Part shown: one piece after another, positions 1 to 64,000 of the stretch
Numbering within the stretch: the first letter of the stretch is position 1
How the letters are laid out: every line of letters begins with the position of its first letter
Source of the DNA: an uncultured Bacteroidota bacterium
GTDB lineage: Bacteria; Bacteroidota; Bacteroidia; AKYH767-A; JABDAW01
Length of the DNA: 64,000 nucleotides
Reading direction: 5' to 3'
Assembly (NCBI GenBank): GCA_903844645.1
Contig: CAIMUP010000008.1
Span: forward strand, 32,612 to 96,611
Program-made: the position numbers and the translations under genes
The notes under the pieces: generated by a model
Databases searched by the model: none
Told to the model about the DNA's origin: nothing
Seen by the model: only the letters and a program-made list of their open reading frames with translations

Positions 1-23
1 CGGTCTTTTACTACTTCACTCAT
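1..23 (-). CDS. Start of a gene running off the left edge
   Basis: An ATG on the minus strand at 21-23 opens a frame reading MSEVVKD before the window ends. Only seven codons are visible, so no product can be named. It is listed because a 42-bp-type repeat array lies directly upstream of it, as seen for many other genes in this window. No clear TAnnTTTG element is visible between them. Confidence 0.35.
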
Positions 24-95
24 AGTTTTTATTATTTATTAGGGTTTATTATTTAATTATATCATTTTTTTGGTAAGGCATAATATCATTTTTTG

Positions 96-345
96 ATAAA
101 ATGTTTCCGAAAACCGAGCAAGGATCGGGGACTTTTTTTAAAAACTCCCCGATCTTAGTTCCAAGATCGGGGTATTTTTTTGAGAATGACCGACCATAGT
201 CCGAGGATCGGGGTGTGTAATTTATACTGACCAATCCTTTTCCTAACATCGGGGTATTTCCCAGAATCTGACCAATTATAGTCCCCTTTGTTGCCATCCC
301 GAAAGGCATCCCACCACCAGAGAAAACCGAACTTTTAGCAAAGGC
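96..345. repeat. Degenerate 41-42 bp tandem array
   Basis: The motif gatcgggg recurs with spacings of 42, 41 and 41 bp, beginning at 123, and inverted ccccgat copies lie between. The array is more decayed than others in the window. The 103-codon minus-strand ORF (49-360) that crosses it is made of the repeats and is probably not a gene. Confidence 0.6.
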
Positions 346-355
346 AAGATGTCCA

Positions 356-402
356 AGCATCCTGACAGGGAATCGCGTAGGGGCGATTGCCTGTCAGGAT
401 GC
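356..402. repeat. CCTGTCAGG-type palindrome
   Basis: Two near-perfect arms, AGCATCCTGACAGG and CCTGTCAGGATGCT, with inner complementary AATCGC/GCGATT, form one long hairpin around a gtagggg loop. Related palindromes occur at 24271, 50066 and 50620 in this window, so this is a dispersed REP/MITE-like element. Confidence 0.7.
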
Positions 403-435
403 TTATCGTGATTATGGACTGGGTCGTTTGCAAGC

Positions 436-578
436 GCGAGGGATGGGAGGGGCTTGGTTACCGCCTTTTGGGTGGGACTTTTCCTGGGGCAGGCGGGAAC
501 GGAACCCCCGGACAGCCTGACCGCTGCTGCCTGTTGGTGGGGTCTTTTGGGTGGGAGGCAGCAGGGGACGCGCCATAA
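436..578. repeat. GC-rich structured repeat element, copy 1
   Basis: About 143 bp that align with 29736-29884. Shared blocks include gcgagggatgggaggggctt, ggaacccccggacagcc and a gggacgc...ccataa end. Helix 1 is CCGCC/GGCGG here but CTGCC/GGCAG in the other copy. Helix 2 is CTGCTGCC (524-531) with GGCAGCAG (557-564), again changed in a compensating way in the other copy. Much more GC-rich than its surroundings. It may be a structured RNA or a mobile palindromic element. I think similar GC-rich sequences recur in Flavobacteriia genomes but cannot name the family. Confidence 0.7.
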
Positions 579-669
579 CGAGAATTATAAATTATGAATT
601 GGTCTATTAATTTAATACCTTCGGAATGGAAACTATCACCGATGAATTATTAGATTTGCGGCGCAATTA

Positions 670-2538
670 ATGAACAAATACGACATGATGCCTCGCACTA
701 CTTTTTTCAGAATATTCCTAATATTATTCCTACTAACAGGTGTTATAAACCGTATTTCGGCACAATCGAAGGAGCATATAGATTCCTTGATTGAGCAAGT
801 GAAACGAACCCCTGACGATACTACCAAACTGCAATATCTTAATGAACTTGTGGACATCGCGCCGGACGGGACTTGGCAGCTATATAACGAACAAATGAGG
901 ACGCTGTCGAATAAATTAATGGGCAATGTTTCAACTAATAAGGCTGCTAAGAAATACCTTGCCGTTTCGGATAATAATTCGGCAACCGATTTAGGCGAAA
1001 AGGGAGATTATAAAAAGGCGTTGAGCTATCTGATTGACTGTATTAAGATTCAGGAGGAGCTGGGAAATAAGAAGGATTTAGCTTTGGCTTTGAATAATAC
1101 GGGGGCTATTTATGATCGGGATGGGGACCATGATAAGGCTCTCGAAAATTATTATCGTGCCATAAAATTAGAGGAAGATACGGCGGTGAATGACTTCACC
1201 GATCTGGTCTCTACGCTGACAAATGTGGGACGGATATTCTTTGATAAAAACAGCTACGATAGTGCCTTGATTTATTTTGAAAAGGGCTTGGTGGTGGTCG
1301 AAAAACATAAGATTAAAAGCCTCGATAATGTTACGGCATTGTATAAGGACTTGGGGAATTTGATGGAGAAAAAAGGCAATCTGGAGCAGGCTTTGGAATA
1401 TTACAGCAAGGGCTTGAAAGTGGCTGACGATGGCGGTTATAAGATAGGGCAGTCCATCAATTTGCTGGGGATGGCGGATGTTTATTTTGATAAGAACGAG
1501 ATTGCCAAGTCGCTTGGATATGCCCAAAAAGCATTTGCATTAGCCATCAAGACGGATAACTTAAAGAACATTATTGGGGCATCGAATTTATTGACTAAGA
1601 TTTATAAAAAGCAGGGCAACTTCAAGGATGCTTTGGGGATGTATGAACTTGCAATAAAGACTCGCGACAGTCTTTTCAGTGCCGACAATCACAAGGCGAG
1701 TGTGCGTACCCAGTTTCAAGTTGAATTCAATAAAAAGCAGGACTCTACCAAGGCGGAACAGGCGAAGATTGATGCCGTGAAGGCTACTGAATTACAGAAC
1801 CGGAAACGGATTCGGAACTTCACGTTGGGGGGCATGGTGATCGTGGTTTTCTTCTTGATTTTGGTGTTTCGGCAACGGAATAAAATTGCGAAAGAGAAGC
1901 ATCGCAGCGAGGAATTATTGCTTAATATTCTTCCTGAAGAAGTAGCTCAAGAGTTGAAGGATACGGGCGGCGCGAAGGTCAAGAGTTTTGAATCGGTAAC
2001 GGTTTTATTCACCGATTTTAAGGGCTTCACGCAGATTAGTGAGAAGCTGACACCGGAAGAATTGGTTGCCGAAATAGACTATTGTTTTCGGGGCTTCGAT
2101 AATATTATTCACAAGCATGGCATCGAGAAGATCAAGACGATTGGCGACAGCTATATGTGTGCCGGTGGGGTTCCGAAAGCCAATTTCACTCATGCCGAAG
2201 ACGTGGTGAATGCTGCCATCGAGATTCGCGATTTTATTCTGAAACACAAGCAAGAGAAGATTGCTCGTGGCGAGATTCCGTTCGAGATTCGGATAGGGGT
2301 ACATACCGGTCCCGTCGTGGCGGGGATTGTCGGGACTAAGAAATTTGCTTACGATATTTGGGGGGATGCCGTGAATACTGCCTCCCGAATGGAAAGTAGT
2401 GGCGAGGCTGGCAAGGTGAATATTTCGGGGATAACTTTTGAGTTGATAAAAGATAAATTCAATTGCCTTCATCGCGGAAAAATCATGGCGAAGGGCAAGG
2501 GCGATATTGATATGTACTTCGTCGAGCTTAAAAGTTAG
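670..2538 (+). CDS. TPR-repeat, membrane-bound class III adenylate cyclase
   Basis: Makes cyclic AMP from ATP, probably in response to a periplasmic cue. Residues 10-32 look like a signal peptide ending in ISAQ. About 90-345 is a run of TPR repeats (for example NNTGAIYDRDGDHDKALENY), and a membrane helix lies near 383-401. The class III catalytic domain covers about 440-605: FTDFKGFT and IGDSYMC supply the two metal-binding Asp residues, and WGDAVNTASRM the transition-state Asn and Arg. The Lys in EKIKTIGD and the Asp in YDIWGD match the adenine-selecting pair known from adenylate cyclases, favouring ATP over GTP. The ligand is unknown. A later Met at codon 6 is an alternative start. It stands alone, with no cyclic-nucleotide receptor beside it. 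Confidence 0.85.
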   Translation: MNKYDMMPRTTFFRIFLILFLLTGVINRISAQSKEHIDSLIEQVKRTPDDTTKLQYLNELVDIAPDGTWQLYNEQMRTLSNKLMGNVSTNKAAKKYLAVSDNNSATDLGEKGDYKKALSYLIDCIKIQEELGNKKDLALALNNTGAIYDRDGDHDKALENYYRAIKLEEDTAVNDFTDLVSTLTNVGRIFFDKNSYDSALIYFEKGLVVVEKHKIKSLDNVTALYKDLGNLMEKKGNLEQALEYYSKGLKVADDGGYKIGQSINLLGMADVYFDKNEIAKSLGYAQKAFALAIKTDNLKNIIGASNLLTKIYKKQGNFKDALGMYELAIKTRDSLFSADNHKASVRTQFQVEFNKKQDSTKAEQAKIDAVKATELQNRKRIRNFTLGGMVIVVFFLILVFRQRNKIAKEKHRSEELLLNILPEEVAQELKDTGGAKVKSFESVTVLFTDFKGFTQISEKLTPEELVAEIDYCFRGFDNIIHKHGIEKIKTIGDSYMCAGGVPKANFTHAEDVVNAAIEIRDFILKHKQEKIARGEIPFEIRIGVHTGPVVAGIVGTKKFAYDIWGDAVNTASRMESSGEAGKVNISGITFELIKDKFNCLHRGKIMAKGKGDIDMYFVELKS

Positions 2539-2646
2539 GCGAGGAATATCCTCCATTATTTATTCCATCATTCAAGGTACTATTTTATTATTTGGCGATT
2601 GCCGATTGGGGTTTTTAATCCCATTAATACAACGGAATAAAGTGCT

Positions 2647-3688
2647 TCATTCAGCCTTCTTTACCCCGAATAATTCCAGCAAAATATGTTTCGATTTGTC
2701 GGTAAGGACATAGTTCGATGGGGGCTGTTTTTTTACCAAACCATTGCGAATTAAATTAGGCAAATGTTTCGCAAAACCAGCCACCGAGAGTCCGCCAAAA
2801 CCACGCAGTTCTGCTCCGGTAGCTTTGCCGGCATTATGTAAAAGCAGCAATTCATTCGCCACTGTTCTATGCACTCCCTTCCCTGCTCTGCGTGGCAAAT
2901 GTACCCGTAAAGCAATATGCAATCTGTTGATAAAAACTCTTTCAAGAGGTATTGCTACAGGCAGCGAATGTGTATCCTCAAGACTCGCGTTAGCCATTGC
3001 TTCTTTTATTTTTGATGCATCCGAATTTCGCTCCGCAACGGCATCTTCAAAATCGGCATAAAACTTATAGAGCGAGTTCTGAACAGCATCACTATTAATA
3101 TAATGCTCCAGAGCCTTTATAAGCCCCTTCTCGAAAACAGAATACAACAAAGCACCCCCATTTCCATCAACATTTATTTGTGGCAAAGTCTCCAAAACAG
3201 ATTTTATACCAACCTTATTCTCTGTTACATCATTATTTGAATGTTTTATACCATCCTTTATTTCCGTGGTGCTACCCGACAGATTTTTTATACCATCCTT
3301 TATTTCCGTGGTACTACCCGACAGATTTTTTATACCATCCTTTATTTCCGTGGTGCTACCCGGCAGATTTTTTATACCATCCTTTATTTCTGTGGTGCCA
3401 TCAGACAGATTTTTTATACCATCCTTTATTTCCGTGGTGCTATCCGACAGATTTTTTTATACCATCCTTTATTTCCGTGGTGCTATCCGACAGATTTTTT
3501 ATACCAACCAAACTTTCTGGCACACCTTCCGTCAATGGTTTTATGCCAACCAAACTTTCTGGGAGGTCGTTATCATCATTATATAATGCCGCCTTATTCT
3601 TTAGGTATGCAATTTCATTCCGCTGATCCATCAGATGCTTTAACAGGATATGGATGATCTTTTCAGGCTCGATGTTCATTTTTTCCAT
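2647..3688 (-). pseudogene. Frameshifted repeat gene with winged-helix-like C-terminus
   Basis: Two ORFs (3440-3688 and 2647-3195) are the halves of one gene of about 347 codons. The N-terminal half starts MEKMNIEPEKII, contains a short helical segment and enters 14-residue repeats (NLSDSTTEIKDGIK). One repeat has seven A's (minus strand) at 3452-3458 where every other copy has six. Removing one base joins the halves in frame with no stop between. The C-terminal ~110 residues resemble a winged-helix module (LLLLHNAGKATGAELRGFGG followed by a basic wing), so DNA binding is possible. The 2647-3195 ORF on its own would have to start at TTG. Either a real disruption, a phase-variable tract or a base-calling error; the coordinates span the whole gene. 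Confidence 0.7.
3206..3560. repeat. 42-bp tandem array inside a coding region
   Basis: Anchors at 3206, 3248, 3290, 3332, 3374, 3416, 3459, 3501 and 3543 are spaced exactly 42 bp, except for one 43-bp step caused by the extra T in tttttt(t). Encodes 14-residue repeats in the minus-strand gene above. Central units are nearly identical, outer ones diverged. Confidence 0.9.
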
Positions 3689-3733
3689 TCGTAATTAATA
3701 ATTCGTAATCGCCCCCTCCTTTTAATGCCACAA

Positions 3734-5002
3734 TCAATTTCTGTATCGGCAACTCAACAGGGAAATATCGTCGAGAAAGGGACGCGAATTATTGAACGAT
3801 TTGAGGGTTTCGATAAGGTTGGAATGAAGCTCCTTCAAGGACTTAACATGAGTGCTTTCGACCATGAATTTCTCCAGCCCTTCGATGCCGAATTGTTGCT
3901 CTTTACTGTTCTCAATTTCGATGACGCCATCGGTATAGCAGAGCAATTTCGTCTGCGGCGTAATCTTGGTATAGCCGAGGCTCAAGAAGGGCAATTCATC
4001 GAACATGCCCAAGCCGGTAGTGCCCGTTTTAAGGAGGTGAATTCCTTTTTCATTGGATAAAATTGGCGGCGGATGACCGGCATTAATGTAGGTCAAAACA
4101 TTGGTCGCGGTATTCACCAAACAGATAAAAAAAGTGATGTGTTTTTCGCCATGCGCACTGTTCATTACGCAAGTGTTCAGCTCCTCAATCAACACCTCTA
4201 AAGTAGTAAAATGCCTGACCAACGCACGAAGGTTCGCCTGGAAATTTGACATTAATAACGCCGCTGAAACACCCTTGCCCGATACATCGGCGATGCAGAG
4301 AATATGCTCGTGTTCGTTGATCACAAAGTAGTCGTAATAATCCCCACCAATGCGGTGATGTGGCAAGTAAGTACCATGAATTTCTATCAACGGATGATCG
4401 GGAAAAGACACCGGAAAGAGCATCGTTTGCATCTTCGCCGCGACCGACATTTCCTTCTTTAATTCGGCTTGTTTGATTTGATCTTTGGCGAACTTCTTGT
4501 TCTCATTTGCTACGAGAATAATGTTGGTAATTAATTGCACGAAGGGAAGGATTTCAGTTCTGTTTTCCGAGTCGCCATGTTTTATATTTCCAATCAATAC
4601 ATACGCAAGCGGCACATCTTTATGAAACACTGGCAACACGAACGCGAAATCGTTCAGGTATCTATTGGAGGGCGAGATAGGTTGTGGGGAATCAATGCCC
4701 TTCAATATCTCGGAAATGTTGGCGGTTTTAAGATTGGGATTGGCTCCGTAGAAGAGGGAACATTTCAAGACTATATTTTCTTCCGAGAAAGAATCATTGG
4801 TGAATAAGGCGAGTTTCCCGACCTTCAATTCGTTCTTCAGAAAGTTCTCGTAGATGCTTAGCAGGTCTTCGATCTTGACATTCCTGTTGATGGATTGTGT
4901 GATGTCAAGCAGGACTTTTAATTGCAATTCCTTCAACTCCAAATCTGCAAGGATTTTGTTTAAAAGAACTTCGCCTTCTGATAATGTTTTGTTGTGTTGC
5001 AT
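3734..5002 (-). CDS. GAF-domain SpoIIE/PP2C serine phosphatase
   Basis: A cytoplasmic signalling phosphatase of the RsbU/SpoIIE type, a family that dephosphorylates anti-anti-sigma (STAS) or similar partners. Residues 1-25 are helical and ~30-190 a GAF-like sensor. After a helical linker comes the PP2C-SpoIIE domain: GGDYYDYF (~225) and IADVSGKGVSAALLMS (~240-255) hold metal-binding Asp residues, followed by NAGHPPP (~307), YTDGVIE (~357) and a C-terminal DDISLL. All the usual metal ligands appear present, so it should be active. No STAS or HPK-like anti-sigma gene is adjacent, so the partner is encoded elsewhere. Length (422 aa) is normal for the architecture. Confidence 0.88.
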   Translation of the reverse strand: MQHNKTLSEGEVLLNKILADLELKELQLKVLLDITQSINRNVKIEDLLSIYENFLKNELKVGKLALFTNDSFSEENIVLKCSLFYGANPNLKTANISEILKGIDSPQPISPSNRYLNDFAFVLPVFHKDVPLAYVLIGNIKHGDSENRTEILPFVQLITNIILVANENKKFAKDQIKQAELKKEMSVAAKMQTMLFPVSFPDHPLIEIHGTYLPHHRIGGDYYDYFVINEHEHILCIADVSGKGVSAALLMSNFQANLRALVRHFTTLEVLIEELNTCVMNSAHGEKHITFFICLVNTATNVLTYINAGHPPPILSNEKGIHLLKTGTTGLGMFDELPFLSLGYTKITPQTKLLCYTDGVIEIENSKEQQFGIEGLEKFMVESTHVKSLKELHSNLIETLKSFNNSRPFLDDISLLSCRYRN

Positions 5003-5033
5003 GATTGATTATGGGTCGGGCTTCTTCTTATTT

Positions 5034-5978
5034 TTATCTCTTATTTTGATTAAGATATTCCATTACTTCCGGTAGTTTTTTAATCATGGCTAATTCTTTC
5101 ATCTTAGCCTTCGCTTCGCGAGTAGGACTGCCGAAGTAAACCTTATTTCCTTCTAACGATTTTGCAATACCTGATTGCCCAAGAACGACTGCGCCATCGC
5201 CGATTGTTAAATCTTTCTGAACGCCTACTTGTCCCCAAAGAATAACATTGTCGCCAATTGTTACAACGCCTGATATTCCCACCTGTGCAGCGAACAAACA
5301 GTTCTTTCCGATGATGGTATCGTGCCCGACATGGACATGATTATCGAGCTTACTTCCCTCGCCTATGATTGTTTCGGCAGATACTCCTTTATCTATGGTG
5401 CAACAAGCTCCGATTTCGACATTGTCATGAATAATGACCGTGCCGCAGGAGTGCATTTTGAGGATGCCTTCCAAAGTTCTTTGGTAGTAAAATGCATCGC
5501 CGCCAATGACTGAATTTGAATGGATAATTACGTTGTTTCCTATCTCGACATTATCATAAATGCTGACATTGGAATGGATGATGCAGTTGTTTCCTATCTT
5601 AACTGAATTACCAATGAAAACGCCCGGCTGGATGACAGTATCGGTGCCGATAATTACATTGTCGCTAATGGAATTCGCGGAGGTAACGAAGGGGCGGAAG
5701 TGACGAGTGAGGATATTATAATCGCGGAAAGGATTATCGGAAAAGATGACGCACTTGCCCTCGGGGCATGGGACCTGGCGATTGATTATAATCACCGAAG
5801 CGGGTGAGCCGAGAGCCTTATCGTAATACTTTGGGTGGTCGACGAAGGTGAGATCGCCGGTTCCGACTTTATGGATTTCATTGATGCCTGTAACGAGGAA
5901 GTCTTCGCTGCCGATGAAGGCGGCATTGTTGATTAAGGCGACTACGCTTTTGAGTTTTTGGGGAGGATTTAATTTCAT
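5034..5978 (-). CDS. LpxD-like UDP-3-O-acyl-glucosamine N-acyltransferase
   Basis: A left-handed beta-helix acyltransferase of the LpxD group, which adds the N-linked hydroxyacyl chain during lipid A synthesis. The N-terminal ~100 residues resemble the LpxD nucleotide-binding domain (the FVDHPKYYDKAL region). Residues ~100-275 are hexapeptide repeats such as IGNNVIIHSNSVIG. The His-containing segment HVHVGHDTIIG (~215) is placed like the catalytic His of LpxD. At 314 aa it is shorter than E. coli LpxD. Bacteroidota often carry two LpxD-like genes, and this one is not next to lpxA/lpxC, so it may be the second paralogue with a different acyl or sugar substrate. A TAnnTTTG promoter lies at 6021-6028. 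Confidence 0.75.
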   Translation of the reverse strand: MKLNPPQKLKSVVALINNAAFIGSEDFLVTGINEIHKVGTGDLTFVDHPKYYDKALGSPASVIIINRQVPCPEGKCVIFSDNPFRDYNILTRHFRPFVTSANSISDNVIIGTDTVIQPGVFIGNSVKIGNNCIIHSNVSIYDNVEIGNNVIIHSNSVIGGDAFYYQRTLEGILKMHSCGTVIIHDNVEIGACCTIDKGVSAETIIGEGSKLDNHVHVGHDTIIGKNCLFAAQVGISGVVTIGDNVILWGQVGVQKDLTIGDGAVVLGQSGIAKSLEGNKVYFGSPTREAKAKMKELAMIKKLPEVMEYLNQNKR

Positions 5979-6020
5979 TTTATGCTATTATTGTATGAAT
6001 TAATTGCTGTTTTGGTGGGG

Positions 6021-6028
6021 CAAAAGTA
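6021..6028 (-). promoter_or_regulatory. -7 element for the LpxD-like gene
   Basis: Minus-strand TACTTTTG followed by CCCC matches the Bacteroidota TAnnTTTG element, 43 bp before the ATG. The 21-bp array begins directly upstream of it. Confidence 0.6.
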
Positions 6029-6038
6029 TTAAAATTTT

Positions 6039-6437
6039 GGTTTATGGGTGGTGGGATTGGATTTGAGGGTAGAGATTTGGGATTTGACGGTGGAGAAATA
6101 GTATTCGACGGTAGAGGAATTGGATTTGGCGGTAGAGATTTGCGATTGAACGGTAGAGGAATTGGATTTGAGGGTGGAGATTTGGGATTCGGCGGTAGAG
6201 AAATGGGATTTGAAGGGATTTTTGTTCTATTCAACGGGAGACAATTGCGATTCGGGCATGTACATTTGCGATTTGACGGTTAACAAATGCGATTTGACGG
6301 TTCACTTTTCCGATTTGACGGTTCACTTTTCCGATTCGACGGTTCACTTTTCCGATTCGGCGGTTCACTTTTCCGATTTGACGGTTCACAAATGCGATTT
6401 GACGGTTCACTTTTCCGATTTGACGGTATTTTAGGTG
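6039..6437. repeat. 21-bp tandem array between divergent genes
   Basis: Eighteen or so units in strict 21-bp register (for example starts at 6060, 6249 and 6417). The left half has the unit gatttgagggtagagatttgg, the right half gatttgacggttcacttttcc, so the sequence changes while the register does not. The array sits between the -7 elements of two divergently transcribed genes. ORFs reading 7-residue repeats through it on both strands are by-products of the period being a multiple of three. Confidence 0.92.
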
Positions 6438-6522
6438 TAGAATTCTTGGGGAGGGGAAATTTTATTAGCTCAAAAATTGGGAATCTTTCCTTATTCAAAA
6501 GAAAAATTAACCGCAAGTTTTG

Positions 6523-6530
6523 TAGTTTTG
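6523..6530 (+). promoter_or_regulatory. -7 element for the SRPBCC membrane gene
   Basis: TAGTTTTG followed by GCGGG, 28 bp before the ATG at 6559 and ~86 bp past the end of the 21-bp array. Confidence 0.55.
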
Positions 6531-6558
6531 GCGGGATGAGGAAGAATAGAATTTAGAA

Positions 6559-7512
6559 ATGAAAAGGATTAGTTTAAGACTTTATTTATCTATTGGAATA
6601 ACCGCGACTTTTGGTTGGGCAATCACTTTTTTGGCAATGAATGTTTTCCGAAATTATGCCGTTGGATTGTTTCTTTGGTTACCATTTGTCATGGGTATTT
6701 CATCAACGATTATATATGCTTATAAAAATCGAGTGACCAAACGATTGTGTATGCAACTTTCTTTTGTAACGCTTACTATTTTTAGCATCGGTCTTTTATT
6801 TTTTGCTCTTGAAGGTGTTATTTGTATCGTGATGGCTGCCCCAATTGCTTTTGTTTTAAATTGGCTTGGGTATATGTTAGGGTATGATATTGTAAAGACA
6901 AAAATTATTGGAAGCCCGCCGACAATCTTAATTGTATTTCTTCTTTCAGTACCTTCTCTAATGGGCTTTGAATATGCAATAAAAGATAATGAAGTCGAAA
7001 TAAAAACTATCATCACAGCTATTGAAATCAATGCCCCCGCAGAAACAGTTTGGAAAAATGTAATTGAATTCCCACAATTAGATGAACCAAAAGAACTGCT
7101 TTTTAAAACAGGAATTGCCTATCCTATTAATGCTAAAATTGACGGGGAAGGAGTAGGCGCAATCAGGCATTGTAATTTTTCGACAGGAAGTTTTGTTGAG
7201 CCAATAACAGTTTGGGATGAACCACATCTTTTGAAATTCAATGTAACAGAACAACCGGAGGCGATGAAAGAATTGAGTATTTATGATATTCATCCTGCTC
7301 ATCTTCATGGATATTTTGTTTCTAAACAAGGGCAATTCAAATTAACAACATTACCAAACGGACATACATTGCTTGAAGGAACTACATGGTATTTCAATAA
7401 AATTAAACCAGCATTTTATTGGACACTTTGGAGCGATTATATAGTTCATAAAATTCATGAAAGAGTTTTGAAACATATAAAAGCACAATCAGAAAAACAA
7501 GGAATTTCCTAA
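6559..7512 (+). CDS. Membrane protein with C-terminal SRPBCC domain
   Basis: Five hydrophobic helices (about residues 8-27, 32-53, 61-80, 84-105 and 118-137) precede a soluble C-terminal half. From ~150 this resembles the SRPBCC/polyketide-cyclase fold: ITAIEINAPAETVWKNVIEF is the typical opening strand and helix, and GHTLLEGTTWYFNKI the late strands. SRPBCC domains bind hydrophobic ligands in a deep pocket; the ligand here is unknown. Probably a single-gene unit, with the 21-bp array upstream and convergent rpoD downstream. Confidence 0.75.
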   Translation: MKRISLRLYLSIGITATFGWAITFLAMNVFRNYAVGLFLWLPFVMGISSTIIYAYKNRVTKRLCMQLSFVTLTIFSIGLLFFALEGVICIVMAAPIAFVLNWLGYMLGYDIVKTKIIGSPPTILIVFLLSVPSLMGFEYAIKDNEVEIKTIITAIEINAPAETVWKNVIEFPQLDEPKELLFKTGIAYPINAKIDGEGVGAIRHCNFSTGSFVEPITVWDEPHLLKFNVTEQPEAMKELSIYDIHPAHLHGYFVSKQGQFKLTTLPNGHTLLEGTTWYFNKIKPAFYWTLWSDYIVHKIHERVLKHIKAQSEKQGIS

Positions 7513-7612
7513 TCCTTTGGAAAATCATTAGGCATGTTAATTTTTTCTTTTTATGACATTCCCTTTGGGGGTAATGCAATAAAAGGATGAATAGTGTTAT
7601 AAAAATCATTCT

Positions 7613-7648
7613 CAAAAAAAATCCCCTTCCGGTTATCGAAAGGGGATT
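7613..7648 (-). terminator. rpoD terminator
   Basis: On the minus strand AATCCCCTTTCG...AAGGGGATT forms a hairpin followed by a run of T's, 22 bp past the rpoD stop codon. Confidence 0.85.
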
Positions 7649-7669
7649 GGTTATAATAATGGATAAGAT

Positions 7670-8533
7670 TTATCCTAAATAAGGTTTTAATAATTTGCTT
7701 CTGGAGGTATGACGTAACCTTCTTAAAGCTTTTTCCTTTATCTGACGAACTCTTTCGCGAGTTAAATCGTACTTGGCTGCAATCTCTTCTAAGGTTAGAC
7801 CGTGTGTTCCTCCGATACCGTAGAATAATTTGATGACATCCCTTTCTCTGTCTGTCAAGGTCGAAAGCGACCGACAAATTTCTTGGTGCAATGATTCATT
7901 CATCAGATAATTATCTGCTAATGGGGCATCGGCATTTTCGAGAACGTCCAACAAACTGTGATCCTCGCCTTGAACAAAAGGGGCATCTACAGAAATATGA
8001 CGGCTGGAAACTCTCATGGCATCGGAAACTTTATCGGGTGTCATTTCTAATATCTCTGACAATTCATCAATGGTTGGTTCGCGTTCAAATTCTTGCTCTA
8101 ATCTTGAGGAAGCTTTTCTGATTTTACTCATGGAACCGACCTGATTTAAAGGAAGGCGGATGATTCTTGATTGATCGGCAACGGCGGAAATAATTGATTG
8201 GCGAATCCACCATACGGCATAAGAGATAAATTTAAAACCTCTTGTTTCATCGAACCTTTTTCCGGCTTTAATCAAACCAAGGTTTCCTTCATTGATCAAG
8301 TCAGGAAGACTCAACCCTTGATTTTGGTATTGTTTGGCGACAGAAACCACGAATCGTAAGTTAGCTCTAGTCAGTTTATCTAATGCTGCCTGATCGCCTT
8401 CACGAATTTTTTTCGCTAAAATTGCTTCCTCTTCTGCTGTTACGAAACCTTCCTTACCTATCTCTTGTAAGTATTTCTCAAGGGACGCACTTTCCCTGTT
8501 GGTGATTGATTTGGTGATCTTTAACTGTCTCAT
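7670..8533 (-). CDS. rpoD: Primary RNA polymerase sigma factor (RpoD/SigA family)
   Basis: The housekeeping sigma factor; it directs RNA polymerase to promoters, here presumably the TAnnTTTG type seen throughout the window. At 287 aa it is the short form typical of Bacteroidota, lacking the large region 1.1 and the non-conserved insert. Region 1.2 is near residues 15-50 ([13 protein letters not shown]). Region 2 has the polymerase- and -10-binding block [24 protein letters not shown] and the melting motif [10 protein letters not shown]. Region 3 follows, and region 4.2 ends in [27 protein letters not shown], the -35 recognition helix-turn-helix. Monocistronic, with its own promoter and terminator. 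Confidence 0.96.
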
Positions 8534-8605
8534 TTATTAATTTTTATTCGTTATAATTAGTCTTATTTTTTCTGATTCGATGAATCTTTATCCTTTTTCG
8601 CGGTG

Positions 8606-8613
8606 CAAAGATA
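8606..8613 (-). promoter_or_regulatory. -7 element for rpoD
   Basis: Minus-strand TATCTTTG followed by CACC, 72 bp upstream of the rpoD ATG; a perfect TAnnTTTG match. Confidence 0.65.
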
Positions 8614-8754
8614 GATAAAATTTTTGAATCTACAAAGTTTTTTTTGAATCTTATTGTTAATATTTACTTAAACCCTATTTTATATCCTTACTATGAATCT
8701 CGATTTTCATCTTTTATTCATAGTGTAATGATGAATTTTGCAGCGGGATTTTAT

Positions 8755-8762
8755 TATCTTTG
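8755..8762 (+). promoter_or_regulatory. -7 element for the thioredoxin-like gene
   Basis: TATCTTTG followed by CCGCCC, 41 bp before the ATG at 8804. Confidence 0.65.
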
Positions 8763-8803
8763 CCGCCCGATTGAAACAAAGTAACATATAATATATTATA
8801 ATT

Positions 8804-10300
8804 ATGAGAACTCTTAAATTGAAAGTTTTTTTATTCGTTTTTTGTGCGATGACCATCGCATCCATTGCTGGTACTGAACCGGCATACAGTGTTAAAATCA
8901 AGGTTGTCGGTGTGAAGGATAGCATGTGCTACCTTGCAAATTATTACGGCGACAAGCAGTACATTCACGACTCGGCGAGGTCGGATGCCAATGGCAGGTA
9001 TGTATTTGAAGGCAAGGAAAAGCTGCCTGGGGGTATCTATTTATTTGTATTGCCGACGAGGAAGTATTTCGAGGTATTGATTGACCATGACCAGTTCTTT
9101 ACTATGGAAACAGACACTGCCGACATGGTCAAGAACATGAAAATTACCGGCTCGAAGGACAACAAGTTGTTCTACGAATACCTTAACTTTGTGAGCGGCA
9201 AGGGCAAGGAGGTAGAAGGTCTGAAAACCCGAATGAATGCCTTCAAGGACATCAACAAAGATTCTTCAAAATTCTATCGCGAGAAGATATTAAAGGTGGA
9301 TACTTTGGTGGTGAATTATAAAGCCAATTACATCAAGATGAATCCTGAATCATTCTTATCGAAAGTATTCAATCTTTCTGATGAGCCGAAGATACCCGAA
9401 GCCCCTCTTTTACCGAATGGTAGAAAGGATTCGACCTTCGCTTATCATTACTACAAAGGTCATTACTTTGATAAGATTGACTTCACGGACGACCGCCTTT
9501 TGCGTACCCCTGTTTTCCATGATAAAATCTCTCGATACATGAAGGATTTGGTCTTACAAATGCCCGATTCAGTGAACAAAGAAGCCGATATGTTGGTGGA
9601 GCGTGCGAAGGTCAATAAAGACATGTTCAAATATGTGGTATGGTGGGTTACGAATAATTATGAAACCTCCAACATTATGGGCATGGATGCCGTGTTTGTA
9701 CACATGGCGAAGACCTATTATACCAAAGAATTAGCTACTTGGGTGGACTCTACGCAGCTCTTCAAAATACAAGACAGAGCCAGGACTTTAGACCCTATAT
9801 TGGTGGGCAAGCCCGCCCCTTATATGATCCTCCAAGATACCGCCGGAATGTGGCATTCATTGTACGATTTGAAGAAAAAATATACCGTCCTCGTATTCTG
9901 GGATCCTGATTGCGGTCATTGCCAAAAAGCAATTCCGAAGCTCGTGAAATGGTATGCCATCGCGAAGGATTATAACATAGAAATCTACGCCGCCAATTCT
10001 GCCGTCGAAGAAGAAAAATGGAAGAAATTTATCCGCGAAAAAGGATTGAATTGGATTAACGTAGCCGACATTAATCTCCACAACAATTTCCGTCACGAGT
10101 GGGACATTGTAACCACCCCGCAGATATATGTGCTGGATGAGAACAAAAAGATTATTGCCAAACGGCTCGACCCCGAAACCCTCGCTGACTTCATGAAAAG
10201 AAAACTTCACGAAGACGGCAAAGAGATTAATTACAACGACCTCGAATTCTTAAAGAACAAGAAAGACAAAGAAGATATTTACGCTCCTGAAAAGGAGTAA
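8804..10300 (+). CDS. Exported thioredoxin-fold protein (TlpA/ResA-like)
   Basis: A secreted or periplasmic thiol-disulfide protein. Residues 1-22 form a signal peptide (KVFLFVFCAMTIASIAG). The N-terminal ~100 residues (IKVVGVKDSMCYLANYYGDK, then YVFEGKEKLPGGIYLF) resemble the DUF4369-type beta domain found ahead of Bacteroidota thioredoxins. A helical middle region follows (~130-330). The C-terminal thioredoxin domain (~345-480) has the active-site CGHC in VLVFWDPDCGHCQKA, and the cis-Pro region TTPQIYVLD. It probably reduces or isomerises disulfides of exported proteins or takes part in cytochrome c maturation; the substrate cannot be told from context. Ends with a clear terminator. Confidence 0.85.
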   Translation: MRTLKLKVFLFVFCAMTIASIAGTEPAYSVKIKVVGVKDSMCYLANYYGDKQYIHDSARSDANGRYVFEGKEKLPGGIYLFVLPTRKYFEVLIDHDQFFTMETDTADMVKNMKITGSKDNKLFYEYLNFVSGKGKEVEGLKTRMNAFKDINKDSSKFYREKILKVDTLVVNYKANYIKMNPESFLSKVFNLSDEPKIPEAPLLPNGRKDSTFAYHYYKGHYFDKIDFTDDRLLRTPVFHDKISRYMKDLVLQMPDSVNKEADMLVERAKVNKDMFKYVVWWVTNNYETSNIMGMDAVFVHMAKTYYTKELATWVDSTQLFKIQDRARTLDPILVGKPAPYMILQDTAGMWHSLYDLKKKYTVLVFWDPDCGHCQKAIPKLVKWYAIAKDYNIEIYAANSAVEEEKWKKFIREKGLNWINVADINLHNNFRHEWDIVTTPQIYVLDENKKIIAKRLDPETLADFMKRKLHEDGKEINYNDLEFLKNKKDKEDIYAPEKE

Positions 10301-10327
10301 TCATTCGTGAATGATTCTATAAAAAGA

Positions 10328-10358
10328 AAGCCTCCCGACATTACATCGGGAGGCTTTT
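10328..10358. terminator. Shared terminator between convergent genes
   Basis: AAGCCTCCCGA-ttaca-TCGGGAGGCTTTT hairpin with T-run, placed between the stops of the thioredoxin-like gene and the convergent 10390-11160 gene; may serve both strands. Confidence 0.85.
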
Positions 10359-10389
10359 CGTTTATCAAAGAAACCTTAAAGCTCCTCTT

Positions 10390-11160
10390 TTACAACGCCA
10401 CTATTGGGATGCAATAGATCCATGCCAACGAACCATCGGGCTTGATGACGGCAAAACGAAACCAATACTTCGTCAGCGGTGTCAAGCCGGTGATCGTTAC
10501 TCTGCCTTTCTTGATGGCTTTGCAGAAGGTGTAGGTGATGCCATCGGTAGAAATTTCAAAAATGTAGGACGGATTCCTTCCTATCGCTTTCACGATTAAT
10601 TCGATCTCTCCAGTAAGCCTCCGAATCGCCTCAATAGCGGGTTTATCGGCTTTGGTACGAACTACCAAGTGCATGTTTGCTCCGACCGCGATAGAATTTG
10701 CATTCAGCGGTTTTGCATTGACCAATCCTTGTACATACGCAAGGGCACCTTCCAGATCCAATTCCACAGCATTCATCAAAGTGGTACGAGCGGCTACTGC
10801 CCCTTTCACTTCGTTTTCGACATCCAATACCGCCAGCGCAAGGTTAGCAAGATTGGTGCCATAGAGGGCAAGCTCGACCATCGGCACGGTGAACCAGCCG
10901 CCAATATTATCAATAAAAGCTTTGCGGATACCAGTCGCTTTCGCGATCCAGTCGTTGATACCATCGGGCATATCCAATGCCACGATGTTTCTCTTCGCCA
11001 TCGCGAGGAGGATAATCAGATGTCCCTGTTTCTCAAAAAGGACTTCCACTTTACGATTCATGCGAGCATTCGCATTGCGGTTTCTTCTTTTGTTTTCCCA
11101 ATACCAGGGGCATTTGCTGAACATCTCGTGTTCAAAATGCTTTACATAATTGTACTTCAT
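10390..11160 (-). CDS. Orphan protein: helical domain plus FN3-like domain
   Basis: Function unknown. No signal peptide, so probably cytoplasmic. The first ~35 residues are basic and aromatic (KCPWYWENKRRNRNANARMN). About 55-150 is helical and Ala/Leu-rich (VKGAVAARTTLMNAVELDLE). The last ~80 residues look like a fibronectin-III/Ig-type beta sandwich: IFEISTDGITYTF, then TITGLTPLTKYWFRFAVIKP. The same layout, helices then FN3-like, is seen in the orphans at 24494 and 51296, so I treat them as a diverged family; this is by eye. A 21-bp array lies 100 bp upstream of its start. No obvious TAnnTTTG element is visible. Confidence 0.7.
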   Translation of the reverse strand: MKYNYVKHFEHEMFSKCPWYWENKRRNRNANARMNRKVEVLFEKQGHLIILLAMAKRNIVALDMPDGINDWIAKATGIRKAFIDNIGGWFTVPMVELALYGTNLANLALAVLDVENEVKGAVAARTTLMNAVELDLEGALAYVQGLVNAKPLNANSIAVGANMHLVVRTKADKPAIEAIRRLTGEIELIVKAIGRNPSYIFEISTDGITYTFCKAIKKGRVTITGLTPLTKYWFRFAVIKPDGSLAWIYCIPIVAL

Positions 11161-11259
11161 TTTCTTTAATTTTTAGTTGTTTAATTTTATTTATTTTTAT
11201 TCGATATTATTTAATTCATTAGCCCAAAACCGGCTTTCATCACCCCAAAATTGGAGAAA

Positions 11260-11575
11260 GTACACAGACCAAGCGAGGTGCTACACACAAGTCGCGACTT
11301 GCTACACACAACTCGCGACTTGCTACACACAACTCGCGACTTGCTACACACAACTGGCGAGGTGCTACACACAACTCGCGAGGTGCTACACACAACTCGC
11401 GACTTACTACACACAACTCCCGACTTACTACACACAACTCCCGACTTACTACACACAACTCCCGACTTACTACACACAACTCCCGACTTACTACACACAA
11501 CTCGCGAGATGCTACATACAACTCGCGAGATGCTACACACAACTCGCGAGATGCTACATAAAAGAAGCCTGTACC
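11260..11575. repeat. 21-bp tandem array upstream of an orphan gene
   Basis: Fourteen or more units of ctacacacaactcgcgacttg and variants in exact 21-bp steps from 11281 to 11554. Each unit centres on a tcgcga-type palindrome or its variant. The array is on the 5' side of the minus-strand gene at 10390-11160. Four ORFs read through it and are artefacts. Confidence 0.93.
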
Positions 11576-11831
11576 GCTGAATTATTGACATTTCAGCAGG
11601 GAAAACCTTTTTAGGAAGCGGAAAAATTACGGGATCAGCAACCATGTTTCGGGGCATAAGCAGCAAGTCGAGGACTGGCGAAGGTTGTTATGCTCCGGAA
11701 GAAGTTGGTTCGTAAGATTTATATGATTCGGGGTATTCATTTCTTTGTTTGAAGCGGCAAAGATAAACAATATTATTAATATGCAATAGGGCGGTGAAAA
11801 AAACTTCGTTTTCCATTGTCGGGATAATACT
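11576..11831. other. AT-rich intergenic stretch without a recognised gene
   Basis: Lies between the 21-bp array and the small transcript candidate. I see no credible ORF, tRNA or repeat here. Confidence 0.5.
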
Positions 11832-11845
11832 TAGTTTTGCCCCAT

Positions 11846-11980
11846 GAATAATAATAGAATGATGAACTAAAAAAGGAACTATAAGGAAATTGCGTTAAGC
11901 TGATTCTTGATGTAGAAAACTGGTAATTTATTACGGTCAAGGAAGAAGCAAAAACGCTCATGCAATGCGTGAGCTTTTGT
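11846..11980 (+). ncRNA. Candidate small transcript with promoter and terminator
   Basis: TAGTTTTG at 11832-11839 is a perfect -7 element followed by CCCC. About 130 bp downstream the hairpin GCTCATGCA/ATGCGTGAGC (from 11956) is followed by a T-rich tail. Between them no ORF is longer than eight codons (MNNNRMMN, starting right at the predicted start site). Best read as a small RNA or a short leader transcript. I do not recognise it as 6S, SRP, tmRNA or RNase P RNA. Confidence 0.35.
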
Positions 11981-12296
11981 TTATTCTGACCGTTGGTATA
12001 CCAGTACCTCTACATCGGATAAATTTTAAAGTCTCACGCAGTTTGTTTTTATAACAAAAAGCAAATGTACACACGACCACACCCCCGATTAGGATTAATA
12101 ATTCTGTTACTAAACTGGATTTATAAACTATTGAAAAAAACAGGCAAATGGATTTACAACAAACTGGCATAAAAAATGTATAAAGAAAACAACGATTCAC
12201 GAGCACCGTAACGGTTAGTTAATGATCTTTTATGTAATTTTACACCCAAATCTAAATTTAATAATTCTAAAACAAACAATTTTAATAATAAATAAA
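11981..12296. other. Intergenic region before the metalloprotease gene
   Basis: No credible gene. Contains TAATTTTA near 12234, a weak -7 candidate for the downstream gene. The minus-strand ORFs here are short and AT-driven. Confidence 0.4.
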
Positions 12297-14858
12297 ATGA
12301 AAAAAATAACAGTAATCTTAATAGTAATAGCCCTGCTTTGCAGGGTAGGCGCAATGGCGCAACAATATGATATCAAAGGTGACAAAAAAACAATGAAACA
12401 AATGATTGAAAAATCTACAACAATCATTGAAGGAAAAGTTGTAGACGGAAAACGAATTTATAAAAGCATTCATGGTACAAATGATAGTACTGAAATTTAT
12501 GCTTTGATTCTTGTGAAACCTATAGCCGTTTTAAAAGGAAGTACCGATTCATCAAAGGTTTATGAATATTTAGTCCTTCGTGGAAATTATTTTGGATCTC
12601 CAGGAGAAAGAATAATTGCAGGATTAAATGATCCAACTAATGATCCCCAAAACGGAATTTTCTTTTTGTCAGATTCAATACCATCGCCGGATTATAATCA
12701 TCCTTTTCCAAATGCTGTTCATGTAGATTATAATTATGGTTTAGGCTATAATAATACGAATCGTGAGCGCACTTTGAAAGATCTTGAGGAGAATTATGGA
12801 TTGAAACCTATCGCAGTTTTTGATTCGCCAATAGTGAAAAAAAAAAGTCTAAACGACAGTAAAGTAAGACCAAGAACAAAACCTGAAAAGATTTTAAAGC
12901 ATACGTCTGTAACCAATAAAAAATCTTTTAATAATTCTCTTTCTAATTATATAGTTCTGGATCGTAAAAAGTCTATTGCTACAAACGACACAGAATTTAT
13001 TTCATTCGAATTACAGGATTTGACTTGTACAACTTTTAATCCTTCTTATTTTGAGTTTGATATAAACATAAATGCAGATTTAGATAGTAATAGTTTTTTT
13101 GATCATTATATTTTTACCCTCCAATACAATACTTTAGCATTTGGGCATAATATTGTTTCCGGACATAATATTTCTATAACTAAAGGTATTTCGTATTTAG
13201 ACAGTACTTATTATAATCCAATGTTATATGCCTATGACTACGATACCAACATTATAGCCTTCCCTTTCGGTGTTGATACTACAAGGCTTTTATTTAATAG
13301 AACGCGTGTAGTAACAAATACGGTAACAATATTCCATGTCAAGATGCTTATTCAAGATTGCAGTCAGGATGTTGCGAGTGGCTGGGGACCGATAATAAGC
13401 CAATGTTGGTTTACTCGGAATAGTGGGGATGCACCTAATTTAGATTCTCTCTATCAAAATATAGGTTTTTCAGATACCTTAATAGGCAAGTATTGTATGA
13501 ATGACTCTTTCCCTTACATAACCCATTTTACCGATACGGTTTACCCTGGTTCTCACTTCCCTATGGAACCAGTTAATCTTGCAAAAATGGTTATTTATGG
13601 ACATAATTTTTTAGATTCTATTGGTCAATTATACTTTCATATTTCAGACGATGGTGGACAAACTTTGGAGCCTCTTAATAACTACGATATTAATTTGTGG
13701 ACAAATGATTCAATTATTGTAACCTTACCATCTGTGATTGATTCTTTTCCTAATTTGGTGAACGCGACATTCCATTGCGTAGGAAGCGGTTCATTTCTCG
13801 TTGTCACCGCAGGAGGTGATACAGCACGAAGTTCTACTGCTGCTTTTCAAGATAGTAGTGTTTTCTGCCCTTACGCTATTATAAGTGCCATTTGGCCTGC
13901 ATCATGGCCTTTGTATAGAAAAGTTAAATATGACTTAGTAAATGTGTTTGACACTATTGGTTATACTTTTCGATTCGATTCAAGCATTCATAATTTTGCC
14001 CTACCATTGAAACCATTTATTAAAAGAGCAATGAAGGATTGGGTTTGTGCTACAGGTGTAAATTTTGTTGCTGGCACAGATACAATGCTTGATCACTATA
14101 ATGATACCGATAAAGTATGTAATATATTCCTAGTAAATACGCTTCCTGATAGCGCATTAATGTCCACTCAGGTAACACCATTTAAATGTAACGATCAGTT
14201 TGGAAATGTTATTTTTATTGTGAAAGATATTGATATAGGGATTTTGAGGAATCCAACTATGATTACTTCTGGTAAAGTATGGTGGGTAGATACTTTACAA
14301 AATGACTTAAAACTTGATAGTTTAGATTTTTTTGAAAGTATTTTACATGAATTCGGGCATGCGAGCTGTTTAAAACATGTCAATCAAAAAGAACTAATGT
14401 ACCTTGCTGCTCAACATGGTCCTATACCAGGAGGGCAAAGAAGATTAATTGACATTTATGATATGAACGGAGGATTAAATGTTAATTTCACAAGTTCATT
14501 AGCAACTACGGTTCTGCCCTCATGTCAAGTTTATCACCCGATGATTATGATTAATAATAACTGTGTTTGGTTTGGCGATGTAAACGAACTAAACCATAAT
14601 GTTCTTAGTCTAAAAGTGTACCCTAATCCGGTTCACAATACTTTATTGAACATTGCTTATGATTTAAAAGAAGATGCCCCCGTTAATTTTATTTTACTAA
14701 ATAGTGTTGGCAAGGAGATTTATTCAATGAATGCAAACAGGAGTTCAGGAAAGAATGTTGATCAAATTAACATGGATGACTTAGCAACTGGGATATATTA
14801 TTTGGAAGTCATCATCAATAAAATTGGAGATACAATGACATTAGTAAAGATTAAATAA
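12297..14858 (+). CDS. Secreted matrixin-like metalloprotease with T9SS sorting domain
   Basis: 853 aa from the ATG at 12297, chosen because it gives a clean signal peptide (KKITVILIVIALLCRVGAMAQ); the longer track ORF adds 25 residues with no support. The middle part is beta-rich and contains a cohesin-like or IPT/Ig-like stretch. Near residue ~685, ILHEFGHASCLKHVN is a metzincin zinc site (HExxHxxxxxH) with LMY soon after as a possible Met-turn. The position usually held by Gly in HExxHxxGxxH is Cys. The last ~80 residues (LKVYPNPVHN ... LATGIYYLEV) are a type A T9SS C-terminal domain, so it should cross the outer membrane and be anchored or released. Likely a cell-surface or secreted protease; the substrate is unknown. 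Confidence 0.82.
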   Translation: MKKITVILIVIALLCRVGAMAQQYDIKGDKKTMKQMIEKSTTIIEGKVVDGKRIYKSIHGTNDSTEIYALILVKPIAVLKGSTDSSKVYEYLVLRGNYFGSPGERIIAGLNDPTNDPQNGIFFLSDSIPSPDYNHPFPNAVHVDYNYGLGYNNTNRERTLKDLEENYGLKPIAVFDSPIVKKKSLNDSKVRPRTKPEKILKHTSVTNKKSFNNSLSNYIVLDRKKSIATNDTEFISFELQDLTCTTFNPSYFEFDININADLDSNSFFDHYIFTLQYNTLAFGHNIVSGHNISITKGISYLDSTYYNPMLYAYDYDTNIIAFPFGVDTTRLLFNRTRVVTNTVTIFHVKMLIQDCSQDVASGWGPIISQCWFTRNSGDAPNLDSLYQNIGFSDTLIGKYCMNDSFPYITHFTDTVYPGSHFPMEPVNLAKMVIYGHNFLDSIGQLYFHISDDGGQTLEPLNNYDINLWTNDSIIVTLPSVIDSFPNLVNATFHCVGSGSFLVVTAGGDTARSSTAAFQDSSVFCPYAIISAIWPASWPLYRKVKYDLVNVFDTIGYTFRFDSSIHNFALPLKPFIKRAMKDWVCATGVNFVAGTDTMLDHYNDTDKVCNIFLVNTLPDSALMSTQVTPFKCNDQFGNVIFIVKDIDIGILRNPTMITSGKVWWVDTLQNDLKLDSLDFFESILHEFGHASCLKHVNQKELMYLAAQHGPIPGGQRRLIDIYDMNGGLNVNFTSSLATTVLPSCQVYHPMIMINNNCVWFGDVNELNHNVLSLKVYPNPVHNTLLNIAYDLKEDAPVNFILLNSVGKEIYSMNANRSSGKNVDQINMDDLATGIYYLEVIINKIGDTMTLVKIK

Positions 14859-14876
14859 GAGGAGAATAATTTCAAA

Positions 14877-14908
14877 AGAAAAGCGGCATAGAACATGCCG
14901 CTTTTTTT
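14877..14908 (+). terminator. Terminator of the metalloprotease gene
   Basis: AAAGCGGCAT-agaac-ATGCCGCTTTTTTT, 18 bp past the stop codon. Confidence 0.9.
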
Positions 14909-14971
14909 ATTTCTATAAACTGATAGAAGATAATAAAGAGGTTTTAGGCATCGGGAAACTATTAGTTGAAT

Positions 14972-15037
14972 AGTTTAAAGTTTAAGGTTTAAGGTTTAAG
15001 GTCGTACACAACTTTAAACCTTAAACTTCAAACCTTA
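14972..15037. repeat. TTTAAGG-type inverted repeat
   Basis: Repeats of gtttaaggtttaag are followed, after cgtacaca, by the complementary actttaaaccttaaac. Similar sequences occur at about 33900 and 52505, so it is a small dispersed family. Confidence 0.6.
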
Positions 15038-15045
15038 ACTCCACC

Positions 15046-15075
15046 AAAAGCGGTACACAGCGTACCGCTTTTTTT
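15046..15075. terminator. Terminator-like hairpin
   Basis: AAAGCGGTAC-acagc-GTACCGCTTTTTTT. It is a second strong hairpin between the convergent protease and porin genes; which transcript it serves is unclear. Confidence 0.7.
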
Positions 15076-15106
15076 GTTCTTAATTAATTTCCTACTTTTG
15101 CAATTC

Positions 15107-15158
15107 ATTAGACCTCTTTCATAAAGCTTTTATTGCCCAATTACGAAAGAGGTCTAAT
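15107..15158. repeat. Inverted repeat ATTAGACCTCTTTC
   Basis: Fourteen-base perfect arms, ATTAGACCTCTTTC (15107-15120) and GAAAGAGGTCTAAT (15145-15158), enclose 24 bp. GAGGTCTAAT recurs at about 23803. Looks like the relic of a small mobile or REP-like element; the right arm abuts the porin stop codon. Confidence 0.6.
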
Positions 15159-17094
15159 CAAAAAATTGCCAGATAATGCCAAACTTAATTCCGAAAACAG
15201 GCATCGCATAATTCGGCACCAAATAGTAGCTCTCGGCAGGATGAAAATTATTCAACACGTTCTCGCCCCTCAAATAAATCCGCGCCGTACGGATCTTGAT
15301 ATTCAAGAAAATATCCAACAACGGATAGTCGCCAATCGCATACTTATCTTGCAGATAAAACTGCCCCGTTACCGGCATGTACGCATCGCCAAAGTAGTGA
15401 GAATGGTAGCGGAAATCCACCCCGAATTGAGTCTGTAAAGCATGATGAAAAAAAGCATGATCAATAAAAAGAGAGTTTGAAAATGTGAATTCCGGCAACC
15501 GGATTTTATCGGTATGCAATGCCTTTTGATACAGAATATTATTATCGAAATGCAGATGATGCCATTGAAAGTTTTTACTTAATTCTATTTGAGTAATCAC
15601 CACCGAATCCCGCGCCTGAACGGGCATTGAAGCCGTATCGTAATAAATATAGTTAGAGATATTGATCAACCGAAAATCCAATTTGTTGTTTCTCTTTTTC
15701 CCATTAATCTCAAAAGTAACCGCCTGAAAATTGATTGGATTAAAATGGTTGTTCCACGAATAATTATTGCCCTCATATCTATTCTGCATCAAGGTCGGCG
15801 CAACAGAATTGATGGAAAATAAAAACGCAGTCGGCACCTTCGCAGAATCCTTCGCATACTCTTTAAACAACGCGGAATAAGAACCCTTGTTAGCCCCATA
15901 AAAACAATAATTGCCCGACAATTTAAGATGTAAGAAACCCTTAAAATGTATCGCCCCACCAGCAATTCCATTCTGCAAACTGCTATCAATAATTCGTTGA
16001 TGATACCAAATTATTTCATGCGACAAATCGAACAAATACCCAAAGTACCGCAGCGAATCATCGCCCTTATTTTTATTATCCAAAGTACCCCACGAAATCT
16101 TGTTCGTCAGCTTCGAATAATACGTCGTATCAGACGTATGCGCCGAATCGGGATAGAAATTTCGATAAAAACCAGGTATCTCCAAGCTGTCCTCGAAAGT
16201 ATAAGAATTCGTTTCATAAGTGATGGAATGAGCAACGCGTTGTGTAGGCTTAAACCGTTGGATAGTGATGGTATCATTGATTTTCACCTCAGAATGAAAA
16301 CCGAAATCATAGCTCTGTTTGACATAGAAAATACGGTTGTTATACCGCGTATTCGCATTCTGCAAACTAACCAAGTTCAGGTTCTGCGCAATATCGTTTA
16401 AGCCACTATTCGTCGAGTCGTTGTTGCTTTTTAATCCGCCATTTTCCTGATTCTTCACCACATTCCAAATCCCCGTAGCAAGGGCATTGTAGCGAAGATT
16501 TTTAGAATTATACCAAGAGAAGAAATCGAAGTTCGTAACGCTAGTATTCTGATGCGGCAACGACCCATCCGACCCGATACGATTGTAGTTAAAACCAAAA
16601 TTAAACTGCTCATTCATGTTCTGCGTGTGGGTAACCTTTATATATCCCTCGCTCTTCGACCCTAACCCGAATTGCAGTTCGGTGAACGGTTTATTCGTTC
16701 GATAATATTTGATGCTGTCAAGGGAAAAGAAGAATAAATCGTAATTATGGAAACCAATATTCATCCCCAAACGATTGTTGATAGCAAAAAGATTGGGAAA
16801 CGCCGCCGTTCCGAGGTTGCCGAGGTATTTATATGAATGTTTGAAGGCGGGATTAAAAACTTCTATCATATCCAAAACAGTATCAATTTTTTGAAGTTCG
16901 GTAGCAGGAATGGTCTTTTCCAAAGAAATCTCATTAAAATACTTTACCACCGGGATTATTCTCGGAGTTTTCTTCTTTGTGGAGTCCGCAGGGATAGCAA
17001 AAGAGGCAATCGGAAACAGACAAAATATACTATATATCAGGCATTTGGCAACCTTGGCACGAATCTGAAACAGCTCCTTGTTTATCTTAATCAT
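15154..17094 (-). CDS. Putative outer-membrane porin (Bacteroidota porin family)
   Basis: 646 aa with a signal peptide (VAKCLIYSIFCLFPIASFAIP) followed by long alternating polar/hydrophobic strands with frequent Tyr, Phe and Asn, typical of an outer-membrane beta-barrel. The C-terminus ends in an aromatic residue (FGIIWQFFD). Motifs such as NKISWGTLDNKNKGDDSLRYFG and a barrel-like end with NLRGENVLNN-type sequence fit the large 'putative porin' family of Bacteroidota. Transport substrate unknown. The -7 element TATTTTTG ends six bases before the ATG, so the message should have almost no leader. It is divergent from the H1-like gene. Confidence 0.78.
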   Translation of the reverse strand: MIKINKELFQIRAKVAKCLIYSIFCLFPIASFAIPADSTKKKTPRIIPVVKYFNEISLEKTIPATELQKIDTVLDMIEVFNPAFKHSYKYLGNLGTAAFPNLFAINNRLGMNIGFHNYDLFFFSLDSIKYYRTNKPFTELQFGLGSKSEGYIKVTHTQNMNEQFNFGFNYNRIGSDGSLPHQNTSVTNFDFFSWYNSKNLRYNALATGIWNVVKNQENGGLKSNNDSTNSGLNDIAQNLNLVSLQNANTRYNNRIFYVKQSYDFGFHSEVKINDTITIQRFKPTQRVAHSITYETNSYTFEDSLEIPGFYRNFYPDSAHTSDTTYYSKLTNKISWGTLDNKNKGDDSLRYFGYLFDLSHEIIWYHQRIIDSSLQNGIAGGAIHFKGFLHLKLSGNYCFYGANKGSYSALFKEYAKDSAKVPTAFLFSINSVAPTLMQNRYEGNNYSWNNHFNPINFQAVTFEINGKKRNNKLDFRLINISNYIYYDTASMPVQARDSVVITQIELSKNFQWHHLHFDNNILYQKALHTDKIRLPEFTFSNSLFIDHAFFHHALQTQFGVDFRYHSHYFGDAYMPVTGQFYLQDKYAIGDYPLLDIFLNIKIRTARIYLRGENVLNNFHPAESYYLVPNYAMPVFGIKFGIIWQFFD

Positions 17095-17099
17095 GGCGG

Positions 17100-17107
17100 C
17101 AAAAATA
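17100..17107 (-). promoter_or_regulatory. -7 element abutting the porin start codon
   Basis: Minus-strand TATTTTTG-CCGCC-ATG. The element is so close to the start codon that transcription should begin at or just before the ATG. Confidence 0.65.
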
Positions 17108-17172
17108 GCTTAAATTTGGATGAAAAAGGTAAATAATGCAGAAAAAATTTGGTTTATGTTAAATGAAATTAT

Positions 17173-17180
17173 TATTTTTG
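17173..17180 (+). promoter_or_regulatory. -7 element for the H1-like gene
   Basis: TATTTTTG followed by TTGCC, 30 bp before the ATG at 17211. Confidence 0.6.
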
Positions 17181-17210
17181 TTGCCTCAAAAAAATTAAAC
17201 AGTCTTAAAC

Positions 17211-17858
17211 ATGGCAAAAAAACTAACCAAAAAACCTGCCCCAAAAGGGAAACCTGCGGCATCATCTTCATCAACCAAAAAGGCAACGCCGAATAAAAAA
17301 GCAGCGGCAAAAGGAAAGCCTAAAGTAGCAACAAAGAAAGTTGTTGCGAAATCAACTCCACCAAAAAAGGCAACAAGCACAAAGAAAGTTGTTGCTAAGA
17401 AAACAGTTGCGGCAAAGCCTAAGCCGTCTTCGGTAAAGAAGAAAGTAGTGGCTAAACCAATAGCCAAAAAGGTGGTGAAGAAACCAGCATCTTCTGCAAA
17501 AAAGGTAGTTAAGAAATCAACTCCTTCTGTAAAAAAGGTTACGAAAAAAGTAACTACAGTTGTGAAGAAAGTTACCCCTCCGGCAAAGAAGAAGTTAGTT
17601 GCCAAACCTGTTGTAAAAAAAGCAACTCCTAAGAAAGAAGTTAAGACAAAACCTGTAGCCGTAGCCCCTCCCAAATCAAGTGTTAAGATCATTCCGGCAA
17701 AGAAAATGGATTTTAAAGATGAGCAAACAAAGACTTTGGAAAGCTCGATTATCAAACCTACAATAGTCTCTGATATTGACTATGAAGTAACAATTGATGA
17801 GGATTTCAAAGGCTTTGATGACCCATTTAATTTGGAGGATGACGACGACGATTATTAG
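17211..17858 (+). CDS. Histone H1-like Lys/Ala/Pro-rich DNA-binding protein
   Basis: Residues 1-165 are almost entirely K, A, P, V, T and S in irregular KKxxAKK and TPPKK units, like the tail of eukaryotic histone H1 and bacterial H1-like (Hc1/AlgP-type) proteins. Such tails bind DNA without sequence specificity and compact it. The last ~45 residues switch to strongly acidic sequence (ITIDEDFKGFDDPFNLEDDDDDY), which could fold back and modulate DNA binding. No signal peptide. Because of its composition, database matches will be compositional, not necessarily homologous. Confidence 0.75.
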   Translation: MAKKLTKKPAPKGKPAASSSSTKKATPNKKAAAKGKPKVATKKVVAKSTPPKKATSTKKVVAKKTVAAKPKPSSVKKKVVAKPIAKKVVKKPASSAKKVVKKSTPSVKKVTKKVTTVVKKVTPPAKKKLVAKPVVKKATPKKEVKTKPVAVAPPKSSVKIIPAKKMDFKDEQTKTLESSIIKPTIVSDIDYEVTIDEDFKGFDDPFNLEDDDDDY

Positions 17859-17890
17859 TCTGTCGGGGATTACTTTTAATCCTTGATAGA

Positions 17891-18973
17891 TTAAAGATAA
17901 ATCGCTCCACCGACCGAATCTCGCGATGCTCCAGTAACCGATTTCAGGCAGTTTATCTCGCCGCGAAGTCGTAACACGCCGAGCAATCCAAAGATGATGG
18001 CTTCTTTATAATTAACCAGATTTTCGTCTGGGATAACGACCTCGACGGGGCACTGTTTTTGAAGTAATTCTACCAACAATTTATTAAACGCACCGCCACC
18101 GGTTACCAGCATTTTGGTATAGTCGGGATTCTTTTTCTTATCCTCGAGAATGACTTTGGAAATCTGTTGGGCTATGTGTTCATTCACGGTGCGAAGTTTA
18201 TCTTCTATTCCGATTTTACTTGATACCAATTCAACGATATGCTGTTCGGTAATTAATTCTTTGCCTAACGACTTCGGGAAGGGCTGTGAATAGTATTTTA
18301 ATTTATTAAGCGAAAGCAACAGCTCTGTATCCACGTTGCCTTTCCGAGCGATGGTTCCTTCATTATCGTACTCCATTCCGAGCTTCTCGGCAAGATGATT
18401 TAAGATTATATTACACGGAACAATATCTCCTGCAATGCGTTCTTTTATTTGAGAACTTTTCTCAAACGATATGTTCGCGATGCCGCCTAAATTGAGGCAA
18501 TAATCGTACTCCTGATATAAGTACCGATCGCCTATGGGTACGAGGGGAGCGCCTTGTCCTCCCAAAGCAACATCTGTAGTACGGAAGTTGCAGGCTACAG
18601 GCGTGTTGCAAAACGCTGCGATAGCTGCTCCGTTGCCTATTTGCACGGTGAGGCGATTCTGCGGTTGATGAAAGATGGTATGCCCATGGGAGGCAATCAA
18701 ATCAGGCTTCAGGTCTTTGGTATAAATAAAATACTTTATTAATTTGCCTAAGAAACGACCGAAATCAGAATGCAAAATCGCGAATCCGTTAGCGCGTTTC
18801 TTCTCTGCGGTAATCAGCATTTCTTTCATCTGATCGTTGTACGGAATCGTTCTGAAATCAAGGAGTTCATACGTCCAGGTGCCATCCCGCTCTGTAAACT
18901 TTACATACACTATATCTACCCCATCCAAAGATGTGCCTGACATAACTCCGATTACATTATAGTTGTTTATCAT
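17891..18973 (-). CDS. anmK: Anhydro-N-acetylmuramic acid kinase
   Basis: Phosphorylates and opens 1,6-anhydro-MurNAc from peptidoglycan turnover to MurNAc-6-phosphate, a cytoplasmic cell-wall recycling step. Family signatures are clear: GVMSGTSLDGVDIVYV at the N-terminus (ATP binding), LIASHGHTIFHQP, GNGAAIAAF and LNLGGIANISF in the middle, and the sugar-binding VTGGGAFN near residue 290. The 360-aa length is normal. Monocistronic, and convergent with the H1-like gene. The -7 element TAATTTTG lies four bases before the ATG, another example of a nearly leaderless start. Confidence 0.95.
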   Translation of the reverse strand: MINNYNVIGVMSGTSLDGVDIVYVKFTERDGTWTYELLDFRTIPYNDQMKEMLITAEKKRANGFAILHSDFGRFLGKLIKYFIYTKDLKPDLIASHGHTIFHQPQNRLTVQIGNGAAIAAFCNTPVACNFRTTDVALGGQGAPLVPIGDRYLYQEYDYCLNLGGIANISFEKSSQIKERIAGDIVPCNIILNHLAEKLGMEYDNEGTIARKGNVDTELLLSLNKLKYYSQPFPKSLGKELITEQHIVELVSSKIGIEDKLRTVNEHIAQQISKVILEDKKKNPDYTKMLVTGGGAFNKLLVELLQKQCPVEVVIPDENLVNYKEAIIFGLLGVLRLRGEINCLKSVTGASRDSVGGAIYL

Positions 18974-18977
18974 TTGG

Positions 18978-18985
18978 CAAAATTA
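18978..18985 (-). promoter_or_regulatory. -7 element abutting anmK
   Basis: Minus-strand TAATTTTG-CCAA-ATG, leaving no room for a conventional leader. Confidence 0.6.
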
Positions 18986-19071
18986 CTAAAACTTTTGGGT
19001 AAAGGAATAAACTTCCAAATATTTTCTTTTCTTTGCCGCGTCAAACGATTTGGCAAACACCTTAATTCAGA

Positions 19072-20100
19072 ATGTTGGTAGGGCTGATAAAAAAAGGTTT
19101 TAATATTCCGCCCGTGAGAACAGTAAAGTTTAACCAACAAATTAAGAAAATGGAGATAATATTTAATGATCAGCCGGACCCTGTAAAGCGTCAGTTAGCC
19201 GGTATTAAGGTGTTCACAGATGCCGATGGGACGACCGGTATTTTTTACACGATGATGCAGAATAAAAGCATTAACTATGCTGCGAGAATTGCGGATTGCG
19301 ATGCGGCAACTGTCTATATGATCAGTCGCGAAGCGAAGCTCGGGCAGGCGAAAGGGAAAACTGATCAGGCTGGGAGGATCATCAAACAAGTAAAAAAGGA
19401 GATGCGGAATGTGGTCGCGAATGGCAAGTCGGTATTGCCGGAATTCGGCGATCTGACGGGGTATGGCTTCGATATAGAAGATGGTACTCGGTTAAAATTG
19501 CAGACCAAAGCGCCGCAGCTAAAGATCGTCGCGTTGGCGGTAGGTACCAAGATTGCGAGCTTCACGAGTTCGGTTTGCCCATTGACTCCTTTTATTACTT
19601 TAAAGGGGTACGATATTCCGGGATGGGCGACGAAGTTAGCACTCGTTGTGACGCTCCGTGCTGATGCTGCGGATCTGCGCCAATCAGCGAAGGGCGACAA
19701 CAATAATTTTCATCTGAAAATGGAACATGCCGAGATTGATCTGCGCGATTTCGCGGCTGTTATTCACGAAGTAAGTGGCGACGATCCGGCGGCTTATGCG
19801 AAGTATTATTTTTTGACGAGGAACACCCCGACGGTAGAGAAAAATCAGGTTTCGAAGATACTGCCGACCGAATATAAAGGGCTTGAACGGCTTGCTAAAC
19901 TGACCTTATTGCATAATCGTACGGGTCACGATTTGTGGGTTCGGAAGGGCAAGAGACGGACAGGGGCTTTCGTGATACTGCTTGCGAATGGGACGATGTT
20001 AGTAACGTATGGATATGGAACATGCACGATTCAAAATCCATCCGATACGGCTCCTGCCGAAGTATCGGCAACTGTTAATAGAAAAGCAAAGAAGGCATAA
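19072..20100 (+). CDS. Orphan protein with beta-rich C-terminal domain
   Basis: Function unknown, no signal peptide. The track start (19072) gives 342 aa. An internal ATG at 19150 (MEIIFNDQPDPVKRQ) is an equally plausible start, as the first 26 residues are basic and unremarkable. The middle is Ala/Asp/Lys-rich and partly helical. The last ~80 residues are beta-rich (NRTGHDLWVRKGKRRTGAFV, then ANGTMLVTYGYGTCTIQN) and resemble the end of the orphan at 58616 ([19 protein letters not shown], then VPAGQTLSF), suggesting a shared domain; by eye only. Followed by a strong terminator. Higher GC than the flanking intergenic DNA. Confidence 0.68.
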   Translation: MLVGLIKKGFNIPPVRTVKFNQQIKKMEIIFNDQPDPVKRQLAGIKVFTDADGTTGIFYTMMQNKSINYAARIADCDAATVYMISREAKLGQAKGKTDQAGRIIKQVKKEMRNVVANGKSVLPEFGDLTGYGFDIEDGTRLKLQTKAPQLKIVALAVGTKIASFTSSVCPLTPFITLKGYDIPGWATKLALVVTLRADAADLRQSAKGDNNNFHLKMEHAEIDLRDFAAVIHEVSGDDPAAYAKYYFLTRNTPTVEKNQVSKILPTEYKGLERLAKLTLLHNRTGHDLWVRKGKRRTGAFVILLANGTMLVTYGYGTCTIQNPSDTAPAEVSATVNRKAKKA

Positions 20101-20116
20101 GAACAAGGTCATCAGA

Positions 20117-20172
20117 AGCCGCGAATTTCAGAAATCAATTCATTTGATTTTAGGATTTCGCGGCTTTTTTTT
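20117..20172 (+). terminator. Terminator of the orphan at 19072
   Basis: AGCCGCGAA(tt)... TTTCGCGGCT followed by eight T's; an inner AAATCAA/TTGATTT pair extends the stem. Confidence 0.85.
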
Positions 20173-20271
20173 ATGTCATTTTTTACCCCTCCTCTGTATC
20201 GCACTTTTAGAACTATGTATTTTCATTAAAAAACTCTGTAAACGAGGATTAATATCCTGTAATCCCAGCCA

Positions 20272-20460
20272 CGAACTCTGTACATTTTGCCACGAAACAC
20301 GTGTTTTATGGCAAAATGTACAGAGTTCGAACCGAAGTTTACAGAGTTCGAACAGAAGTTTACAGAGTTCAAACAGAAGTTTACAGAGTTGATGAAGAAG
20401 TTTACATAGTTAATGAAGAAGTTTACATAGTTAATGAAGAAGTTTACATAGTTTATCCAT
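20272..20460. repeat. 21-bp tandem array headed by a perfect 21-bp hairpin
   Basis: Units such as acagagttcgaacagaagttt follow one another in exact 21-bp steps from 20320 to about 20455. The 5' end is a perfect inverted repeat: 20272-20292 and 20309-20329 are exact complements (21 of 21), around a loop that is itself close to palindromic (aaacacgtgttt). Ends ~70 bp before the -7 element of the next gene. Confidence 0.92.
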
Positions 20461-20529
20461 CGCGATGTTGCGGAATCTCCCAAGAAAACCAAGCCCTCGC
20501 CAGCCGCCACTTTCGTCGCTGAATAAAAG

Positions 20530-20537
20530 TATCTTTG
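20530..20537 (+). promoter_or_regulatory. -7 element for the orphan at 20555
   Basis: TATCTTTG followed by CCGCC, 17 bp before the ATG. Confidence 0.65.
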
Positions 20538-20554
20538 CCGCCAAATAAAATAGT

Positions 20555-21922
20555 ATGACAACCATAAAAAAGGATAAAGAACTTCGGACAATATATTTAA
20601 TGTACGAAGGAGTAGGCAAAGTGAATGCCTTCGAGGATAAATTGATTAAAAGATACGAAAATTTGCACGACTTAGTATGGGATATTTCTAAAAATATAGA
20701 CCTTTATACCGAGAAAATGGAGGATATGAAGGCACATCAGGAGGAATGGTCAGCCTGGGTTATTAAAGCCGACAAGCTGATAGAAAAAGCAGTTCGGACA
20801 GGCAAAGTAACGAAAGATGGGAATAATTTTAATATCGAATTAAACAGCATTTATATGCCTTCGGGAGAGGTTTTCGGAAAAATGATGCAAGATTATTACG
20901 CCTTAATAAATAAGAATAACGAGATAGGACAGGAGATGAATACGCTGCAACTGGGCATCAACGAAGCGTTTCAGGACGAGTACCAACTTTACATGGATTT
21001 TCGTACAGAATACACCTCCGACGAAGCTCAACTTCATTTTGAAGAACTGAATTTTCTAAGGTTTTGCGACGATCTGTCAGATTTCGTAGCATGTACCAGC
21101 AATATTCACGAAAATTGGTTTAATAACTCGATCGAATTTAAGGAATACGTAGTAGGAACATTCAATCCCTTCGCGCAGTATATCGGCGAGTTCTCCGAAC
21201 GCCTCCAGAAGCTGCATCAAGATGCTATCGAGCGGTCAGAAATTATTAATGATCCCAAAATAATTCGCGTAAAAAACTACGAACTTCCCGCCAACAGCGA
21301 ACAAATGACCAAATACGCCACCATGTTAGACGAAGCCGGTGTAAGAGGCAACGGCATCTACCTCGATATGTCCTGGGCAGCCATCGAAAGGAATGATACG
21401 AACGCCATAATGGATATAATCCGCGTCGCACAACATAAAACAGAGGCACTTCGGAATATTATTTACGGCATTCAGCTTAAGTTCAGCGACATCCCCCTTA
21501 GCGAGCCGATGGGAAGTCGCGAGAACATCTTTCTAAGTCCGAAAATATTAGCGTGGTTTGCCCATCTTGGCGAGATACCTATGATATACTTCTTCATTCG
21601 CGACCCGGGGTCGGGCGGTCATAGTCTGTTTGCCGATATGATACTGGACGGGTCTCTCGAGGTTATTCAGAAGCCCGCCGAAGGACTTACTTACTACGGA
21701 TTTGAGAGTCCAAACATCAACATAATATTTAATAGGTTGTTTGAAGGGTCGGTACACTTTCTGGAGTTCTGTTACGGCACCGGAGTAGATCCCCGTCCGC
21801 ATGTAGAATATGCCGTACAGAACTTCCGAACCGGCTTTCAGTTAGATGAAATGTTTCCACGCCCCACCACGTTTCATTATAGTGAAGTAGAAGTAGAATG
21901 GAAACGGATGTATAATCGCTAA
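20555..21922 (+). CDS. Orphan 455-aa protein, mostly helical N-terminus
   Basis: I do not recognise this protein. No signal peptide or membrane helix. Residues 1-250 are highly charged and helical (YENLHDLVWDISKNIDLYTEKMED; FSERLQKLHQDAIERSEI). The C-terminal half has aromatic and Gly-rich stretches (FFIRDPGSGGHSLFADM, HFLEFCYGTGVDPRPHV) suggesting a compact globular domain. Monocistronic, with its own TATCTTTG promoter and a 21-bp array just upstream. Directly followed by guaB, which has a separate promoter, so no functional link is implied. Confidence 0.72.
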   Translation: MTTIKKDKELRTIYLMYEGVGKVNAFEDKLIKRYENLHDLVWDISKNIDLYTEKMEDMKAHQEEWSAWVIKADKLIEKAVRTGKVTKDGNNFNIELNSIYMPSGEVFGKMMQDYYALINKNNEIGQEMNTLQLGINEAFQDEYQLYMDFRTEYTSDEAQLHFEELNFLRFCDDLSDFVACTSNIHENWFNNSIEFKEYVVGTFNPFAQYIGEFSERLQKLHQDAIERSEIINDPKIIRVKNYELPANSEQMTKYATMLDEAGVRGNGIYLDMSWAAIERNDTNAIMDIIRVAQHKTEALRNIIYGIQLKFSDIPLSEPMGSRENIFLSPKILAWFAHLGEIPMIYFFIRDPGSGGHSLFADMILDGSLEVIQKPAEGLTYYGFESPNINIIFNRLFEGSVHFLEFCYGTGVDPRPHVEYAVQNFRTGFQLDEMFPRPTTFHYSEVEVEWKRMYNR

Positions 21923-21958
21923 TAGTTCTATCAGAATAGAATAATACCGAATAAATAG

Positions 21959-23470
<1,512 letters not shown>

Positions 23471-23501
23471 AACCGATTCCTTTTTAAAGTTCAACGATTC
23501 C

Positions 23502-23878
23502 TGACGGCTACTATTCCGTTCAGGAGAGATGTTATTTTATTCTTTTTGAATATTATAAAATTCACCATGAATGTTATAAAATTCCCTATGGGAATTCTTT
23601 TATTCGTTGTGGGAAAGTCCCGTAGGGACAGGCTTATGGTAGTAAATGTTAATGAAAAAAGCCCATAAGTCCCGGAGGGACGACCTTTTGGTAGGTATTA
23701 TTGGAAATTAACCAAAGGGTCGTCCCTACAGGACTTAGGTAATATCCTGCGTTTCTTAGCTACCAAAAGATTGTCCCTACGGGACTTATGAACCTCCAAA
23801 AGAGGTCTAATTATGATAGAGGCAAATAGTATAAACCGGACGGTAACTAATCCGTTCAGGAGGGATGTTATTTTATTA
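23502..23878. repeat. Direct duplication flanking a GTCCC-palindrome cluster
   Basis: The ~38-bp sequence around tccgttcaggagggatgtta occurs at 23502-23541 and again at 23839-23877. Between the copies lie two 21-bp units (gaatattataaaattcaccat, gaatgttataaaattccctat) and four GTCCCnnnGGGAC palindromes at about 23617, 23669, 23721 and 23773. Two of these (taagtcccggagggac...ttttggtag and ctaccaaaag...gggactta) are long inverted copies. Resembles a dispersed REP-like insertion; no ORF. Confidence 0.65.
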
Positions 23879-24265
23879 ATCGTGGATGTTATCATAATAT
23901 CATTGAAGAAAAACATGCTCCCCAAGGTGATTTTTTATTTCCCTATGGAGATCAATCAGTTCTCCTCGGGGAAATCAGTTTTCCCCGTGAGGAAAAAGAT
24001 TTTATCCACAGTGAAAAAGGTTTTCTATGTGATGAAAAAGGTTTTCTCTTTGGGGAATTTGTTTTTCATCACAAGGAAAAATAAATTCGTTATCGGGAAG
24101 GAAGATTTCCCTACGGGGAGTGCGTTTTTTATCAAATATAATGCGAAAACCTCCCTCCTGAATCGTATAACATCCTTTATTAATAAGATAATCTCCCCTG
24201 CAAATTTTATAACATCCTTTATTAATATCATAACATCCACAAGGAATAAAATAACATTCCCCGAT
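23861..24265. repeat. Strongly diverged array in strict 21-bp register
   Basis: At least nineteen consecutive 21-bp units can be laid out with no indel, although neighbours such as tcggggaaatcagttttcccc, gtgatgaaaaaggttttctct and tttattaatatcataacatcc share little beyond a central AT-rich block and partial dyads. The 167-codon ORF at 23813-24316 merely reads through it. Confidence 0.8.
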
Positions 24266-24270
24266 ACTTC

Positions 24271-24313
24271 GCAACCTTACAGGAAGGCTGAAGGAGCCTA
24301 CCTGTCAGGTTGC
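24271..24313. repeat. CCTGTCAGG-type palindrome
   Basis: GCAACCTtACAGG ... CCTGTcAGGTTGC with an inner GGCT/AGCC pair forms a long hairpin of the family seen at 356 and 50620. It sits exactly at the end of the 21-bp array. Confidence 0.65.
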
Positions 24314-24339
24314 TGAATAACTATGAGAATTTTTATAAC

Positions 24340-24381
24340 ATTCACGGTGAATAAACCAACATTCACGGTGAATAAAATACT
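24340..24381. repeat. Two further 21-bp units
   Basis: attcacggtgaataaaccaac and attcacggtgaataaaatac, each containing the dyad ATTCACGGTGAAT, beyond the palindrome; the last part of the array before the promoter at 24420. Confidence 0.75.
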
Positions 24382-24419
24382 TGTTTTGGAGATTTGTTTA
24401 GGATGTACGGAAATTTTGT

Positions 24420-24427
24420 TATATTTG
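24420..24427 (+). promoter_or_regulatory. -7 element for the orphan at 24494
   Basis: TATATTTG followed by CCG, 66 bp before the ATG and ~40 bp after the last 21-bp unit. Confidence 0.6.
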
Positions 24428-24493
24428 CCGAATCCGATTTGGATTTCCTTAGATAATAATTGAACTCTTATAAACATTAAATAATAAGCCATT

Positions 24494-25186
24494 ATGAAAA
24501 GAATAATCCGCCAGATTATCATCGTACTTTTCTTGAAAGATAAGACAAATGCCCAGGTTCGTGCCTTCGGAAGGAAGACTGCTGCGCTGGCAGCGACGCA
24601 TTCTGGCGACTATCCCGCGATGGTTCCGCCAACATCCGACATGGTTACGCTTTGCGACGAGGGGGATGCGATAGCAAAGGAGAAAGCGGCGGTAAAATCG
24701 ACGCTGAAAACGCTAAATGTTATGGAAAATGACAACAGAGACAAGATTGCGAAGACACTTTCCTTGTGGGTTTTGATCGTTCAGGGGATGGTTGGGCTGA
24801 CAACCGCGTTGGTTACGCAAATAGGCTGGAAAATTAAGTCGCAAGGCACGGATAATCGCGATGAAATGAACAATTCTACGCCAGTTGTCAGCAAAGCGAA
24901 CCAAAATACCAGTAAGAAAATATCGCTTGGCTTGTTGAATTCCAAGACTCGCAAGAAAGGTAAGCCGTATGGCGTGAGGGGTTTCATTCCCTTCTTCCAG
25001 ATTGGCGGAATGAAGCCGACTTCTCACGAAACGATGACGATGGGGATGCCAACAGGCGCGATGATTTTCTCAAAAACCTTCGCTGCCGCGGATTTAGGCA
25101 AGCAGATTTTTATATGCTTCGTGTGGTATGACGGAAATGAGGCGATTGGTCCGGATAGCCCCATGTATTCTTTCACATTAATCTAA
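24494..25186 (+). CDS. Orphan protein: helical domain plus FN3-like domain
   Basis: Function unknown, 230 aa. Begins with a basic stretch (MKRIIRQIIIVLFLKDKTNAQ) that is too short and charged for a confident signal peptide. Residues ~30-125 are helical with a repeated Ala/Lys pattern (DEGDAIAKEKAAVKSTLKTL). From ~145 the sequence is beta-type, ending FICFVWYDGNEAIGPDSPMYSFTLI like the last strands of an FN3/Ig fold. The layout matches the orphans at 10390 and 51296. Preceded by the longest 21-bp array of the window. Convergent with batE, with only five bases between the stop codons. Confidence 0.7.
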   Translation: MKRIIRQIIIVLFLKDKTNAQVRAFGRKTAALAATHSGDYPAMVPPTSDMVTLCDEGDAIAKEKAAVKSTLKTLNVMENDNRDKIAKTLSLWVLIVQGMVGLTTALVTQIGWKIKSQGTDNRDEMNNSTPVVSKANQNTSKKISLGLLNSKTRKKGKPYGVRGFIPFFQIGGMKPTSHETMTMGMPTGAMIFSKTFAAADLGKQIFICFVWYDGNEAIGPDSPMYSFTLI

Positions 25187-25191
25187 GGGAA

Positions 25192-25941
25192 TCAGATAAC
25201 TTCGAGGGATTCTGCGCGAATCCACCCTTCATTATTGTTCATTAGCCTGATTTTTTTCCAACTTCCTACGGTGTCTAAGATCATCACCTTGGTTCCTTCG
25301 TGAAGAATAAAGAGGTCTGTGCTTTTTTCCTTGGGTTCGCTCTTAACATAGACGGCTGGCGCGAAGATAATGCCCGCTGTGGAGGCATTTATCAAGGTAT
25401 TTCGGGAATTGGCTATCATAAAAAACGCAATGGACGAGAGGAATAAAAGAACTCCCAAATAGAAGAACGCTTTCTTCAGGATTGTGCTCCAAGAAATCAC
25501 GAAAAAGGCGAGGATAATCAGGGCTGCCCACATAAAAATCAGGGTGAATGCGGCGGCAGCGTTGAGGGAGAAGAAATTTGAGATGGATTCTAACCAACGT
25601 TTGAAGAAAATTTGGTCAACAGCCTGCATTTTGTCAATAACTTTCAGGTTCGCGAGCTTCAAATTGAAGAGAATATCTTCATCTCGCGGGGCTAATTTGA
25701 GGGCTTTCTCGTAATTTAAAATAGAAGCCGGGGTATTGTTGGTTTTATAGAAGCAATTTCCGAGATTGTAGAAGACTTCTGGAGCTTCATTGCCGGATTT
25801 CAGGATGCGATTGTAGGCTTCTATGGCAGTCTTGTAGTCTCCCTTCTGATAATTCAGGTTCGCGGACTCAAAGTCCGTCGCTGCCAGGGAAATCACCGCG
25901 GAGAAGGAAAGGAAAACGAGTATTAAAATGTATTTTCTCAT
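25192..25941 (-). CDS. batE: BatE: TPR/SH3b membrane protein of the Bat operon
   Basis: 249 aa. Signal sequence (LILVFLSFSAVISLAATD), then TPR units in residues ~25-105 (NLNYQKGDYKTAIEAYNRIL; FYNLGNCFYKTNN). Two membrane helices follow near 130-155 and 160-180, and a C-terminal bacterial SH3 domain (VMILDTVGSWKKIRLMNNNEGWI). This order is diagnostic of BatE, the last gene of Bacteroidota Bat (aerotolerance) operons. The biochemical role is not settled; the Bat proteins are thought to form an envelope complex. Start overlaps the batD stop (ATGA). Confidence 0.88.
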   Translation of the reverse strand: MRKYILILVFLSFSAVISLAATDFESANLNYQKGDYKTAIEAYNRILKSGNEAPEVFYNLGNCFYKTNNTPASILNYEKALKLAPRDEDILFNLKLANLKVIDKMQAVDQIFFKRWLESISNFFSLNAAAAFTLIFMWAALIILAFFVISWSTILKKAFFYLGVLLFLSSIAFFMIANSRNTLINASTAGIIFAPAVYVKSEPKEKSTDLFILHEGTKVMILDTVGSWKKIRLMNNNEGWIRAESLEVI

Positions 25942-27680
25942 GACTTTAGCTCCTCTTCCATCTTAGAAATTGAATTTATCGCTGCATTATATACCTCTTG
26001 CATGTGTCCTTCGGAATTTGTTGGCGCAAAACGCGCGAACTCGCACTGATTAATGATGTTTACGAACTGTGATAATAGTATTTCGCTCACACCTCGGGAT
26101 AAAAGCACCTCGGAAATGGTGTCTTTCGACAGGTTTGATAAGGGGATGCTTAGCTTATCGCCCATATATCCCCATATTGCTTTCGATACCTCCTCATAAA
26201 ATAGTTCTCTGCTGTTCTTTGTTAATAAAACCTGCGCAGTGGAGAGCCTTTTCCGCGCAAGTTTGGTTGCTTTCTTGCTCTTTAAGAGGATTGTATCCCG
26301 CTGTAGCTCCTTGTTCTTCCGATAATAAACCAAGAACCCGATAAACAGAAACATTGGCGACACAAACAGGGAATAAAACCCTGCTGAGCCGTAGAATTCG
26401 TCTCCCTTTTTATGGAGATTCAGGGCGTTATTGGTCTTTATATACCGAATATCCTTGCCCAACAACTGAACATCCTCTTTGTTCACGCCATTAATAGTAA
26501 TACTCTCCGGTCCGCTGCCTTTTGCCACCTTCAAATTGAACTCCGGCGAGGACAAAGTAACGTATTTCTTCTTATCTAAATCAAAATAGCTGAACTCAAC
26601 GGGCGGTATCTTGTAATCCCCGGAATGTCTCGGGATAAGAAGGTACTCAAACGTCTTGTTTCCGCTCACTCCTCCCTCGGTAACGGAGGTATTGTCCGCA
26701 ATCTTGGGATCATACGCCTCAATATCCTGCGGAAACTCCAAAGGAAGCGGATCAACGAGCTTTAAATTACCATTTCCCGCAAGCTTTACCTTGAGGCTTA
26801 CAGGATCATTCGCCTTTGTTTCCGGTTTATCAAGGAAGGCATCCATTTTATATCTACCAACCGCCCCTTTAAAGCTCGCAGGCGCGTCAGGAGGTAATTC
26901 TTTCACAGTTATCTTAACCGAATTGCTCGCTCTTTCAGCCTTTGCCTGCGAAAACATATTGCCTACTATTATAGTTACATTCAAAGGATCCAGTTCAAGA
27001 GTTCCTACCTGCTGCGGATATAAAACAACCTTCTTAAATGTTCCAACCAAGTAAGTAGCGCCATTAATATTCTCCCTTGTATATTGAGTTTGACGAGGCG
27101 CATCAATATCCAATGAATAAAAACCATTGTTAGATGGAGTCTTGTCACAAAGGTTTTCCATCACACTGTACTTTGAATAAACCTTATAAGTCGCCACAAC
27201 CGCCTCTCCCAGATAAACCGAGGTTTTATCAACCGAAAGCCTCACGTATATATTATCTTCTCCCAAATTATCCTTCGCTTTTCCCCTCGCTTGCCCGCCT
27301 TGCCCACCCTTATTATTCCCTTGGTTTTGTGAAGCGGTTCTTGTAACTTCAACACTAATGTTTCCTGACTGATAAGACTTGCCACCAGATGTAAGTGTAG
27401 CAGGTCCTACAGTGAACTTACCCACTTTCTTCGGGGTTAATATAAATGAAAACACAGTAACTCCGGTACCTTGATCAGATTGCTGATACCCGAATGAATT
27501 AAAATCATTAAATGCCGGCTGCGTGATATTCCCGTTTCCAATTATTTCATAGCTCGCCTGAAATTGTTCCCCTAATCCAACTTTTATGTGATCCGTCGTA
27601 GCCTTAATACTTGGTTGGGATACTGCATTGCCAACAAAGGCAATCAACAAAATAAATAATATACCTGCAATCCTTTTCAT
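25938..27680 (-). CDS. batD: BatD: large exported Ig-like protein of the Bat operon
   Basis: 580 aa. Signal peptide (GILFILLIAFVGNAVS), then several Ig-like beta domains typical of BatD ('oxygen tolerance' family): KVGLGEQFQASYEIIGNG and DKTSVYLGEAVVATYKVYSK are the recurring strand patterns, with a Gly/Gln/Asn-rich linker near 115-135. A single membrane helix at ~425-445 (SLFVSPMFLFIGFLVYYRKN) leaves a ~130-residue cytoplasmic tail. Between batC and batE, one base from batC and overlapping batE by four. Confidence 0.9.
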   Translation of the reverse strand: MKRIAGILFILLIAFVGNAVSQPSIKATTDHIKVGLGEQFQASYEIIGNGNITQPAFNDFNSFGYQQSDQGTGVTVFSFILTPKKVGKFTVGPATLTSGGKSYQSGNISVEVTRTASQNQGNNKGGQGGQARGKAKDNLGEDNIYVRLSVDKTSVYLGEAVVATYKVYSKYSVMENLCDKTPSNNGFYSLDIDAPRQTQYTRENINGATYLVGTFKKVVLYPQQVGTLELDPLNVTIIVGNMFSQAKAERASNSVKITVKELPPDAPASFKGAVGRYKMDAFLDKPETKANDPVSLKVKLAGNGNLKLVDPLPLEFPQDIEAYDPKIADNTSVTEGGVSGNKTFEYLLIPRHSGDYKIPPVEFSYFDLDKKKYVTLSSPEFNLKVAKGSGPESITINGVNKEDVQLLGKDIRYIKTNNALNLHKKGDEFYGSAGFYSLFVSPMFLFIGFLVYYRKNKELQRDTILLKSKKATKLARKRLSTAQVLLTKNSRELFYEEVSKAIWGYMGDKLSIPLSNLSKDTISEVLLSRGVSEILLSQFVNIINQCEFARFAPTNSEGHMQEVYNAAINSISKMEEELKS

Positions 27681-28430
27681 CTACCAGTCTTTATCAATAA
27701 TAACACCACTTGCCGGCACTTTCTTTCCTAACTTCTTCTGCAAATCCTTTTCCTGATTATTCAATGCCTGCAACATCCGTTCTGCATCTTCCTTACTCAT
27801 CTTTTTCTGTTCTTTTTTCCCGGCTTGTGCATCTTTTTTTTCATCATCTTTCTTCTCACCTTGCTTTTGTTCTTGCTTCTGCTGATCCTTTTTATCGTCT
27901 TTTTTATCTCCTTCTTTCGGTTGTTGTTTCTTATCGTCTTTTTTGTCGCCCTTCTTATCTTTATCGTCTTTTTGTTGCTGTTGTTGCTGTTGTTTTTGAA
28001 GCATGGATTGAGCATACGCCAAGTTATATTTCGTCTCATCATCCTTCGGGTTATTCTTCAGGGAATTCTTAAAAGCTTCTATACTCTCATCATACTTTTT
28101 ATCTTGCAATAAAGCATTCCCAATGTTGTGATAAGCCTTTGATATCAAGGATTTATCAGTAGTCATACCGGCAGCGGCATTAAAATGGCTGGCTGCAGAA
28201 TCATACTTCTTCTGTTGATAATAAACATCTCCAAGATTGAAATTTCCTTCTACAGAATTAGGGTTTTTATCCAATGATTTCTGGTAATTTTTCTTCGCAA
28301 GATTATATTGATTCGTATCCTTGCGTCCTAAATCATAAAACTTGTTTCCCTCTCTGATAGAAGCGCGATCCGTCTGCCCATGAACAGAAATCACAGCTAC
28401 CAAAAATAATATTATTATAAGATATCTCAT
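27681..28430 (-). CDS. batC: BatC: TPR protein with charged low-complexity tail
   Basis: 249 aa. Signal sequence (YLIIILFLVAVISVHGQT), then three to four TPRs over ~20-145 (GNFNLGDVYYQQKKYDSAAS; YHNIGNALLQDKKYDESIEA). The tail from ~146 is an unusual run of Q, K, D and E (QKQQQQQQQKDDKDKKGDKK) ending in a short helical segment and VPASGVIIDKDW. TPR-plus-charged-tail is normal for BatC. Lies between batB and batD with no intergenic space. Confidence 0.88.
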   Translation of the reverse strand: MRYLIIILFLVAVISVHGQTDRASIREGNKFYDLGRKDTNQYNLAKKNYQKSLDKNPNSVEGNFNLGDVYYQQKKYDSAASHFNAAAGMTTDKSLISKAYHNIGNALLQDKKYDESIEAFKNSLKNNPKDDETKYNLAYAQSMLQKQQQQQQQKDDKDKKGDKKDDKKQQPKEGDKKDDKKDQQKQEQKQGEKKDDEKKDAQAGKKEQKKMSKEDAERMLQALNNQEKDLQKKLGKKVPASGVIIDKDW

Positions 28431-29468
28431 TTATTTATTCTCTCCAAAAAGATTAATCTTAGCTACCCATTTATTGCGTCGTTCGGACATCAGAAATTCT
28501 ATCAGCAAAAGAATAAAAGCCGCGCTAAAAAACAGCTGGAATCGGTCCTCATATTGCGAATATTCCTTCTCTCCATATTTCTTTTTTTCCATACGGTTTA
28601 TTTCTTTCATGATGGTAGATAATGCATCATCGGAATTGGAAGCGCGAACGAATGTTCCGTTGCCTGCTGCAGCTAATTGTTGCATCATCGAAGCATCTAA
28701 TTTCGTACCTACAACGTGCCCTTCATTATCCTTTCTGAAACCAGTTCTGACTCCTCCCTGATACACCGGAATCGGTCCGCCTTCAACCGTTCCCATACCT
28801 ACTGTGTGAATAACGATTCCCTCTTCTGTAGCGGCTTTAGCTGCAGTGATAGCATCGTCTTCATGATTCTCTCCATCGGTGATTAATATCAAACATTTGT
28901 ATTTCTTTTCTTTCTCTACAAGCGATTTTTGGGCTAATTCTATTGCGTTTCCGATGGCTGTTCCCTGCGTTGGAATCAAGTCGCAATCTACAGTTGATAA
29001 AAGCAATTTGGCTGCTGCAAAATCTGTTGTCAATGGTAATTGAACATATGCTTTTCCGGCAAATACTATCAGACCGATTCTATCATTTTGCAACTTATCA
29101 ATCAATCGCGAAACCGATTGTTTTGCGCGCTCAATGCGTGAGGGTTTTATGTCCTCGCACTTCATACTATTCGATACATCAATGGCAATGATAATGTCAA
29201 TTCCACTGCGTTTCACTTCCTCTAATTTTGTGCCCACCTGCGGGTCAGCGATACCGATAACTACCATTGCATAAGCCAATGAAAAAATGATCATCTTCCA
29301 TGCAATTTTTGTGTTGGAAACATCGGGGAAGAGTTTATTCAGGATTAATGTATCGCCAAAAGTTCGTAATGCTCGTTTTTTCCAGAATTTCATCAAAAGG
29401 AAAAGGAGTATGATAATCGGGATGGCGATTAATCCATATAAATATAGTATGTGGGCGAAACGGATCAT
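28431..29468 (-). CDS. batB: BatB: membrane VWA-domain protein
   Basis: 345 aa. Two N-terminal membrane helices (~10-28 and ~57-78), a von Willebrand A domain (~90-300) and a C-terminal helix (~318-336). The metal-ion-dependent adhesion site is intact: DVSNS in IIIAIDVSNSMKCEDI, the Thr in LPLTTDFAAA and ITDGENHEDD. VWA proteins of this family are paired with MoxR ATPases and BatA. Normally batB follows batA directly. Here 448 bp of repeats separate them, so batB may depend on readthrough or on a separate weak promoter. Confidence 0.92.
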   Translation of the reverse strand: MIRFAHILYLYGLIAIPIIILLFLLMKFWKKRALRTFGDTLILNKLFPDVSNTKIAWKMIIFSLAYAMVVIGIADPQVGTKLEEVKRSGIDIIIAIDVSNSMKCEDIKPSRIERAKQSVSRLIDKLQNDRIGLIVFAGKAYVQLPLTTDFAAAKLLLSTVDCDLIPTQGTAIGNAIELAQKSLVEKEKKYKCLILITDGENHEDDAITAAKAATEEGIVIHTVGMGTVEGGPIPVYQGGVRTGFRKDNEGHVVGTKLDASMMQQLAAAGNGTFVRASNSDDALSTIMKEINRMEKKKYGEKEYSQYEDRFQLFFSAAFILLLIEFLMSERRNKWVAKINLFGENK

Positions 29469-29545
29469 GAAAAAAATTGAGTTTTATATGGGAAGCAGGA
29501 AAATTGTATTGAAATATAGATAGTTATAGGGTAGTGGAGTAGATT
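29469..29545 (-). other. Spacer between batB and the repeats
   Basis: The minus strand contains CAATACAATTTTCC, a poor match to TAnnTTTG; no convincing promoter for batB is visible. Confidence 0.3.
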
Positions 29546-29630
29546 TTTACTGTAGTGATATTGATGTTTACTGTAGTGATATTGACTTTTACTGTAGTGA
29601 TATTGATTTGGAGCATCGTGATATTTTTGT
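29546..29630. repeat. Short 21-bp array between batA and batB
   Basis: Three near-identical units tttactgtagtgatattgatg/ct/tt plus a diverged fourth (tggagcatcgtgatatttttg), in exact 21-bp steps, just upstream of the batB start. Confidence 0.85.
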
Positions 29631-29735
29631 GTTTGCTGAATTTTAATGTTGGGTTGGGAAAATAGGATGGTTGTCGAATCTACAAAAATGTCAGATGCGA
29701 ATCCAATGATTGATGGGCGCAATCGCGGTGAGTGG

Positions 29736-29884
29736 GCGAGGGATGGGAGGGGCTTGGTCACTGCCTGTGCGATGGCATTGTGCGGTGGCAGAGGCAGGGA
29801 CGGAACCCCCGGACAGCCCGACCCCAGCAGCGTTGGACTTTTTTGGGTGGGAGGCTGCTGGGGACGCCCCATAATCATCATTAT
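29736..29884. repeat. GC-rich structured repeat element, copy 2
   Basis: Aligns over its length with 436-578. Helix 1 here is CTGCC/GGCAG (CCGCC/GGCGG in copy 1). Helix 2 is CCCCAGCAGC (29822-29831) with GCTGCTGGGG (29854-29863), where two A-to-T changes in one arm are matched in the other. Lies inside the Bat operon between batA and batB, which suggests insertion as a unit. Confidence 0.75.
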
Positions 29885-29916
29885 ATTAGTATTATATGTT
29901 GGAATATTGATGTTCA

Positions 29917-30909
29917 TTATGGGAGGCTTCTTAGTAAGGTATATCGTAACACGATTTCGGAAAGTAATAACAGGGCTGCGAATAATGCATAAGGTAAAAA
30001 GCATTCGGAGTAGCTGCGGAATTCGGTGAGTTCGACTTTTGTTTTTTCTAATTTATCGATCTCTTTGTAGATGGCTGTGAGCTTTGTGTTGTCGGTGGCG
30101 CGGAAATATTTGCCGCCTGTTTCGGTGGCGATTTCTTTTAATAGGGCTTCGTCAATTTGCACTTCCATTTGCTGATATTGAATACCAAAAGGAGTTTTGA
30201 AAGGATAAGGCGCAGTGCCGTTTGTTCCTATACCAATAGTATAAACACGTATGCCAAAAGTATTAGCTATTACGCCAGCATCAGCAGGAGATATTTTGCC
30301 CATATTATTCACGCCATCAGTCATTAAGATGATGACTTTTGATTTTGTTTTGGAGTCTTTGATGCGGCTGACGGCGGTTGCGAGTCCTTCGCCGATGGCT
30401 GTTCCGTCGTCGAGCATGCCGGGTTCAACTTTTGCGAAGAGATTCTTGAGAACCGCGTGGTCAGTGGTCATTGGGCACATGGAGAATCCTTCGGCAGAGA
30501 AGATGACTAAGCCGATGCGGTCGTTTGGGCGACCATCTATGAATTCTGTTGCGACTTTTTTGGCGGCGCCGATTCTATTTGGCGTGAAATCTTCAGAACG
30601 CATGGAACCGGAGATGTCGAGGGCTAACATAATATCTATGCCTTCGGTGGTGACGTTTTGTCCGGTGGCGGATGATTGCGGTCGTACTAAAACTATGATG
30701 ATGGCACTGAATGCAAGGATTCGGAAGATGAACGGAACGTGGCGTAAATACTGGCGAAAGGATGGTTTAATACCTCGAAATCCGACGAAGGATGAGATGA
30801 CGATATTGTTCTGGATTTTTCTCTGGCGAAGGATATACCATGCGATGAAAATCGGGATGAGAATGAAGAGGAAGAAGAAGCCTTTATGTGCGAATGTGAT
30901 GTCTTGCAT
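29917..30909 (-). CDS. batA: BatA: membrane VWA-domain protein
   Basis: 330 aa. Membrane helices at ~8-27 and ~57-76, a VWA domain over ~88-290 with DISGS in IMLALDISGSMRSEDF, MTTDHAVL and LMTDGVNN completing the metal site, and a C-terminal helix (CFLPYALFAALLLLSEIVL). Paralogous to BatB. The ATG overlaps the stop of the upstream gene (TAATG), so the two are translationally coupled. The C-terminus (RYTLLRSLP) ends close to the structured repeat; whether the insertion altered the last residues cannot be told without a relative. Confidence 0.92.
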   Translation of the reverse strand: MQDITFAHKGFFFLFILIPIFIAWYILRQRKIQNNIVISSFVGFRGIKPSFRQYLRHVPFIFRILAFSAIIIVLVRPQSSATGQNVTTEGIDIMLALDISGSMRSEDFTPNRIGAAKKVATEFIDGRPNDRIGLVIFSAEGFSMCPMTTDHAVLKNLFAKVEPGMLDDGTAIGEGLATAVSRIKDSKTKSKVIILMTDGVNNMGKISPADAGVIANTFGIRVYTIGIGTNGTAPYPFKTPFGIQYQQMEVQIDEALLKEIATETGGKYFRATDNTKLTAIYKEIDKLEKTKVELTEFRSYSECFLPYALFAALLLLSEIVLRYTLLRSLP

Positions 30910-31913
30910 TAGTTTTCTGGTGTCGGTTCTTCGATTGGTTTAATATCTTCTTCGTTTGATCTTGTGATTTCAACGAATGAGTAGGCATCGGTGAGGCACA
31001 GGTCGTGTTCGTTTGGCAATGGCTGGACTTTGGCAAATTTCACGAGATCGGCGAGCTTAAGGAGATGGGTTAATTTGTCTTTTGCTTCTGTATTTATTTG
31101 TCCGCGGTTGAAGTGGAAGAGGATTTCATCTGTTGTCAATTCCATTGCTATTACATTGTAGCGATTCTCGATATATGTTCTGATGATATCGGAGAGGGAA
31201 CTGTAATATTGTTTGACGAAACCGTTTTGCCAGAGCTTCTCCTTTTCCACTGCTTGCAGGGATTCTAATGCTATCTCATGTGCAGGGCGTTTTACAATTT
31301 TCTCTACGAATATTGGAACGACTTTCTTGCGTCTTAGGAAATAAATAAGTATTCCTGCTATAAGTATTATTAATCCTAATCCACCGAATACATAGTTCTT
31401 ATTAGATTGCCAAAATTCAGTGAATGTAAAAGGTGCATCAAGAGGAGGTTTAATTCCTTTAATATCCTTTGCTAAATCAATTTGAATACCGTTTACGGTT
31501 AATAAAAGTGTTTGAGTTTCGATTGTATAATCATTAGTGTCTTTATCTTTTTTATAATGGAAAACGAAAGGAGGAATGGGGTAATATCCTGTATCAAACG
31601 AAGTAATAGTTAGCGTTTGAACTTCTGTCATAACAACACTATCTTTATTTCCAATTGTATCTACTTTGGATGATTCAACAATCTCGATTCCATTGAGTGA
31701 ATCTGGTGGTGTTGCCCAGGAGAAGACGATATTTGATGGACGTTGGACAGTTAAGTGAAGCTTAACTTGATCACCTATTTTGATTGTTGTGGCATCGAGT
31801 TTTGCAGTGGCTTGGATGTTTTGAGAAACAACATTGTTGACATAAATGAATAGGAATATTGAGGATATGGTAAGAGCCTTCTTCAATAATTTTATGTCTA
31901 TAAGTTTATTCAT
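30909..31913 (-). CDS. Bat-operon membrane protein with exported beta domain
   Basis: 334 aa. Signal peptide (ISSIFLFIYVNNVVSQ), then an Ig-like exported domain (~28-165; KIGDQVKLHLTVQRPSNIVF resembles BatD strands). A membrane helix at ~173-195 (VFGGLGLIILIAGILIYFLRRKK) leads into a cytoplasmic helical tail. Bacteroidota Bat operons regularly carry such a gene between the DUF58 gene and batA. Nine bases from the DUF58 stop and overlapping batA by one, so clearly part of the operon. Exact role unknown. Confidence 0.8.
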   Translation of the reverse strand: MNKLIDIKLLKKALTISSIFLFIYVNNVVSQNIQATAKLDATTIKIGDQVKLHLTVQRPSNIVFSWATPPDSLNGIEIVESSKVDTIGNKDSVVMTEVQTLTITSFDTGYYPIPPFVFHYKKDKDTNDYTIETQTLLLTVNGIQIDLAKDIKGIKPPLDAPFTFTEFWQSNKNYVFGGLGLIILIAGILIYFLRRKKVVPIFVEKIVKRPAHEIALESLQAVEKEKLWQNGFVKQYYSSLSDIIRTYIENRYNVIAMELTTDEILFHFNRGQINTEAKDKLTHLLKLADLVKFAKVQPLPNEHDLCLTDAYSFVEITRSNEEDIKPIEEPTPEN

Positions 31914-31922
31914 TACTTGTAT

Positions 31923-32798
31923 TTATCTCTTGCTACCTCGTTTCTTAAACAGTTTCATCAATGCCGGCACATAGTTTTCATCTGCCCGAATCATTGTGGA
32001 ATCAACACCGCACTTTGTGAAGGTATCATCAATGTATTCTTGTTTCTTTTCCCACCATTGCTCGTAATTCTCACGAGTCTTCCTGTCGGATGTATCAATC
32101 ATAATCATCTTTCCTGTCTCTGCATCCTGGAAGTGAATCAAGCCTATCTTGGGCAATTCAGCTTCTCGCTTATCATAGATTTGGAGTGCGACTATATCGT
32201 GTTTCTTGTTCGATATTTTTAGCGCATCATGGAAGTTCTCATCAATAAAATCGGATAAGATAAACGCCGTACACCTTTTCTTAATTACATTAGAGAAATA
32301 CCGCAAAACCATCGCAATATTTGTCTTTTTATGCACGGGCTGAAACTCGATTAACTCTCTGATGATGCGTAGTATATGTGACTTCCCTTTCTTGGGTGGA
32401 ATAAACTTCTCTATCTGATCGGAGAAGAAGATAATCCCTACCTTATCATTATTCTGAATCGCCGAAAAGGCAAGCACAGCGCACATCTCCGTTACTTGAT
32501 CTTTCTTAAATTGTTTGAGCGTACCAAACTCTCCCGAAGCACTGACATCAACTAATAACATAAAAGTCAACTCGCGTTCTTCTTCAAAAACTTTGATGTA
32601 TGGATGATTGAATCGCGCCGTAACATTCCAGTCTATAGCACGAATATCATCGCCAGGAATATATTCACGCACCTCGCTGAATGCCATCCCGCGACCTTTG
32701 AAAGCAGAATGATATTCACCAGAGAAGATCTGCTTGGAAAGTCCGCGCGTCTTTATTTCAATGGCTCTGACTTTCTTTAAGAGTTCAGTCGTTTCCAT
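31923..32798 (-). CDS. DUF58 protein of the MoxR/Bat operon
   Basis: 291 aa, cytoplasmic. The conserved DUF58 block REYIPGDDIRAIDWNVTARF (~45-65) and the following FEEERELTFMLLVDVSASGEFG (~70-92) are clear; the second is a degenerate VWA metal site (DVSAS). DUF58 proteins are encoded with MoxR ATPases and VWA proteins and are thought to act as adaptors between them. Forty-five bases downstream of moxR and immediately upstream of the exported-domain gene. Confidence 0.92.
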   Translation of the reverse strand: METTELLKKVRAIEIKTRGLSKQIFSGEYHSAFKGRGMAFSEVREYIPGDDIRAIDWNVTARFNHPYIKVFEEERELTFMLLVDVSASGEFGTLKQFKKDQVTEMCAVLAFSAIQNNDKVGIIFFSDQIEKFIPPKKGKSHILRIIRELIEFQPVHKKTNIAMVLRYFSNVIKKRCTAFILSDFIDENFHDALKISNKKHDIVALQIYDKREAELPKIGLIHFQDAETGKMIMIDTSDRKTRENYEQWWEKKQEYIDDTFTKCGVDSTMIRADENYVPALMKLFKKRGSKR

Positions 32799-32843
32799 TT
32801 CGGTTATTTAATTTTATGAAAAGATAAACTATCGTGTCCTCGA

Positions 32844-33830
32844 TTAAGGAACTTCGATAGCGTTTAATATCTCATTAATGATTTCTTCTGAAGTGATATT
32901 CTCGGCTTCGGCTTCATAAGTCAAGCCGATACGATGACGCAATACATCATGACAAATCGCACGAACATCTTCCGGAATAACATAGCCTCTTCGTTTCACA
33001 AATGCATACGCTTTCGCCGCCAATGCAAGGTTTATCGTAGCACGTGGAGAGCCACCGAAGCTAATCAATTGTGTTAATTTATTCAGTTTATATTCCTTCG
33101 GAAAACGTGTCGCGAAGACAATATCAATAATATACTTTTCGATCTTCTCATCCATATAAACTTCGCGAACCACTCCACGAGCTTTGAGGATTGCTTCGGG
33201 TCGCACCACAGGATTAATGGTTGGATAAGTATTCGCGATATTCTGACGCATAATCATTCGTTCGTCTTCTTGATTTGGATAGCCAATTACAACCTTTAGC
33301 ATGAACCTATCAACCTGCGCTTCAGGCAGAGGATAAGTACCTTCCTGTTCAATCGGATTCTGTGTTGCGAGAACCAAGAAAGGTTCTGGCAAAGAAAACG
33401 TTTCATCGCCAATGGTTACCTGACGTTCCTGCATTGCCTCAAGCAACGCACTTTGCACTTTTGCCGGAGCACGATTGATTTCATCTGCCAAAATCAGATT
33501 AGAAAACAAAGGTCCTTTACGCACAGTAAATTCCTCTTTTCTTTGATTATAAATCATCGTTCCAACCAAATCTGCGGGAAGCAAATCGGGAGTAAACTGA
33601 ATGCGGCTAAACTTCGCATGAATAGCCGATGAAAGACTCTTAATAGCCAGTGTTTTCGCCAAGCCGGGAATACCTTCGAGGAGAATGTGACCATTAGAAA
33701 GGAGTCCGATAATTAATCTTTCGGTCATGTATTTCTGACCGATAATAACTTTGCTCATCTCCATCTGGAGGAGATCCACGAATGAACTTTCGCGTTGGAT
33801 TCGTTCGTTTAATTCTTGAATATCTGTCAT
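32844..33830 (-). CDS. MoxR-family AAA+ ATPase
   Basis: 328 aa. A chaperone-like ATPase that remodels or activates partner (usually VWA) proteins. Walker A is GIPGLAKTLAIK (~52-63), Walker B LILADEINRAPAKVQSALLEAM, sensor 1 LATQNPIEQEGTYPLPEAQ, and the arginine finger/sensor 2 region FGGSPRATINLALAAKA. First gene of the eight-gene moxR-DUF58-Bat operon, with TAAATTTG at 33855-33862 as its -7 element. Confidence 0.95.
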   Translation of the reverse strand: MTDIQELNERIQRESSFVDLLQMEMSKVIIGQKYMTERLIIGLLSNGHILLEGIPGLAKTLAIKSLSSAIHAKFSRIQFTPDLLPADLVGTMIYNQRKEEFTVRKGPLFSNLILADEINRAPAKVQSALLEAMQERQVTIGDETFSLPEPFLVLATQNPIEQEGTYPLPEAQVDRFMLKVVIGYPNQEDERMIMRQNIANTYPTINPVVRPEAILKARGVVREVYMDEKIEKYIIDIVFATRFPKEYKLNKLTQLISFGGSPRATINLALAAKAYAFVKRRGYVIPEDVRAICHDVLRHRIGLTYEAEAENITSEEIINEILNAIEVP

Positions 33831-33854
33831 AACTATTTATTGTTTTTCGGGGTG

Positions 33855-33862
33855 CAAATTTA
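33855..33862 (-). promoter_or_regulatory. -7 element for the moxR-Bat operon
   Basis: Minus-strand TAAATTTG followed by CACCCC, 24 bp before the moxR ATG. Confidence 0.6.
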
Positions 33863-33943
33863 TTAAATGAAAAGTGAAAAAAAAATGAAGGCATAAGGGT
33901 TTGAGGTTTAAAGTTTAAAGTTGGCGCGCAAGCTCAAACCATA

Positions 33944-34942
33944 TTACGCATCATGAAAATCCAATTCCCAGGGACTTCCATCGGTTAAATTATCTATTAT
34001 TAATTTGATAAAATGATTATCTATGGCATCAATATCTTGCGGAGTTGTGTTGCCATGCTTGCCGGGATCCACCCATTTAATTTTCGTCAATGGTCCTGGA
34101 ACGCCCTCCAGAGTAGCGGTTGCAAAAACTCCTACCCGGGCTACCGTCCCTTTATTCCACAAGCCAATCCTGTTAAATTTATCCAGTAAAATCTGTTTAC
34201 CAAGGCTGCAAGAATTCTTCAAAGTTTCGCCATCAACTTTAAGATGTGCTATCTCGCGAAGGCGATACAATAATGGATAATTAAAAAATGCCACAGCCTC
34301 GATTTCGCTAAGCCGGTTATTATAAGCAACGATTCCATGACCGGCAACCAAGGCTCCAATCAAGGAAGTTTTGCCATTAATAATCACATTAATATCGTCA
34401 TCAACATTACCAAAAGTTTCTTGCTGCTCTTCGCGATGCAGATTAAATTTTATAACCTGATTGGCAAACCACAAGACGATTTCATCATCGAAACTTGCTG
34501 AATGACGGTCCATCGCATTGCTGAAAAAAGTCATTAATACCAAGGCATTTTCCTTGGCGATGTTATTATATTCTGATAAATCATTAGGAAAGAATTCAGG
34601 TACAATATCAGGCGAATTACGGGAGACATACAGGATTAAATGATAGACTTCGTGAACCTTATCGGAGAAATCTACGATGTCTTTATCGGTCAAAATAGTA
34701 TCACCATATTGCAAAGAAAGATCGGTCACTTTTCCTTCAATCGCAGTGGCAAAAGCTAAGATTGCGGCATCCAGCAGCACGAGATATTCGGTATAAATTC
34801 CTGTAGTATTTTTGTTATTCACAAACGCCCTGTGTGCCCTCGCATGGTTCAGCAATCGTAGGCGCGAGATGATATTGCTCCAATAGAATCGGTATAGATC
34901 CTGCATCGGATTTCCTTGTCTTATATGGTGATTTCTTGGCAT
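33944..34942 (-). CDS. Orphan 332-aa helical protein
   Basis: Not recognised. No signal peptide or membrane helix. The first two thirds are helical (FYWSNIISRLRLLNHARAHR; YLVLLDAAILAFATAIEGKV), with conserved-looking acidic patches, and the last third contains GVFATATLEGVPGPLTKIKW and ends NLTDGSPWELDFHDA. Monocistronic with its own TAGTTTTG promoter and a 42-bp array upstream. Functionally separate from the adjacent moxR operon, as both have their own promoters. Confidence 0.72.
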   Translation of the reverse strand: MPRNHHIRQGNPMQDLYRFYWSNIISRLRLLNHARAHRAFVNNKNTTGIYTEYLVLLDAAILAFATAIEGKVTDLSLQYGDTILTDKDIVDFSDKVHEVYHLILYVSRNSPDIVPEFFPNDLSEYNNIAKENALVLMTFFSNAMDRHSASFDDEIVLWFANQVIKFNLHREEQQETFGNVDDDINVIINGKTSLIGALVAGHGIVAYNNRLSEIEAVAFFNYPLLYRLREIAHLKVDGETLKNSCSLGKQILLDKFNRIGLWNKGTVARVGVFATATLEGVPGPLTKIKWVDPGKHGNTTPQDIDAIDNHFIKLIIDNLTDGSPWELDFHDA

Positions 34943-34961
34943 CGTAATTAATTAAGTTGCG

Positions 34962-34969
34962 CAAAACTA
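34962..34969 (-). promoter_or_regulatory. -7 element for the orphan at 33944
   Basis: Minus-strand TAGTTTTG followed by CGC, 19 bp before the ATG and ~55 bp from the repeat array. Confidence 0.6.
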
Positions 34970-35025
34970 CTTTAATATTCGGCATTGGGATTCAAAAATG
35001 ACCTTCCACACAAATAATATCATAC

Positions 35026-35312
35026 TTGGGCATGCCCCAACGAGGTAGAATTTCTGTTGGCTGGCACTTGGGCATGCCCCATCAGGGTAAAATAAGTATT
35101 GGCTGGCATTTGGGCGTGCCCAAGTAGGGTAAAATACAAATTGGGAGCTTCTGGGGCGTGCCCAAGTAGGATAAAATAAGTATTGGAAAAGACTGGGGCA
35201 TGCCCAAGTAGGATAAAATAATTGTTGGGAAGCCTTGGGGCGTGCCCATGTATCATAAAATAGTTATTTTAACTTGCTGGGGCATGCCCATGTTGGATAA
35301 AATAGTTTTTGA
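35026..35312. repeat. 42-bp tandem array upstream of an orphan gene
   Basis: Seven copies of a palindromic core GGGCATGCCC or GGGCGTGCCC. The core's central base falls at 35031, 35073, 35115, 35157, 35199, 35241 and 35283, exactly 42 bp apart. A gtaaaata(a) motif follows each core; the rest of the unit drifts. The minus ORF at 35020-35256 is an artefact. Confidence 0.93.
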
Positions 35313-35413
35313 GAGGAGTTTGGGAATTTTGGAGGAGGGTGAAAAGGTATTTTTGGCTTGTTGATACTCCTTATATTATAGTGGTGGTTTTGGAGGGGAA
35401 GGATTCTGACTAA

Positions 35414-35971
35414 TCAATTGTCTCTAATGATTTCAATTCTCCTTACCTTTTTTGTTGTATCAATGACTTTTGAAGGGCTTTCTATATCATTATAAATTCC
35501 AACCTTAGTAGTGTCCGATGAAATGAATACATACATAATATCTTTATCTACAAAAAACTCTTCTTCTGGATAGTCAATACTCTCACTAACCGTCATACTT
35601 GGAAAATGGCGATTAAGTTCTCCCGCAGTCATGGTTGTTTTATATCCTTCCTTTGTATTGAATTTATTGGACAAAGCATTAATGCATTTTATTTTATTAC
35701 TTCCTTCCAAAGTCCAAACATAAAGTAAGTCTTCATGATTTTTTGAAACTTTAATACCCTTTCCTTCGCCATCAACACCATAAAGAAAAACTGGTTCTTG
35801 GGTGAATTAACAATCCTTATAATTGTTTTTAAACTCTTCAATTGACTGACCAAGTTTTGCTTTGCCAATTGAAGTTGAGGTTATTAAATACTCTTTAGAA
35901 TCTTGCTTAGGGTCATTCATACAGGACTGCAAGAGAATTAATAAAAGAAGAATGCACTTGAATGATTTCAT
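35414..35971 (-). pseudogene. Lipoprotein gene interrupted by one in-frame stop
   Basis: The 98-codon ORF at 35414-35710 begins at a TTG, but the frame extends upstream to an ATG at 35971. That start gives a lipoprotein signal (KCILLLLILLQSC, Cys at residue 17) and GKAKLGQSIEEFKNNYKD, reminiscent of SmpA/BamE-like outer-membrane lipoproteins. One TAA at 35807-35809 interrupts it after codon 54, with no frameshift. On the far side the sequence remains protein-like (VFLYGVDGEGKGIKVSKNHE). Without the stop the product would be ~185 aa. Either a recent nonsense mutation or a base error. Confidence 0.65.
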
Positions 35972-36047
35972 CCTGCAAATTTATAAATCGCTTTGCAAAA
36001 GGGAAACGTGCCTCATATATCTTTCCTACCTTTAGCATCTAATAAAA

Positions 36048-36076
36048 TAAAAAAAGGAGAGCGATGCTGCTCCCCT
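36048..36076 (-). terminator. Terminator of the tRNA operon
   Basis: Minus-strand GGGGAG-cagcatcg-CTCTCC followed by seven T's, 10 bp after tRNA-Arg. Confidence 0.75.
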
Positions 36077-36085
36077 TGTAATTCG

Positions 36086-36159
36086 TGATCCCAACAAGAC
36101 TCGAACTTGTAACCGTCAGTTTAGAAAACTGATGCTCTATCCGGTTGAGCTATGGGACC
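36086..36159 (-). tRNA. tRNA-Arg (anticodon TCT)
   Basis: Acceptor GGTCCCA pairs with TGGGATC (one G-T wobble), the anticodon stem-loop is CAGTT-TTCTAAA-CTG with anticodon TCT, and the T arm contains GTTCGAGTC. Reads AGA codons. Last of three tRNAs in one transcript; CCA not encoded. Confidence 0.95.
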
Positions 36160-36255
36160 TCTTTAAATAAGAAATTATGAACGCTAAATTATAAATTGCT
36201 GGTGAAAACTTTACTTCATTCATAATTTATAATTCAACATTCATAATTCAATCAG

Positions 36256-36331
36256 TCGGGGTGGCAGGATTCGAACCTGCGACCTCCTGGTCCCAAACCA
36301 GGCGCGATGAGCCGGGCTACGCTACACCCCG
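36256..36331 (-). tRNA. tRNA-Pro (anticodon TGG)
   Basis: Acceptor CGGGGTG pairs with CACCCCG, anticodon stem CCTGG/CCAGG around TTTGGGA with anticodon TGG, T loop GTTCGAATC. Middle tRNA of the cluster. Confidence 0.95.
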
Positions 36332-36394
36332 ATTTTATTATTTTCTATTTAACTTTTAAAGAACTTTCAACATTTCAACCTCCACTTTGCCTTG

Positions 36395-36481
36395 CGGAGA
36401 GGGAGGGATTCGAACCCTCGGTACCGTTACCAGTACGACAGTTTAGCAAACTGTTCCTTTCGGCCTCTCAGGCACCTCTCC
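36395..36481 (-). tRNA. tRNA-Ser (anticodon GCT)
   Basis: Acceptor GGAGAGG pairs with CCTCTCC, anticodon loop TTGCTAA with anticodon GCT, and a long variable arm (CGTACTGGTAACGGTACCG) as expected for Ser. First tRNA of the cluster. Confidence 0.95.
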
Positions 36482-36495
36482 TCTTTTGAGGGGCG

Positions 36496-36503
36496 CAAAA
36501 TTA
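36496..36503 (-). promoter_or_regulatory. -7 element for the Ser-Pro-Arg tRNA operon
   Basis: Minus-strand TAATTTTG followed by CGCCCC, 15 bp before tRNA-Ser; a short distance suited to a stable RNA promoter. Confidence 0.65.
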
Positions 36504-36587
36504 GTAAAATAAAATGTAATAAAAAATTTATGTGCAAATAAATCCACTTATTTCTCAAAAACCTTGAAACATTTGTCAGGAAAAATT

Positions 36588-36595
36588 TACTTTTG
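36588..36595 (+). promoter_or_regulatory. -7 element for the binding-protein gene
   Basis: TACTTTTG followed by TCGC. It contains the TTG used as start in the ORF track (36593), so translation must begin further down. Confidence 0.6.
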
Positions 36596-36616
36596 TCGCT
36601 CTTAATAATTAATAAT

Positions 36617-38491
36617 ATGCTTATGAAATCTCTCCTGTCATTTGGAAATAGGAACTCGAATGTTCTGTTCCTCTCGTTCGTCTTACTGTGTATTTGCTTG
36701 TATAGTTGCAATGGAAAGCACAATACCAAAGGTGATTCTCCGGATAACATAACTGTTTCGGATTCGATGAAGTTTATCAGAAAGGCAGATGCCAAGGAGT
36801 TTCTTCCATCTTGGTCAAAAAAGAATGTGATAATTTATCAGATTCCTTCTGAACCTAATAGTTTGCATCCTACAAATGGTACTGCGGCATTGAGAACAGA
36901 GATAAATCTTTGGTCGCAGGGCTTCATTATGCAAGAAGATTTGCAGCATCTGGATGTAATGCCCGGTGTGGTGAAGTCAATGCCCGAAGTGTCTTCTGAT
37001 AAATTGAATTATACCTTTGAGTTGCGCGACGAGCCTAAGTGGGATGACGGAAAGCAGCTATCTGTCGAAGATATTATCTTCACTTTCAAAGCCAATAAAT
37101 GCCCGTTGATGGAAAATCCTGATACAAGGGAATCATTGATGAATATTAAAGACATCATTAAGGATAAAAACAACAACCGAAAGTTCACTATGGTGATGAA
37201 AAAAATCTTCAATCAAAACAAATCTATGACGGTTGATATTCCTTTGATGGAGCGGACTTTCGTGGATGGCAAAGATATTTTATCCAAGTATTCATTTGTA
37301 CAATTTGATGATGAAAAATTCAAGGCTGATAAGGAAAAGGAATTGAACGATTGGGCTAATGATTTCAATAGTGCTAAGTTTGGTCGCGACCCTAAGTATT
37401 TTAATGGGCTTGGTATGTATAAAATTACTAAGTGGGATGAAGGGCAGGCAATCACTTTGGAGAAGAAACAGAATCATTGGACGAAAGGTAGCAAAAACAT
37501 ATTCGAGGCGGCGTATGCTGATAAAATTATCCTGAAAATAAACCGCGACCCCAATTCCTTATTGTTGGAATTCAAGTCGCAGGACATAGATGCCTCCACC
37601 AGTATTTCTACGAAGGTTTTGTTGGAGTTGCAGAAGGATTCTTCGTTCAATGCGAACTACAATTCTCAAATCGTGAGCACCTTTAATTATGCTTTTATTG
37701 ATATTAATATGAAGCCGGATGCAAAGCATCAGAAATTGTTTACCGACAAGAGGGTGCGTCGCGCAATGGCTCTGTTAACGCCTGTTGACGAGATGAATAA
37801 AATATTAAACTACAATGTAAACAAAAGAATCGCCGGTCCGGTGTCGCCCATGAAGAAGGAATATAATACTGATCTTAAACTACTTCCTTTTGATGTAGAA
37901 CAGGCTAAGAAATTATTGGATGAAGCGGGATGGAAAGATACCGATGGCGACAACATCAGAGATAAAATTATTGATGGAAAGAAGGTACAATTCAGCTTCG
38001 AGATGAGCTTTCCGAATGTCGCGGTAGAATATAATAACGCCATTCAACTCATTGCCGATGCCATGTACAAAGCTGGCGTAAAATGCAACCCAAACCCTGT
38101 CGAGCCTAACATATATCACCAAAATTTGGTGAAGCATAACTTCGATATGATCATGTCGAGCTGGCAACTGAACTACGCTCCCGAAGATTATTCCCAAATT
38201 TGGCATACCAAGGCATGGTCAGAGAATGGCGGCAACTATGGCGGCTTCGGAACGCCCCAAACGGATGCTTTGATAGACTCAATAAAATATTCCATTGACC
38301 CTGAAAAATACATTCCTATGGTGCGTCGGTTCCAGACAATAGTATATGACGAGCAGCCCTACATTTTTACCTTCGCCTCCATGAAAAGAATCATTGTCCA
38401 CAAGCGTTTTGGCAACTGCGAAATGTACTTCGACCGCCCGGAGGTGTTATTAAACAATCTCAAGTTATTACAGAGCGGGAATTCCAAGTAA
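36617..38491 (+). CDS. Peptide/oligopeptide ABC-type substrate-binding lipoprotein
   Basis: 624 aa from the ATG at 36617 (an ATG two codons later is also possible). The lipobox ends in LCICLYSC, placing the protein on the outer face of the inner membrane or in the outer membrane. The rest is a family-5 extracellular solute-binding protein: an early LHPTNGTAALRTEINLWSQGF, the domain hallmark FELRDEPKWDDGKQLSVEDIIFTFKA (~135-160), RVRRAMALLTPVDEMNKIL, and LDEAGWKDTDGDNIRDK at the typical spacing. These bind di-/oligopeptides, or nickel or haem in some members; the ligand is not evident. No permease or ATPase genes adjoin it, as is common in Bacteroidota. Confidence 0.88.
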   Translation: MLMKSLLSFGNRNSNVLFLSFVLLCICLYSCNGKHNTKGDSPDNITVSDSMKFIRKADAKEFLPSWSKKNVIIYQIPSEPNSLHPTNGTAALRTEINLWSQGFIMQEDLQHLDVMPGVVKSMPEVSSDKLNYTFELRDEPKWDDGKQLSVEDIIFTFKANKCPLMENPDTRESLMNIKDIIKDKNNNRKFTMVMKKIFNQNKSMTVDIPLMERTFVDGKDILSKYSFVQFDDEKFKADKEKELNDWANDFNSAKFGRDPKYFNGLGMYKITKWDEGQAITLEKKQNHWTKGSKNIFEAAYADKIILKINRDPNSLLLEFKSQDIDASTSISTKVLLELQKDSSFNANYNSQIVSTFNYAFIDINMKPDAKHQKLFTDKRVRRAMALLTPVDEMNKILNYNVNKRIAGPVSPMKKEYNTDLKLLPFDVEQAKKLLDEAGWKDTDGDNIRDKIIDGKKVQFSFEMSFPNVAVEYNNAIQLIADAMYKAGVKCNPNPVEPNIYHQNLVKHNFDMIMSSWQLNYAPEDYSQIWHTKAWSENGGNYGGFGTPQTDALIDSIKYSIDPEKYIPMVRRFQTIVYDEQPYIFTFASMKRIIVHKRFGNCEMYFDRPEVLLNNLKLLQSGNSK

Positions 38492-38772
38492 AATCCCTGA
38501 TAAACAACATCAAGCAATTCCCGAAAAAGGATGTTTGAAACCAATGGTTTCATAGTGCCCTTATTTTTCAATATTACTGGGGGAATAAAGTCCATTATAG
38601 TCATCATTGATATCATAAAAGTTGCCAAGCGGATGGCGATTGCGATAATTATTTCCTCTCTAAGCAGCAGCGAAATAGAAATAAGGAGAGGAGAGTATGG
38701 AATAATAAGGATTGCATAGTGAATAATAGCTTTATTAATGGTGTTTGGAATCATTACATACAGGATAATAGT
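38492..38772. other. Intergenic stretch before the repeat array
   Basis: No promoter-linked gene is visible. A 62-codon plus ORF (38531-38719) is hydrophobic and Ile-rich, with no start signals; I do not call it. Confidence 0.4.
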
Positions 38773-39115
38773 CGTCGCTATCATAATAACCCGTCATCAT
38801 ATATGAAAACGTGTCATCGTGATAACAATTATTACTTTCGTGATAACGATAACCACTTTTGTTATCATGAAAACTACTTTTATGATAGCGATGGTAACAA
38901 TTACACGTTTTCATATATGACGACGAGTTATTATGATAGCGAAAGTAGTTTTTACTATAGTGAAAGTAGTTTTTACTATAACGAAAGTAGTTTTTACTAT
39001 AGCGAAAGTAGTTTTTACTATAGTGAAGGTAGTATTTATGATAGTGAAGGTAGTATTTATGATAGTGAACGTGGTGTTCACGATAGCGATTATGATATTC
39101 ACGATAGTGAGGACC
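38773..39115. repeat. 21-bp tandem array with 38-bp inverted arms
   Basis: Units gaaagtagtttttactatagt and variants run in exact 21-bp steps from 38941 to 39109; diverged units in the same register extend back to about 38810. The segments 38773-38814 and 38903-38941 are inverted copies: over 38 bases only two mismatches, including the core CATATATGAAAACGTGT. Lies ~108 bp upstream of the -7 element of the PorE-like gene. Confidence 0.9.
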
Positions 39116-39222
39116 CAATTTAGAAACCCATTTTGGCTTTGAGTAATTAAAATTCAAGGGCAAAATATCATGCCCAAATAAAATTAAATACCAGCCCCCT
39201 TTTCTATTAATATTTTTATCTG

Positions 39223-39230
39223 CATCTTTG
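39223..39230 (+). promoter_or_regulatory. Near-consensus -7 element for the PorE-like gene
   Basis: CATCTTTG followed by CAGG, 46 bp before the ATG; differs from TAnnTTTG at its first base. Confidence 0.45.
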
Positions 39231-39276
39231 CAGGCTCAATGAAAAGTAATATCCATCTAACAACGATTTTTATAAG

Positions 39277-41271
39277 ATGAGAAAAAAATTATACAGTATA
39301 TTATTACTAACAATTACCTTGTTGATGTATGCCCCTCTTTCGGCTCAAGATAGCAATGCAAAATGTGGAAAATCAGAAAATAAAAAGGCTGCGAAGCTTC
39401 TCGAAGATGCCAAACATCAAGCCCGAAGCGGCGTAGGGTATCCTGTTCTGAAAGCCACAGTAGATAAGGCTTTGGCAGAGGATGCCGATTATATTTTATG
39501 TTATCTTTTTCTGGGCGATATAGCTTATGAAAAACATAAATGGAAAGATATGAATGAGAATTATACCAAAGTCGTTACCGAATGTCCTGATCTCGATGCC
39601 CGTGCATGGTATTACTTAGGGAAATATAATTATGATAACAATCGCTTTGAAGAAGCCACCAAATATTTGAAAGGTTTTTTGAAGTTTGAGAAGAAGCAAA
39701 ACGCCCCAGATACTGCCCTCGACAAACTTTTTACTGATGCCGAAAGTATTGTTAATTCATCTGACTTCTTTGCTACTGCCAAGAAGAATCCCGTACCCTT
39801 CGACCCACATCCCATGCCTAATATCAGCACCAATGAAGATGAATATTTGCCGCTCCTATCTCCCGACAACGATTATTTATATTTCATTCAGAAATCAATC
39901 AAACAAAGGATGGGAGATTTGATACCGACTACCATAGAAGAGTTCACGGTGAGCAAAAAAAAGGATGGCGAATTCACAAAAGGAGAGCCCATGCCGCGTC
40001 CTTTCAATACGTTCGATAACCAAGGTGCTGCAACCATTTCGATAGATAATAAACACATGATTCTTACGATCTGCAAACAAGAAAAACATAAGATAAGCGG
40101 CGTGATACAGACTATTATGAACTGTGATTTATATTATTCTGATTATGAAAATGGTAAATGGTCGGAGATAAAGAATCTCGGAAGCAACGTGAATGACAGT
40201 ATCCAGTGGGATTCACAGCCTTCCCTCTCGCCTGATGGCAACACGTTATACTTCTCAAGTGCAAGGAATGAGGCTACCGGTTTAGACATTTATAAATCCG
40301 TAAAAGATGCCTCCGGAAGATGGGGAAAGCCCGTGCCTTTAGGTCCTAATATCAACACCCGAGGCAATGAAAAGTCGCCCTTCATTCATCCCGATGGCAA
40401 GACATTATATTTCTCCTCCGACACACGGCAAGGCATGGGCGGCTTCGATATTTTCTTCAGCAAAATGGATGAAAAAGGCAACTGGGGTCCCGCAAAAAAC
40501 ATCGGTTATCCTATCAATTCTTCAGAAGACGATCTCGGCTTCTTCGTCAGCACTGATGGGAAAACCGGATACTTTGCCTCCAACAAATTAAAAGGAAAAG
40601 GAGGCTACGATATTTACTATTTTCCGCTTTATGAAGGTGCACAGCCCGATAAAGTTTTATTTCTGAAAGGAGATTTAAAAGACGAAGGAACCGATGCTGC
40701 AGTAAGTGCCAAAATAGAATTAAAAAATGTCAAGACCAATGAAGTAACCGAAGTAAAAGTAGATACCATTACCGGTAAATATGCTGGAGTCGTTCGGCGC
40801 GACAACGATTATATTATGACCGTTAAGAAAAAAGATTTCGGCTTCACCTCCACCTTCATCGCCAAGACAGATACCACTTTCGACCACCCTAAGACCGTGG
40901 ATTTAAGCATCAAGAAAATCGAAGTAGGCACACAATTCAAATTAAACGATATTTATTATGCCACCAATTCTGCCGAATTGACCGAGAATTCCAAACTCGT
41001 GATAGACGAATTTGTTGAATACCTCAAAGAAAATCCAGACCTCAAAATAGAAGTCCGAGGACACACCGACAACCGCGGTGGCGATGCCCAAAACCTTGCA
41101 TTATCAACCGACAGAGCCTTCACCGTCCGCCAATATATCAATGAAAAAGGCATCGTAGGAAGCAGACTTTCGCACCGCGGATTAGGCTCCACCATGCCCC
41201 TCGTCTCCAATGATTTCGAAGACGGAAGAGCAAAGAATCGCCGAACCGAATTCGTCATTATTTCCAAGTAA
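39277..41271 (+). CDS. PorE-like TPR/beta-propeller/OmpA outer-membrane protein
   Basis: 664 aa. Signal peptide (ILLLTITLLMYAPLSAQ). TPR-type helices lie at ~30-150 (ARAWYYLGKYNYDNNRFEEA). A PD40/WD40-like propeller covers ~180-450 with repeated SPDGNTLYFSS and HPDGKTLYFSSD blades, then a small carboxypeptidase-regulatory-like beta domain (~465-535). The C-terminal OmpA domain has NDIYYATNSAELTENS and the peptidoglycan-binding VRGHTDNRGGDAQNLALSTDRA, with both key Asp and Arg. This domain order is that of PorE, a T9SS-associated protein tying the machinery to peptidoglycan. A second gene of the same build is at 61190. A PAL/OmpA role outside T9SS is possible. Confidence 0.85.
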   Translation: MRKKLYSILLLTITLLMYAPLSAQDSNAKCGKSENKKAAKLLEDAKHQARSGVGYPVLKATVDKALAEDADYILCYLFLGDIAYEKHKWKDMNENYTKVVTECPDLDARAWYYLGKYNYDNNRFEEATKYLKGFLKFEKKQNAPDTALDKLFTDAESIVNSSDFFATAKKNPVPFDPHPMPNISTNEDEYLPLLSPDNDYLYFIQKSIKQRMGDLIPTTIEEFTVSKKKDGEFTKGEPMPRPFNTFDNQGAATISIDNKHMILTICKQEKHKISGVIQTIMNCDLYYSDYENGKWSEIKNLGSNVNDSIQWDSQPSLSPDGNTLYFSSARNEATGLDIYKSVKDASGRWGKPVPLGPNINTRGNEKSPFIHPDGKTLYFSSDTRQGMGGFDIFFSKMDEKGNWGPAKNIGYPINSSEDDLGFFVSTDGKTGYFASNKLKGKGGYDIYYFPLYEGAQPDKVLFLKGDLKDEGTDAAVSAKIELKNVKTNEVTEVKVDTITGKYAGVVRRDNDYIMTVKKKDFGFTSTFIAKTDTTFDHPKTVDLSIKKIEVGTQFKLNDIYYATNSAELTENSKLVIDEFVEYLKENPDLKIEVRGHTDNRGGDAQNLALSTDRAFTVRQYINEKGIVGSRLSHRGLGSTMPLVSNDFEDGRAKNRRTEFVIISK

Positions 41272-41530
41272 ATCCCTCCAAAAAAACCTTAATAAACCAT
41301 CGGAATAAAACTACACAACGAGATTTCAGTAAGCCACCCCCATCAATCAATAATAGAATAAAATTATAATTAAACCCCTTTCATCCCAACCCCCATTTTC
41401 CTAAAATCCCCGTTCAGACCGCCAGAAAAATAGCAACACAACCCTGCGTAACTTCCCAAAGATCCTGCGTAACCCTCGTAGGTCGAGATTTACAATCCCA
41501 ACCCCATTTTTCACTATTCACGAAGGAAAC
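41272..41530. other. Intergenic stretch
   Basis: C- and A-rich. Two cctgcgtaac copies 21 bp apart near 41443 may be a minimal 21-bp array; otherwise nothing seen. Confidence 0.4.
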
Positions 41531-42220
41531 CTACCTTTCGTTCTTGATATAACTATTCAACTCCTCAATGCTGCTGCTATAAGTGAAGGCATCATTGACA
41601 AGGTAGTAATTATTTTTGTCAATGGCGTAACGATAGGCATGTTTCGCTAAATCCAATTTGCCAGACTCAAAGGAAAGTAAATCCATCAACTCGATAATCT
41701 GATGGGTAGAGGTTCCATTGGCTTCGATGGCTTGCTTTGCTATGGCTAATTTGGTATCGTCAAAAGGCTTTGAATTAATGGAATGTTTCAACTCGCGGAA
41801 TTGCTCTTCGCTCATGCAAGGCGGCAACGGAATTTCATCCCAGTTATGGCGTTCGCGATGATGCACCATAAACAATGGAACGGTGGAAACCACTTCATAT
41901 CTGTTGCGCTCATCAATCAACGCAGTGATGTTTGCATTCTCCGGAATCTCCACCATTGCGGAGAAAATAATTTCAAATTTCTCTTTCCAAATTCCTTCAT
42001 AATTCCGGTATTTTTCCACCTTGAAAACTTGCATACTATGGCTGCCCGGAACAATATCCAATATCCTGAAATTATTGCTCGGCTTGCCATAGATGTAGGC
42101 ATCGAAGATCATCGTGAACTCGCGGTTGTCGAACATGCTCATGTTCAATTCCGACTTCATTTGTTGAGCAGATACCTGAATACTCAACCCGATTAAAATT
42201 GCTAAGATTATTCGTTTCAT
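41531..42220 (-). CDS. Exported DUF4476-domain protein
   Basis: 229 aa. Signal peptide (IILAILIGLSIQVSAQ). An N-terminal beta domain (residues ~25-110) carries IFDAYIYGKPSNNFRILDI and GSHSMQVFKVE. The C-terminal ~95 residues are the helical DUF4476 domain (MSEEQFRELKHSINSKPFDDTKL ... DLLSFESGKLDLAKHAY), common in Bacteroidota envelope proteins and of unknown function. The next gene upstream (PEGA protein) ends 16 bp away on the same strand, so the two are probably co-transcribed. Confidence 0.8.
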   Translation of the reverse strand: MKRIILAILIGLSIQVSAQQMKSELNMSMFDNREFTMIFDAYIYGKPSNNFRILDIVPGSHSMQVFKVEKYRNYEGIWKEKFEIIFSAMVEIPENANITALIDERNRYEVVSTVPLFMVHHRERHNWDEIPLPPCMSEEQFRELKHSINSKPFDDTKLAIAKQAIEANGTSTHQIIELMDLLSFESGKLDLAKHAYRYAIDKNNYYLVNDAFTYSSSIEELNSYIKNER

Positions 42221-42235
42221 AATACCTATTTTGAT

Positions 42236-43585
42236 TTACTTTATTCTATCCAAAATCTCCCCGTAAAGCTCGCTGTACTTCCGCAATACCCGGTTCCATG
42301 CTTCGAAACATTCATCTTGATTGGCGGTGGGAGAAACACAATTTTGTTTCGAGAAATCATCCGATACTTTAGACATTTCGCTCTGGACTTTTACATTAAT
42401 CTTTAATGGATTGAAGCCGCCATTCGTTACAACAATTCGGGTTCTGACCATCGAAGGAAATGGCGTGTTCTTGTTGTATATCGCCCCGACCCAGCTTGTT
42501 CGCAGATAATTGGTGGAGGCATCTATGGTTTGTATTTCATCGAACTTAGAGGAGATTATACTCACCAATATTTGCCATGCTTGCTTGGCGTCGCCATTGA
42601 TTTGGAGCGTGAAGGCTTTGTTTGCCTGGTCGCTTTGTTCGGATTGATCATACGCTTCATCCTTATCCATTTTGAAAGAATATTTGGTGTCCGGAAGTAC
42701 GCCATCTGGCTTGTTGCACCATTCATATCGTTGCGAAACATAACCGGCTTTCTTAACCACAACGCTTGCACATTTCCCTTCCGAAACTTTTACTTTGGCA
42801 GTCTTTTTCCCGAGCTCTTTTCCATCCACAAAAATCGAGGCATCATCAGGATCTACGGTAACTTCTGATAGGCGGTCTTTCATTTTTATCAGATCACTAT
42901 TGGGCGGAACTTCTTCGGCATCCATGTTGCAATATTTCTTTTCTTCATTGGCAAAACCAACCTTGACGACCTTCACCGTTACGCAAGAATTATTCGGTAT
43001 GGCAACCTCGGCACTGCCCTTGGTTTCTTGTTTTTTATTATCAATAAAAATATCGGCATCGGGAGGCGAAGTCTTTAAATAAACGATGCGGTCATTCATC
43101 TTAAACACCTGTTCGGTAACCGGTTCGGGCTTGCCTTCGATGTTATAATATGTTGCTGATTTTACACCGTAGCCGGGTTTCTTGACCTCCACCAAAACGC
43201 TTTTTCCTTTAGCGATAATAATGTCTTGCGGAGTAGAGCCTTTATCAATTCCATCCACAAAAATATGGGCATCCAATGGCGAAACAGATACCTTTACCAC
43301 CCGTGTTACGAGGGTAATTTTCAGAATTGGTTCGGCATCTTTCTTCCGGAAATAGGTGGTATCAATACTTAAATATCCTTCCTTCCGAATGCGGAACGTA
43401 TAGGGCGTATTTTTTTCTAATTCCTTGGTAACGGCTCCCTTTACATAATTTAATTCCTTACCATTTTGCATAAAAGCAACGGTGGCATCGGCGGGAACAG
43501 GCTGGACGGTGAGCACTTTTTGTGCTGCCATATTCATCGTTAATACTATCAACAAAATTACGGGTACAATTTTTTTCATTTCCAT
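42236..43585 (-). CDS. Exported protein with tandem PEGA domains
   Basis: 449 aa from the ATG at 43585 (MEMKKIV; the next ATG, two codons on, is equally good). The track ORF extends 57 codons further across the promoter region and the 42-bp array and is rejected. Signal peptide (IVPVILLIVLTMNMAAQ), then four PEGA-like repeats, with the pattern VSPLDAHIFVDGIDKGSTPQ, TSPPDADIFIDNKKQ and VDPDDASIFVDGKELGKK. A C-terminal domain (~330-449) has ISSKFDEIQTIDASTNYLRT. PEGA modules are small surface-exposed beta folds, probably for binding or anchoring. A near-consensus TATTTTCG lies at 43611-43618. Confidence 0.82.
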   Translation of the reverse strand: MEMKKIVPVILLIVLTMNMAAQKVLTVQPVPADATVAFMQNGKELNYVKGAVTKELEKNTPYTFRIRKEGYLSIDTTYFRKKDAEPILKITLVTRVVKVSVSPLDAHIFVDGIDKGSTPQDIIIAKGKSVLVEVKKPGYGVKSATYYNIEGKPEPVTEQVFKMNDRIVYLKTSPPDADIFIDNKKQETKGSAEVAIPNNSCVTVKVVKVGFANEEKKYCNMDAEEVPPNSDLIKMKDRLSEVTVDPDDASIFVDGKELGKKTAKVKVSEGKCASVVVKKAGYVSQRYEWCNKPDGVLPDTKYSFKMDKDEAYDQSEQSDQANKAFTLQINGDAKQAWQILVSIISSKFDEIQTIDASTNYLRTSWVGAIYNKNTPFPSMVRTRIVVTNGGFNPLKINVKVQSEMSKVSDDFSKQNCVSPTANQDECFEAWNRVLRKYSELYGEILDRIK

Positions 43586-43689
43586 GAGTCTTATTTTATA
43601 ATTAATGGGGCGAAAATACAAAATATATCTTTTCTGCAATCGGCACATTGAAAAAAGGAGGATTTTAAGCCTTGGAACATTCAAAACAC

Positions 43690-43880
43690 GAATCGGTCGA
43701 ATGATTGAGGCAAATACAGTTGTATTTGCTCGAATCACTCGAGTGATTGCCGCCAATACAGTTACTTTGTCCGAAACACTCGAATGATTGCCTCCGATTC
43801 AGTTGTATTTGCCTGAATCATTCGAGTGATTGCCTCCAATACAGTTGTATTTGCCTGAATCGAACGTTCGATTCGATAAA
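43690..43880. repeat. 42-bp array of two alternating palindromes
   Basis: Units such as aatcactcgagtgattgccgccaatacagtt recur every 42 bp. Each 42-bp unit holds two dyads 21 bp apart: AATCACTCGAGTGATT and AATACAGTTGTATT. Lies between the divergent PEGA and lipoprotein genes. The extended N-termini of both track ORFs are products of this array. Confidence 0.9.
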
Positions 43881-44031
43881 AGCAAGTATTTTTCCCAAAC
43901 TCCCACCCAATGATTCATCAATAAATAGGTGGTTTCAGCTTAAAACACTCCTTATATATAGGCAAGATTTTATGGGGATTTGTTTTATCACCAAAATTTT
44001 TCCTATTTTTACACCTCCAAATAAAAATCGT

Positions 44032-46119
44032 ATGACGAAAATTAAAAATTATTTCCTGCTCCTTGCCGCCATCGGATTCCTGTTTATTACGGCTTGCAAG
44101 AAGAACCCGAACGAGGAACGCTGGGATACGAATATCCTTGCGCCGTTGGTGAATTCGACACTGACGCTGAAGAATCTGATCAACGATACGTTGATGAAAA
44201 CGAATAGTGCAGGCGAAGTGAGCTTGGTTTATCGCAGCGGCTTGTACGATTTTTCTATTGATTCATTATTTAAGATTCCGGATACGACGATGACGAATAG
44301 TTATGGTTTGACTTCGCTGAATATCGCAAATCAGAATGTGGTGTATAAACTTTCTTTGGGGCAAATGTTGATACAAGGCGGCTTGGGAACTTTTGCGGGG
44401 TTGGATAGTACTTATCAGGTGATTCCTCCGATTCCGCAAGGGCAAATTACGACAACCTATCCTATTAATGTGGATACTATTTTCCAAAGCATGACTTTGA
44501 TTGATGGACAGATGGTTATTTCGATTCAAAATCAGTTTCCGATAGCGATTTATAGCGTTCATTTTTTGTTAAAGAATACCAGCAATCAAGCCATAATTGT
44601 TGACCACACTTTTGATTCTATTCCGGCACATAGCACCCGTTCTTTTACTGGATCATTGGCAGGTAAAACAGTTAATGGCGCAATGACCGCTTCTATTGAT
44701 GGTATCTGGAGTCCCGGGTCGAATGGTAACTTGGTTTATATTGATACTACGAATCAATTAATCACAACGCTTTCGGTCATTAATCTTGTTCCCGATTCAG
44801 CTACGGCGAAGTTTCCCGGTCAGGATTTGATAAAGAAAACAACCGTTATCCCGATGAATTTAAAAGGTGTACAATTGACAAAGATTATTGCACAATCAGG
44901 AAATGTGGTGATAGATGCGTATAATACTTTGCCCGATACGTTGCGGTTTCAGTATGTAATTCCCGGCGCGAGATTGAATGGTGTAATCTTTAAAGCGATT
45001 GAAAATATGCCGCCTTCCGTGAATCATGTTGCGTCGCATGTGCATAAAGAATATAAACTCGATGGCTACACGATTGACTTGAAAGGACCGCATGAAGATA
45101 CCGTAAATACCTACTATTTCAATATCATCGGCACAATAGATTCGACAGGACAAATCCAGACGCTTACGCGGAATGATAGCATCAAACTGACGACTTCTTT
45201 CACGGGATTGGTTCCGTATTATGCCAAAGGATATTTGGGACAACAGATGTTTGAATTAGGTCCGGGTTCGGTGCCGGTTGATTTATTTAAGAACATCATT
45301 GGAGATTCAATTCGTCTTGCGAATGTCATCATGAATCTCTCGGTTCAAAATGGTATCGGTGCGAATGCGAGATTAGTTATTGATACCATCGAAGCCGAGA
45401 ATTCAAGAACGAAGGGCAAAGGATTTTTGAAAGGAAAAAATAATACGAACCTTCCACCTTTCGCCATCGCAAGAGCTACCGAAACAGGCAATTCGATGAA
45501 CCCTGTAAACATTGCATACAGTAGTCTTCACCTCGATTCAAGTAATTCTACCGCACCTTTAATGTTGAGTGTGATGCCAACGCAACTCGATTATAAATTG
45601 AGATTATTCCTTGATACCGCCGGTAATTCCTCCAACTTTAATGACTTTATTTATTATGGAAACGGCTTGAAGGCGAATGTAGATTTTGAGATTCCGATGA
45701 ACTTTATGTGCTATCAATTAATGCTGATTGATACCACCGCTTTCAACATAGGGAATACGAAGCAGTCAGGTAAAATTAAGTCGGGAACTTTCACGCTTAA
45801 TGTCGGAAATGGCTTCCCGCTTGGTGGTACTATCCAGATGTTTTTATTGGATCAATATGGCAACCAAGCCGATTCGTTGTTTGCAACGAATACCTTTGTT
45901 GCCGCGCCACTCGGAACAGATAGTATCGTTCACGCTCCGAAATATTCTGCCCTCTCCATGCCAATTTCAGAGGCTAAGATGCAGAATGTTTTGAAGGCTA
46001 CCAAGGCGATCATTAAAATAAAATTCTCTACTCAACCAGCCGGCACCAAGGTGAAGATTTATAGTGATTATAATATTGCCTTGAAGCTCGTTGGTAATTT
46101 TGTTTATAAAGTTGAATAA
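44032..46119 (+). CDS. Large beta-rich lipoprotein of unknown function
   Basis: 695 aa from the ATG at 44032, which follows TATTTTTACACC (44004-44011), a near-consensus -7. The track ORF begins inside the repeat array and is rejected. A lipobox (AAIGFLFITAC) gives a lipidated N-terminus. The rest is Ser/Thr/Asn-rich with alternating strands (IDGQMVISIQNQFPIAIYSVHFL; KGFLKGKNNTNLPPFAIARA) and no membrane helix, consistent with a surface or periplasmic lipoprotein of Ig-like or jelly-roll domains. Only 17 bp precede the DUF5723-type gene, so the two likely form an outer-membrane pair: barrel plus lipoprotein. Confidence 0.8.
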   Translation: MTKIKNYFLLLAAIGFLFITACKKNPNEERWDTNILAPLVNSTLTLKNLINDTLMKTNSAGEVSLVYRSGLYDFSIDSLFKIPDTTMTNSYGLTSLNIANQNVVYKLSLGQMLIQGGLGTFAGLDSTYQVIPPIPQGQITTTYPINVDTIFQSMTLIDGQMVISIQNQFPIAIYSVHFLLKNTSNQAIIVDHTFDSIPAHSTRSFTGSLAGKTVNGAMTASIDGIWSPGSNGNLVYIDTTNQLITTLSVINLVPDSATAKFPGQDLIKKTTVIPMNLKGVQLTKIIAQSGNVVIDAYNTLPDTLRFQYVIPGARLNGVIFKAIENMPPSVNHVASHVHKEYKLDGYTIDLKGPHEDTVNTYYFNIIGTIDSTGQIQTLTRNDSIKLTTSFTGLVPYYAKGYLGQQMFELGPGSVPVDLFKNIIGDSIRLANVIMNLSVQNGIGANARLVIDTIEAENSRTKGKGFLKGKNNTNLPPFAIARATETGNSMNPVNIAYSSLHLDSSNSTAPLMLSVMPTQLDYKLRLFLDTAGNSSNFNDFIYYGNGLKANVDFEIPMNFMCYQLMLIDTTAFNIGNTKQSGKIKSGTFTLNVGNGFPLGGTIQMFLLDQYGNQADSLFATNTFVAAPLGTDSIVHAPKYSALSMPISEAKMQNVLKATKAIIKIKFSTQPAGTKVKIYSDYNIALKLVGNFVYKVE

Positions 46120-46136
46120 CGATTAAAAATATTTTT

Positions 46137-47432
46137 GTGCATAAATACAAACACCTGCTCCCCGCATTGATCCTTTTCTTTTTCTCTTTTAAATCATTCA
46201 GCCAAACTTCCGGTATCATGGCTTGGGATGCTTATGGAATGGAGGAAAAGTATGATACCATGAAGTCTTACATCGGCATCAGTGGTAACTTTATGTTCGC
46301 ATCCAATTGTATCACGGCGCAGTTTGCGAATTATTATCAGGGCAAATATTTCATTGATTCCACGATGAGCAAACAAGTGACTTCACAGTTTAATAAGAAG
46401 AATTATCTGGGCTTTGATTTCGATAATGGCATTACGTTCGTTCATCGAAAGGATACTTTATTTCACATTCCCATTAGTGGTTATTTCTTTGCGCTTCGCG
46501 ATAGGAATCATGCCGATGCACAGTTCCCAGGCGATCTTTTCAATTTGATATTTCGTGGCAATGCCATGTATGCCGGGCAGTTTGCTCACCTCGATAATTT
46601 AAGTACAAACATTTTGCATTACCAGCAATTAGAATTCGGGTTATCGAAAGTCTATCATAATTACAAAGGAAGTTACACCGTGGGCGTGGCGTTATCGGTA
46701 TTAAAAGGGCAGAATAATTTATCTATAACTACTGCCAATACTCGTTTAGGAACGGAGACTAATGGCGATTCATTAACTATCGATTTATCCGCTAATATCA
46801 AGCAAAGTGATACTACTAATTCCGGTTATTCTGCCTTCAATGGATGGGGATTATCTACCGATTTCTTTGTGCAATATTACGACAGCACTTCCGAAATTAT
46901 TGTGCGATTGGATGTGAAGGATTTAGGGTTTATCAGTTGGAATAATCGCTCTCTTCATAATAACCTAGATACTTCTTTTATTTTCAGTGGTATCAATGTG
47001 GACAACCTTCTTTTCGGTCCTGATTCGTTATCCAATATCTCGCAAGACAGTGTTTATCGGAATGCGTATTATGCCCATCAGATACGTAAATCATACAATA
47101 CTTTTCTGCCTGCTTCCATCAATCTTTCGTACCGGATGTACCTCGATGGCGAGTATCAAGTGCCGCTCGATGCGGGGATTAATTATCGCCTTGGGGCAAA
47201 TTCAATCCCATTTGTTTATGGGGGTGTTTCAGCTTTTATTACTAAGAATATGATTCTCGGCGGAAGCGTTTCTTATGGTGGTTATCGCAAGTTAGGTTTC
47301 GGATTAAACTTCGGAGAGAACTTCGGGAAGGGGTATCTATTATCTCTCCAAACTCAAAACATAGAGAGCCTTATTCTACCAAATAAAATAACGGGCGAAG
47401 CGGCTTTCTTGACCTTCAAGAAGTTTTTCTAA
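46137..47432 (+). CDS. DUF5723-type outer-membrane beta-barrel
   Basis: 431 aa starting at GTG. Signal peptide (LLPALILFFFSFKSFSQ), then beta-barrel-like strands: amphipathic, Tyr/Asn/Gly-rich, for example GYSAFNGWGLSTDFFVQYYD, LPASINLSYRMYLDGEYQVP and LGGSVSYGGYRKLGFGLNFGENFG. The C-terminus ends in FKKFF, aromatic as in barrel proteins. The pattern fits the DUF5723 family of Bacteroidota outer-membrane proteins. Seventeen bp downstream of the lipoprotein, presumably co-transcribed. Function unknown. Confidence 0.75.
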   Translation: MHKYKHLLPALILFFFSFKSFSQTSGIMAWDAYGMEEKYDTMKSYIGISGNFMFASNCITAQFANYYQGKYFIDSTMSKQVTSQFNKKNYLGFDFDNGITFVHRKDTLFHIPISGYFFALRDRNHADAQFPGDLFNLIFRGNAMYAGQFAHLDNLSTNILHYQQLEFGLSKVYHNYKGSYTVGVALSVLKGQNNLSITTANTRLGTETNGDSLTIDLSANIKQSDTTNSGYSAFNGWGLSTDFFVQYYDSTSEIIVRLDVKDLGFISWNNRSLHNNLDTSFIFSGINVDNLLFGPDSLSNISQDSVYRNAYYAHQIRKSYNTFLPASINLSYRMYLDGEYQVPLDAGINYRLGANSIPFVYGGVSAFITKNMILGGSVSYGGYRKLGFGLNFGENFGKGYLLSLQTQNIESLILPNKITGEAAFLTFKKFF

Positions 47433-47486
47433 AGAATTAATTCTGCAACCAAACAATAGTTGAAACGCAGCTGTCCGGTTGTTTCC

Positions 47487-47912
47487 TCAATGCTCCGCCT
47501 CAATCCCATATCGTATTGCTGCTTCCAGTATATCAATGTTTATATCTTTCAGCGTTTTAAACTTAATGCAATACCCGCTCACGCTTGCTTTGCCTAATGT
47601 CTTTCCATACGTCTCGGCTAAGTATTTCTTATCTTCGATACCCATGATATAGACCGAGATTCCGGTTGTGTTTGCACTTAAACCAATTTGATAAAACTCT
47701 CTGGTTTTTCCATCAGCGTATTTCATGTTTTGACTTCCATAGCCTATATTAGGATTAGAAACAATCTTACCTTCACTGTTTTTACCATCCAAGAACCATA
47801 ATTTACATCCCGGCATTATGCGTAGAATGATGCCGTGCAAGGCTTCCATCTCACTACGTTTTGCTTCAGGTTGGCTACTAATATACGCTGTGATTTCTTC
47901 TTGTGTGTTCAT
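47487..47912 (-). CDS. DUF1801-type small soluble protein
   Basis: 141 aa from the ATG at 47912 (MNTQEEITAYISSQPEAKRSEM); the track start 19 codons earlier is in the upstream gene's end region. The opening helix with PEAKRSEMEALHGIILRIMPGCKLWF and then NPNIGYGSQNMKYADGKTRE and VYIMGIEDKKYLAETYGKTLGK match DUF1801/YdhG-like proteins, a small fold of unknown function. Fourteen bp downstream of the reductase-like gene and probably in its operon. Confidence 0.75.
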   Translation of the reverse strand: MNTQEEITAYISSQPEAKRSEMEALHGIILRIMPGCKLWFLDGKNSEGKIVSNPNIGYGSQNMKYADGKTREFYQIGLSANTTGISVYIMGIEDKKYLAETYGKTLGKASVSGYCIKFKTLKDINIDILEAAIRYGIEAEH

Positions 47913-47926
47913 ATAGTTCGAGCCCT

Positions 47927-48499
47927 TTAATTGCGTTTTGTTTTGTAATGAACCGCAATGACTCCGCAAGAAAATGTTTTGCTCTCGACAAGTTCCAAGA
48001 TAATTCTTTCAGATACTTCTTTGAATAGCGGCATTCCTTGTCCTACTATAATTGGATTAACAAACAACCAGAACTCATCAATCAGTCCTAAATTAAGAAG
48101 AGAAAGCGATGCGGATGGACTTCCGAAGATCAAAATGTTCTTCCCTTCTCGCTGTTTTATTTCATTGATTCTTTCCGAGAGATTATCGCTGATAACTGTG
48201 GTGTTGATGAGACCTGTTTCGTTCATGGTCGTTGATAATACAACCTTTGAAACATTGTTATACCACCTCGAATGTTCTATGTCGTGTTTCGTTGCGTTGG
48301 GTTTTTCGCCGGCAGTGGTCCAATAACTTTGCATCATCTCATAAGTTATCCGTCCATACAGTGCGGTGTCGACTTGGTCGGTCATGGTGGCAACAAAGTC
48401 AAATAGTTCCTCGTCAACTTTTATCCAGTTCAGTTCTCCGTTAAGTCCTGCCACAAAACCGTCAAGGGATGTGTGCATAAAGAATATTAAATTTCTCAT
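47927..48499 (-). CDS. Dihydrofolate-reductase-family protein (RibD C-terminal type)
   Basis: 190 aa, cytoplasmic. Opens with LIFFMHTSLDGFVAGLNGELNW, the signature strand and loop of the RibD-C/DHFR-like family. TALYGRITYEMMQSYW supplies the cofactor-loop 'GR.T.E' motif, and ILIFGSPSASLSLLNLGLIDEFWLFVNPIIVGQG gives the second NAD(P)H-binding region. The family includes many NADPH-dependent reductases of unknown substrate, and horizontally mobile paralogues are common. Heads a possible two-gene operon with the DUF1801 gene. Confidence 0.85.
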   Translation of the reverse strand: MRNLIFFMHTSLDGFVAGLNGELNWIKVDEELFDFVATMTDQVDTALYGRITYEMMQSYWTTAGEKPNATKHDIEHSRWYNNVSKVVLSTTMNETGLINTTVISDNLSERINEIKQREGKNILIFGSPSASLSLLNLGLIDEFWLFVNPIIVGQGMPLFKEVSERIILELVESKTFSCGVIAVHYKTKRN

Positions 48500-48550
48500 T
48501 GTAATTTGATAATTGTTTGTTTTATTGTCTGGTTGTTTACTAAGATTATT

Positions 48551-49459
48551 TTAGAATACTTTCTTGCCTTTGCCTGTTGTTATCAAACTGAATAAACTTT
48601 GCTCCACAAGCATTCCCCATGCCCCTGAACAATCACCGTAACATTGGAACTTTGGAACTAAACCAAGGTGAGTGAAACGCAATTGTGTCTTGCCATTTAT
48701 TTCAGTAATTTCAAAAATTATTTTTGTTCCGTTCCATTCTTGCTTGTCTTTAAAAGAACTCAAGTTACCATCTGTAACAAGCCACACTACTTTTTCATTC
48801 GGAATAATTTCAACTAATTTTTGTTTTGAATAATGGATGTCTAACATACGATACTCAAACTCGTCATTCAATTTTTTTGAACTGCCTTTTATTTCTCCTT
48901 GCCACCAGCCACTTACATTATTGATAGCATTGAATACTTCTTCGGGAGTTTGATTTACAAAAAAAGTAGTGGTGAAATTTGCTGTCAATTCCTTTTCATC
49001 TTCTGTTTGTGGTTTGTCTTTGCCGTTGGGTTGTCCGCTACCGGTGGTTATCAAACTGTGCAAACTCTTTTGTATGTATGTATTCCATGCACCTTGACAA
49101 ATATCATAGCATTCATATTCGGGAACTAAACCTACTTGTGTGAATTGAAGTTGTGTTTGATTATTTTTTTCAGTTATCTCAAAAACAATTTTGTTGCCGT
49201 TCCATTCGCTTTTGTCTTTTGTGAAACTAAAATAGTTGTCCATCACCAACCAAACTACTTTCTTGTTTGGAATGAACTCCACTATTTTCATTTTGCAGCG
49301 GTGCACATCTTGATAATGATAACTCCATTCATCATTGAGTTTGTTTGTGCTGCCTTCAATTTCTTCACTCCACCAACCACGAACATTGTTGATGGCATTG
49401 AACACTTCTTCGGGAGAATTGTCAACTAAAATAGTTGTTGTAAAATCTGTTGTTGTCAT
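48551..49459 (-). CDS. Protein with two tandem AHSA1/SRPBCC domains
   Basis: 302 aa with an internal duplication: DFTTTILVDNSPEEVFNAINNVRGWW (residues ~4-30) and ANFTTTFFVNQTPEEVFNAINNVSGWW (~160-185) begin two domains that match along their length (KIVFEITEKNNQTQLQFTQVGLVPEYECY against KIIFEITEINGKTQLRFTHLGLVPKFQCY). Each is an AHSA1-type SRPBCC ligand-binding fold. The duplication is recent enough to be obvious. Ligand unknown. Same strand as the reductase and DUF1801 genes, 51 bp upstream of the former. Confidence 0.85.
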   Translation of the reverse strand: MTTTDFTTTILVDNSPEEVFNAINNVRGWWSEEIEGSTNKLNDEWSYHYQDVHRCKMKIVEFIPNKKVVWLVMDNYFSFTKDKSEWNGNKIVFEITEKNNQTQLQFTQVGLVPEYECYDICQGAWNTYIQKSLHSLITTGSGQPNGKDKPQTEDEKELTANFTTTFFVNQTPEEVFNAINNVSGWWQGEIKGSSKKLNDEFEYRMLDIHYSKQKLVEIIPNEKVVWLVTDGNLSSFKDKQEWNGTKIIFEITEINGKTQLRFTHLGLVPKFQCYGDCSGAWGMLVEQSLFSLITTGKGKKVF

Positions 49460-49548
49460 TTGTCTGTTAGTTTTAATTGTTAGTTTTATTGTCTATTTGT
49501 TATTACAAAAGGGACATGGGCATGATTACCTTTCGGGTGTTAGGGTCA

Positions 49549-49815
49549 TTAAGGAAAGACTTTATAAATATCTTTCCGATGTACCATCCTTGCAAACTCA
49601 ATGGTGTTTCCTTTCACAAAGATTCCTATTCTATAATCCCCTATTCTAATTCTAAAGGCAGACTTATATCCTTCCAATTTCTTCACATTGGGAAGGTCAT
49701 GAATGTCCTTGGAAAGTTCTGCTTTGTGGATAAGAAGCTGCAATGATTTCAGTACTGTTTTATCTTTTATCTTGTCTAAGTCCTTATTGAATTTATCAAG
49801 AAACGTAACCTCCAT
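49549..49815 (-). CDS. RelE/ParE-family toxin
   Basis: 88 aa. Fits the small RelE-fold toxin family: VTFLDKFNKDLDKIKDKTV opening helix, then KLEGYKSAFRIRIGDYRIGIFVKG with the Arg-rich central strands, and a C-terminal VHRKDIYKVFP with the His-Arg-...-Tyr typical of the ribosome-dependent RNase group. The ATG touches the antitoxin stop codon (1-bp overlap). Degrades translated mRNA in characterised relatives; activity here not tested. Confidence 0.88.
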   Translation of the reverse strand: MEVTFLDKFNKDLDKIKDKTVLKSLQLLIHKAELSKDIHDLPNVKKLEGYKSAFRIRIGDYRIGIFVKGNTIEFARMVHRKDIYKVFP

Positions 49816-50012
49816 CAGGCTTTGAGCTTCTTCATGATTACTTCCTTGCTGACCTTTTTAGATCTGTCCACATCTTTCATTAGCAATGACAAGCCTGCAT
49901 CTTCAATCTCTTCTTCTGTCAAGGCTTTGGTTGCAACACCTAATTTGTTTAGCAAGGATTCAACAAACTTCAGTTCCTCTTTACTCTTTGGGGATATAAT
50001 TAATGACTTCAT
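49815..50012 (-). CDS. Antitoxin partner of the RelE-type toxin
   Basis: 65 aa, directly upstream of and overlapping the toxin by one base, the usual antitoxin-first order. Sequence is helical (KSKEELKFVESLLNKLGVATKALTEEEIEDAGL) with a basic C-terminal tail (RSKKVSKEVIMKKLKA) that could wrap the toxin. A TATTTTTG promoter lies at 50032-50039. No classic ribbon-helix-helix motif is obvious. Confidence 0.82.
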   Translation of the reverse strand: MKSLIISPKSKEELKFVESLLNKLGVATKALTEEEIEDAGLSLLMKDVDRSKKVSKEVIMKKLKA

Positions 50013-50031
50013 AATTTAATTTATTAGGGCG

Positions 50032-50039
50032 CAAAAATA
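50032..50039 (-). promoter_or_regulatory. -7 element for the toxin-antitoxin operon
   Basis: Minus-strand TATTTTTG followed by CGCCC, 19 bp before the antitoxin ATG. Confidence 0.6.
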
Positions 50040-50065
50040 CGAATCAATTAGGAATACCAATTATC

Positions 50066-50097
50066 AAAACCTGTCAGGAGAAAAACCTGACAGGAGA
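50066..50097. repeat. CCTGTCAGG/CCTGACAGG pair
   Basis: Two inverted nonamers 16 bp apart, immediately downstream of the next gene's stop region; same core as the palindromes at 356, 24271 and 50620. May act as a terminator-like hairpin. Confidence 0.6.
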
Positions 50098-50101
50098 TTG
50101 G

Positions 50102-50584
50102 TTAGTTCACCTTTCGGGTGTTATGGTCATTACCAGTCTTAGGTTCATCCGGTAATTTATCGTGTAAAGAGAAAGTAGGAACATAAGTTGTAAAGTTAAA
50201 ATGAAAAGGTCTTTCTGGCATAGTTCCTTTTACGTTTATTTTGGCAAGTAATGAATCATCAGTATAACTTATTATTCCAGCCTTTGATAGTTTTTTAATA
50301 TCAGACCAATTACTTGGTTCAGGAAAAACCATGTTTGTATCCTTTAAATTTGAATCTAACCAAATTTTATAATAATTAATTATATCATAAGCTGTCTTTA
50401 AATCATCTGATGCATATACATCCAATATTGAATCAGTTAGATTATTTTTTTCATAAATATAGCAATATTGATATTTAATTATGTGAATTTCAGTATCAAA
50501 ACAACCAGCCGATTTCAAAAGCCCAATAATTCCACCTATAGCCATTAGCCCTACAACTAAATAGAATTTATGGAAATTGTTCAT
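50102..50584 (-). CDS. Membrane-anchored hypothetical protein
   Basis: 160 aa from the ATG at 50584 (MNNFHKFYLVVGL); the track start ten codons earlier is less likely. One N-terminal membrane helix (FYLVVGLMAIGGIIGLLKSAG), then a mostly charged exported or cytoplasmic domain with SILDVYASDDLKTAYDIINYYKIW and a Pro/Phe-rich end. No recognised family. Flanked on both sides by CCTGTCAGG palindromes. Confidence 0.6.
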   Translation of the reverse strand: MNNFHKFYLVVGLMAIGGIIGLLKSAGCFDTEIHIIKYQYCYIYEKNNLTDSILDVYASDDLKTAYDIINYYKIWLDSNLKDTNMVFPEPSNWSDIKKLSKAGIISYTDDSLLAKINVKGTMPERPFHFNFTTYVPTFSLHDKLPDEPKTGNDHNTRKVN

Positions 50585-50619
50585 TTTAATTTCCGTTATT
50601 GCGTGTCCATCCATACACC

Positions 50620-50766
50620 CAATCGCCCCTTCGCGATTTCCTGTCAGGTTGTTTGTTATTGGTGTATTTAGATTTCATTTGGCGGCAAATTTAGATTATT
50701 TATTATTAAAAACAAATTGCAGCCTTACAGGAAATCGCAAAGGGGCGATTGCCTGTCAGGATGCTT
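50620..50766. repeat. Composite inverted element of the CCTGTCAGG family
   Basis: CAATCGCCCCTTCGCGATTTCCTGTCAGG (50620-50648) and its near-complement (50723-50751) flank ~74 bp of AT-rich DNA. The right end adds a second CCTGTCAGGATGC. About 147 bp with terminal inverted repeats, i.e. MITE-like; no ORF inside. Confidence 0.7.
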
Positions 50767-50835
50767 GGCCGTAAAATCCGTGAATTATGTAACTCTTTCC
50801 TAAAATTATGTAAGTCGTAGATGGGAAAGGGGCTG

Positions 50836-50843
50836 TAATTTTG
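50836..50843 (+). promoter_or_regulatory. -7 element upstream of the 21-bp array
   Basis: TAATTTTG-CCGC-ATG. Unlike the other arrays, here a perfect element precedes the repeats, so the array may be transcribed. Confidence 0.6.
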
Positions 50844-50847
50844 CCGC

Positions 50848-51303
50848 ATGAAATTAAAGATAATGGGCGCGGAGGTATTTGATAGTAGCATGGTGATGAA
50901 TGATACCATATATATAGGAGTGGAAAAGATGAACTTTTATATTGAAATACCCCTGAATAATGTCGTTCGAGGCAACATTTTGATGGTGTATCCTAATAGC
51001 GTAACACTATATCCTAATAGCGTAACACTATATCCTTATAGTGTAACACTATATCCTTATAGTGTAACACTATATCCTTATAGCGTTGCACTATATCCTT
51101 ATAACGTTACACTATATCCTTATAACGTTGCACTATATCCTTATAACGTTGCACTATATCCTTATAACGCTGCACTATATCCTTATAACGTTGCACTATA
51201 TCCTTATAACGTTGCACTATATCTTTTTTCAGGTAAAATATCGAAAATTAAGAGTAATTTAATAAGAAAAAGTAGTTTAATCAAACAATTAAAAGATGAG
51301 TAA
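50848..51303 (+). CDS. Doubtful ORF reading through a 21-bp array into the next gene
   Basis: 151 codons. The first ~46 (KLKIMGAEVFDSSMVMNDTI ... IPLNNVVRGNILM) are non-repetitive and protein-like. Then come twelve or so heptapeptides (YNVALYP) encoded by the array, and a basic 20-residue tail. The stop TAA overlaps the ATG of the orphan at 51296 (ATGAGTAA), as in a coupled operon, and a perfect -7 element sits four bases before its ATG. It may be a real gene that acquired the array or simply an open leader. Confidence 0.4.
   Translation: MKLKIMGAEVFDSSMVMNDTIYIGVEKMNFYIEIPLNNVVRGNILMVYPNSVTLYPNSVTLYPYSVTLYPYSVTLYPYSVALYPYNVTLYPYNVALYPYNVALYPYNAALYPYNVALYPYNVALYLFSGKISKIKSNLIRKSSLIKQLKDE
50985..51235. 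repeat. 21-bp tandem array upstream of an orphan gene
   Basis: Units actatatccttataacgttgc, with variants in the last seven bases, in exact 21-bp steps from 51006 to 51216. TTACACTATA-tcct-TATAGTGTAA dyads span neighbouring units. Ends ~60 bp before the ATG at 51296. Confidence 0.93.
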
Positions 51304-52492
51304 TTTAAAAAAAGAACAGGCGGTTCCCTTCATTAAGGTCGAGCCAAGAGTAAAAGATGAAGCTTTGGTAGAAATAGCTTCGGAAGGTGTAACCATAGCG
51401 GGTGTGGAAGAAGTAGTTTCTTCGCCAGCTACTATAGGGGAGAAAAAGGCTCCTCTGAAAAAGAAGAAAGCTCTCGGAAAAAGGGCTTCGGTAAAGAAAA
51501 AAGTTGACAAAGAAAAAAAGAATGTCAAGGCTAAGAAAGCGGTAAACAAAGAAAACGGAGTTGTGAAAGTAAAGCGTAAAAAAGTGGTTGCCGTGGTGCA
51601 GCAAGTAGTCGTGGTGAAGAGGAAAGTGGGTCGTCCGAGATTGACCGCCAAGCAGAAATCCATCAATAAAATTATCAGAGACGGGTTGAAAATGGGGGAT
51701 GTTATTTCTGCGAAACAGGCGAGTGTTGTTCATTATAAAATAAAACAGGGCGCAAGGATAAAAGGTATAGCGGAGGCTCGTTTTTGGCTTCAATCTGTGA
51801 AACAAATGCCTGATGGTGTAAGTAAAAAAATGATTATTATGATGGCGGTAATTGCCATAATCAGAGGCAAGTTAGGGATGCCCACAAATGTTACACTGTA
51901 TAAGGAACGGTCGGTAGCGATGTATAATGTGATGAGTGAGAATCCGCATGGATATTATACTGTTGCCTTTGCCGGACTTGCCCAGTGGCTCACTCGGAAT
52001 ACGGCTTTGGATACCGCTATCAAGAATAATGAAAAGAATGACGGCAGCGGCAGTGCGACCATCGTAAAGGCATGTAGGGCGGATGTGAAAACGTCGTTGA
52101 ATTTGTTTATGACATATATCAATTTGCTCGCATTTTCGAATCAAACATTGGCGGTTTCGATCATCGAAACTGCTTTGTGCGTAGTGATTGTAAGGGGAGC
52201 AAAAACAGTGAAGGATTTTGAATATAAAATGGGTCCTGGCACTGGTAAAATCAGGCTGAAATCTGCGGGAGCAAAGATTGCCGGCAAGCGTGTTCCGGCA
52301 AATTATGAATTTCAATATGGATACATGGTTGCAGGAGCTATCGTGTGGGGAACGATCATCGGTCAGCCCCGATGTAAAATTCTTTTGTCAGCCATGGCAA
52401 CAGGCGTGCTGACTTATTTCCGCAAACGTGTTACCACCACCGCAGGCGGCATGAGCGGATGGAGTGCTGTACTCGAGACGAGTGTTTTGTAG
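51296..52492 (+). CDS. Orphan: H1-like tail and AT-hook fused to helical/FN3-like domains
   Basis: 398 aa, no signal peptide. Residues ~55-105 are a Lys-rich, histone-H1-like segment (KKKKALGKRASVKKKVDKEK), followed by KRKVGRPRLTAKQKS, whose GRP core is an AT-hook, a minor-groove DNA-binding motif. The middle (~180-300) is helical and Ala-rich, with the layout of the orphans at 10390 and 24494. The last ~100 residues (KIRLKSAGAKIAGKRVPANYEFQYGYM) look like the FN3-like end of that family. A DNA-associated role is inferred from the N-terminus only. Ends at a strong terminator. Confidence 0.75.
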   Translation: MSNLKKEQAVPFIKVEPRVKDEALVEIASEGVTIAGVEEVVSSPATIGEKKAPLKKKKALGKRASVKKKVDKEKKNVKAKKAVNKENGVVKVKRKKVVAVVQQVVVVKRKVGRPRLTAKQKSINKIIRDGLKMGDVISAKQASVVHYKIKQGARIKGIAEARFWLQSVKQMPDGVSKKMIIMMAVIAIIRGKLGMPTNVTLYKERSVAMYNVMSENPHGYYTVAFAGLAQWLTRNTALDTAIKNNEKNDGSGSATIVKACRADVKTSLNLFMTYINLLAFSNQTLAVSIIETALCVVIVRGAKTVKDFEYKMGPGTGKIRLKSAGAKIAGKRVPANYEFQYGYMVAGAIVWGTIIGQPRCKILLSAMATGVLTYFRKRVTTTAGGMSGWSAVLETSVL

Positions 52493-52523
52493 TTAATAAA
52501 ATGTTTAAAGTTTGAGGATTAAG

Positions 52524-52562
52524 GTTTAAGGTTGTGTAACGGCACACAACCTTAAACTTTTT
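52524..52562 (+). terminator. Terminator of the AT-hook orphan
   Basis: TTAAGGTTGTGT-aacggc-ACACAACCTTAA followed by CTTTTT, 32 bp after the stop; belongs to the TTTAAGG repeat family. The next promoter begins two bases further on. Confidence 0.8.
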
Positions 52563-52564
52563 CC

Positions 52565-52572
52565 TATTTTTG
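52565..52572 (+). promoter_or_regulatory. -7 element for the Kazal/T9SS gene
   Basis: TATTTTTG followed by CAGCC, 57 bp before the ATG at 52630. Confidence 0.6.
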
Positions 52573-52629
52573 CAGCCTCTAATGGAATAATATTTGTGAG
52601 TGCAAAGGCGTTAAAATAATTATTAATAA

Positions 52630-53190
52630 ATGAAAAAATCAAAGACAAATGGGAATCGGAAGTTCATCGCTGTTTTCGCGTTGCTATCGTTATTCCTTTT
52701 ATTGAATCATCAAGGCTTTGCCCAATTCCAGAACGTTTGTCCTGATACCACCTTGATTCGCCAAGGCTTCGGTTGCGACACCTCGAACCTGAAAGATTCC
52801 TATCAACCCGTATGCAGTTGCGATAAAAAGACGACCTATTTTAATCAGTGTGCGGCATTGAATTATGGCGGCGTAACGAATCCCGATCAAGGACCTTGCG
52901 AGGCATTTGGCTTTGTATTGTGGCCCGTACCCTGCAACACCTCTTTGAATATTGTTTTGGCAGTAAAGCAGTTAAGCACCATCGTCCATGTAACGATTTA
53001 TGGCGTGGCGAATTATCAGTTTTGTTATGAGAATTATTACGATTTATCGAGCTTTCCATCCGGCGTTAATTCTTATCAGATAGATGTTTCGACCTTTCCG
53101 CGAGGCGTGTATTTAGTGCTTGCCCAGACGTTAGATGGGTCGTATCATACCTACCGAAGGTTCGTACAGTTGCCCGTCATCAAGCAATAA
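52630..53190 (+). CDS. Secreted Kazal-like protein with T9SS-type C-terminus
   Basis: 186 aa. Signal peptide (AVFALLSLFLLLNHQGFAQ). Residues ~58-92 (YQPVCSCDKKTTYFNQCAAL ... GPC) follow the Kazal pattern: a YxPVC core, a later NxC, an Ala-rich helix and a final GxC; Kazal domains inhibit serine proteases by presenting a rigid loop. The last ~90 residues (WPVPCNTSLNIVLAV ... FPRGVYLVLAQTLDG) resemble a T9SS sorting domain, whose usual YPNP has become WPVP. Likely a small secreted or surface inhibitor. The protease target is unknown. Confidence 0.7.
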   Translation: MKKSKTNGNRKFIAVFALLSLFLLLNHQGFAQFQNVCPDTTLIRQGFGCDTSNLKDSYQPVCSCDKKTTYFNQCAALNYGGVTNPDQGPCEAFGFVLWPVPCNTSLNIVLAVKQLSTIVHVTIYGVANYQFCYENYYDLSSFPSGVNSYQIDVSTFPRGVYLVLAQTLDGSYHTYRRFVQLPVIKQ

Positions 53191-53240
53191 TTATTAACTT
53201 GGAATTTTGTACACTTGCACCACATAAAAAATAATATATC

Positions 53241-53804
53241 ATGGAAGTAGAAGTAAAGAAATTATTAGACGAAACAGGGATTCACATGGAAATGGCAATC
53301 ACGCATCTGGAATCTGAATTATTAAAAATAAGAGCCGGCAAAGCCTCCCCCGCAATGTTGGAAGGGATTTATGTGGATTATTATGGAACCAATACGCCGC
53401 TGAATCAAGTAGCAAATGTAAGCACTCCCGATGCTCGTACCCTGATGATTCAGCCCTGGGAAAAGACGATGATTCATCCTATCGAAAAAGCAATTACCAA
53501 TGCTAATCTTGGCTTAAATCCACAGAATGACGGCATCGTAGTGAGGATAACCGTCCCAGCATTAACCGAAGACAGAAGGAAAGATTTGGTGAAGAAAACA
53601 AAGGCAGAAGGCGAACATGCAAAGGTTACTATTCGCAATGCAAGGCGCGATACGATGGAGTTATTTAAGGGCTTAATCAAGCAAGGGCTTCCAGAGGATA
53701 TTGGCAAAGATGCCGAGAATAAAGTTCAGTTAATCACGAATAATTATATTGCTAAAGTGGATAAACATTTAGCCACCAAAGAACAAGAAATAATGACGGT
53801 TTGA
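53241..53804 (+). CDS. frr: Ribosome recycling factor
   Basis: With EF-G, splits the post-termination ribosome into subunits. 187 aa, normal length. Family motifs are clear: SELLKIRAGKASPAMLEGIYVDYYG near the N-terminus, DARTLMIQPWEKTMIHPIEKAI, LTEDRRKDLVKKTKAEGEHAKVTIRNARRD and a C-terminal helix. Usually next to pyrH, but here it stands alone behind a weak TACACTTG-type element near 53209. Confidence 0.97.
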   Translation: MEVEVKKLLDETGIHMEMAITHLESELLKIRAGKASPAMLEGIYVDYYGTNTPLNQVANVSTPDARTLMIQPWEKTMIHPIEKAITNANLGLNPQNDGIVVRITVPALTEDRRKDLVKKTKAEGEHAKVTIRNARRDTMELFKGLIKQGLPEDIGKDAENKVQLITNNYIAKVDKHLATKEQEIMTV

Positions 53805-53818
53805 TACCGTTTGATAAA

Positions 53819-54982
53819 TCAGATTTTCACTTTCAAAGCATTGTAATCGAAAATCTCACCGAGTTTTTTATCAACCTTGCTTTGGGGCGTATATTTAAGA
53901 ATCAGGTTTCGGATTCTTATGGCGAAAGATTTCTTTAAATGTCCCTTTCTAACTATCTCTAAAACATCTTGGGTAATGGTTTGCGTTCTATTAATACGAG
54001 CATCTTCGTAATACAACAAAGCATCTTCAATGGTATGATATTTATCGAGGCATCTGGCAATAATAGCTGCATCTTCAATAGCAAGAGAAACGCCAAGACC
54101 GAGATTTGGAGAGATAGAATGAGCAGCCTCGCCAAGTAACGTAACCAACTCTTCGGACCAGACTTTAGCAGGTATTCGGGCATAACATCCGGCTTTAATT
54201 ATCAAATGATCATCCGTAGCTTTTATTAATTCAGGAACGGGATAAGACCAGTTTCTAAAGTATTTATAAACCTTCTTTTTACGGTCGGCATTCATGTGAT
54301 TGATGCGATGAATAGACTCCTTTGATGCAGCCCACCATGCAATTTTATTATCTTCTAAAGGCATAAAGCCGAACCGCTTTCCTCTTCCCCAAAACTGCAT
54401 TGTTCCTTTCTCTAAAATATCTGGAAAAGGAGAATCAATTACCCCTCGCCAAACCTGATAACCTTGATAAACGGGGTCATCATCTCGTAACATTAAACCC
54501 CGTACTTTAGAGCTGAATCCGTCGGCACCAATCAGTAAATCGCTTTTGATTTGTTTCTCGTTCGTAAAGACAATACTCACCATGTCATCAAAGATTTCAT
54601 AATCTCGTAAAGTATATCCGTAATTAACGATGCCTTCAGGTAATCTTTTGAGCAAAATGGAATATAAATGCTCTCGCATAATAGTAACCGGATGAAATTC
54701 TTCTTCAGCAAAATCCAGTGTACGGAGAACATTATTTTTGCTGGTAGCTAAGGTAAATTGACCTACCTCTTTCCCCATTGAATAAACTTCTTCGCTCATG
54801 CCGAAATGATGTAAGACTCGTAGCGCATTTGGAAATAAAGTAATAGCAGCATTAGATTCTTTCAACTCTTCTGATCGTTCATATATCTGAACCTTGAAAC
54901 CTCTTTGAAGTAAAGTAATTGCGGCAGTTAAGCCACCGATACCAGCACCGATAATTGCGATATTAAGTTCAGCTTTTTTCAT
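53819..54982 (-). CDS. FAD-dependent monooxygenase (group A hydroxylase type)
   Basis: 387 aa. N-terminal Rossmann fingerprint IIGAGIGGLTAAITLLQRGFKVQIYERS binds FAD. SDLLIGADGFSSKVRGLML is the second dinucleotide-contact (DG) motif, and LVTLLGEAAHSISPNLGLGVSLAIEDAAIIARCL the GD-like motif that closes over the flavin ribitol (the Asp of 'GD' is Glu here). This set defines NAD(P)H-dependent aromatic or epoxide-forming monooxygenases. Substrate unknown; the nearby genes do not suggest a pathway. Convergent with frr, 14 bp apart, and downstream of rseP. Confidence 0.88.
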   Translation of the reverse strand: MKKAELNIAIIGAGIGGLTAAITLLQRGFKVQIYERSEELKESNAAITLFPNALRVLHHFGMSEEVYSMGKEVGQFTLATSKNNVLRTLDFAEEEFHPVTIMREHLYSILLKRLPEGIVNYGYTLRDYEIFDDMVSIVFTNEKQIKSDLLIGADGFSSKVRGLMLRDDDPVYQGYQVWRGVIDSPFPDILEKGTMQFWGRGKRFGFMPLEDNKIAWWAASKESIHRINHMNADRKKKVYKYFRNWSYPVPELIKATDDHLIIKAGCYARIPAKVWSEELVTLLGEAAHSISPNLGLGVSLAIEDAAIIARCLDKYHTIEDALLYYEDARINRTQTITQDVLEIVRKGHLKKSFAIRIRNLILKYTPQSKVDKKLGEIFDYNALKVKI

Positions 54983-55002
54983 TTAAAGTAAGGTGAGAAA
55001 AC

Positions 55003-56337
55003 TTAGTGAAGTATGTGCTTCCAAATATCATTTCCGAAGATAAACGCCATCAAGGTTAATAGGATTACCATACCTACCAGTTGCGTAGTTTCCATAAATT
55101 TATCACTGAATTTCCTGCGGGTAACCATCTCAATCAACAAGAATAAAACATGCCCACCATCCAAAGCAGGTATCGGTAATATATTCATAAAAGCTAATAC
55201 CATAGATAGCAAAGCCGTCAATCCCCAAAACTTCTTCCATATCCAAACACCCCCGTAAATGGTGGCAATTCCGATAGGTCCTTGCATAGAATCCGTTGCT
55301 TTTTCTTTTCCGGTAAATATTTGTTTCAATCCTTTGATATTAGAGACCATTGCTTCGATGCCATCAGAGATTCCATACTTGATGGAAGAAAAAATGCTGT
55401 AGCTTTTATAAGTATAAAAGTCTCTAAAATCTGAATAAGATGCGTGATAAACTCCAATCGTAGAATCAGCATCCACAGTTAACTTCAGCTTCATTTGTTC
55501 TTTATTTCTCAAGACTGTTAATTCAATTTCTTTGCCGGCGTTCTTTCTTACATCTTCCCTGAATTGCCCACCATTAAATATCTTTTCATCGTTTACAGCA
55601 AGTATTTTATCTTCCTTAACTAGCCCTGCTTTTGCCGCTGTATGATTAGGAGGAACACTATCCAAAACAAATGGTGCTTGCATTGGGCTTATGAAATGTC
55701 CGCGACCTCCTTTGATAACTTTTTTATAAAAATCATCAGGGATAATAATATCAACATTCTTCCCATCTCTCAAGACTGTTACCGTCGCGCCAAACATAAT
55801 TCGTGTAGATAATAAATCCTCAAATCGTTCAAAAGATTTTCCATCAATAGCAACGACTTTATCACCTGTTACAAAGCCGGCATCACGTCCTAATTCATAG
55901 GCATAGATACCATCTTTCACGTTTTCATTGGGGAGATAAGTCTTGTCATAATGCAATAAAATAAAAGAGAATAATCCGATGCCAAGAATGATATTCATCG
56001 TTACGCCGCCGACCATAACTATCAGTCTTTGCCATACTGGTTTGGAGCGGAATTCCCAGGATTGTGGTGGTAATTTCATCGCTTCTTTGTCCATTGATTC
56101 ATCAACCATTCCGGCTATTTTGACATACCCACCAAGTGGCAACCATCCGATTCCGTACTCTGTTTCTCCTTTTGTGTATTTGAATAATTTGAAGCCCCAG
56201 GCATCAAAGAAAAGATAGAATTTTTCCACCTTTATTCCGAATGCTCGAGCCGCGAGGAAATGCCCCAGTTCGTGCAGTGTTACTAAAATTGCCAAGGCAG
56301 TGATCAACTGCGCCGTCATTACTAATCCGTTCATCAT
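55003..56337 (-). CDS. rseP: Site-2 intramembrane protease RseP
   Basis: 444 aa. A zinc metalloprotease that cuts transmembrane segments, such as those of anti-sigma factors. The catalytic HELGHFLAARAFGI (~22-35) lies in the first helix and the third ligand is in the LDGGH motif (IPALDGGHVLFLLIEM) near the C-terminus. Between are PDZ-like domains (IYAYELGRDAGFVTGDKVVAIDGKSF; NHTAAKAGLVKEDKILAVNDEKI). Four predicted membrane helices. Two bases downstream of dxr, an arrangement common across bacteria. Confidence 0.95.
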   Translation of the reverse strand: MMNGLVMTAQLITALAILVTLHELGHFLAARAFGIKVEKFYLFFDAWGFKLFKYTKGETEYGIGWLPLGGYVKIAGMVDESMDKEAMKLPPQSWEFRSKPVWQRLIVMVGGVTMNIILGIGLFSFILLHYDKTYLPNENVKDGIYAYELGRDAGFVTGDKVVAIDGKSFERFEDLLSTRIMFGATVTVLRDGKNVDIIIPDDFYKKVIKGGRGHFISPMQAPFVLDSVPPNHTAAKAGLVKEDKILAVNDEKIFNGGQFREDVRKNAGKEIELTVLRNKEQMKLKLTVDADSTIGVYHASYSDFRDFYTYKSYSIFSSIKYGISDGIEAMVSNIKGLKQIFTGKEKATDSMQGPIGIATIYGGVWIWKKFWGLTALLSMVLAFMNILPIPALDGGHVLFLLIEMVTRRKFSDKFMETTQLVGMVILLTLMAFIFGNDIWKHILH

Positions 56338-56339
56338 AT

Positions 56340-57518
56340 TTATATAGTTTTTACTCTTTGTTTACTTATTATTTCTTTCGCAATTCGTCGCGTCATCGCA
56401 TCAATATTTTCATAATCCTCCAGCGTCGGTTTGGCAATGAAATCAACCTTTTGCATACATGCTTCAATCACTTCTGACATTCCAAGGAAGCTAATTTTAT
56501 CTTCCAGAAAACTCTGCACCGCAACTTCATTTGCTGCATTCAAAACGCAAGGCATGGTGCCTCCTTTTTTCATGGCTTCCATTGCCAGAGAAAGGTTGCG
56601 GAAGGTCTTCAAATCAGCTTGTTCAAAGGTTAGTTGGGGATAATCCATGAAGCTGAAACGTGGGAAATCGGATTTTAATCTTTCGGGATAAGCAATTGCA
56701 TATTGAATCGGCAGCTTCATATCGGGCAATCCCATCTGTGCTTTCATGCTTCCGTCCTGGAACTGGACGATGGAATGAATGATGGATTGCGGATGCACAA
56801 TGACATCAATTTGTTCCGCCGTAAGATTAAACAACCACTTCGCCTCGATCATCTCCAAGCCTTTATTCATCAGCGAAGCCGAGTCTATGGTAATCTTATT
56901 TCCCATCTCCCAATTCGGATGTTTGAGAGCTTGTTCTTTGGTGATATATCTTAATTCTTCGATCGTTTTATTGCGGAAAGGACCACCCGATGCGGTCAGA
57001 TAAATCTTCTCAATCTTATTATGCCATTCGCCGGCAAGGCATTGAAATATCGCGGAATGTTCGGAGTCCACAGGGAGGATATTCACAGCCTTTTCCTTCG
57101 CCAAAGCCGTCACCAATTCACCGGCAACCACCAGCGTTTCCTTATTCGCCAAAGCAATACTCTTCCCATGTTTGATAGCACTCATGGTGGGCTTCAATCC
57201 AGAGAATCCTACCATCGCTGTCAAGATCAAATCAATAGAATCCATCTGCATAATATCCACGATAGATTGGGCACCTGAATAAACTTTAATATCCTCTTTC
57301 AACAAGACATCGGCGACTTCGCGATACTTCTTTTCATCCCCAATGATGACGGCATTAGGCTTGAATTCGAGGGCTTGTTTGATTAATAAATCAACATTAG
57401 TATTCGCCACCAACACCTCCACCACAAAGCGATCGGGATGCGCCTTGATAACCTCCAGTGCCTGCGTTCCGATAGAACCCGTACTGCCGAGAATCGCTAT
57501 ATTTCTTTTATCTTCCAT
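56340..57518 (-). CDS. dxr: 1-deoxy-D-xylulose-5-phosphate reductoisomerase
   Basis: Converts DXP to MEP with NADPH, the first committed step of the non-mevalonate isoprenoid pathway. 392 aa from the ATG at 57518; the track's 26-residue longer start overlaps the promoter. NADPH-binding ILGSTGSIGTQALEVI, ALANKETLVVAGELV, the metal- and substrate-binding VDSEHSAIFQCLAG, TASGGPFR and NHPNWEMGNKITIDSASLMNKGLE-type segments are all present. Operon head, followed by rseP. Confidence 0.96.
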   Translation of the reverse strand: MEDKRNIAILGSTGSIGTQALEVIKAHPDRFVVEVLVANTNVDLLIKQALEFKPNAVIIGDEKKYREVADVLLKEDIKVYSGAQSIVDIMQMDSIDLILTAMVGFSGLKPTMSAIKHGKSIALANKETLVVAGELVTALAKEKAVNILPVDSEHSAIFQCLAGEWHNKIEKIYLTASGGPFRNKTIEELRYITKEQALKHPNWEMGNKITIDSASLMNKGLEMIEAKWLFNLTAEQIDVIVHPQSIIHSIVQFQDGSMKAQMGLPDMKLPIQYAIAYPERLKSDFPRFSFMDYPQLTFEQADLKTFRNLSLAMEAMKKGGTMPCVLNAANEVAVQSFLEDKISFLGMSEVIEACMQKVDFIAKPTLEDYENIDAMTRRIAKEIISKQRVKTI

Positions 57519-57532
57519 TTTATTCAAGGGCG

Positions 57533-57540
57533 CAAAGATA
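57533..57540 (-). promoter_or_regulatory. -7 element for dxr-rseP
   Basis: Minus-strand TATCTTTG followed by CGCCC, 14 bp before the dxr ATG; fixes the start choice. Confidence 0.65.
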
Positions 57541-57605
57541 GGAAGGGGAGGGTAATTATAAATTATGAATGCTAAATTATGAATTTGGAATTGCAAAGGG
57601 ATTTA

Positions 57606-57613
57606 TAAATTTG
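57606..57613 (+). promoter_or_regulatory. -7 element abutting the lipoprotein gene
   Basis: TAAATTTG-CCGA-ATG; another nearly leaderless start. Confidence 0.55.
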
Positions 57614-57617
57614 CCGA

Positions 57618-58109
57618 ATGAAAGTTGAATACATATTGGCTTTTGCCTTTTTAATTGGATGCTCTACAAATTCGGGTAATAAAAAGATTATTGATGCAAA
57701 TTCAGCAAGTGATCGTTCAAAAGAAATTTCCATTGATAAAATTAATATCCCTACCAAATGGACTGAGATAACTCAACAAAATAATGAATGGATTTATTAC
57801 AAACCGTGTCCTAATATTAGGGGTTTGTTTACAATTGATATTACAAAAATTAACAATCAAGATGCAATTTTGGATTATACTGGATTAGAAGGACAATGGT
57901 ATGCTATCAAGAAAGTAATAAAGCAAGGCGATAGCTTAATTTTTAGAACAGTTTTACCGTATGATACATTATCCACAGTTATTTTTTCAATTACCTTTAT
58001 AGATAGGACAAAAAATATTGTAAGGTGGAATCGTGACCGGAGAACTTACGATTATATTCCTACCAAGGATTCTATTAAATATAAACATTTTTCTCAGCTC
58101 TGTTTATAG
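57618..58109 (+). CDS. Small hypothetical lipoprotein
   Basis: 163 aa. Short lipoprotein signal with the Cys at residue 15 (ILAFAFLIGCS), then a Ser/Asn/Lys-rich linker and a soluble beta-rich domain (NEWIYYKPCPNIRGLFTIDI; SLIFRTVLPYDTLSTVIFSI). No family recognised. Monocistronic, with a 42-bp array 60 bp past its stop that belongs to the next gene's upstream region. Confidence 0.7.
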   Translation: MKVEYILAFAFLIGCSTNSGNKKIIDANSASDRSKEISIDKINIPTKWTEITQQNNEWIYYKPCPNIRGLFTIDITKINNQDAILDYTGLEGQWYAIKKVIKQGDSLIFRTVLPYDTLSTVIFSITFIDRTKNIVRWNRDRRTYDYIPTKDSIKYKHFSQLCL

Positions 58110-58170
58110 AATCCAACCCCCTCCCTATTATATAAGGAGTGGTTATTCAATAAAAATCGTGTGGCGGCGT

Positions 58171-58408
58171 GGTACGCGTTGGTGTACCGTACCAAATGTT
58201 TCCCTTTGGAATGGTACGCGTTGGTGTACCGTACCAAATGTTTCCCTTTGGAATGGTACGCGTTGGTGTACCGTACCAAATGTTTCCCTTTGGAATGGTA
58301 CGCGTTGGTGTACCGTACCAAATGTCTCCCTTTGGAATGGTACGCGTTGGTGTACTGTACCAAATGTCTCCCTTTGGAATGGTACGCGTTGGTGTACCAG
58401 AGCAAATG
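58171..58408. repeat. 42-bp tandem array upstream of an orphan gene
   Basis: Five full units and a partial sixth of ggtacgcgttggtgtaccgtacc + aaatgtttccctttggaat, starting at 58171 and every 42 bp to 58381. Units are nearly identical and each contains ggtac...gtacc dyads. Four 90-125 codon ORFs read through it on both strands; all are artefacts. Confidence 0.95.
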
Positions 58409-58562
58409 TATGATGAATTATCAATTTATAAAAGGATAATATCTTATATTTAAGATTTTGGAAAAGTAGGTTTTATAAAATCTGATACTAATTATTTGAA
58501 AATCGAGGGTTCAAATTTTGGATAAATAAAAAAGTTTATTTGGTTCATTCATTTGGATTTCC

Positions 58563-58570
58563 TATTTTTG
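58563..58570 (+). promoter_or_regulatory. -7 element for the orphan at 58616
   Basis: TATTTTTG followed by CCCC, 45 bp before the ATG and ~155 bp after the array. Confidence 0.6.
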
Positions 58571-58615
58571 CCCCGATGAACAAAAATAGTACGATACGTT
58601 TTATTAAATAATTCA

Positions 58616-59569
58616 ATGGGCAGATTCCTTCCTTTTCTAAATTTCTTCCTGACCTCCACTCGCAAAAACAACCGCAAGCTGGCACGCATCGGCAAGTACA
58701 TGTACGATGCTTTGACCGAAAATGCAGGAGATACTTTTATCGCCTCCTGCCTCGCCGATTTGTCCACACCCCATGCCAGTTGGGTAGGCAAAGTAGCCGG
58801 AAAAGCCGCTGCCGCAGGTCCTCAACATGGAGCCGTTTCCGCCAAAGATGGCGTGATGGCAATCATCCACGGCACCGATTTGAGAGTATGGGATCGCAAC
58901 ATTCAGAATTTCTACGATGAAACCACCGATATTTATAAAACGATATTCCCGAACGGACATACCAAGCTCCACGAAGGCGGCACGGACGACCAATTAATAG
59001 AACTCGATGCCATCATCACGAATATGATTCCCTACTCTTTGCTGAACACAATACGAGCCACCATGACCACTCGGTATAACGAAGCATTCGTCAAAGAAAC
59101 CGCCGTAGCGCAAAAGAAAGCCGGCAAAACGACTGCCAAGACTACCCTCACCGCCGAACGCCCCATCTACGGCGACGTGCTGTTCAAGCTCTATTGCAAA
59201 TTAGGCAACCATTACGGAGCCGATGCCGATATACTCGCCATCTACATTGATGTCGCCGAAATACAACGCACCGCCAAGGATAATATATTCGATAAAATTG
59301 CCGTCAAACATTCTATCGCCCAAATCGCCATCCGCACCTACCTTCCCGATGAGGAAATAGAGATTAATAACAGCATGGGTACAAAAGATTTGAAGTTCTA
59401 CGTCATCCGCCGTCCAGGCGAACCCAAAGGCATCTTCGTTACCGTACCAGCCGGGCAGACCCTGTCCTTTGCCCGTCATCTTTTCGGTAATATGTTGTGG
59501 CGGTATTTTATGGTCGAGAACGATGATCTGACGACCGATTGTCATTACATCCTCACCTTCCCGAATTAA
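58616..59569 (+). CDS. Orphan 317-aa protein with beta-rich C-terminus
   Basis: Function unknown. Begins [20 protein letters not shown], not a usable signal peptide. Residues ~20-200 are mixed helical ([39 protein letters not shown]). The last ~80 are beta-rich: [19 protein letters not shown], then [15 protein letters not shown], a pattern also seen in the orphan at 19072. Monocistronic, with its own promoter, terminator and upstream 42-bp array. Confidence 0.7.
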
Positions 59570-59596
59570 GAATAACAGTATTTGAAACCTATTACA

Positions 59597-59628
59597 AGCC
59601 CTCGAAGAACCATCATCGAGGGCTTTTT
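59597..59628 (+). terminator. Terminator of the orphan at 58616
   Basis: AGCCCTCGA-agaaccatca-TCGAGGGCTTTTT, 28 bp after the stop codon. Confidence 0.85.
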
Positions 59629-59668
59629 CGTTGCAGAAAGAGTCCGAATAATTCAATCCCCCTTTCCC

Positions 59669-59676
59669 TATCTTTG
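59669..59676 (+). promoter_or_regulatory. -7 element for folD-queE
   Basis: TATCTTTG followed by CCCCC, 9 bp before the folD ATG at 59686. Confidence 0.65.
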
Positions 59677-59685
59677 CCCCCGATT

Positions 59686-60564
59686 ATGGAAATATTAGAC
59701 GGTAAAAAAGCAGCCTTGTTTTATAAGAATAAAATCGCTGCGGAAGTAATTAAGATGAAAGAGAAGGGCATGAAAGCCCCACATCTCGCCGCCATCTTAA
59801 TAGGGAATAACGGGGCATCCGAAACTTATGTAGCCGCCAAAGTGAAGGCTTGCGAAGAAGTAGGATTTCATTCCTCTTTAATAAGATTTCAGGACACGGT
59901 TACCGAAAAAGAACTGCTCGACAAGATACATGAAATCAATAATAATGAAGATATAGACGGGTACATCGTGCAGCTACCATTGCCGAATCATATTGCCGAA
60001 AACAAGGTAATCAATGCCATCAACCCCAAGAAAGATGTGGATGGATTCCATCCCGAAAATACCGGCAGAATGGTCAAGAACCTCCCCTGCTATATTGCCG
60101 CCACACCCTTCGGCATCCTGAAGTTAATGCAATATTATAACCTCGAATCCACGGGCAAACATTGTGTCGTATTGGGGCGCAGTAATATTGTCGGATCGCC
60201 CATCAGCATCCTCATGGCTCGCGATGGAAACCCGGGAAACTGCACCGTAACCTTATGCCATTCCAAGACCCAGAATTTGAAGGAAATTACCCTCCAAGCC
60301 GACATCCTGATCGTCGCCTTAGGCAAACCCGAATTCATTACTGGAAACATGGTAAAAGAAGGCGTGGTCGTGATAGATGTGGGGCTGACGCGAGTGGTGA
60401 ATGAATCGAAAAAATCAGGCTTTGAATTAAAAGGCGATGTACTGTTTGAGGAAGTATCCTCAAAATGTTCCTTTATTACTCCAGTGCCTGGTGGCGTTGG
60501 TCCTATGACGATTGTTGCCCTCCTCGAAAACACCCTCAAAGCAGCCCGAAAAGAAATTTATTAA
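59686..60564 (+). CDS. folD: Methylenetetrahydrofolate dehydrogenase/cyclohydrolase
   Basis: Interconverts 5,10-methylene-, 5,10-methenyl- and 10-formyl-tetrahydrofolate. 292 aa from the ATG at 59686; the track start lies inside the previous gene. Shows the catalytic Lys region [42 protein letters not shown], the dinucleotide-binding [14 protein letters not shown] and the C-terminal [18 protein letters not shown]. Its stop overlaps the queE start (TAATG). Confidence 0.97.
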
Positions 60565-61187
60565 TGAGTAAATCTGCAACAACAAACGGCAAGAAACTTC
60601 CCTTGATGGAAGCCTTTTATTCCATCCAAGGCGAAGGAGCGAATGCAGGTCAGGCAGCGTATTTTATTCGCTTGGCAGGCTGCGATGTAGGCTGTGTTTG
60701 GTGCGATGTAAAAGATTCTTGGGATGTGTCGAAGCATCCATTAGTAAGCGTCAAAGCGATGGTAAAAGAGGCTCTGAAATATCCTTCCTCGAAAGTAATT
60801 ATCACGGGTGGCGAGCCTTTGCAACACAACCTGGATGACTTGTGTGAGGAATTATTGATGCACGATTTTGAAATTTGGTTAGAGACTTCAGGGGCGTTTC
60901 CTTTGCGTGGCGGCTTCGATTGGGTTTGCTTCTCTCCTAAGAAATTTAAAGCACCGTTTGAAGAAATTTATGAGTACGCTAACGAATTAAAAATAGTTGT
61001 TTTTAATAAATCCGACTTTAAATGGGCAGAGGAACAGGCAGGGAAAGTGAATGATGGTTGTTTGTTGTATCTACAACCGGAGTGGGATAAAAGAGAAGTG
61101 GTATTGCCTTTGATCATTGATTACGTAAAGAAGAATCCAGAGTGGAGTATCTCCCTGCAAACACATAAATATATCAACGTCCCTTAA
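60564..61187 (+). CDS. queE: 7-carboxy-7-deazaguanine synthase (radical SAM)
   Basis: Makes the 7-deazaguanine core for queuosine tRNA modification from CPH4 using SAM. 207 aa from the ATG at 60564, which overlaps the folD stop; the track ORF starts within folD. Hallmarks: MEAFYSIQGEGANAGQAAYFIRLAGC, then the [4Fe-4S] motif CDVGCVWCD and the ITGGEPLQH segment for SAM binding. The other queuosine genes (queC, queD) are not in this window. Two bases before the PorE-like gene. Confidence 0.94.
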   Translation: MSKSATTNGKKLPLMEAFYSIQGEGANAGQAAYFIRLAGCDVGCVWCDVKDSWDVSKHPLVSVKAMVKEALKYPSSKVIITGGEPLQHNLDDLCEELLMHDFEIWLETSGAFPLRGGFDWVCFSPKKFKAPFEEIYEYANELKIVVFNKSDFKWAEEQAGKVNDGCLLYLQPEWDKREVVLPLIIDYVKKNPEWSISLQTHKYINVP

Positions 61188-61189
61188 AT

Positions 61190-63133
61190 ATGAATACGAG
61201 AAAATTCAACATACTGCTGCTGCTGTTTTTTATTTCAATAGGTCTTTGCGCACAAGATAAATCCTATTATACCTCCAAGTCTTCCAAGGCAATAAAGGCT
61301 TTGGAGAAAGGGATGCACCTGCACGATAATCATCAGGAATGGGATGCCAAGGATGAGTTGTTGAAGGCAATAAAAGCAGATGCTAAATTCATAGAAGCAC
61401 ATCTTATTCTCGCGGAAGTAGAAGTTGATTTGATGGAGTATAAGGAAGCTATTGATGAATATAAAAAAGCCATCACCATCAACCCAGACTTTGAACCGAG
61501 AGCCTTTTACGGATTGGCAAAAACACAGATGCGTATCGGGAATTATGAGGATGCGAAAGAGAATCTTAAAACATTCCTTCAGGCTGCGAAGATCAGTAAG
61601 GTAATGAAAGAAAATGCGCAAGCCTTTCTGGATAATTGCGACTATGCTATGTGGGCTGTCAAGCATCCGGTGCCTTTTAATCCCGTGAATCTTGGGGATA
61701 GCATTAACTCTCGACATGATGAATATTTCCCTTCCATTACTGCCGATAACCAATCGTTTTTCTTCACGCGGCAGATACCTCGAAAATCAAACTCACCTTT
61801 GGTGGATACTATCTACGATGAAGATATTTATGTTAGCGAAAAACACGACAACACTTGGGGCATGGCAAAGAGTCTCGGCGCACCTATTAACACCTACCGA
61901 AATGAAGGCGCAGTATGTATTTCTGCTGATGGACAGACCATGGTTTTTGTTGCTTGCGATCGCATTGAAGCCCAGCAAAGTTGCGATCTTTATATCTCTT
62001 GGAAATTAGGAACTACCTGGAGTAATCCACTCAATATGGGTCCTCCGATAAATACAAAATATGGTGAATCGCAACCCTGTCTTTCTGCGGATGGAAGGAC
62101 TATTTATTTTGTGAGCGACAGACCGGGTGGCATTGGTGGACATGATATTTGGAAAAGTACTCTTGGCAATGACGGTTACTGGACAAACCCCGTGAACATG
62201 GGTCCTAAAATTAATAGTGCAAAAGGTGAGTCCTGTCCTTTTATTCATGAGGATAACCAGACCTTTTATTTCTCGTCCAATGGTCGGCAAGGGATGGGCG
62301 ATTATGATATTTACATGAGCCGTTTGGATGCAAAAGGAGAGTGGGGCGACCCTGTTAATTTGGGTTATCCTATCAACACTTTCGGTTTGGAAAACAGCTT
62401 GATTGTGGCGGCAGATGGCAAGACGGCATACATAGCCTCGAACCGCAAGAATGGCAAAGGAGGCTTAGACTTTTACTCCTTTGAGTTATATCCCGATGCC
62501 CGTCCGTTCAAGGTATCGTATGTGAAGGGAAAGGTATTTGATAAAGAAACTTCCAAGCCCCTGGAAGTTCGTTTTGAGTTGCTTGATGTCTCCACCGGCA
62601 AGATTATTATGGATGCTGTTTCCAATAAAGTGTCAGGCGATTTCTTAGTCTGTTTGCCGGCAGGGAAGGAGTACGCCTTGCATGCTTCCAAGGATGGGTA
62701 TTTGTTCTATTCCGAGAGCTTTGATTTGAAAACTACGGGAACTAAAATTGATTCCGTTACGAAGAATGTCGCCATGCAACCGATTAAGATTGGGGAGAAG
62801 GTGATTCTTAAAAACATCTTCTTCGAGACGAATAAATATGACCTTAAAGATGAATCGAAAGCAGAGCTGAAGAAGCTGATTTCGTTCCTCTCTACCAACA
62901 AATCATTGCACATCGAGATCAGTGGGCATACCGACAATGTGGGCAGCAAAGAACTCAATCAAACCTTATCCGAGAACCGAGCCAAGACGGTGATGAATTT
63001 TATTATTGCCGGAGGAATAGATGCTGCCCGTATGTCTTCCAAAGGCTATGGCGATACGCAGCCGATAGTAGCGAATGATACCGATGAACACCGAGCCATG
63101 AATAGAAGGACGGAGTTCAAGATAGTGCAGTAA
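61190..63133 (+). CDS. PorE-like TPR/beta-propeller/OmpA outer-membrane protein, second copy
   Basis: 647 aa. Signal peptide (FNILLLLFFISIGLCAQ), TPR units ~35-135 (ALEKGMHLHDNHQEWDAKDE), a PD40-type propeller ~165-440 (SADGRTIYFVSDRPGGIGGHDIWKS; EDNQTFYFSSNGRQGMGDYDIYMS), a regulatory-like beta domain ~450-530 and a C-terminal OmpA domain (NIFFETNKYDLKDES; HTDNVGSKELNQTLSENRAKTV). Same order and length as the 39277 protein, hence a diverged paralogue. Two bp after queE and apparently co-transcribed with folD-queE, although functionally unrelated. Confidence 0.85.
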   Translation: MNTRKFNILLLLFFISIGLCAQDKSYYTSKSSKAIKALEKGMHLHDNHQEWDAKDELLKAIKADAKFIEAHLILAEVEVDLMEYKEAIDEYKKAITINPDFEPRAFYGLAKTQMRIGNYEDAKENLKTFLQAAKISKVMKENAQAFLDNCDYAMWAVKHPVPFNPVNLGDSINSRHDEYFPSITADNQSFFFTRQIPRKSNSPLVDTIYDEDIYVSEKHDNTWGMAKSLGAPINTYRNEGAVCISADGQTMVFVACDRIEAQQSCDLYISWKLGTTWSNPLNMGPPINTKYGESQPCLSADGRTIYFVSDRPGGIGGHDIWKSTLGNDGYWTNPVNMGPKINSAKGESCPFIHEDNQTFYFSSNGRQGMGDYDIYMSRLDAKGEWGDPVNLGYPINTFGLENSLIVAADGKTAYIASNRKNGKGGLDFYSFELYPDARPFKVSYVKGKVFDKETSKPLEVRFELLDVSTGKIIMDAVSNKVSGDFLVCLPAGKEYALHASKDGYLFYSESFDLKTTGTKIDSVTKNVAMQPIKIGEKVILKNIFFETNKYDLKDESKAELKKLISFLSTNKSLHIEISGHTDNVGSKELNQTLSENRAKTVMNFIIAGGIDAARMSSKGYGDTQPIVANDTDEHRAMNRRTEFKIVQ

Positions 63134-63142
63134 TCAAATCTT

Positions 63143-63694
63143 TCAAGTTTTTTTCCTTACCGCATTCTTCACCATTTCTTTTATTATTAAAGAGATACCA
63201 AACTGCCATATGAAGTAAAATAAATACAATTTCATTTCTCCATTATCCCCTCCAGGAAGAAGATATGTCATGATATATCCACCTCCAATACCATGCAGGA
63301 TAGCTAAAATATAATAAATATTCCACCTACGAATATTCAGTCTAAAATTAACAAAAGATACCAAGAGAATTGCCCCAACGATGCTTGGGAAAACAGCAGC
63401 ACTTGAATCACTATTACTGTGTGATGCAGCTCCGAATATCATTGCAATAAAAAAAGCTATACCAGATGCTATTACCCAATAAAAAAAGTTTATTCTATTC
63501 TCCTTGAACAAACAATAATAGGAAATAATTCCATAAGGAACTCCCATTAGAAACATGGCATCATCATGAAATCCAGGAGGAACCCAGACTAATAAGTTTG
63601 CAGTAATGTACCCTGAAAAATTACAACAAAAGAACAGTATATAATTCTCCAAAACTATTCGCTTTATTATATCATAAATTTTTCGTGCCTTCAT
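63143..63694 (-). CDS. Multi-pass membrane protein of unknown function
   Basis: 183 aa with about five hydrophobic helices (NYILFFCCNFSGYITANLLVW; FFYWVIASGIAFFIAMIFGAA; SIVGAILLVSFVNFRL; IYYILAILHGIGGGYIMTYLL; LYLFYFIWQFGISLIIKEMV) joined by short loops, ending in a basic tail. No family recognised. Convergent with the PorE-like gene (9 bp apart). Promoter at 63747-63754, with the last 21-bp array just upstream. Confidence 0.7.
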   Translation of the reverse strand: MKARKIYDIIKRIVLENYILFFCCNFSGYITANLLVWVPPGFHDDAMFLMGVPYGIISYYCLFKENRINFFYWVIASGIAFFIAMIFGAASHSNSDSSAAVFPSIVGAILLVSFVNFRLNIRRWNIYYILAILHGIGGGYIMTYLLPGGDNGEMKLYLFYFIWQFGISLIIKEMVKNAVRKKT

Positions 63695-63746
63695 CTTAGC
63701 AAATCTTCATTTTCTTTTTCATGATATTAGATTTAGAATTAAAGGA

Positions 63747-63754
63747 CAAAATTA
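63747..63754 (-). promoter_or_regulatory. -7 element for the membrane protein at 63143
   Basis: Minus-strand TAATTTTG followed by TCC, 53 bp before the ATG and ~90 bp from the array. Confidence 0.55.
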
Positions 63755-63840
63755 GCAAAAAAGGAAATCATTCCCGCAAATGTCATTTTGAGAAAGATTC
63801 CGGTTTTACGTCTAAAAACCGCCTTTTTACAGCTAAAAAA

Positions 63841-64000
63841 GTTCACGGTAGCAATTAGTCTGACCACAATAGCTATTGTCTTGACCACAATAGCTATTGT
63901 CTTGACCACGGTAGCTATTGTCATGACCACAATAGCTATTGGTATGAGACGGTAGCTATTGTCATGACCACAATAGCTATTGTCATGACCACAGTAGCTA
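63841..64000. repeat. 21-bp tandem array running off the right edge
   Basis: Units gaccacaatagctattgtctt with a perfect palindrome ACAATAGCTATTGT. The steps are 21 bp, except one unit of 20 (gagacggtagctattgtcat). Continues past the end of the window. On the 5' side of the minus-strand membrane protein. Confidence 0.92.

What the first reader, a model, noticed from the sequence alone, without database searches (positions are those of the whole stretch)
23861..24381. Register is conserved while sequence decays
At least nineteen adjacent 21-bp blocks can be written without a gap although many share little sequence. In the 6039 array, too, the unit changes identity half-way while the phase holds. 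If the arrays were only relics of slippage, indels should accumulate about as fast as substitutions. Selection appears to act on spacing.
Basis: seen in the sequence. Interest (0 to 1): 0.65.

Follow-up and report, generated by a model that had tools for sequence, protein, structure and literature searches.

The report
Genome-wide 21-bp-register satellite arrays
The DNA between genes in this soil bacterium is full of short repeat arrays whose sequences differ from place to place but whose unit length is almost always exactly 21 bases (two turns of the double helix), and insertions or deletions that break this spacing are about ten times rarer than in comparable DNA, so the spacing itself seems to be what is preserved or manufactured.

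Summary
In 23861-24381, lag-21 identity is 0.50 against 0.27 expected (z 10.5), and one 21-bp register runs from about 23523 to 24381, across a block of dispersed palindromes. The array is one of hundreds. In 0.88 Mb of this genome, noncoding arrays have period 21 (108), 42 (32), 63 (4) or 20 (1), with mostly unrelated units.

Phase-breaking indels per substitution are 0.009 in 21-bp arrays and 0.005 in 42-bp arrays, against 0.11 in other tandem arrays and 0.15 indels in non-array dispersed repeats. The premise (indels as fast as substitutions) is wrong, but the conclusion holds: spacing is protected or copied faithfully.

Further findings: the two halves of 42-bp units are unrelated, yet their reverse-complement dyads lie exactly 21.0 bp apart. 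Arrays almost never lie within 2 kb of each other. The trait is abundant in three congeners and rare in a sister genus and other families.

This is a dense Bacteroidetes member of a published, unexplained class: constant-length, variable-sequence 20-21-nt bacterial tandem repeats. Selection for two-turn spacing by a DNA-bound protein is favoured over a 21-nt copying ruler, but the two are not separated.

The parts
23523..23606 (.).
   Evidence: Lag-21 identity 0.50-0.64 in 42-bp windows; ATGTTAT at phase 9 modulo 21
23607..23837 (.). Interruption with dispersed GTCCC-nnn-GGGAC palindromes; the 21-bp register is the same on both sides, although periodicity inside is weak
   Evidence: related copies on other contigs
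23838..23902 (.). Forward-type 21-bp units; CCGTTCAGGAGRGATGTTATTTTATT repeats the copy lying 336 bp (16 x 21) to the left
23903..24154 (.). Diverged units of GGAAAA..TTTTCC type, still in register (12 blocks)
24155..24259 (.). Reverse-oriented units (ATAACATCC, reverse complement of the forward type), in register
   Evidence: ATAACAT all at phase 17; TRF row 24167-24257
24260..24322 (.). Exactly three unit lengths (63 bp) containing a dispersed REP-like palindrome, GCAACCTTACAGG..CCTGTCAGGTTGC (24271-24313)
   Evidence: 44-bp matches on contigs C48, C88, C129 and C131; pattern count
24323..24385 (.). Reverse-oriented units with ATTCACGGTGAAT palindromes
6051..6428 (.).
3202..3506 (.). 42-bp array with unrelated halves; one +1 phase shift inside
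11273..11558 (.). 21-bp array, 13.6 copies
20319..20453 (.). 21-bp array
29542..29625 (.). 21-bp array whose orthologous gap in a congener holds an array with a partly similar unit, there followed by inverted copies
35024..35304 (.). 42-bp array containing the palindrome ACTTGGGCATGCCCAAGT
38817..39089 (.). Two neighbouring 21-bp arrays
43689..43861 (.). 42-bp array with two different palindromes whose centres lie 21 bp apart; one -1 phase shift
50989..51223 (.). 21-bp array, 11.2 copies
58170..58409 (.). 42-bp array with reverse-complement symmetry at 21-bp spacing
63849..64000 (.). 21-bp array running off the window

Best explanation
These are constant-length, variable-sequence satellites. 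Shown: units of 21 bp (or 42 or 63) with mostly unrelated sequences sit between genes across the genome, keep their register while substitutions accumulate, may carry units in both orientations within one register, and in this genome almost never lie within 2 kb of each other. Inferred: 21 bp is two helical turns, so each unit presents the same face of the DNA. The arrays act at the DNA level as platforms on which several copies of a DNA-binding or nucleoid protein sit side by side. Selection removes indels because they rotate neighbouring sites out of line, tolerates substitutions and orientation changes, and lets unit sequences turn over by slippage and local copying.
For: Period spectrum: 108 at 21, 32 at 42, 4 at 63, 1 at 20, none elsewhere between 15 and 70; 98.3% of 817 units are exactly 21 nt. 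Phase-breaking indels per substitution are about ten-fold below non-21 arrays and non-array repeats, and the detector was calibrated by simulation. Register is kept across interruptions in the window and between several neighbouring arrays. The halves of 42-bp units are unrelated, yet their dyads are exactly 21.0 bp apart (z 5.3), so the spacing outlives sequence identity. Arrays occur in convergent, divergent and co-directional gaps, which points to DNA rather than RNA. Spacing along the chromosome is under-dispersed: 2% below 2 kb against 13-28% in simulation.
Against: No protein was identified. HU/IHF-family matches are as few as in relatives without the arrays. No motif is shared by all units; the strongest five-letter word, GGAAA, is in 21 of 147. 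W/S power at 10.5 bp is not raised, so selection for phased curvature is unlikely. Regular chromosomal spacing was not seen in the congener G002. Sequence-blind recognition of a period is hard to explain for a protein.
Confidence: 0.43

Rival explanations
1. Mutational ruler: an unknown replication, repair or recombination process duplicates DNA in steps of 21 nt, errs mainly by substitution, and creates arrays of any sequence. Constant length is then a product of the copying, not of selection for function.
For: Units are almost unrelated between loci, which a sequence-blind copier explains more easily than a binding protein. Variation inside units is clustered and includes length-preserving block changes: 97 indel events but only 35 phase changes. 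Arrays turn over between congeners.
Against: No reverse transcriptase in G000 or G002, and only one weak Y1-transposase match in G000. A ruler at birth does not predict that dyads in unrelated 42-bp halves sit exactly 21 bp apart, that old diverged stretches stay in register, or that arrays avoid each other.
Confidence: 0.32
2. Neutral slippage relics: arrays are ordinary minisatellites and the constant phase is chance or ascertainment.
For: TRF prefers regular arrays; phase shifts of 1-2 nt do occur in about a tenth of arrays.
Against: Simulated arrays with indel ratios of 0.05-0.2 are still detected and show 3-10 times more phase changes than observed. Non-21 arrays found by the same program have them. 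Neutral slippage does not give one unit length over more than 100 unrelated loci.
Confidence: 0.07
3. RNA-level function: transcribed arrays form strings of small hairpins or small RNAs.
For: 20-28% of 21-bp units are palindromic against 4-5% in shuffles. Published 52-nt arrays in Bacillus coagulans are transcribed (PMC8161180, PMC8625621).
Against: In palindromic arrays, double changes do not preserve pairing more than expected (17 against 18.2 +/- 3.5). Most units are not palindromic. No Rfam match apart from tRNAs in the window. No orientation preference relative to genes in this genome.
Confidence: 0.08
4. The arrays are coding (21 = 7 codons), so indels are removed to keep a reading frame.
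For: 21, 42 and 63 are multiples of three; units have slightly more open frames than dinucleotide shuffles (4.48 against 4.24 of 6).
Against: Unit lengths of 18 or 24 are absent while 20 and 22 occur. No codon-position pattern or excess of synonymous change. Arrays sit in convergent and divergent gaps.
Confidence: 0.02
5. The arrays are part of, or generated by, mobile REP-like or MITE-like elements.
For: 136 of 336 array flanks resemble another array flank, and a REP-like palindrome sits inside the finding.
Against: The flank families are several unrelated dispersed repeats joined by single linkage, and homology mostly does not begin at a fixed distance from the array. REP-like palindromes are only mildly enriched near arrays (7 of 13 against 36% of array-free intergenic DNA). 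Y1 transposases are not expanded.
Confidence: 0.08

Closest known systems
Constant-length, variable-sequence 20-21-nt (and 52-nt) bacterial tandem repeats of Subirana and Messeguer (Int J Mol Sci 2021, PMC8161180; J Bacteriol 2020)
   Same: One repeat length with many unrelated sequences, several families of the same length per genome, mostly noncoding, short arrays, restricted to certain taxa. The authors already proposed a protein that needs constant spacing and noted that the length equals two helical turns.
   Different: This is a soil Bacteroidetes genus with far more arrays (168 in 0.88 Mb, against 781 arrays of 20-21 nt in 176 Bacillus genomes). Unit length is strictly 21, with 42-bp units whose dyads are 21 bp apart, a measured deficit of indels against controls, and arrays that avoid each other. 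I did not find these measurements in the parts of the two accessible papers that I read.
REP/BIME elements
   Same: Short intergenic palindromic repeats; similar ones occur in this genome, including inside the finding.
   Different: REPs share a conserved sequence across loci; the 21-bp units mostly do not, and the transposase family linked to REPs is not expanded here.
Borg tandem repeats (archaeal elements; known to me from memory and cited in PMC12660748)
   Same: Many arrays with locus-specific units spread over a genome.
   Different: Borg repeat units vary in length and also lie inside genes; here length is fixed and the arrays are intergenic.
CRISPR arrays
   Same: Regular period and some palindromic units.
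   Different: No spacers, 21-bp period, and a different unit at each locus.

Membership tests
Constant-length 20-21-nt bacterial satellites (PMC8161180) | One constant repeat size across many arrays of a genome | tested here: met
   108 of 145 noncoding arrays with period 15-70 are at 21 and 36 at 42 or 63
Constant-length 20-21-nt bacterial satellites (PMC8161180) | Variable, mostly unrelated repeat sequences, with some families | tested here: met
   Nearest-neighbour identity is like shuffles for about three quarters of 187 units; the rest form families
Constant-length 20-21-nt bacterial satellites (PMC8161180) | Noncoding | tested here: met
   Most lie between predicted genes; no codon pattern in the substitutions
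Constant-length 20-21-nt bacterial satellites (PMC8161180) | Restricted to particular taxa | tested here: met
   25, 15 and 14 arrays per 100 kb in three congeners; 2.8 in a sister genus; 0.8 in other families
Constant-length 20-21-nt bacterial satellites (PMC8161180) | A short characteristic sequence present in most repeats of a species | tested here: not met
   Best five-letter word, GGAAA, in 21 of 147 units. The paper reports this for most arrays of the species it shows; I treat it as a reported tendency, not a definition.
Constant-length 20-21-nt bacterial satellites (PMC8161180) | Transcription of arrays (shown for the 52-nt class) | not testable with these tools
   No RNA data for this uncultured genome
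REP/BIME | Conserved palindromic sequence across loci | tested here: not met
REP/BIME | Associated Y1 (RAYT-type) transposase | tested here: not met
   One weak 113-aa match in G000, fewer than in most relatives
CRISPR | Identical repeats separated by unique spacers | tested here: not met
   Head-to-tail units without spacers
Phased-curvature (A-tract) DNA | Excess W/S or AA/TT periodicity at 10.5 bp | tested here: not met
   W/S and WW harmonics at 10.5 bp are slightly below shuffles; no lag-10/11 signal

The most novel reading that the evidence does not exclude
The arrays form an orientation-free lattice of 21-bp modules. What is inherited is only the two-turn spacing and the reflection-symmetric register (42-bp arrays being alternating-orientation 21-bp modules), not any sequence. 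One such lattice is kept per few kilobases as a sequence-blind chromosome-organising element.
Probability: 0.22. Interest if true: 0.85.

Novelty: new member of a known kind. Interest (0 to 1): 0.6.

Why it matters
Constant-length, variable-sequence satellites have been described as enigmatic because nothing explained why only length is conserved. This genus is an unusually dense case, which allowed a direct test: phase-breaking indels are about ten times rarer, relative to substitutions, than in matched DNA of the same genomes. The 42-bp arrays add a clue that neither simple slippage nor a sequence-specific binding site predicts: unrelated half-units whose dyads are exactly 21 bp apart. Together these make the question testable by same-species comparison, footprinting and re-spacing experiments.

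Tried and rejected
Hairpin/RNA maintenance: no compensatory pairing. Phased curvature: no 10.5-bp signal. Coding 7-residue repeats: no codon pattern, no 18- or 24-nt units. Mobile-element origin: flank families proved to be several unrelated dispersed repeats. Reverse-transcriptase copying: none in G000 or G002. HU expansion: none. Isolated two-copy duplications as a test of birth length: too few to decide. A first indel count with equal gap and mismatch costs gave 0.28 per substitution; it was discarded because it splits clustered substitutions into spurious indel pairs, and was replaced by an affine scheme calibrated by simulation. Ortholog alignment with congeners: intergenic DNA too diverged. 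The J Bacteriol 2020 paper is not held.

Full report
WHAT IS THERE. The window is part of contig C8 of a 3.84-Mb genome in 143 contigs. A congener, G002, appears to be a public soil MAG: its contig C43 and JABDAW010000043.1 have the same length (18,640 bp) and the same array coordinates. The finding lies between an IMP dehydrogenase gene (21965-23470) and an ORF without a Pfam match (24494-25186). In 23861-24381 the six best lags are all multiples of 21, and lag-21 identity is 0.496 against 0.272 +/- 0.021 in shuffles. The register starts further left, near 23523: ATGTTAT at 23529, 23571, 23865 and 23886 is always at phase 9, and its reverse complement ATAACAT at five places from 24167 to 24335 is always at phase 17. 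So forward and reversed units share one register over about 850 bp, although 23607-23837 is filled by other, dispersed palindromes and 24260-24322 (63 bp) by a palindrome also found on contigs C48, C88, C129 and C131.

HOW GENERAL IT IS. In 528 kb of this genome 133 of 166 TRF arrays have period 21 or a multiple (25 per 100 kb, 4.3% of the DNA). Two congeners have 15 and 14 per 100 kb, a sister genus 2.8, and other families 0.8. In 0.88 Mb there are 108 noncoding arrays of at least three copies at period 21, 32 at 42, 4 at 63, 1 at 20, and none at any other period between 15 and 70. Units of different loci are mostly no more alike than shuffled sequences. Half of the sampled contig left ends of this genome (13 of 26) lie in arrays, so the assembly breaks at them and true lengths are underestimated.

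Same-species genomes are not held, and congeners are too diverged between genes: in the few orthologous gaps, arrays are present or absent or carry changed units. I therefore measured indels against substitutions inside the genomes. In 109 noncoding 21-bp arrays of this genome there are 1549 substitutions and 14 phase changes (0.009, CI 0.004-0.015); 98 of 109 arrays have none, and 98.3% of 817 units are exactly 21 nt. In G002 the value is 0.019 (0.005-0.038). In 42-bp arrays it is 0.005. Controls: array-free dispersed intergenic repeats, realigned with the same costs, have 0.153 indels per substitution (0.126-0.178). Noncoding arrays with periods not divisible by 7, found by the same program, have 0.106 phase changes per substitution (0.06-0.16); heptamer-type arrays had too few events to tell. 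Simulated arrays with true ratios of 0.05-0.2 are still detected and return 0.05-0.14, so detection bias does not explain the deficit. The premise that indels equal substitutions is wrong, but the deficit is real.

MORE ANATOMY. The two 21-bp halves of 42-bp units are unrelated (5.38 of 21 matches against 5.28 in shuffles). Yet the units have reverse-complement symmetry (41% at p <= 0.05, z 11.6), and the dyad profile repeats only at a shift of 21.0 bp (z 5.3). Many 42-bp arrays can thus be read as 21-bp units alternating in orientation, or as two different palindromes 21 bp apart. Among 21-bp units 20-28% are palindromic against 4-5% in shuffles, but double changes do not preserve pairing, and in the finding itself the dyad signal is explained by column composition. 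Palindromes are therefore not maintained as hairpins. There is no 10.5-bp composition signal and no coding signal. Arrays occur in gaps of all orientations. In 549 kb of long contigs of this genome the closest two arrays are 1576 bp apart and 2% of spacings are below 2 kb, against 13-28% for random placement in gaps (arrays closer than 200 bp were merged beforehand). In G002 spacing is not more regular than random, so this rule may be species-specific.

MECHANISM. Shown: a sequence-independent 21-bp unit, phase kept while sequence changes, orientation free, intergenic. Inferred: a DNA-level platform in which neighbouring units must face the same side of the helix, with selection against indels (0.43). 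The main rival is a copying process with a 21-nt step (0.32). It explains arbitrary sequences better, but not the 21-bp dyads of unrelated halves, the register in old stretches, or the mutual avoidance of arrays. No machine was found: no reverse transcriptase in this genome or in G002, few Y1 transposases, ordinary HU content.

COMPARISON. Subirana and Messeguer described the same class (constant 20-21 or 52 nt, variable sequence, several families per genome, in scattered taxa). They suggested a protein that needs constant repeat size to polymerise on DNA, and noted that 20-21 nt is two helical turns (PMC8161180). Their search accepted only arrays with at least 60% of repeats of equal length, and their similarity score excluded repeats with indels; I found no indel-to-substitution comparison in the parts read. 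The present case meets that class's main features, except a species-wide core word, which was not found. I file it as a new, unusually dense member.

LIMITS. Gene calls are my own simple predictor. Samples cover about a quarter of this genome and a third of G002. The assemblies are metagenomic. Dispersed-repeat pairs are not independent (the CI is a bootstrap over queries). Arrays longer than the assembly could resolve are missing.

Noticed in passing
24271-24313, and L087, L088, L091, L098, L114, contigs C1 and C14: Dispersed REP-like palindrome with outer stem GCAACCTTACAGG / CCTGTCAGGTTGC and a variable inner hairpin; 13 copies by a strict pattern in 0.88 Mb, 7 of them within 300 bp of a 21-bp array.
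   Followed up: partly
about 392-611 and 29689-29911; also L083 near 10238-10481, L114 near 15244-15485, L098 near 3793-4011: GC-rich dispersed element of about 220-240 bp (70-90% identity between copies), in two cases ending within a few bases of a 21-bp array.
   Followed up: partly
contigs C1, C13 and C14 near array flanks: Another dispersed structured element, TCCTTTTATGATTGnnnCCGCnnnnGCGGTGCAACAATAAAAGGA, often not far from gene starts.
   Followed up: no
23618-23790; G002 C24, C67 and C70: Dispersed GTCCC-nnn-GGGAC palindromes shared with the congener G002; one G002 array has a 50-bp period.
   Followed up: no
L076 8011-8173 and 2594-2748 (congener G002): Arrays that switch orientation half-way: forward 21-bp units followed by their reverse complements.
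   Followed up: partly
278 consensus units of 21 and 42 bp: TAA and TGA are mildly rarer in array units than dinucleotide content predicts (0.78 and 0.86 of expectation; 0.95 and 0.98 in array-free intergenic DNA), without any codon pattern. Unexplained.
   Followed up: partly
congener G002, sampled contigs: Arrays favour divergent gene gaps (24 of 89) over convergent (8 of 91) and co-directional (33 of 388) ones; this genome shows no such preference for divergent over convergent gaps.
   Followed up: no
L134 17519-17808 (different family of the same class): An isolated 21/42-bp array in a genome otherwise poor in them.
   Followed up: no
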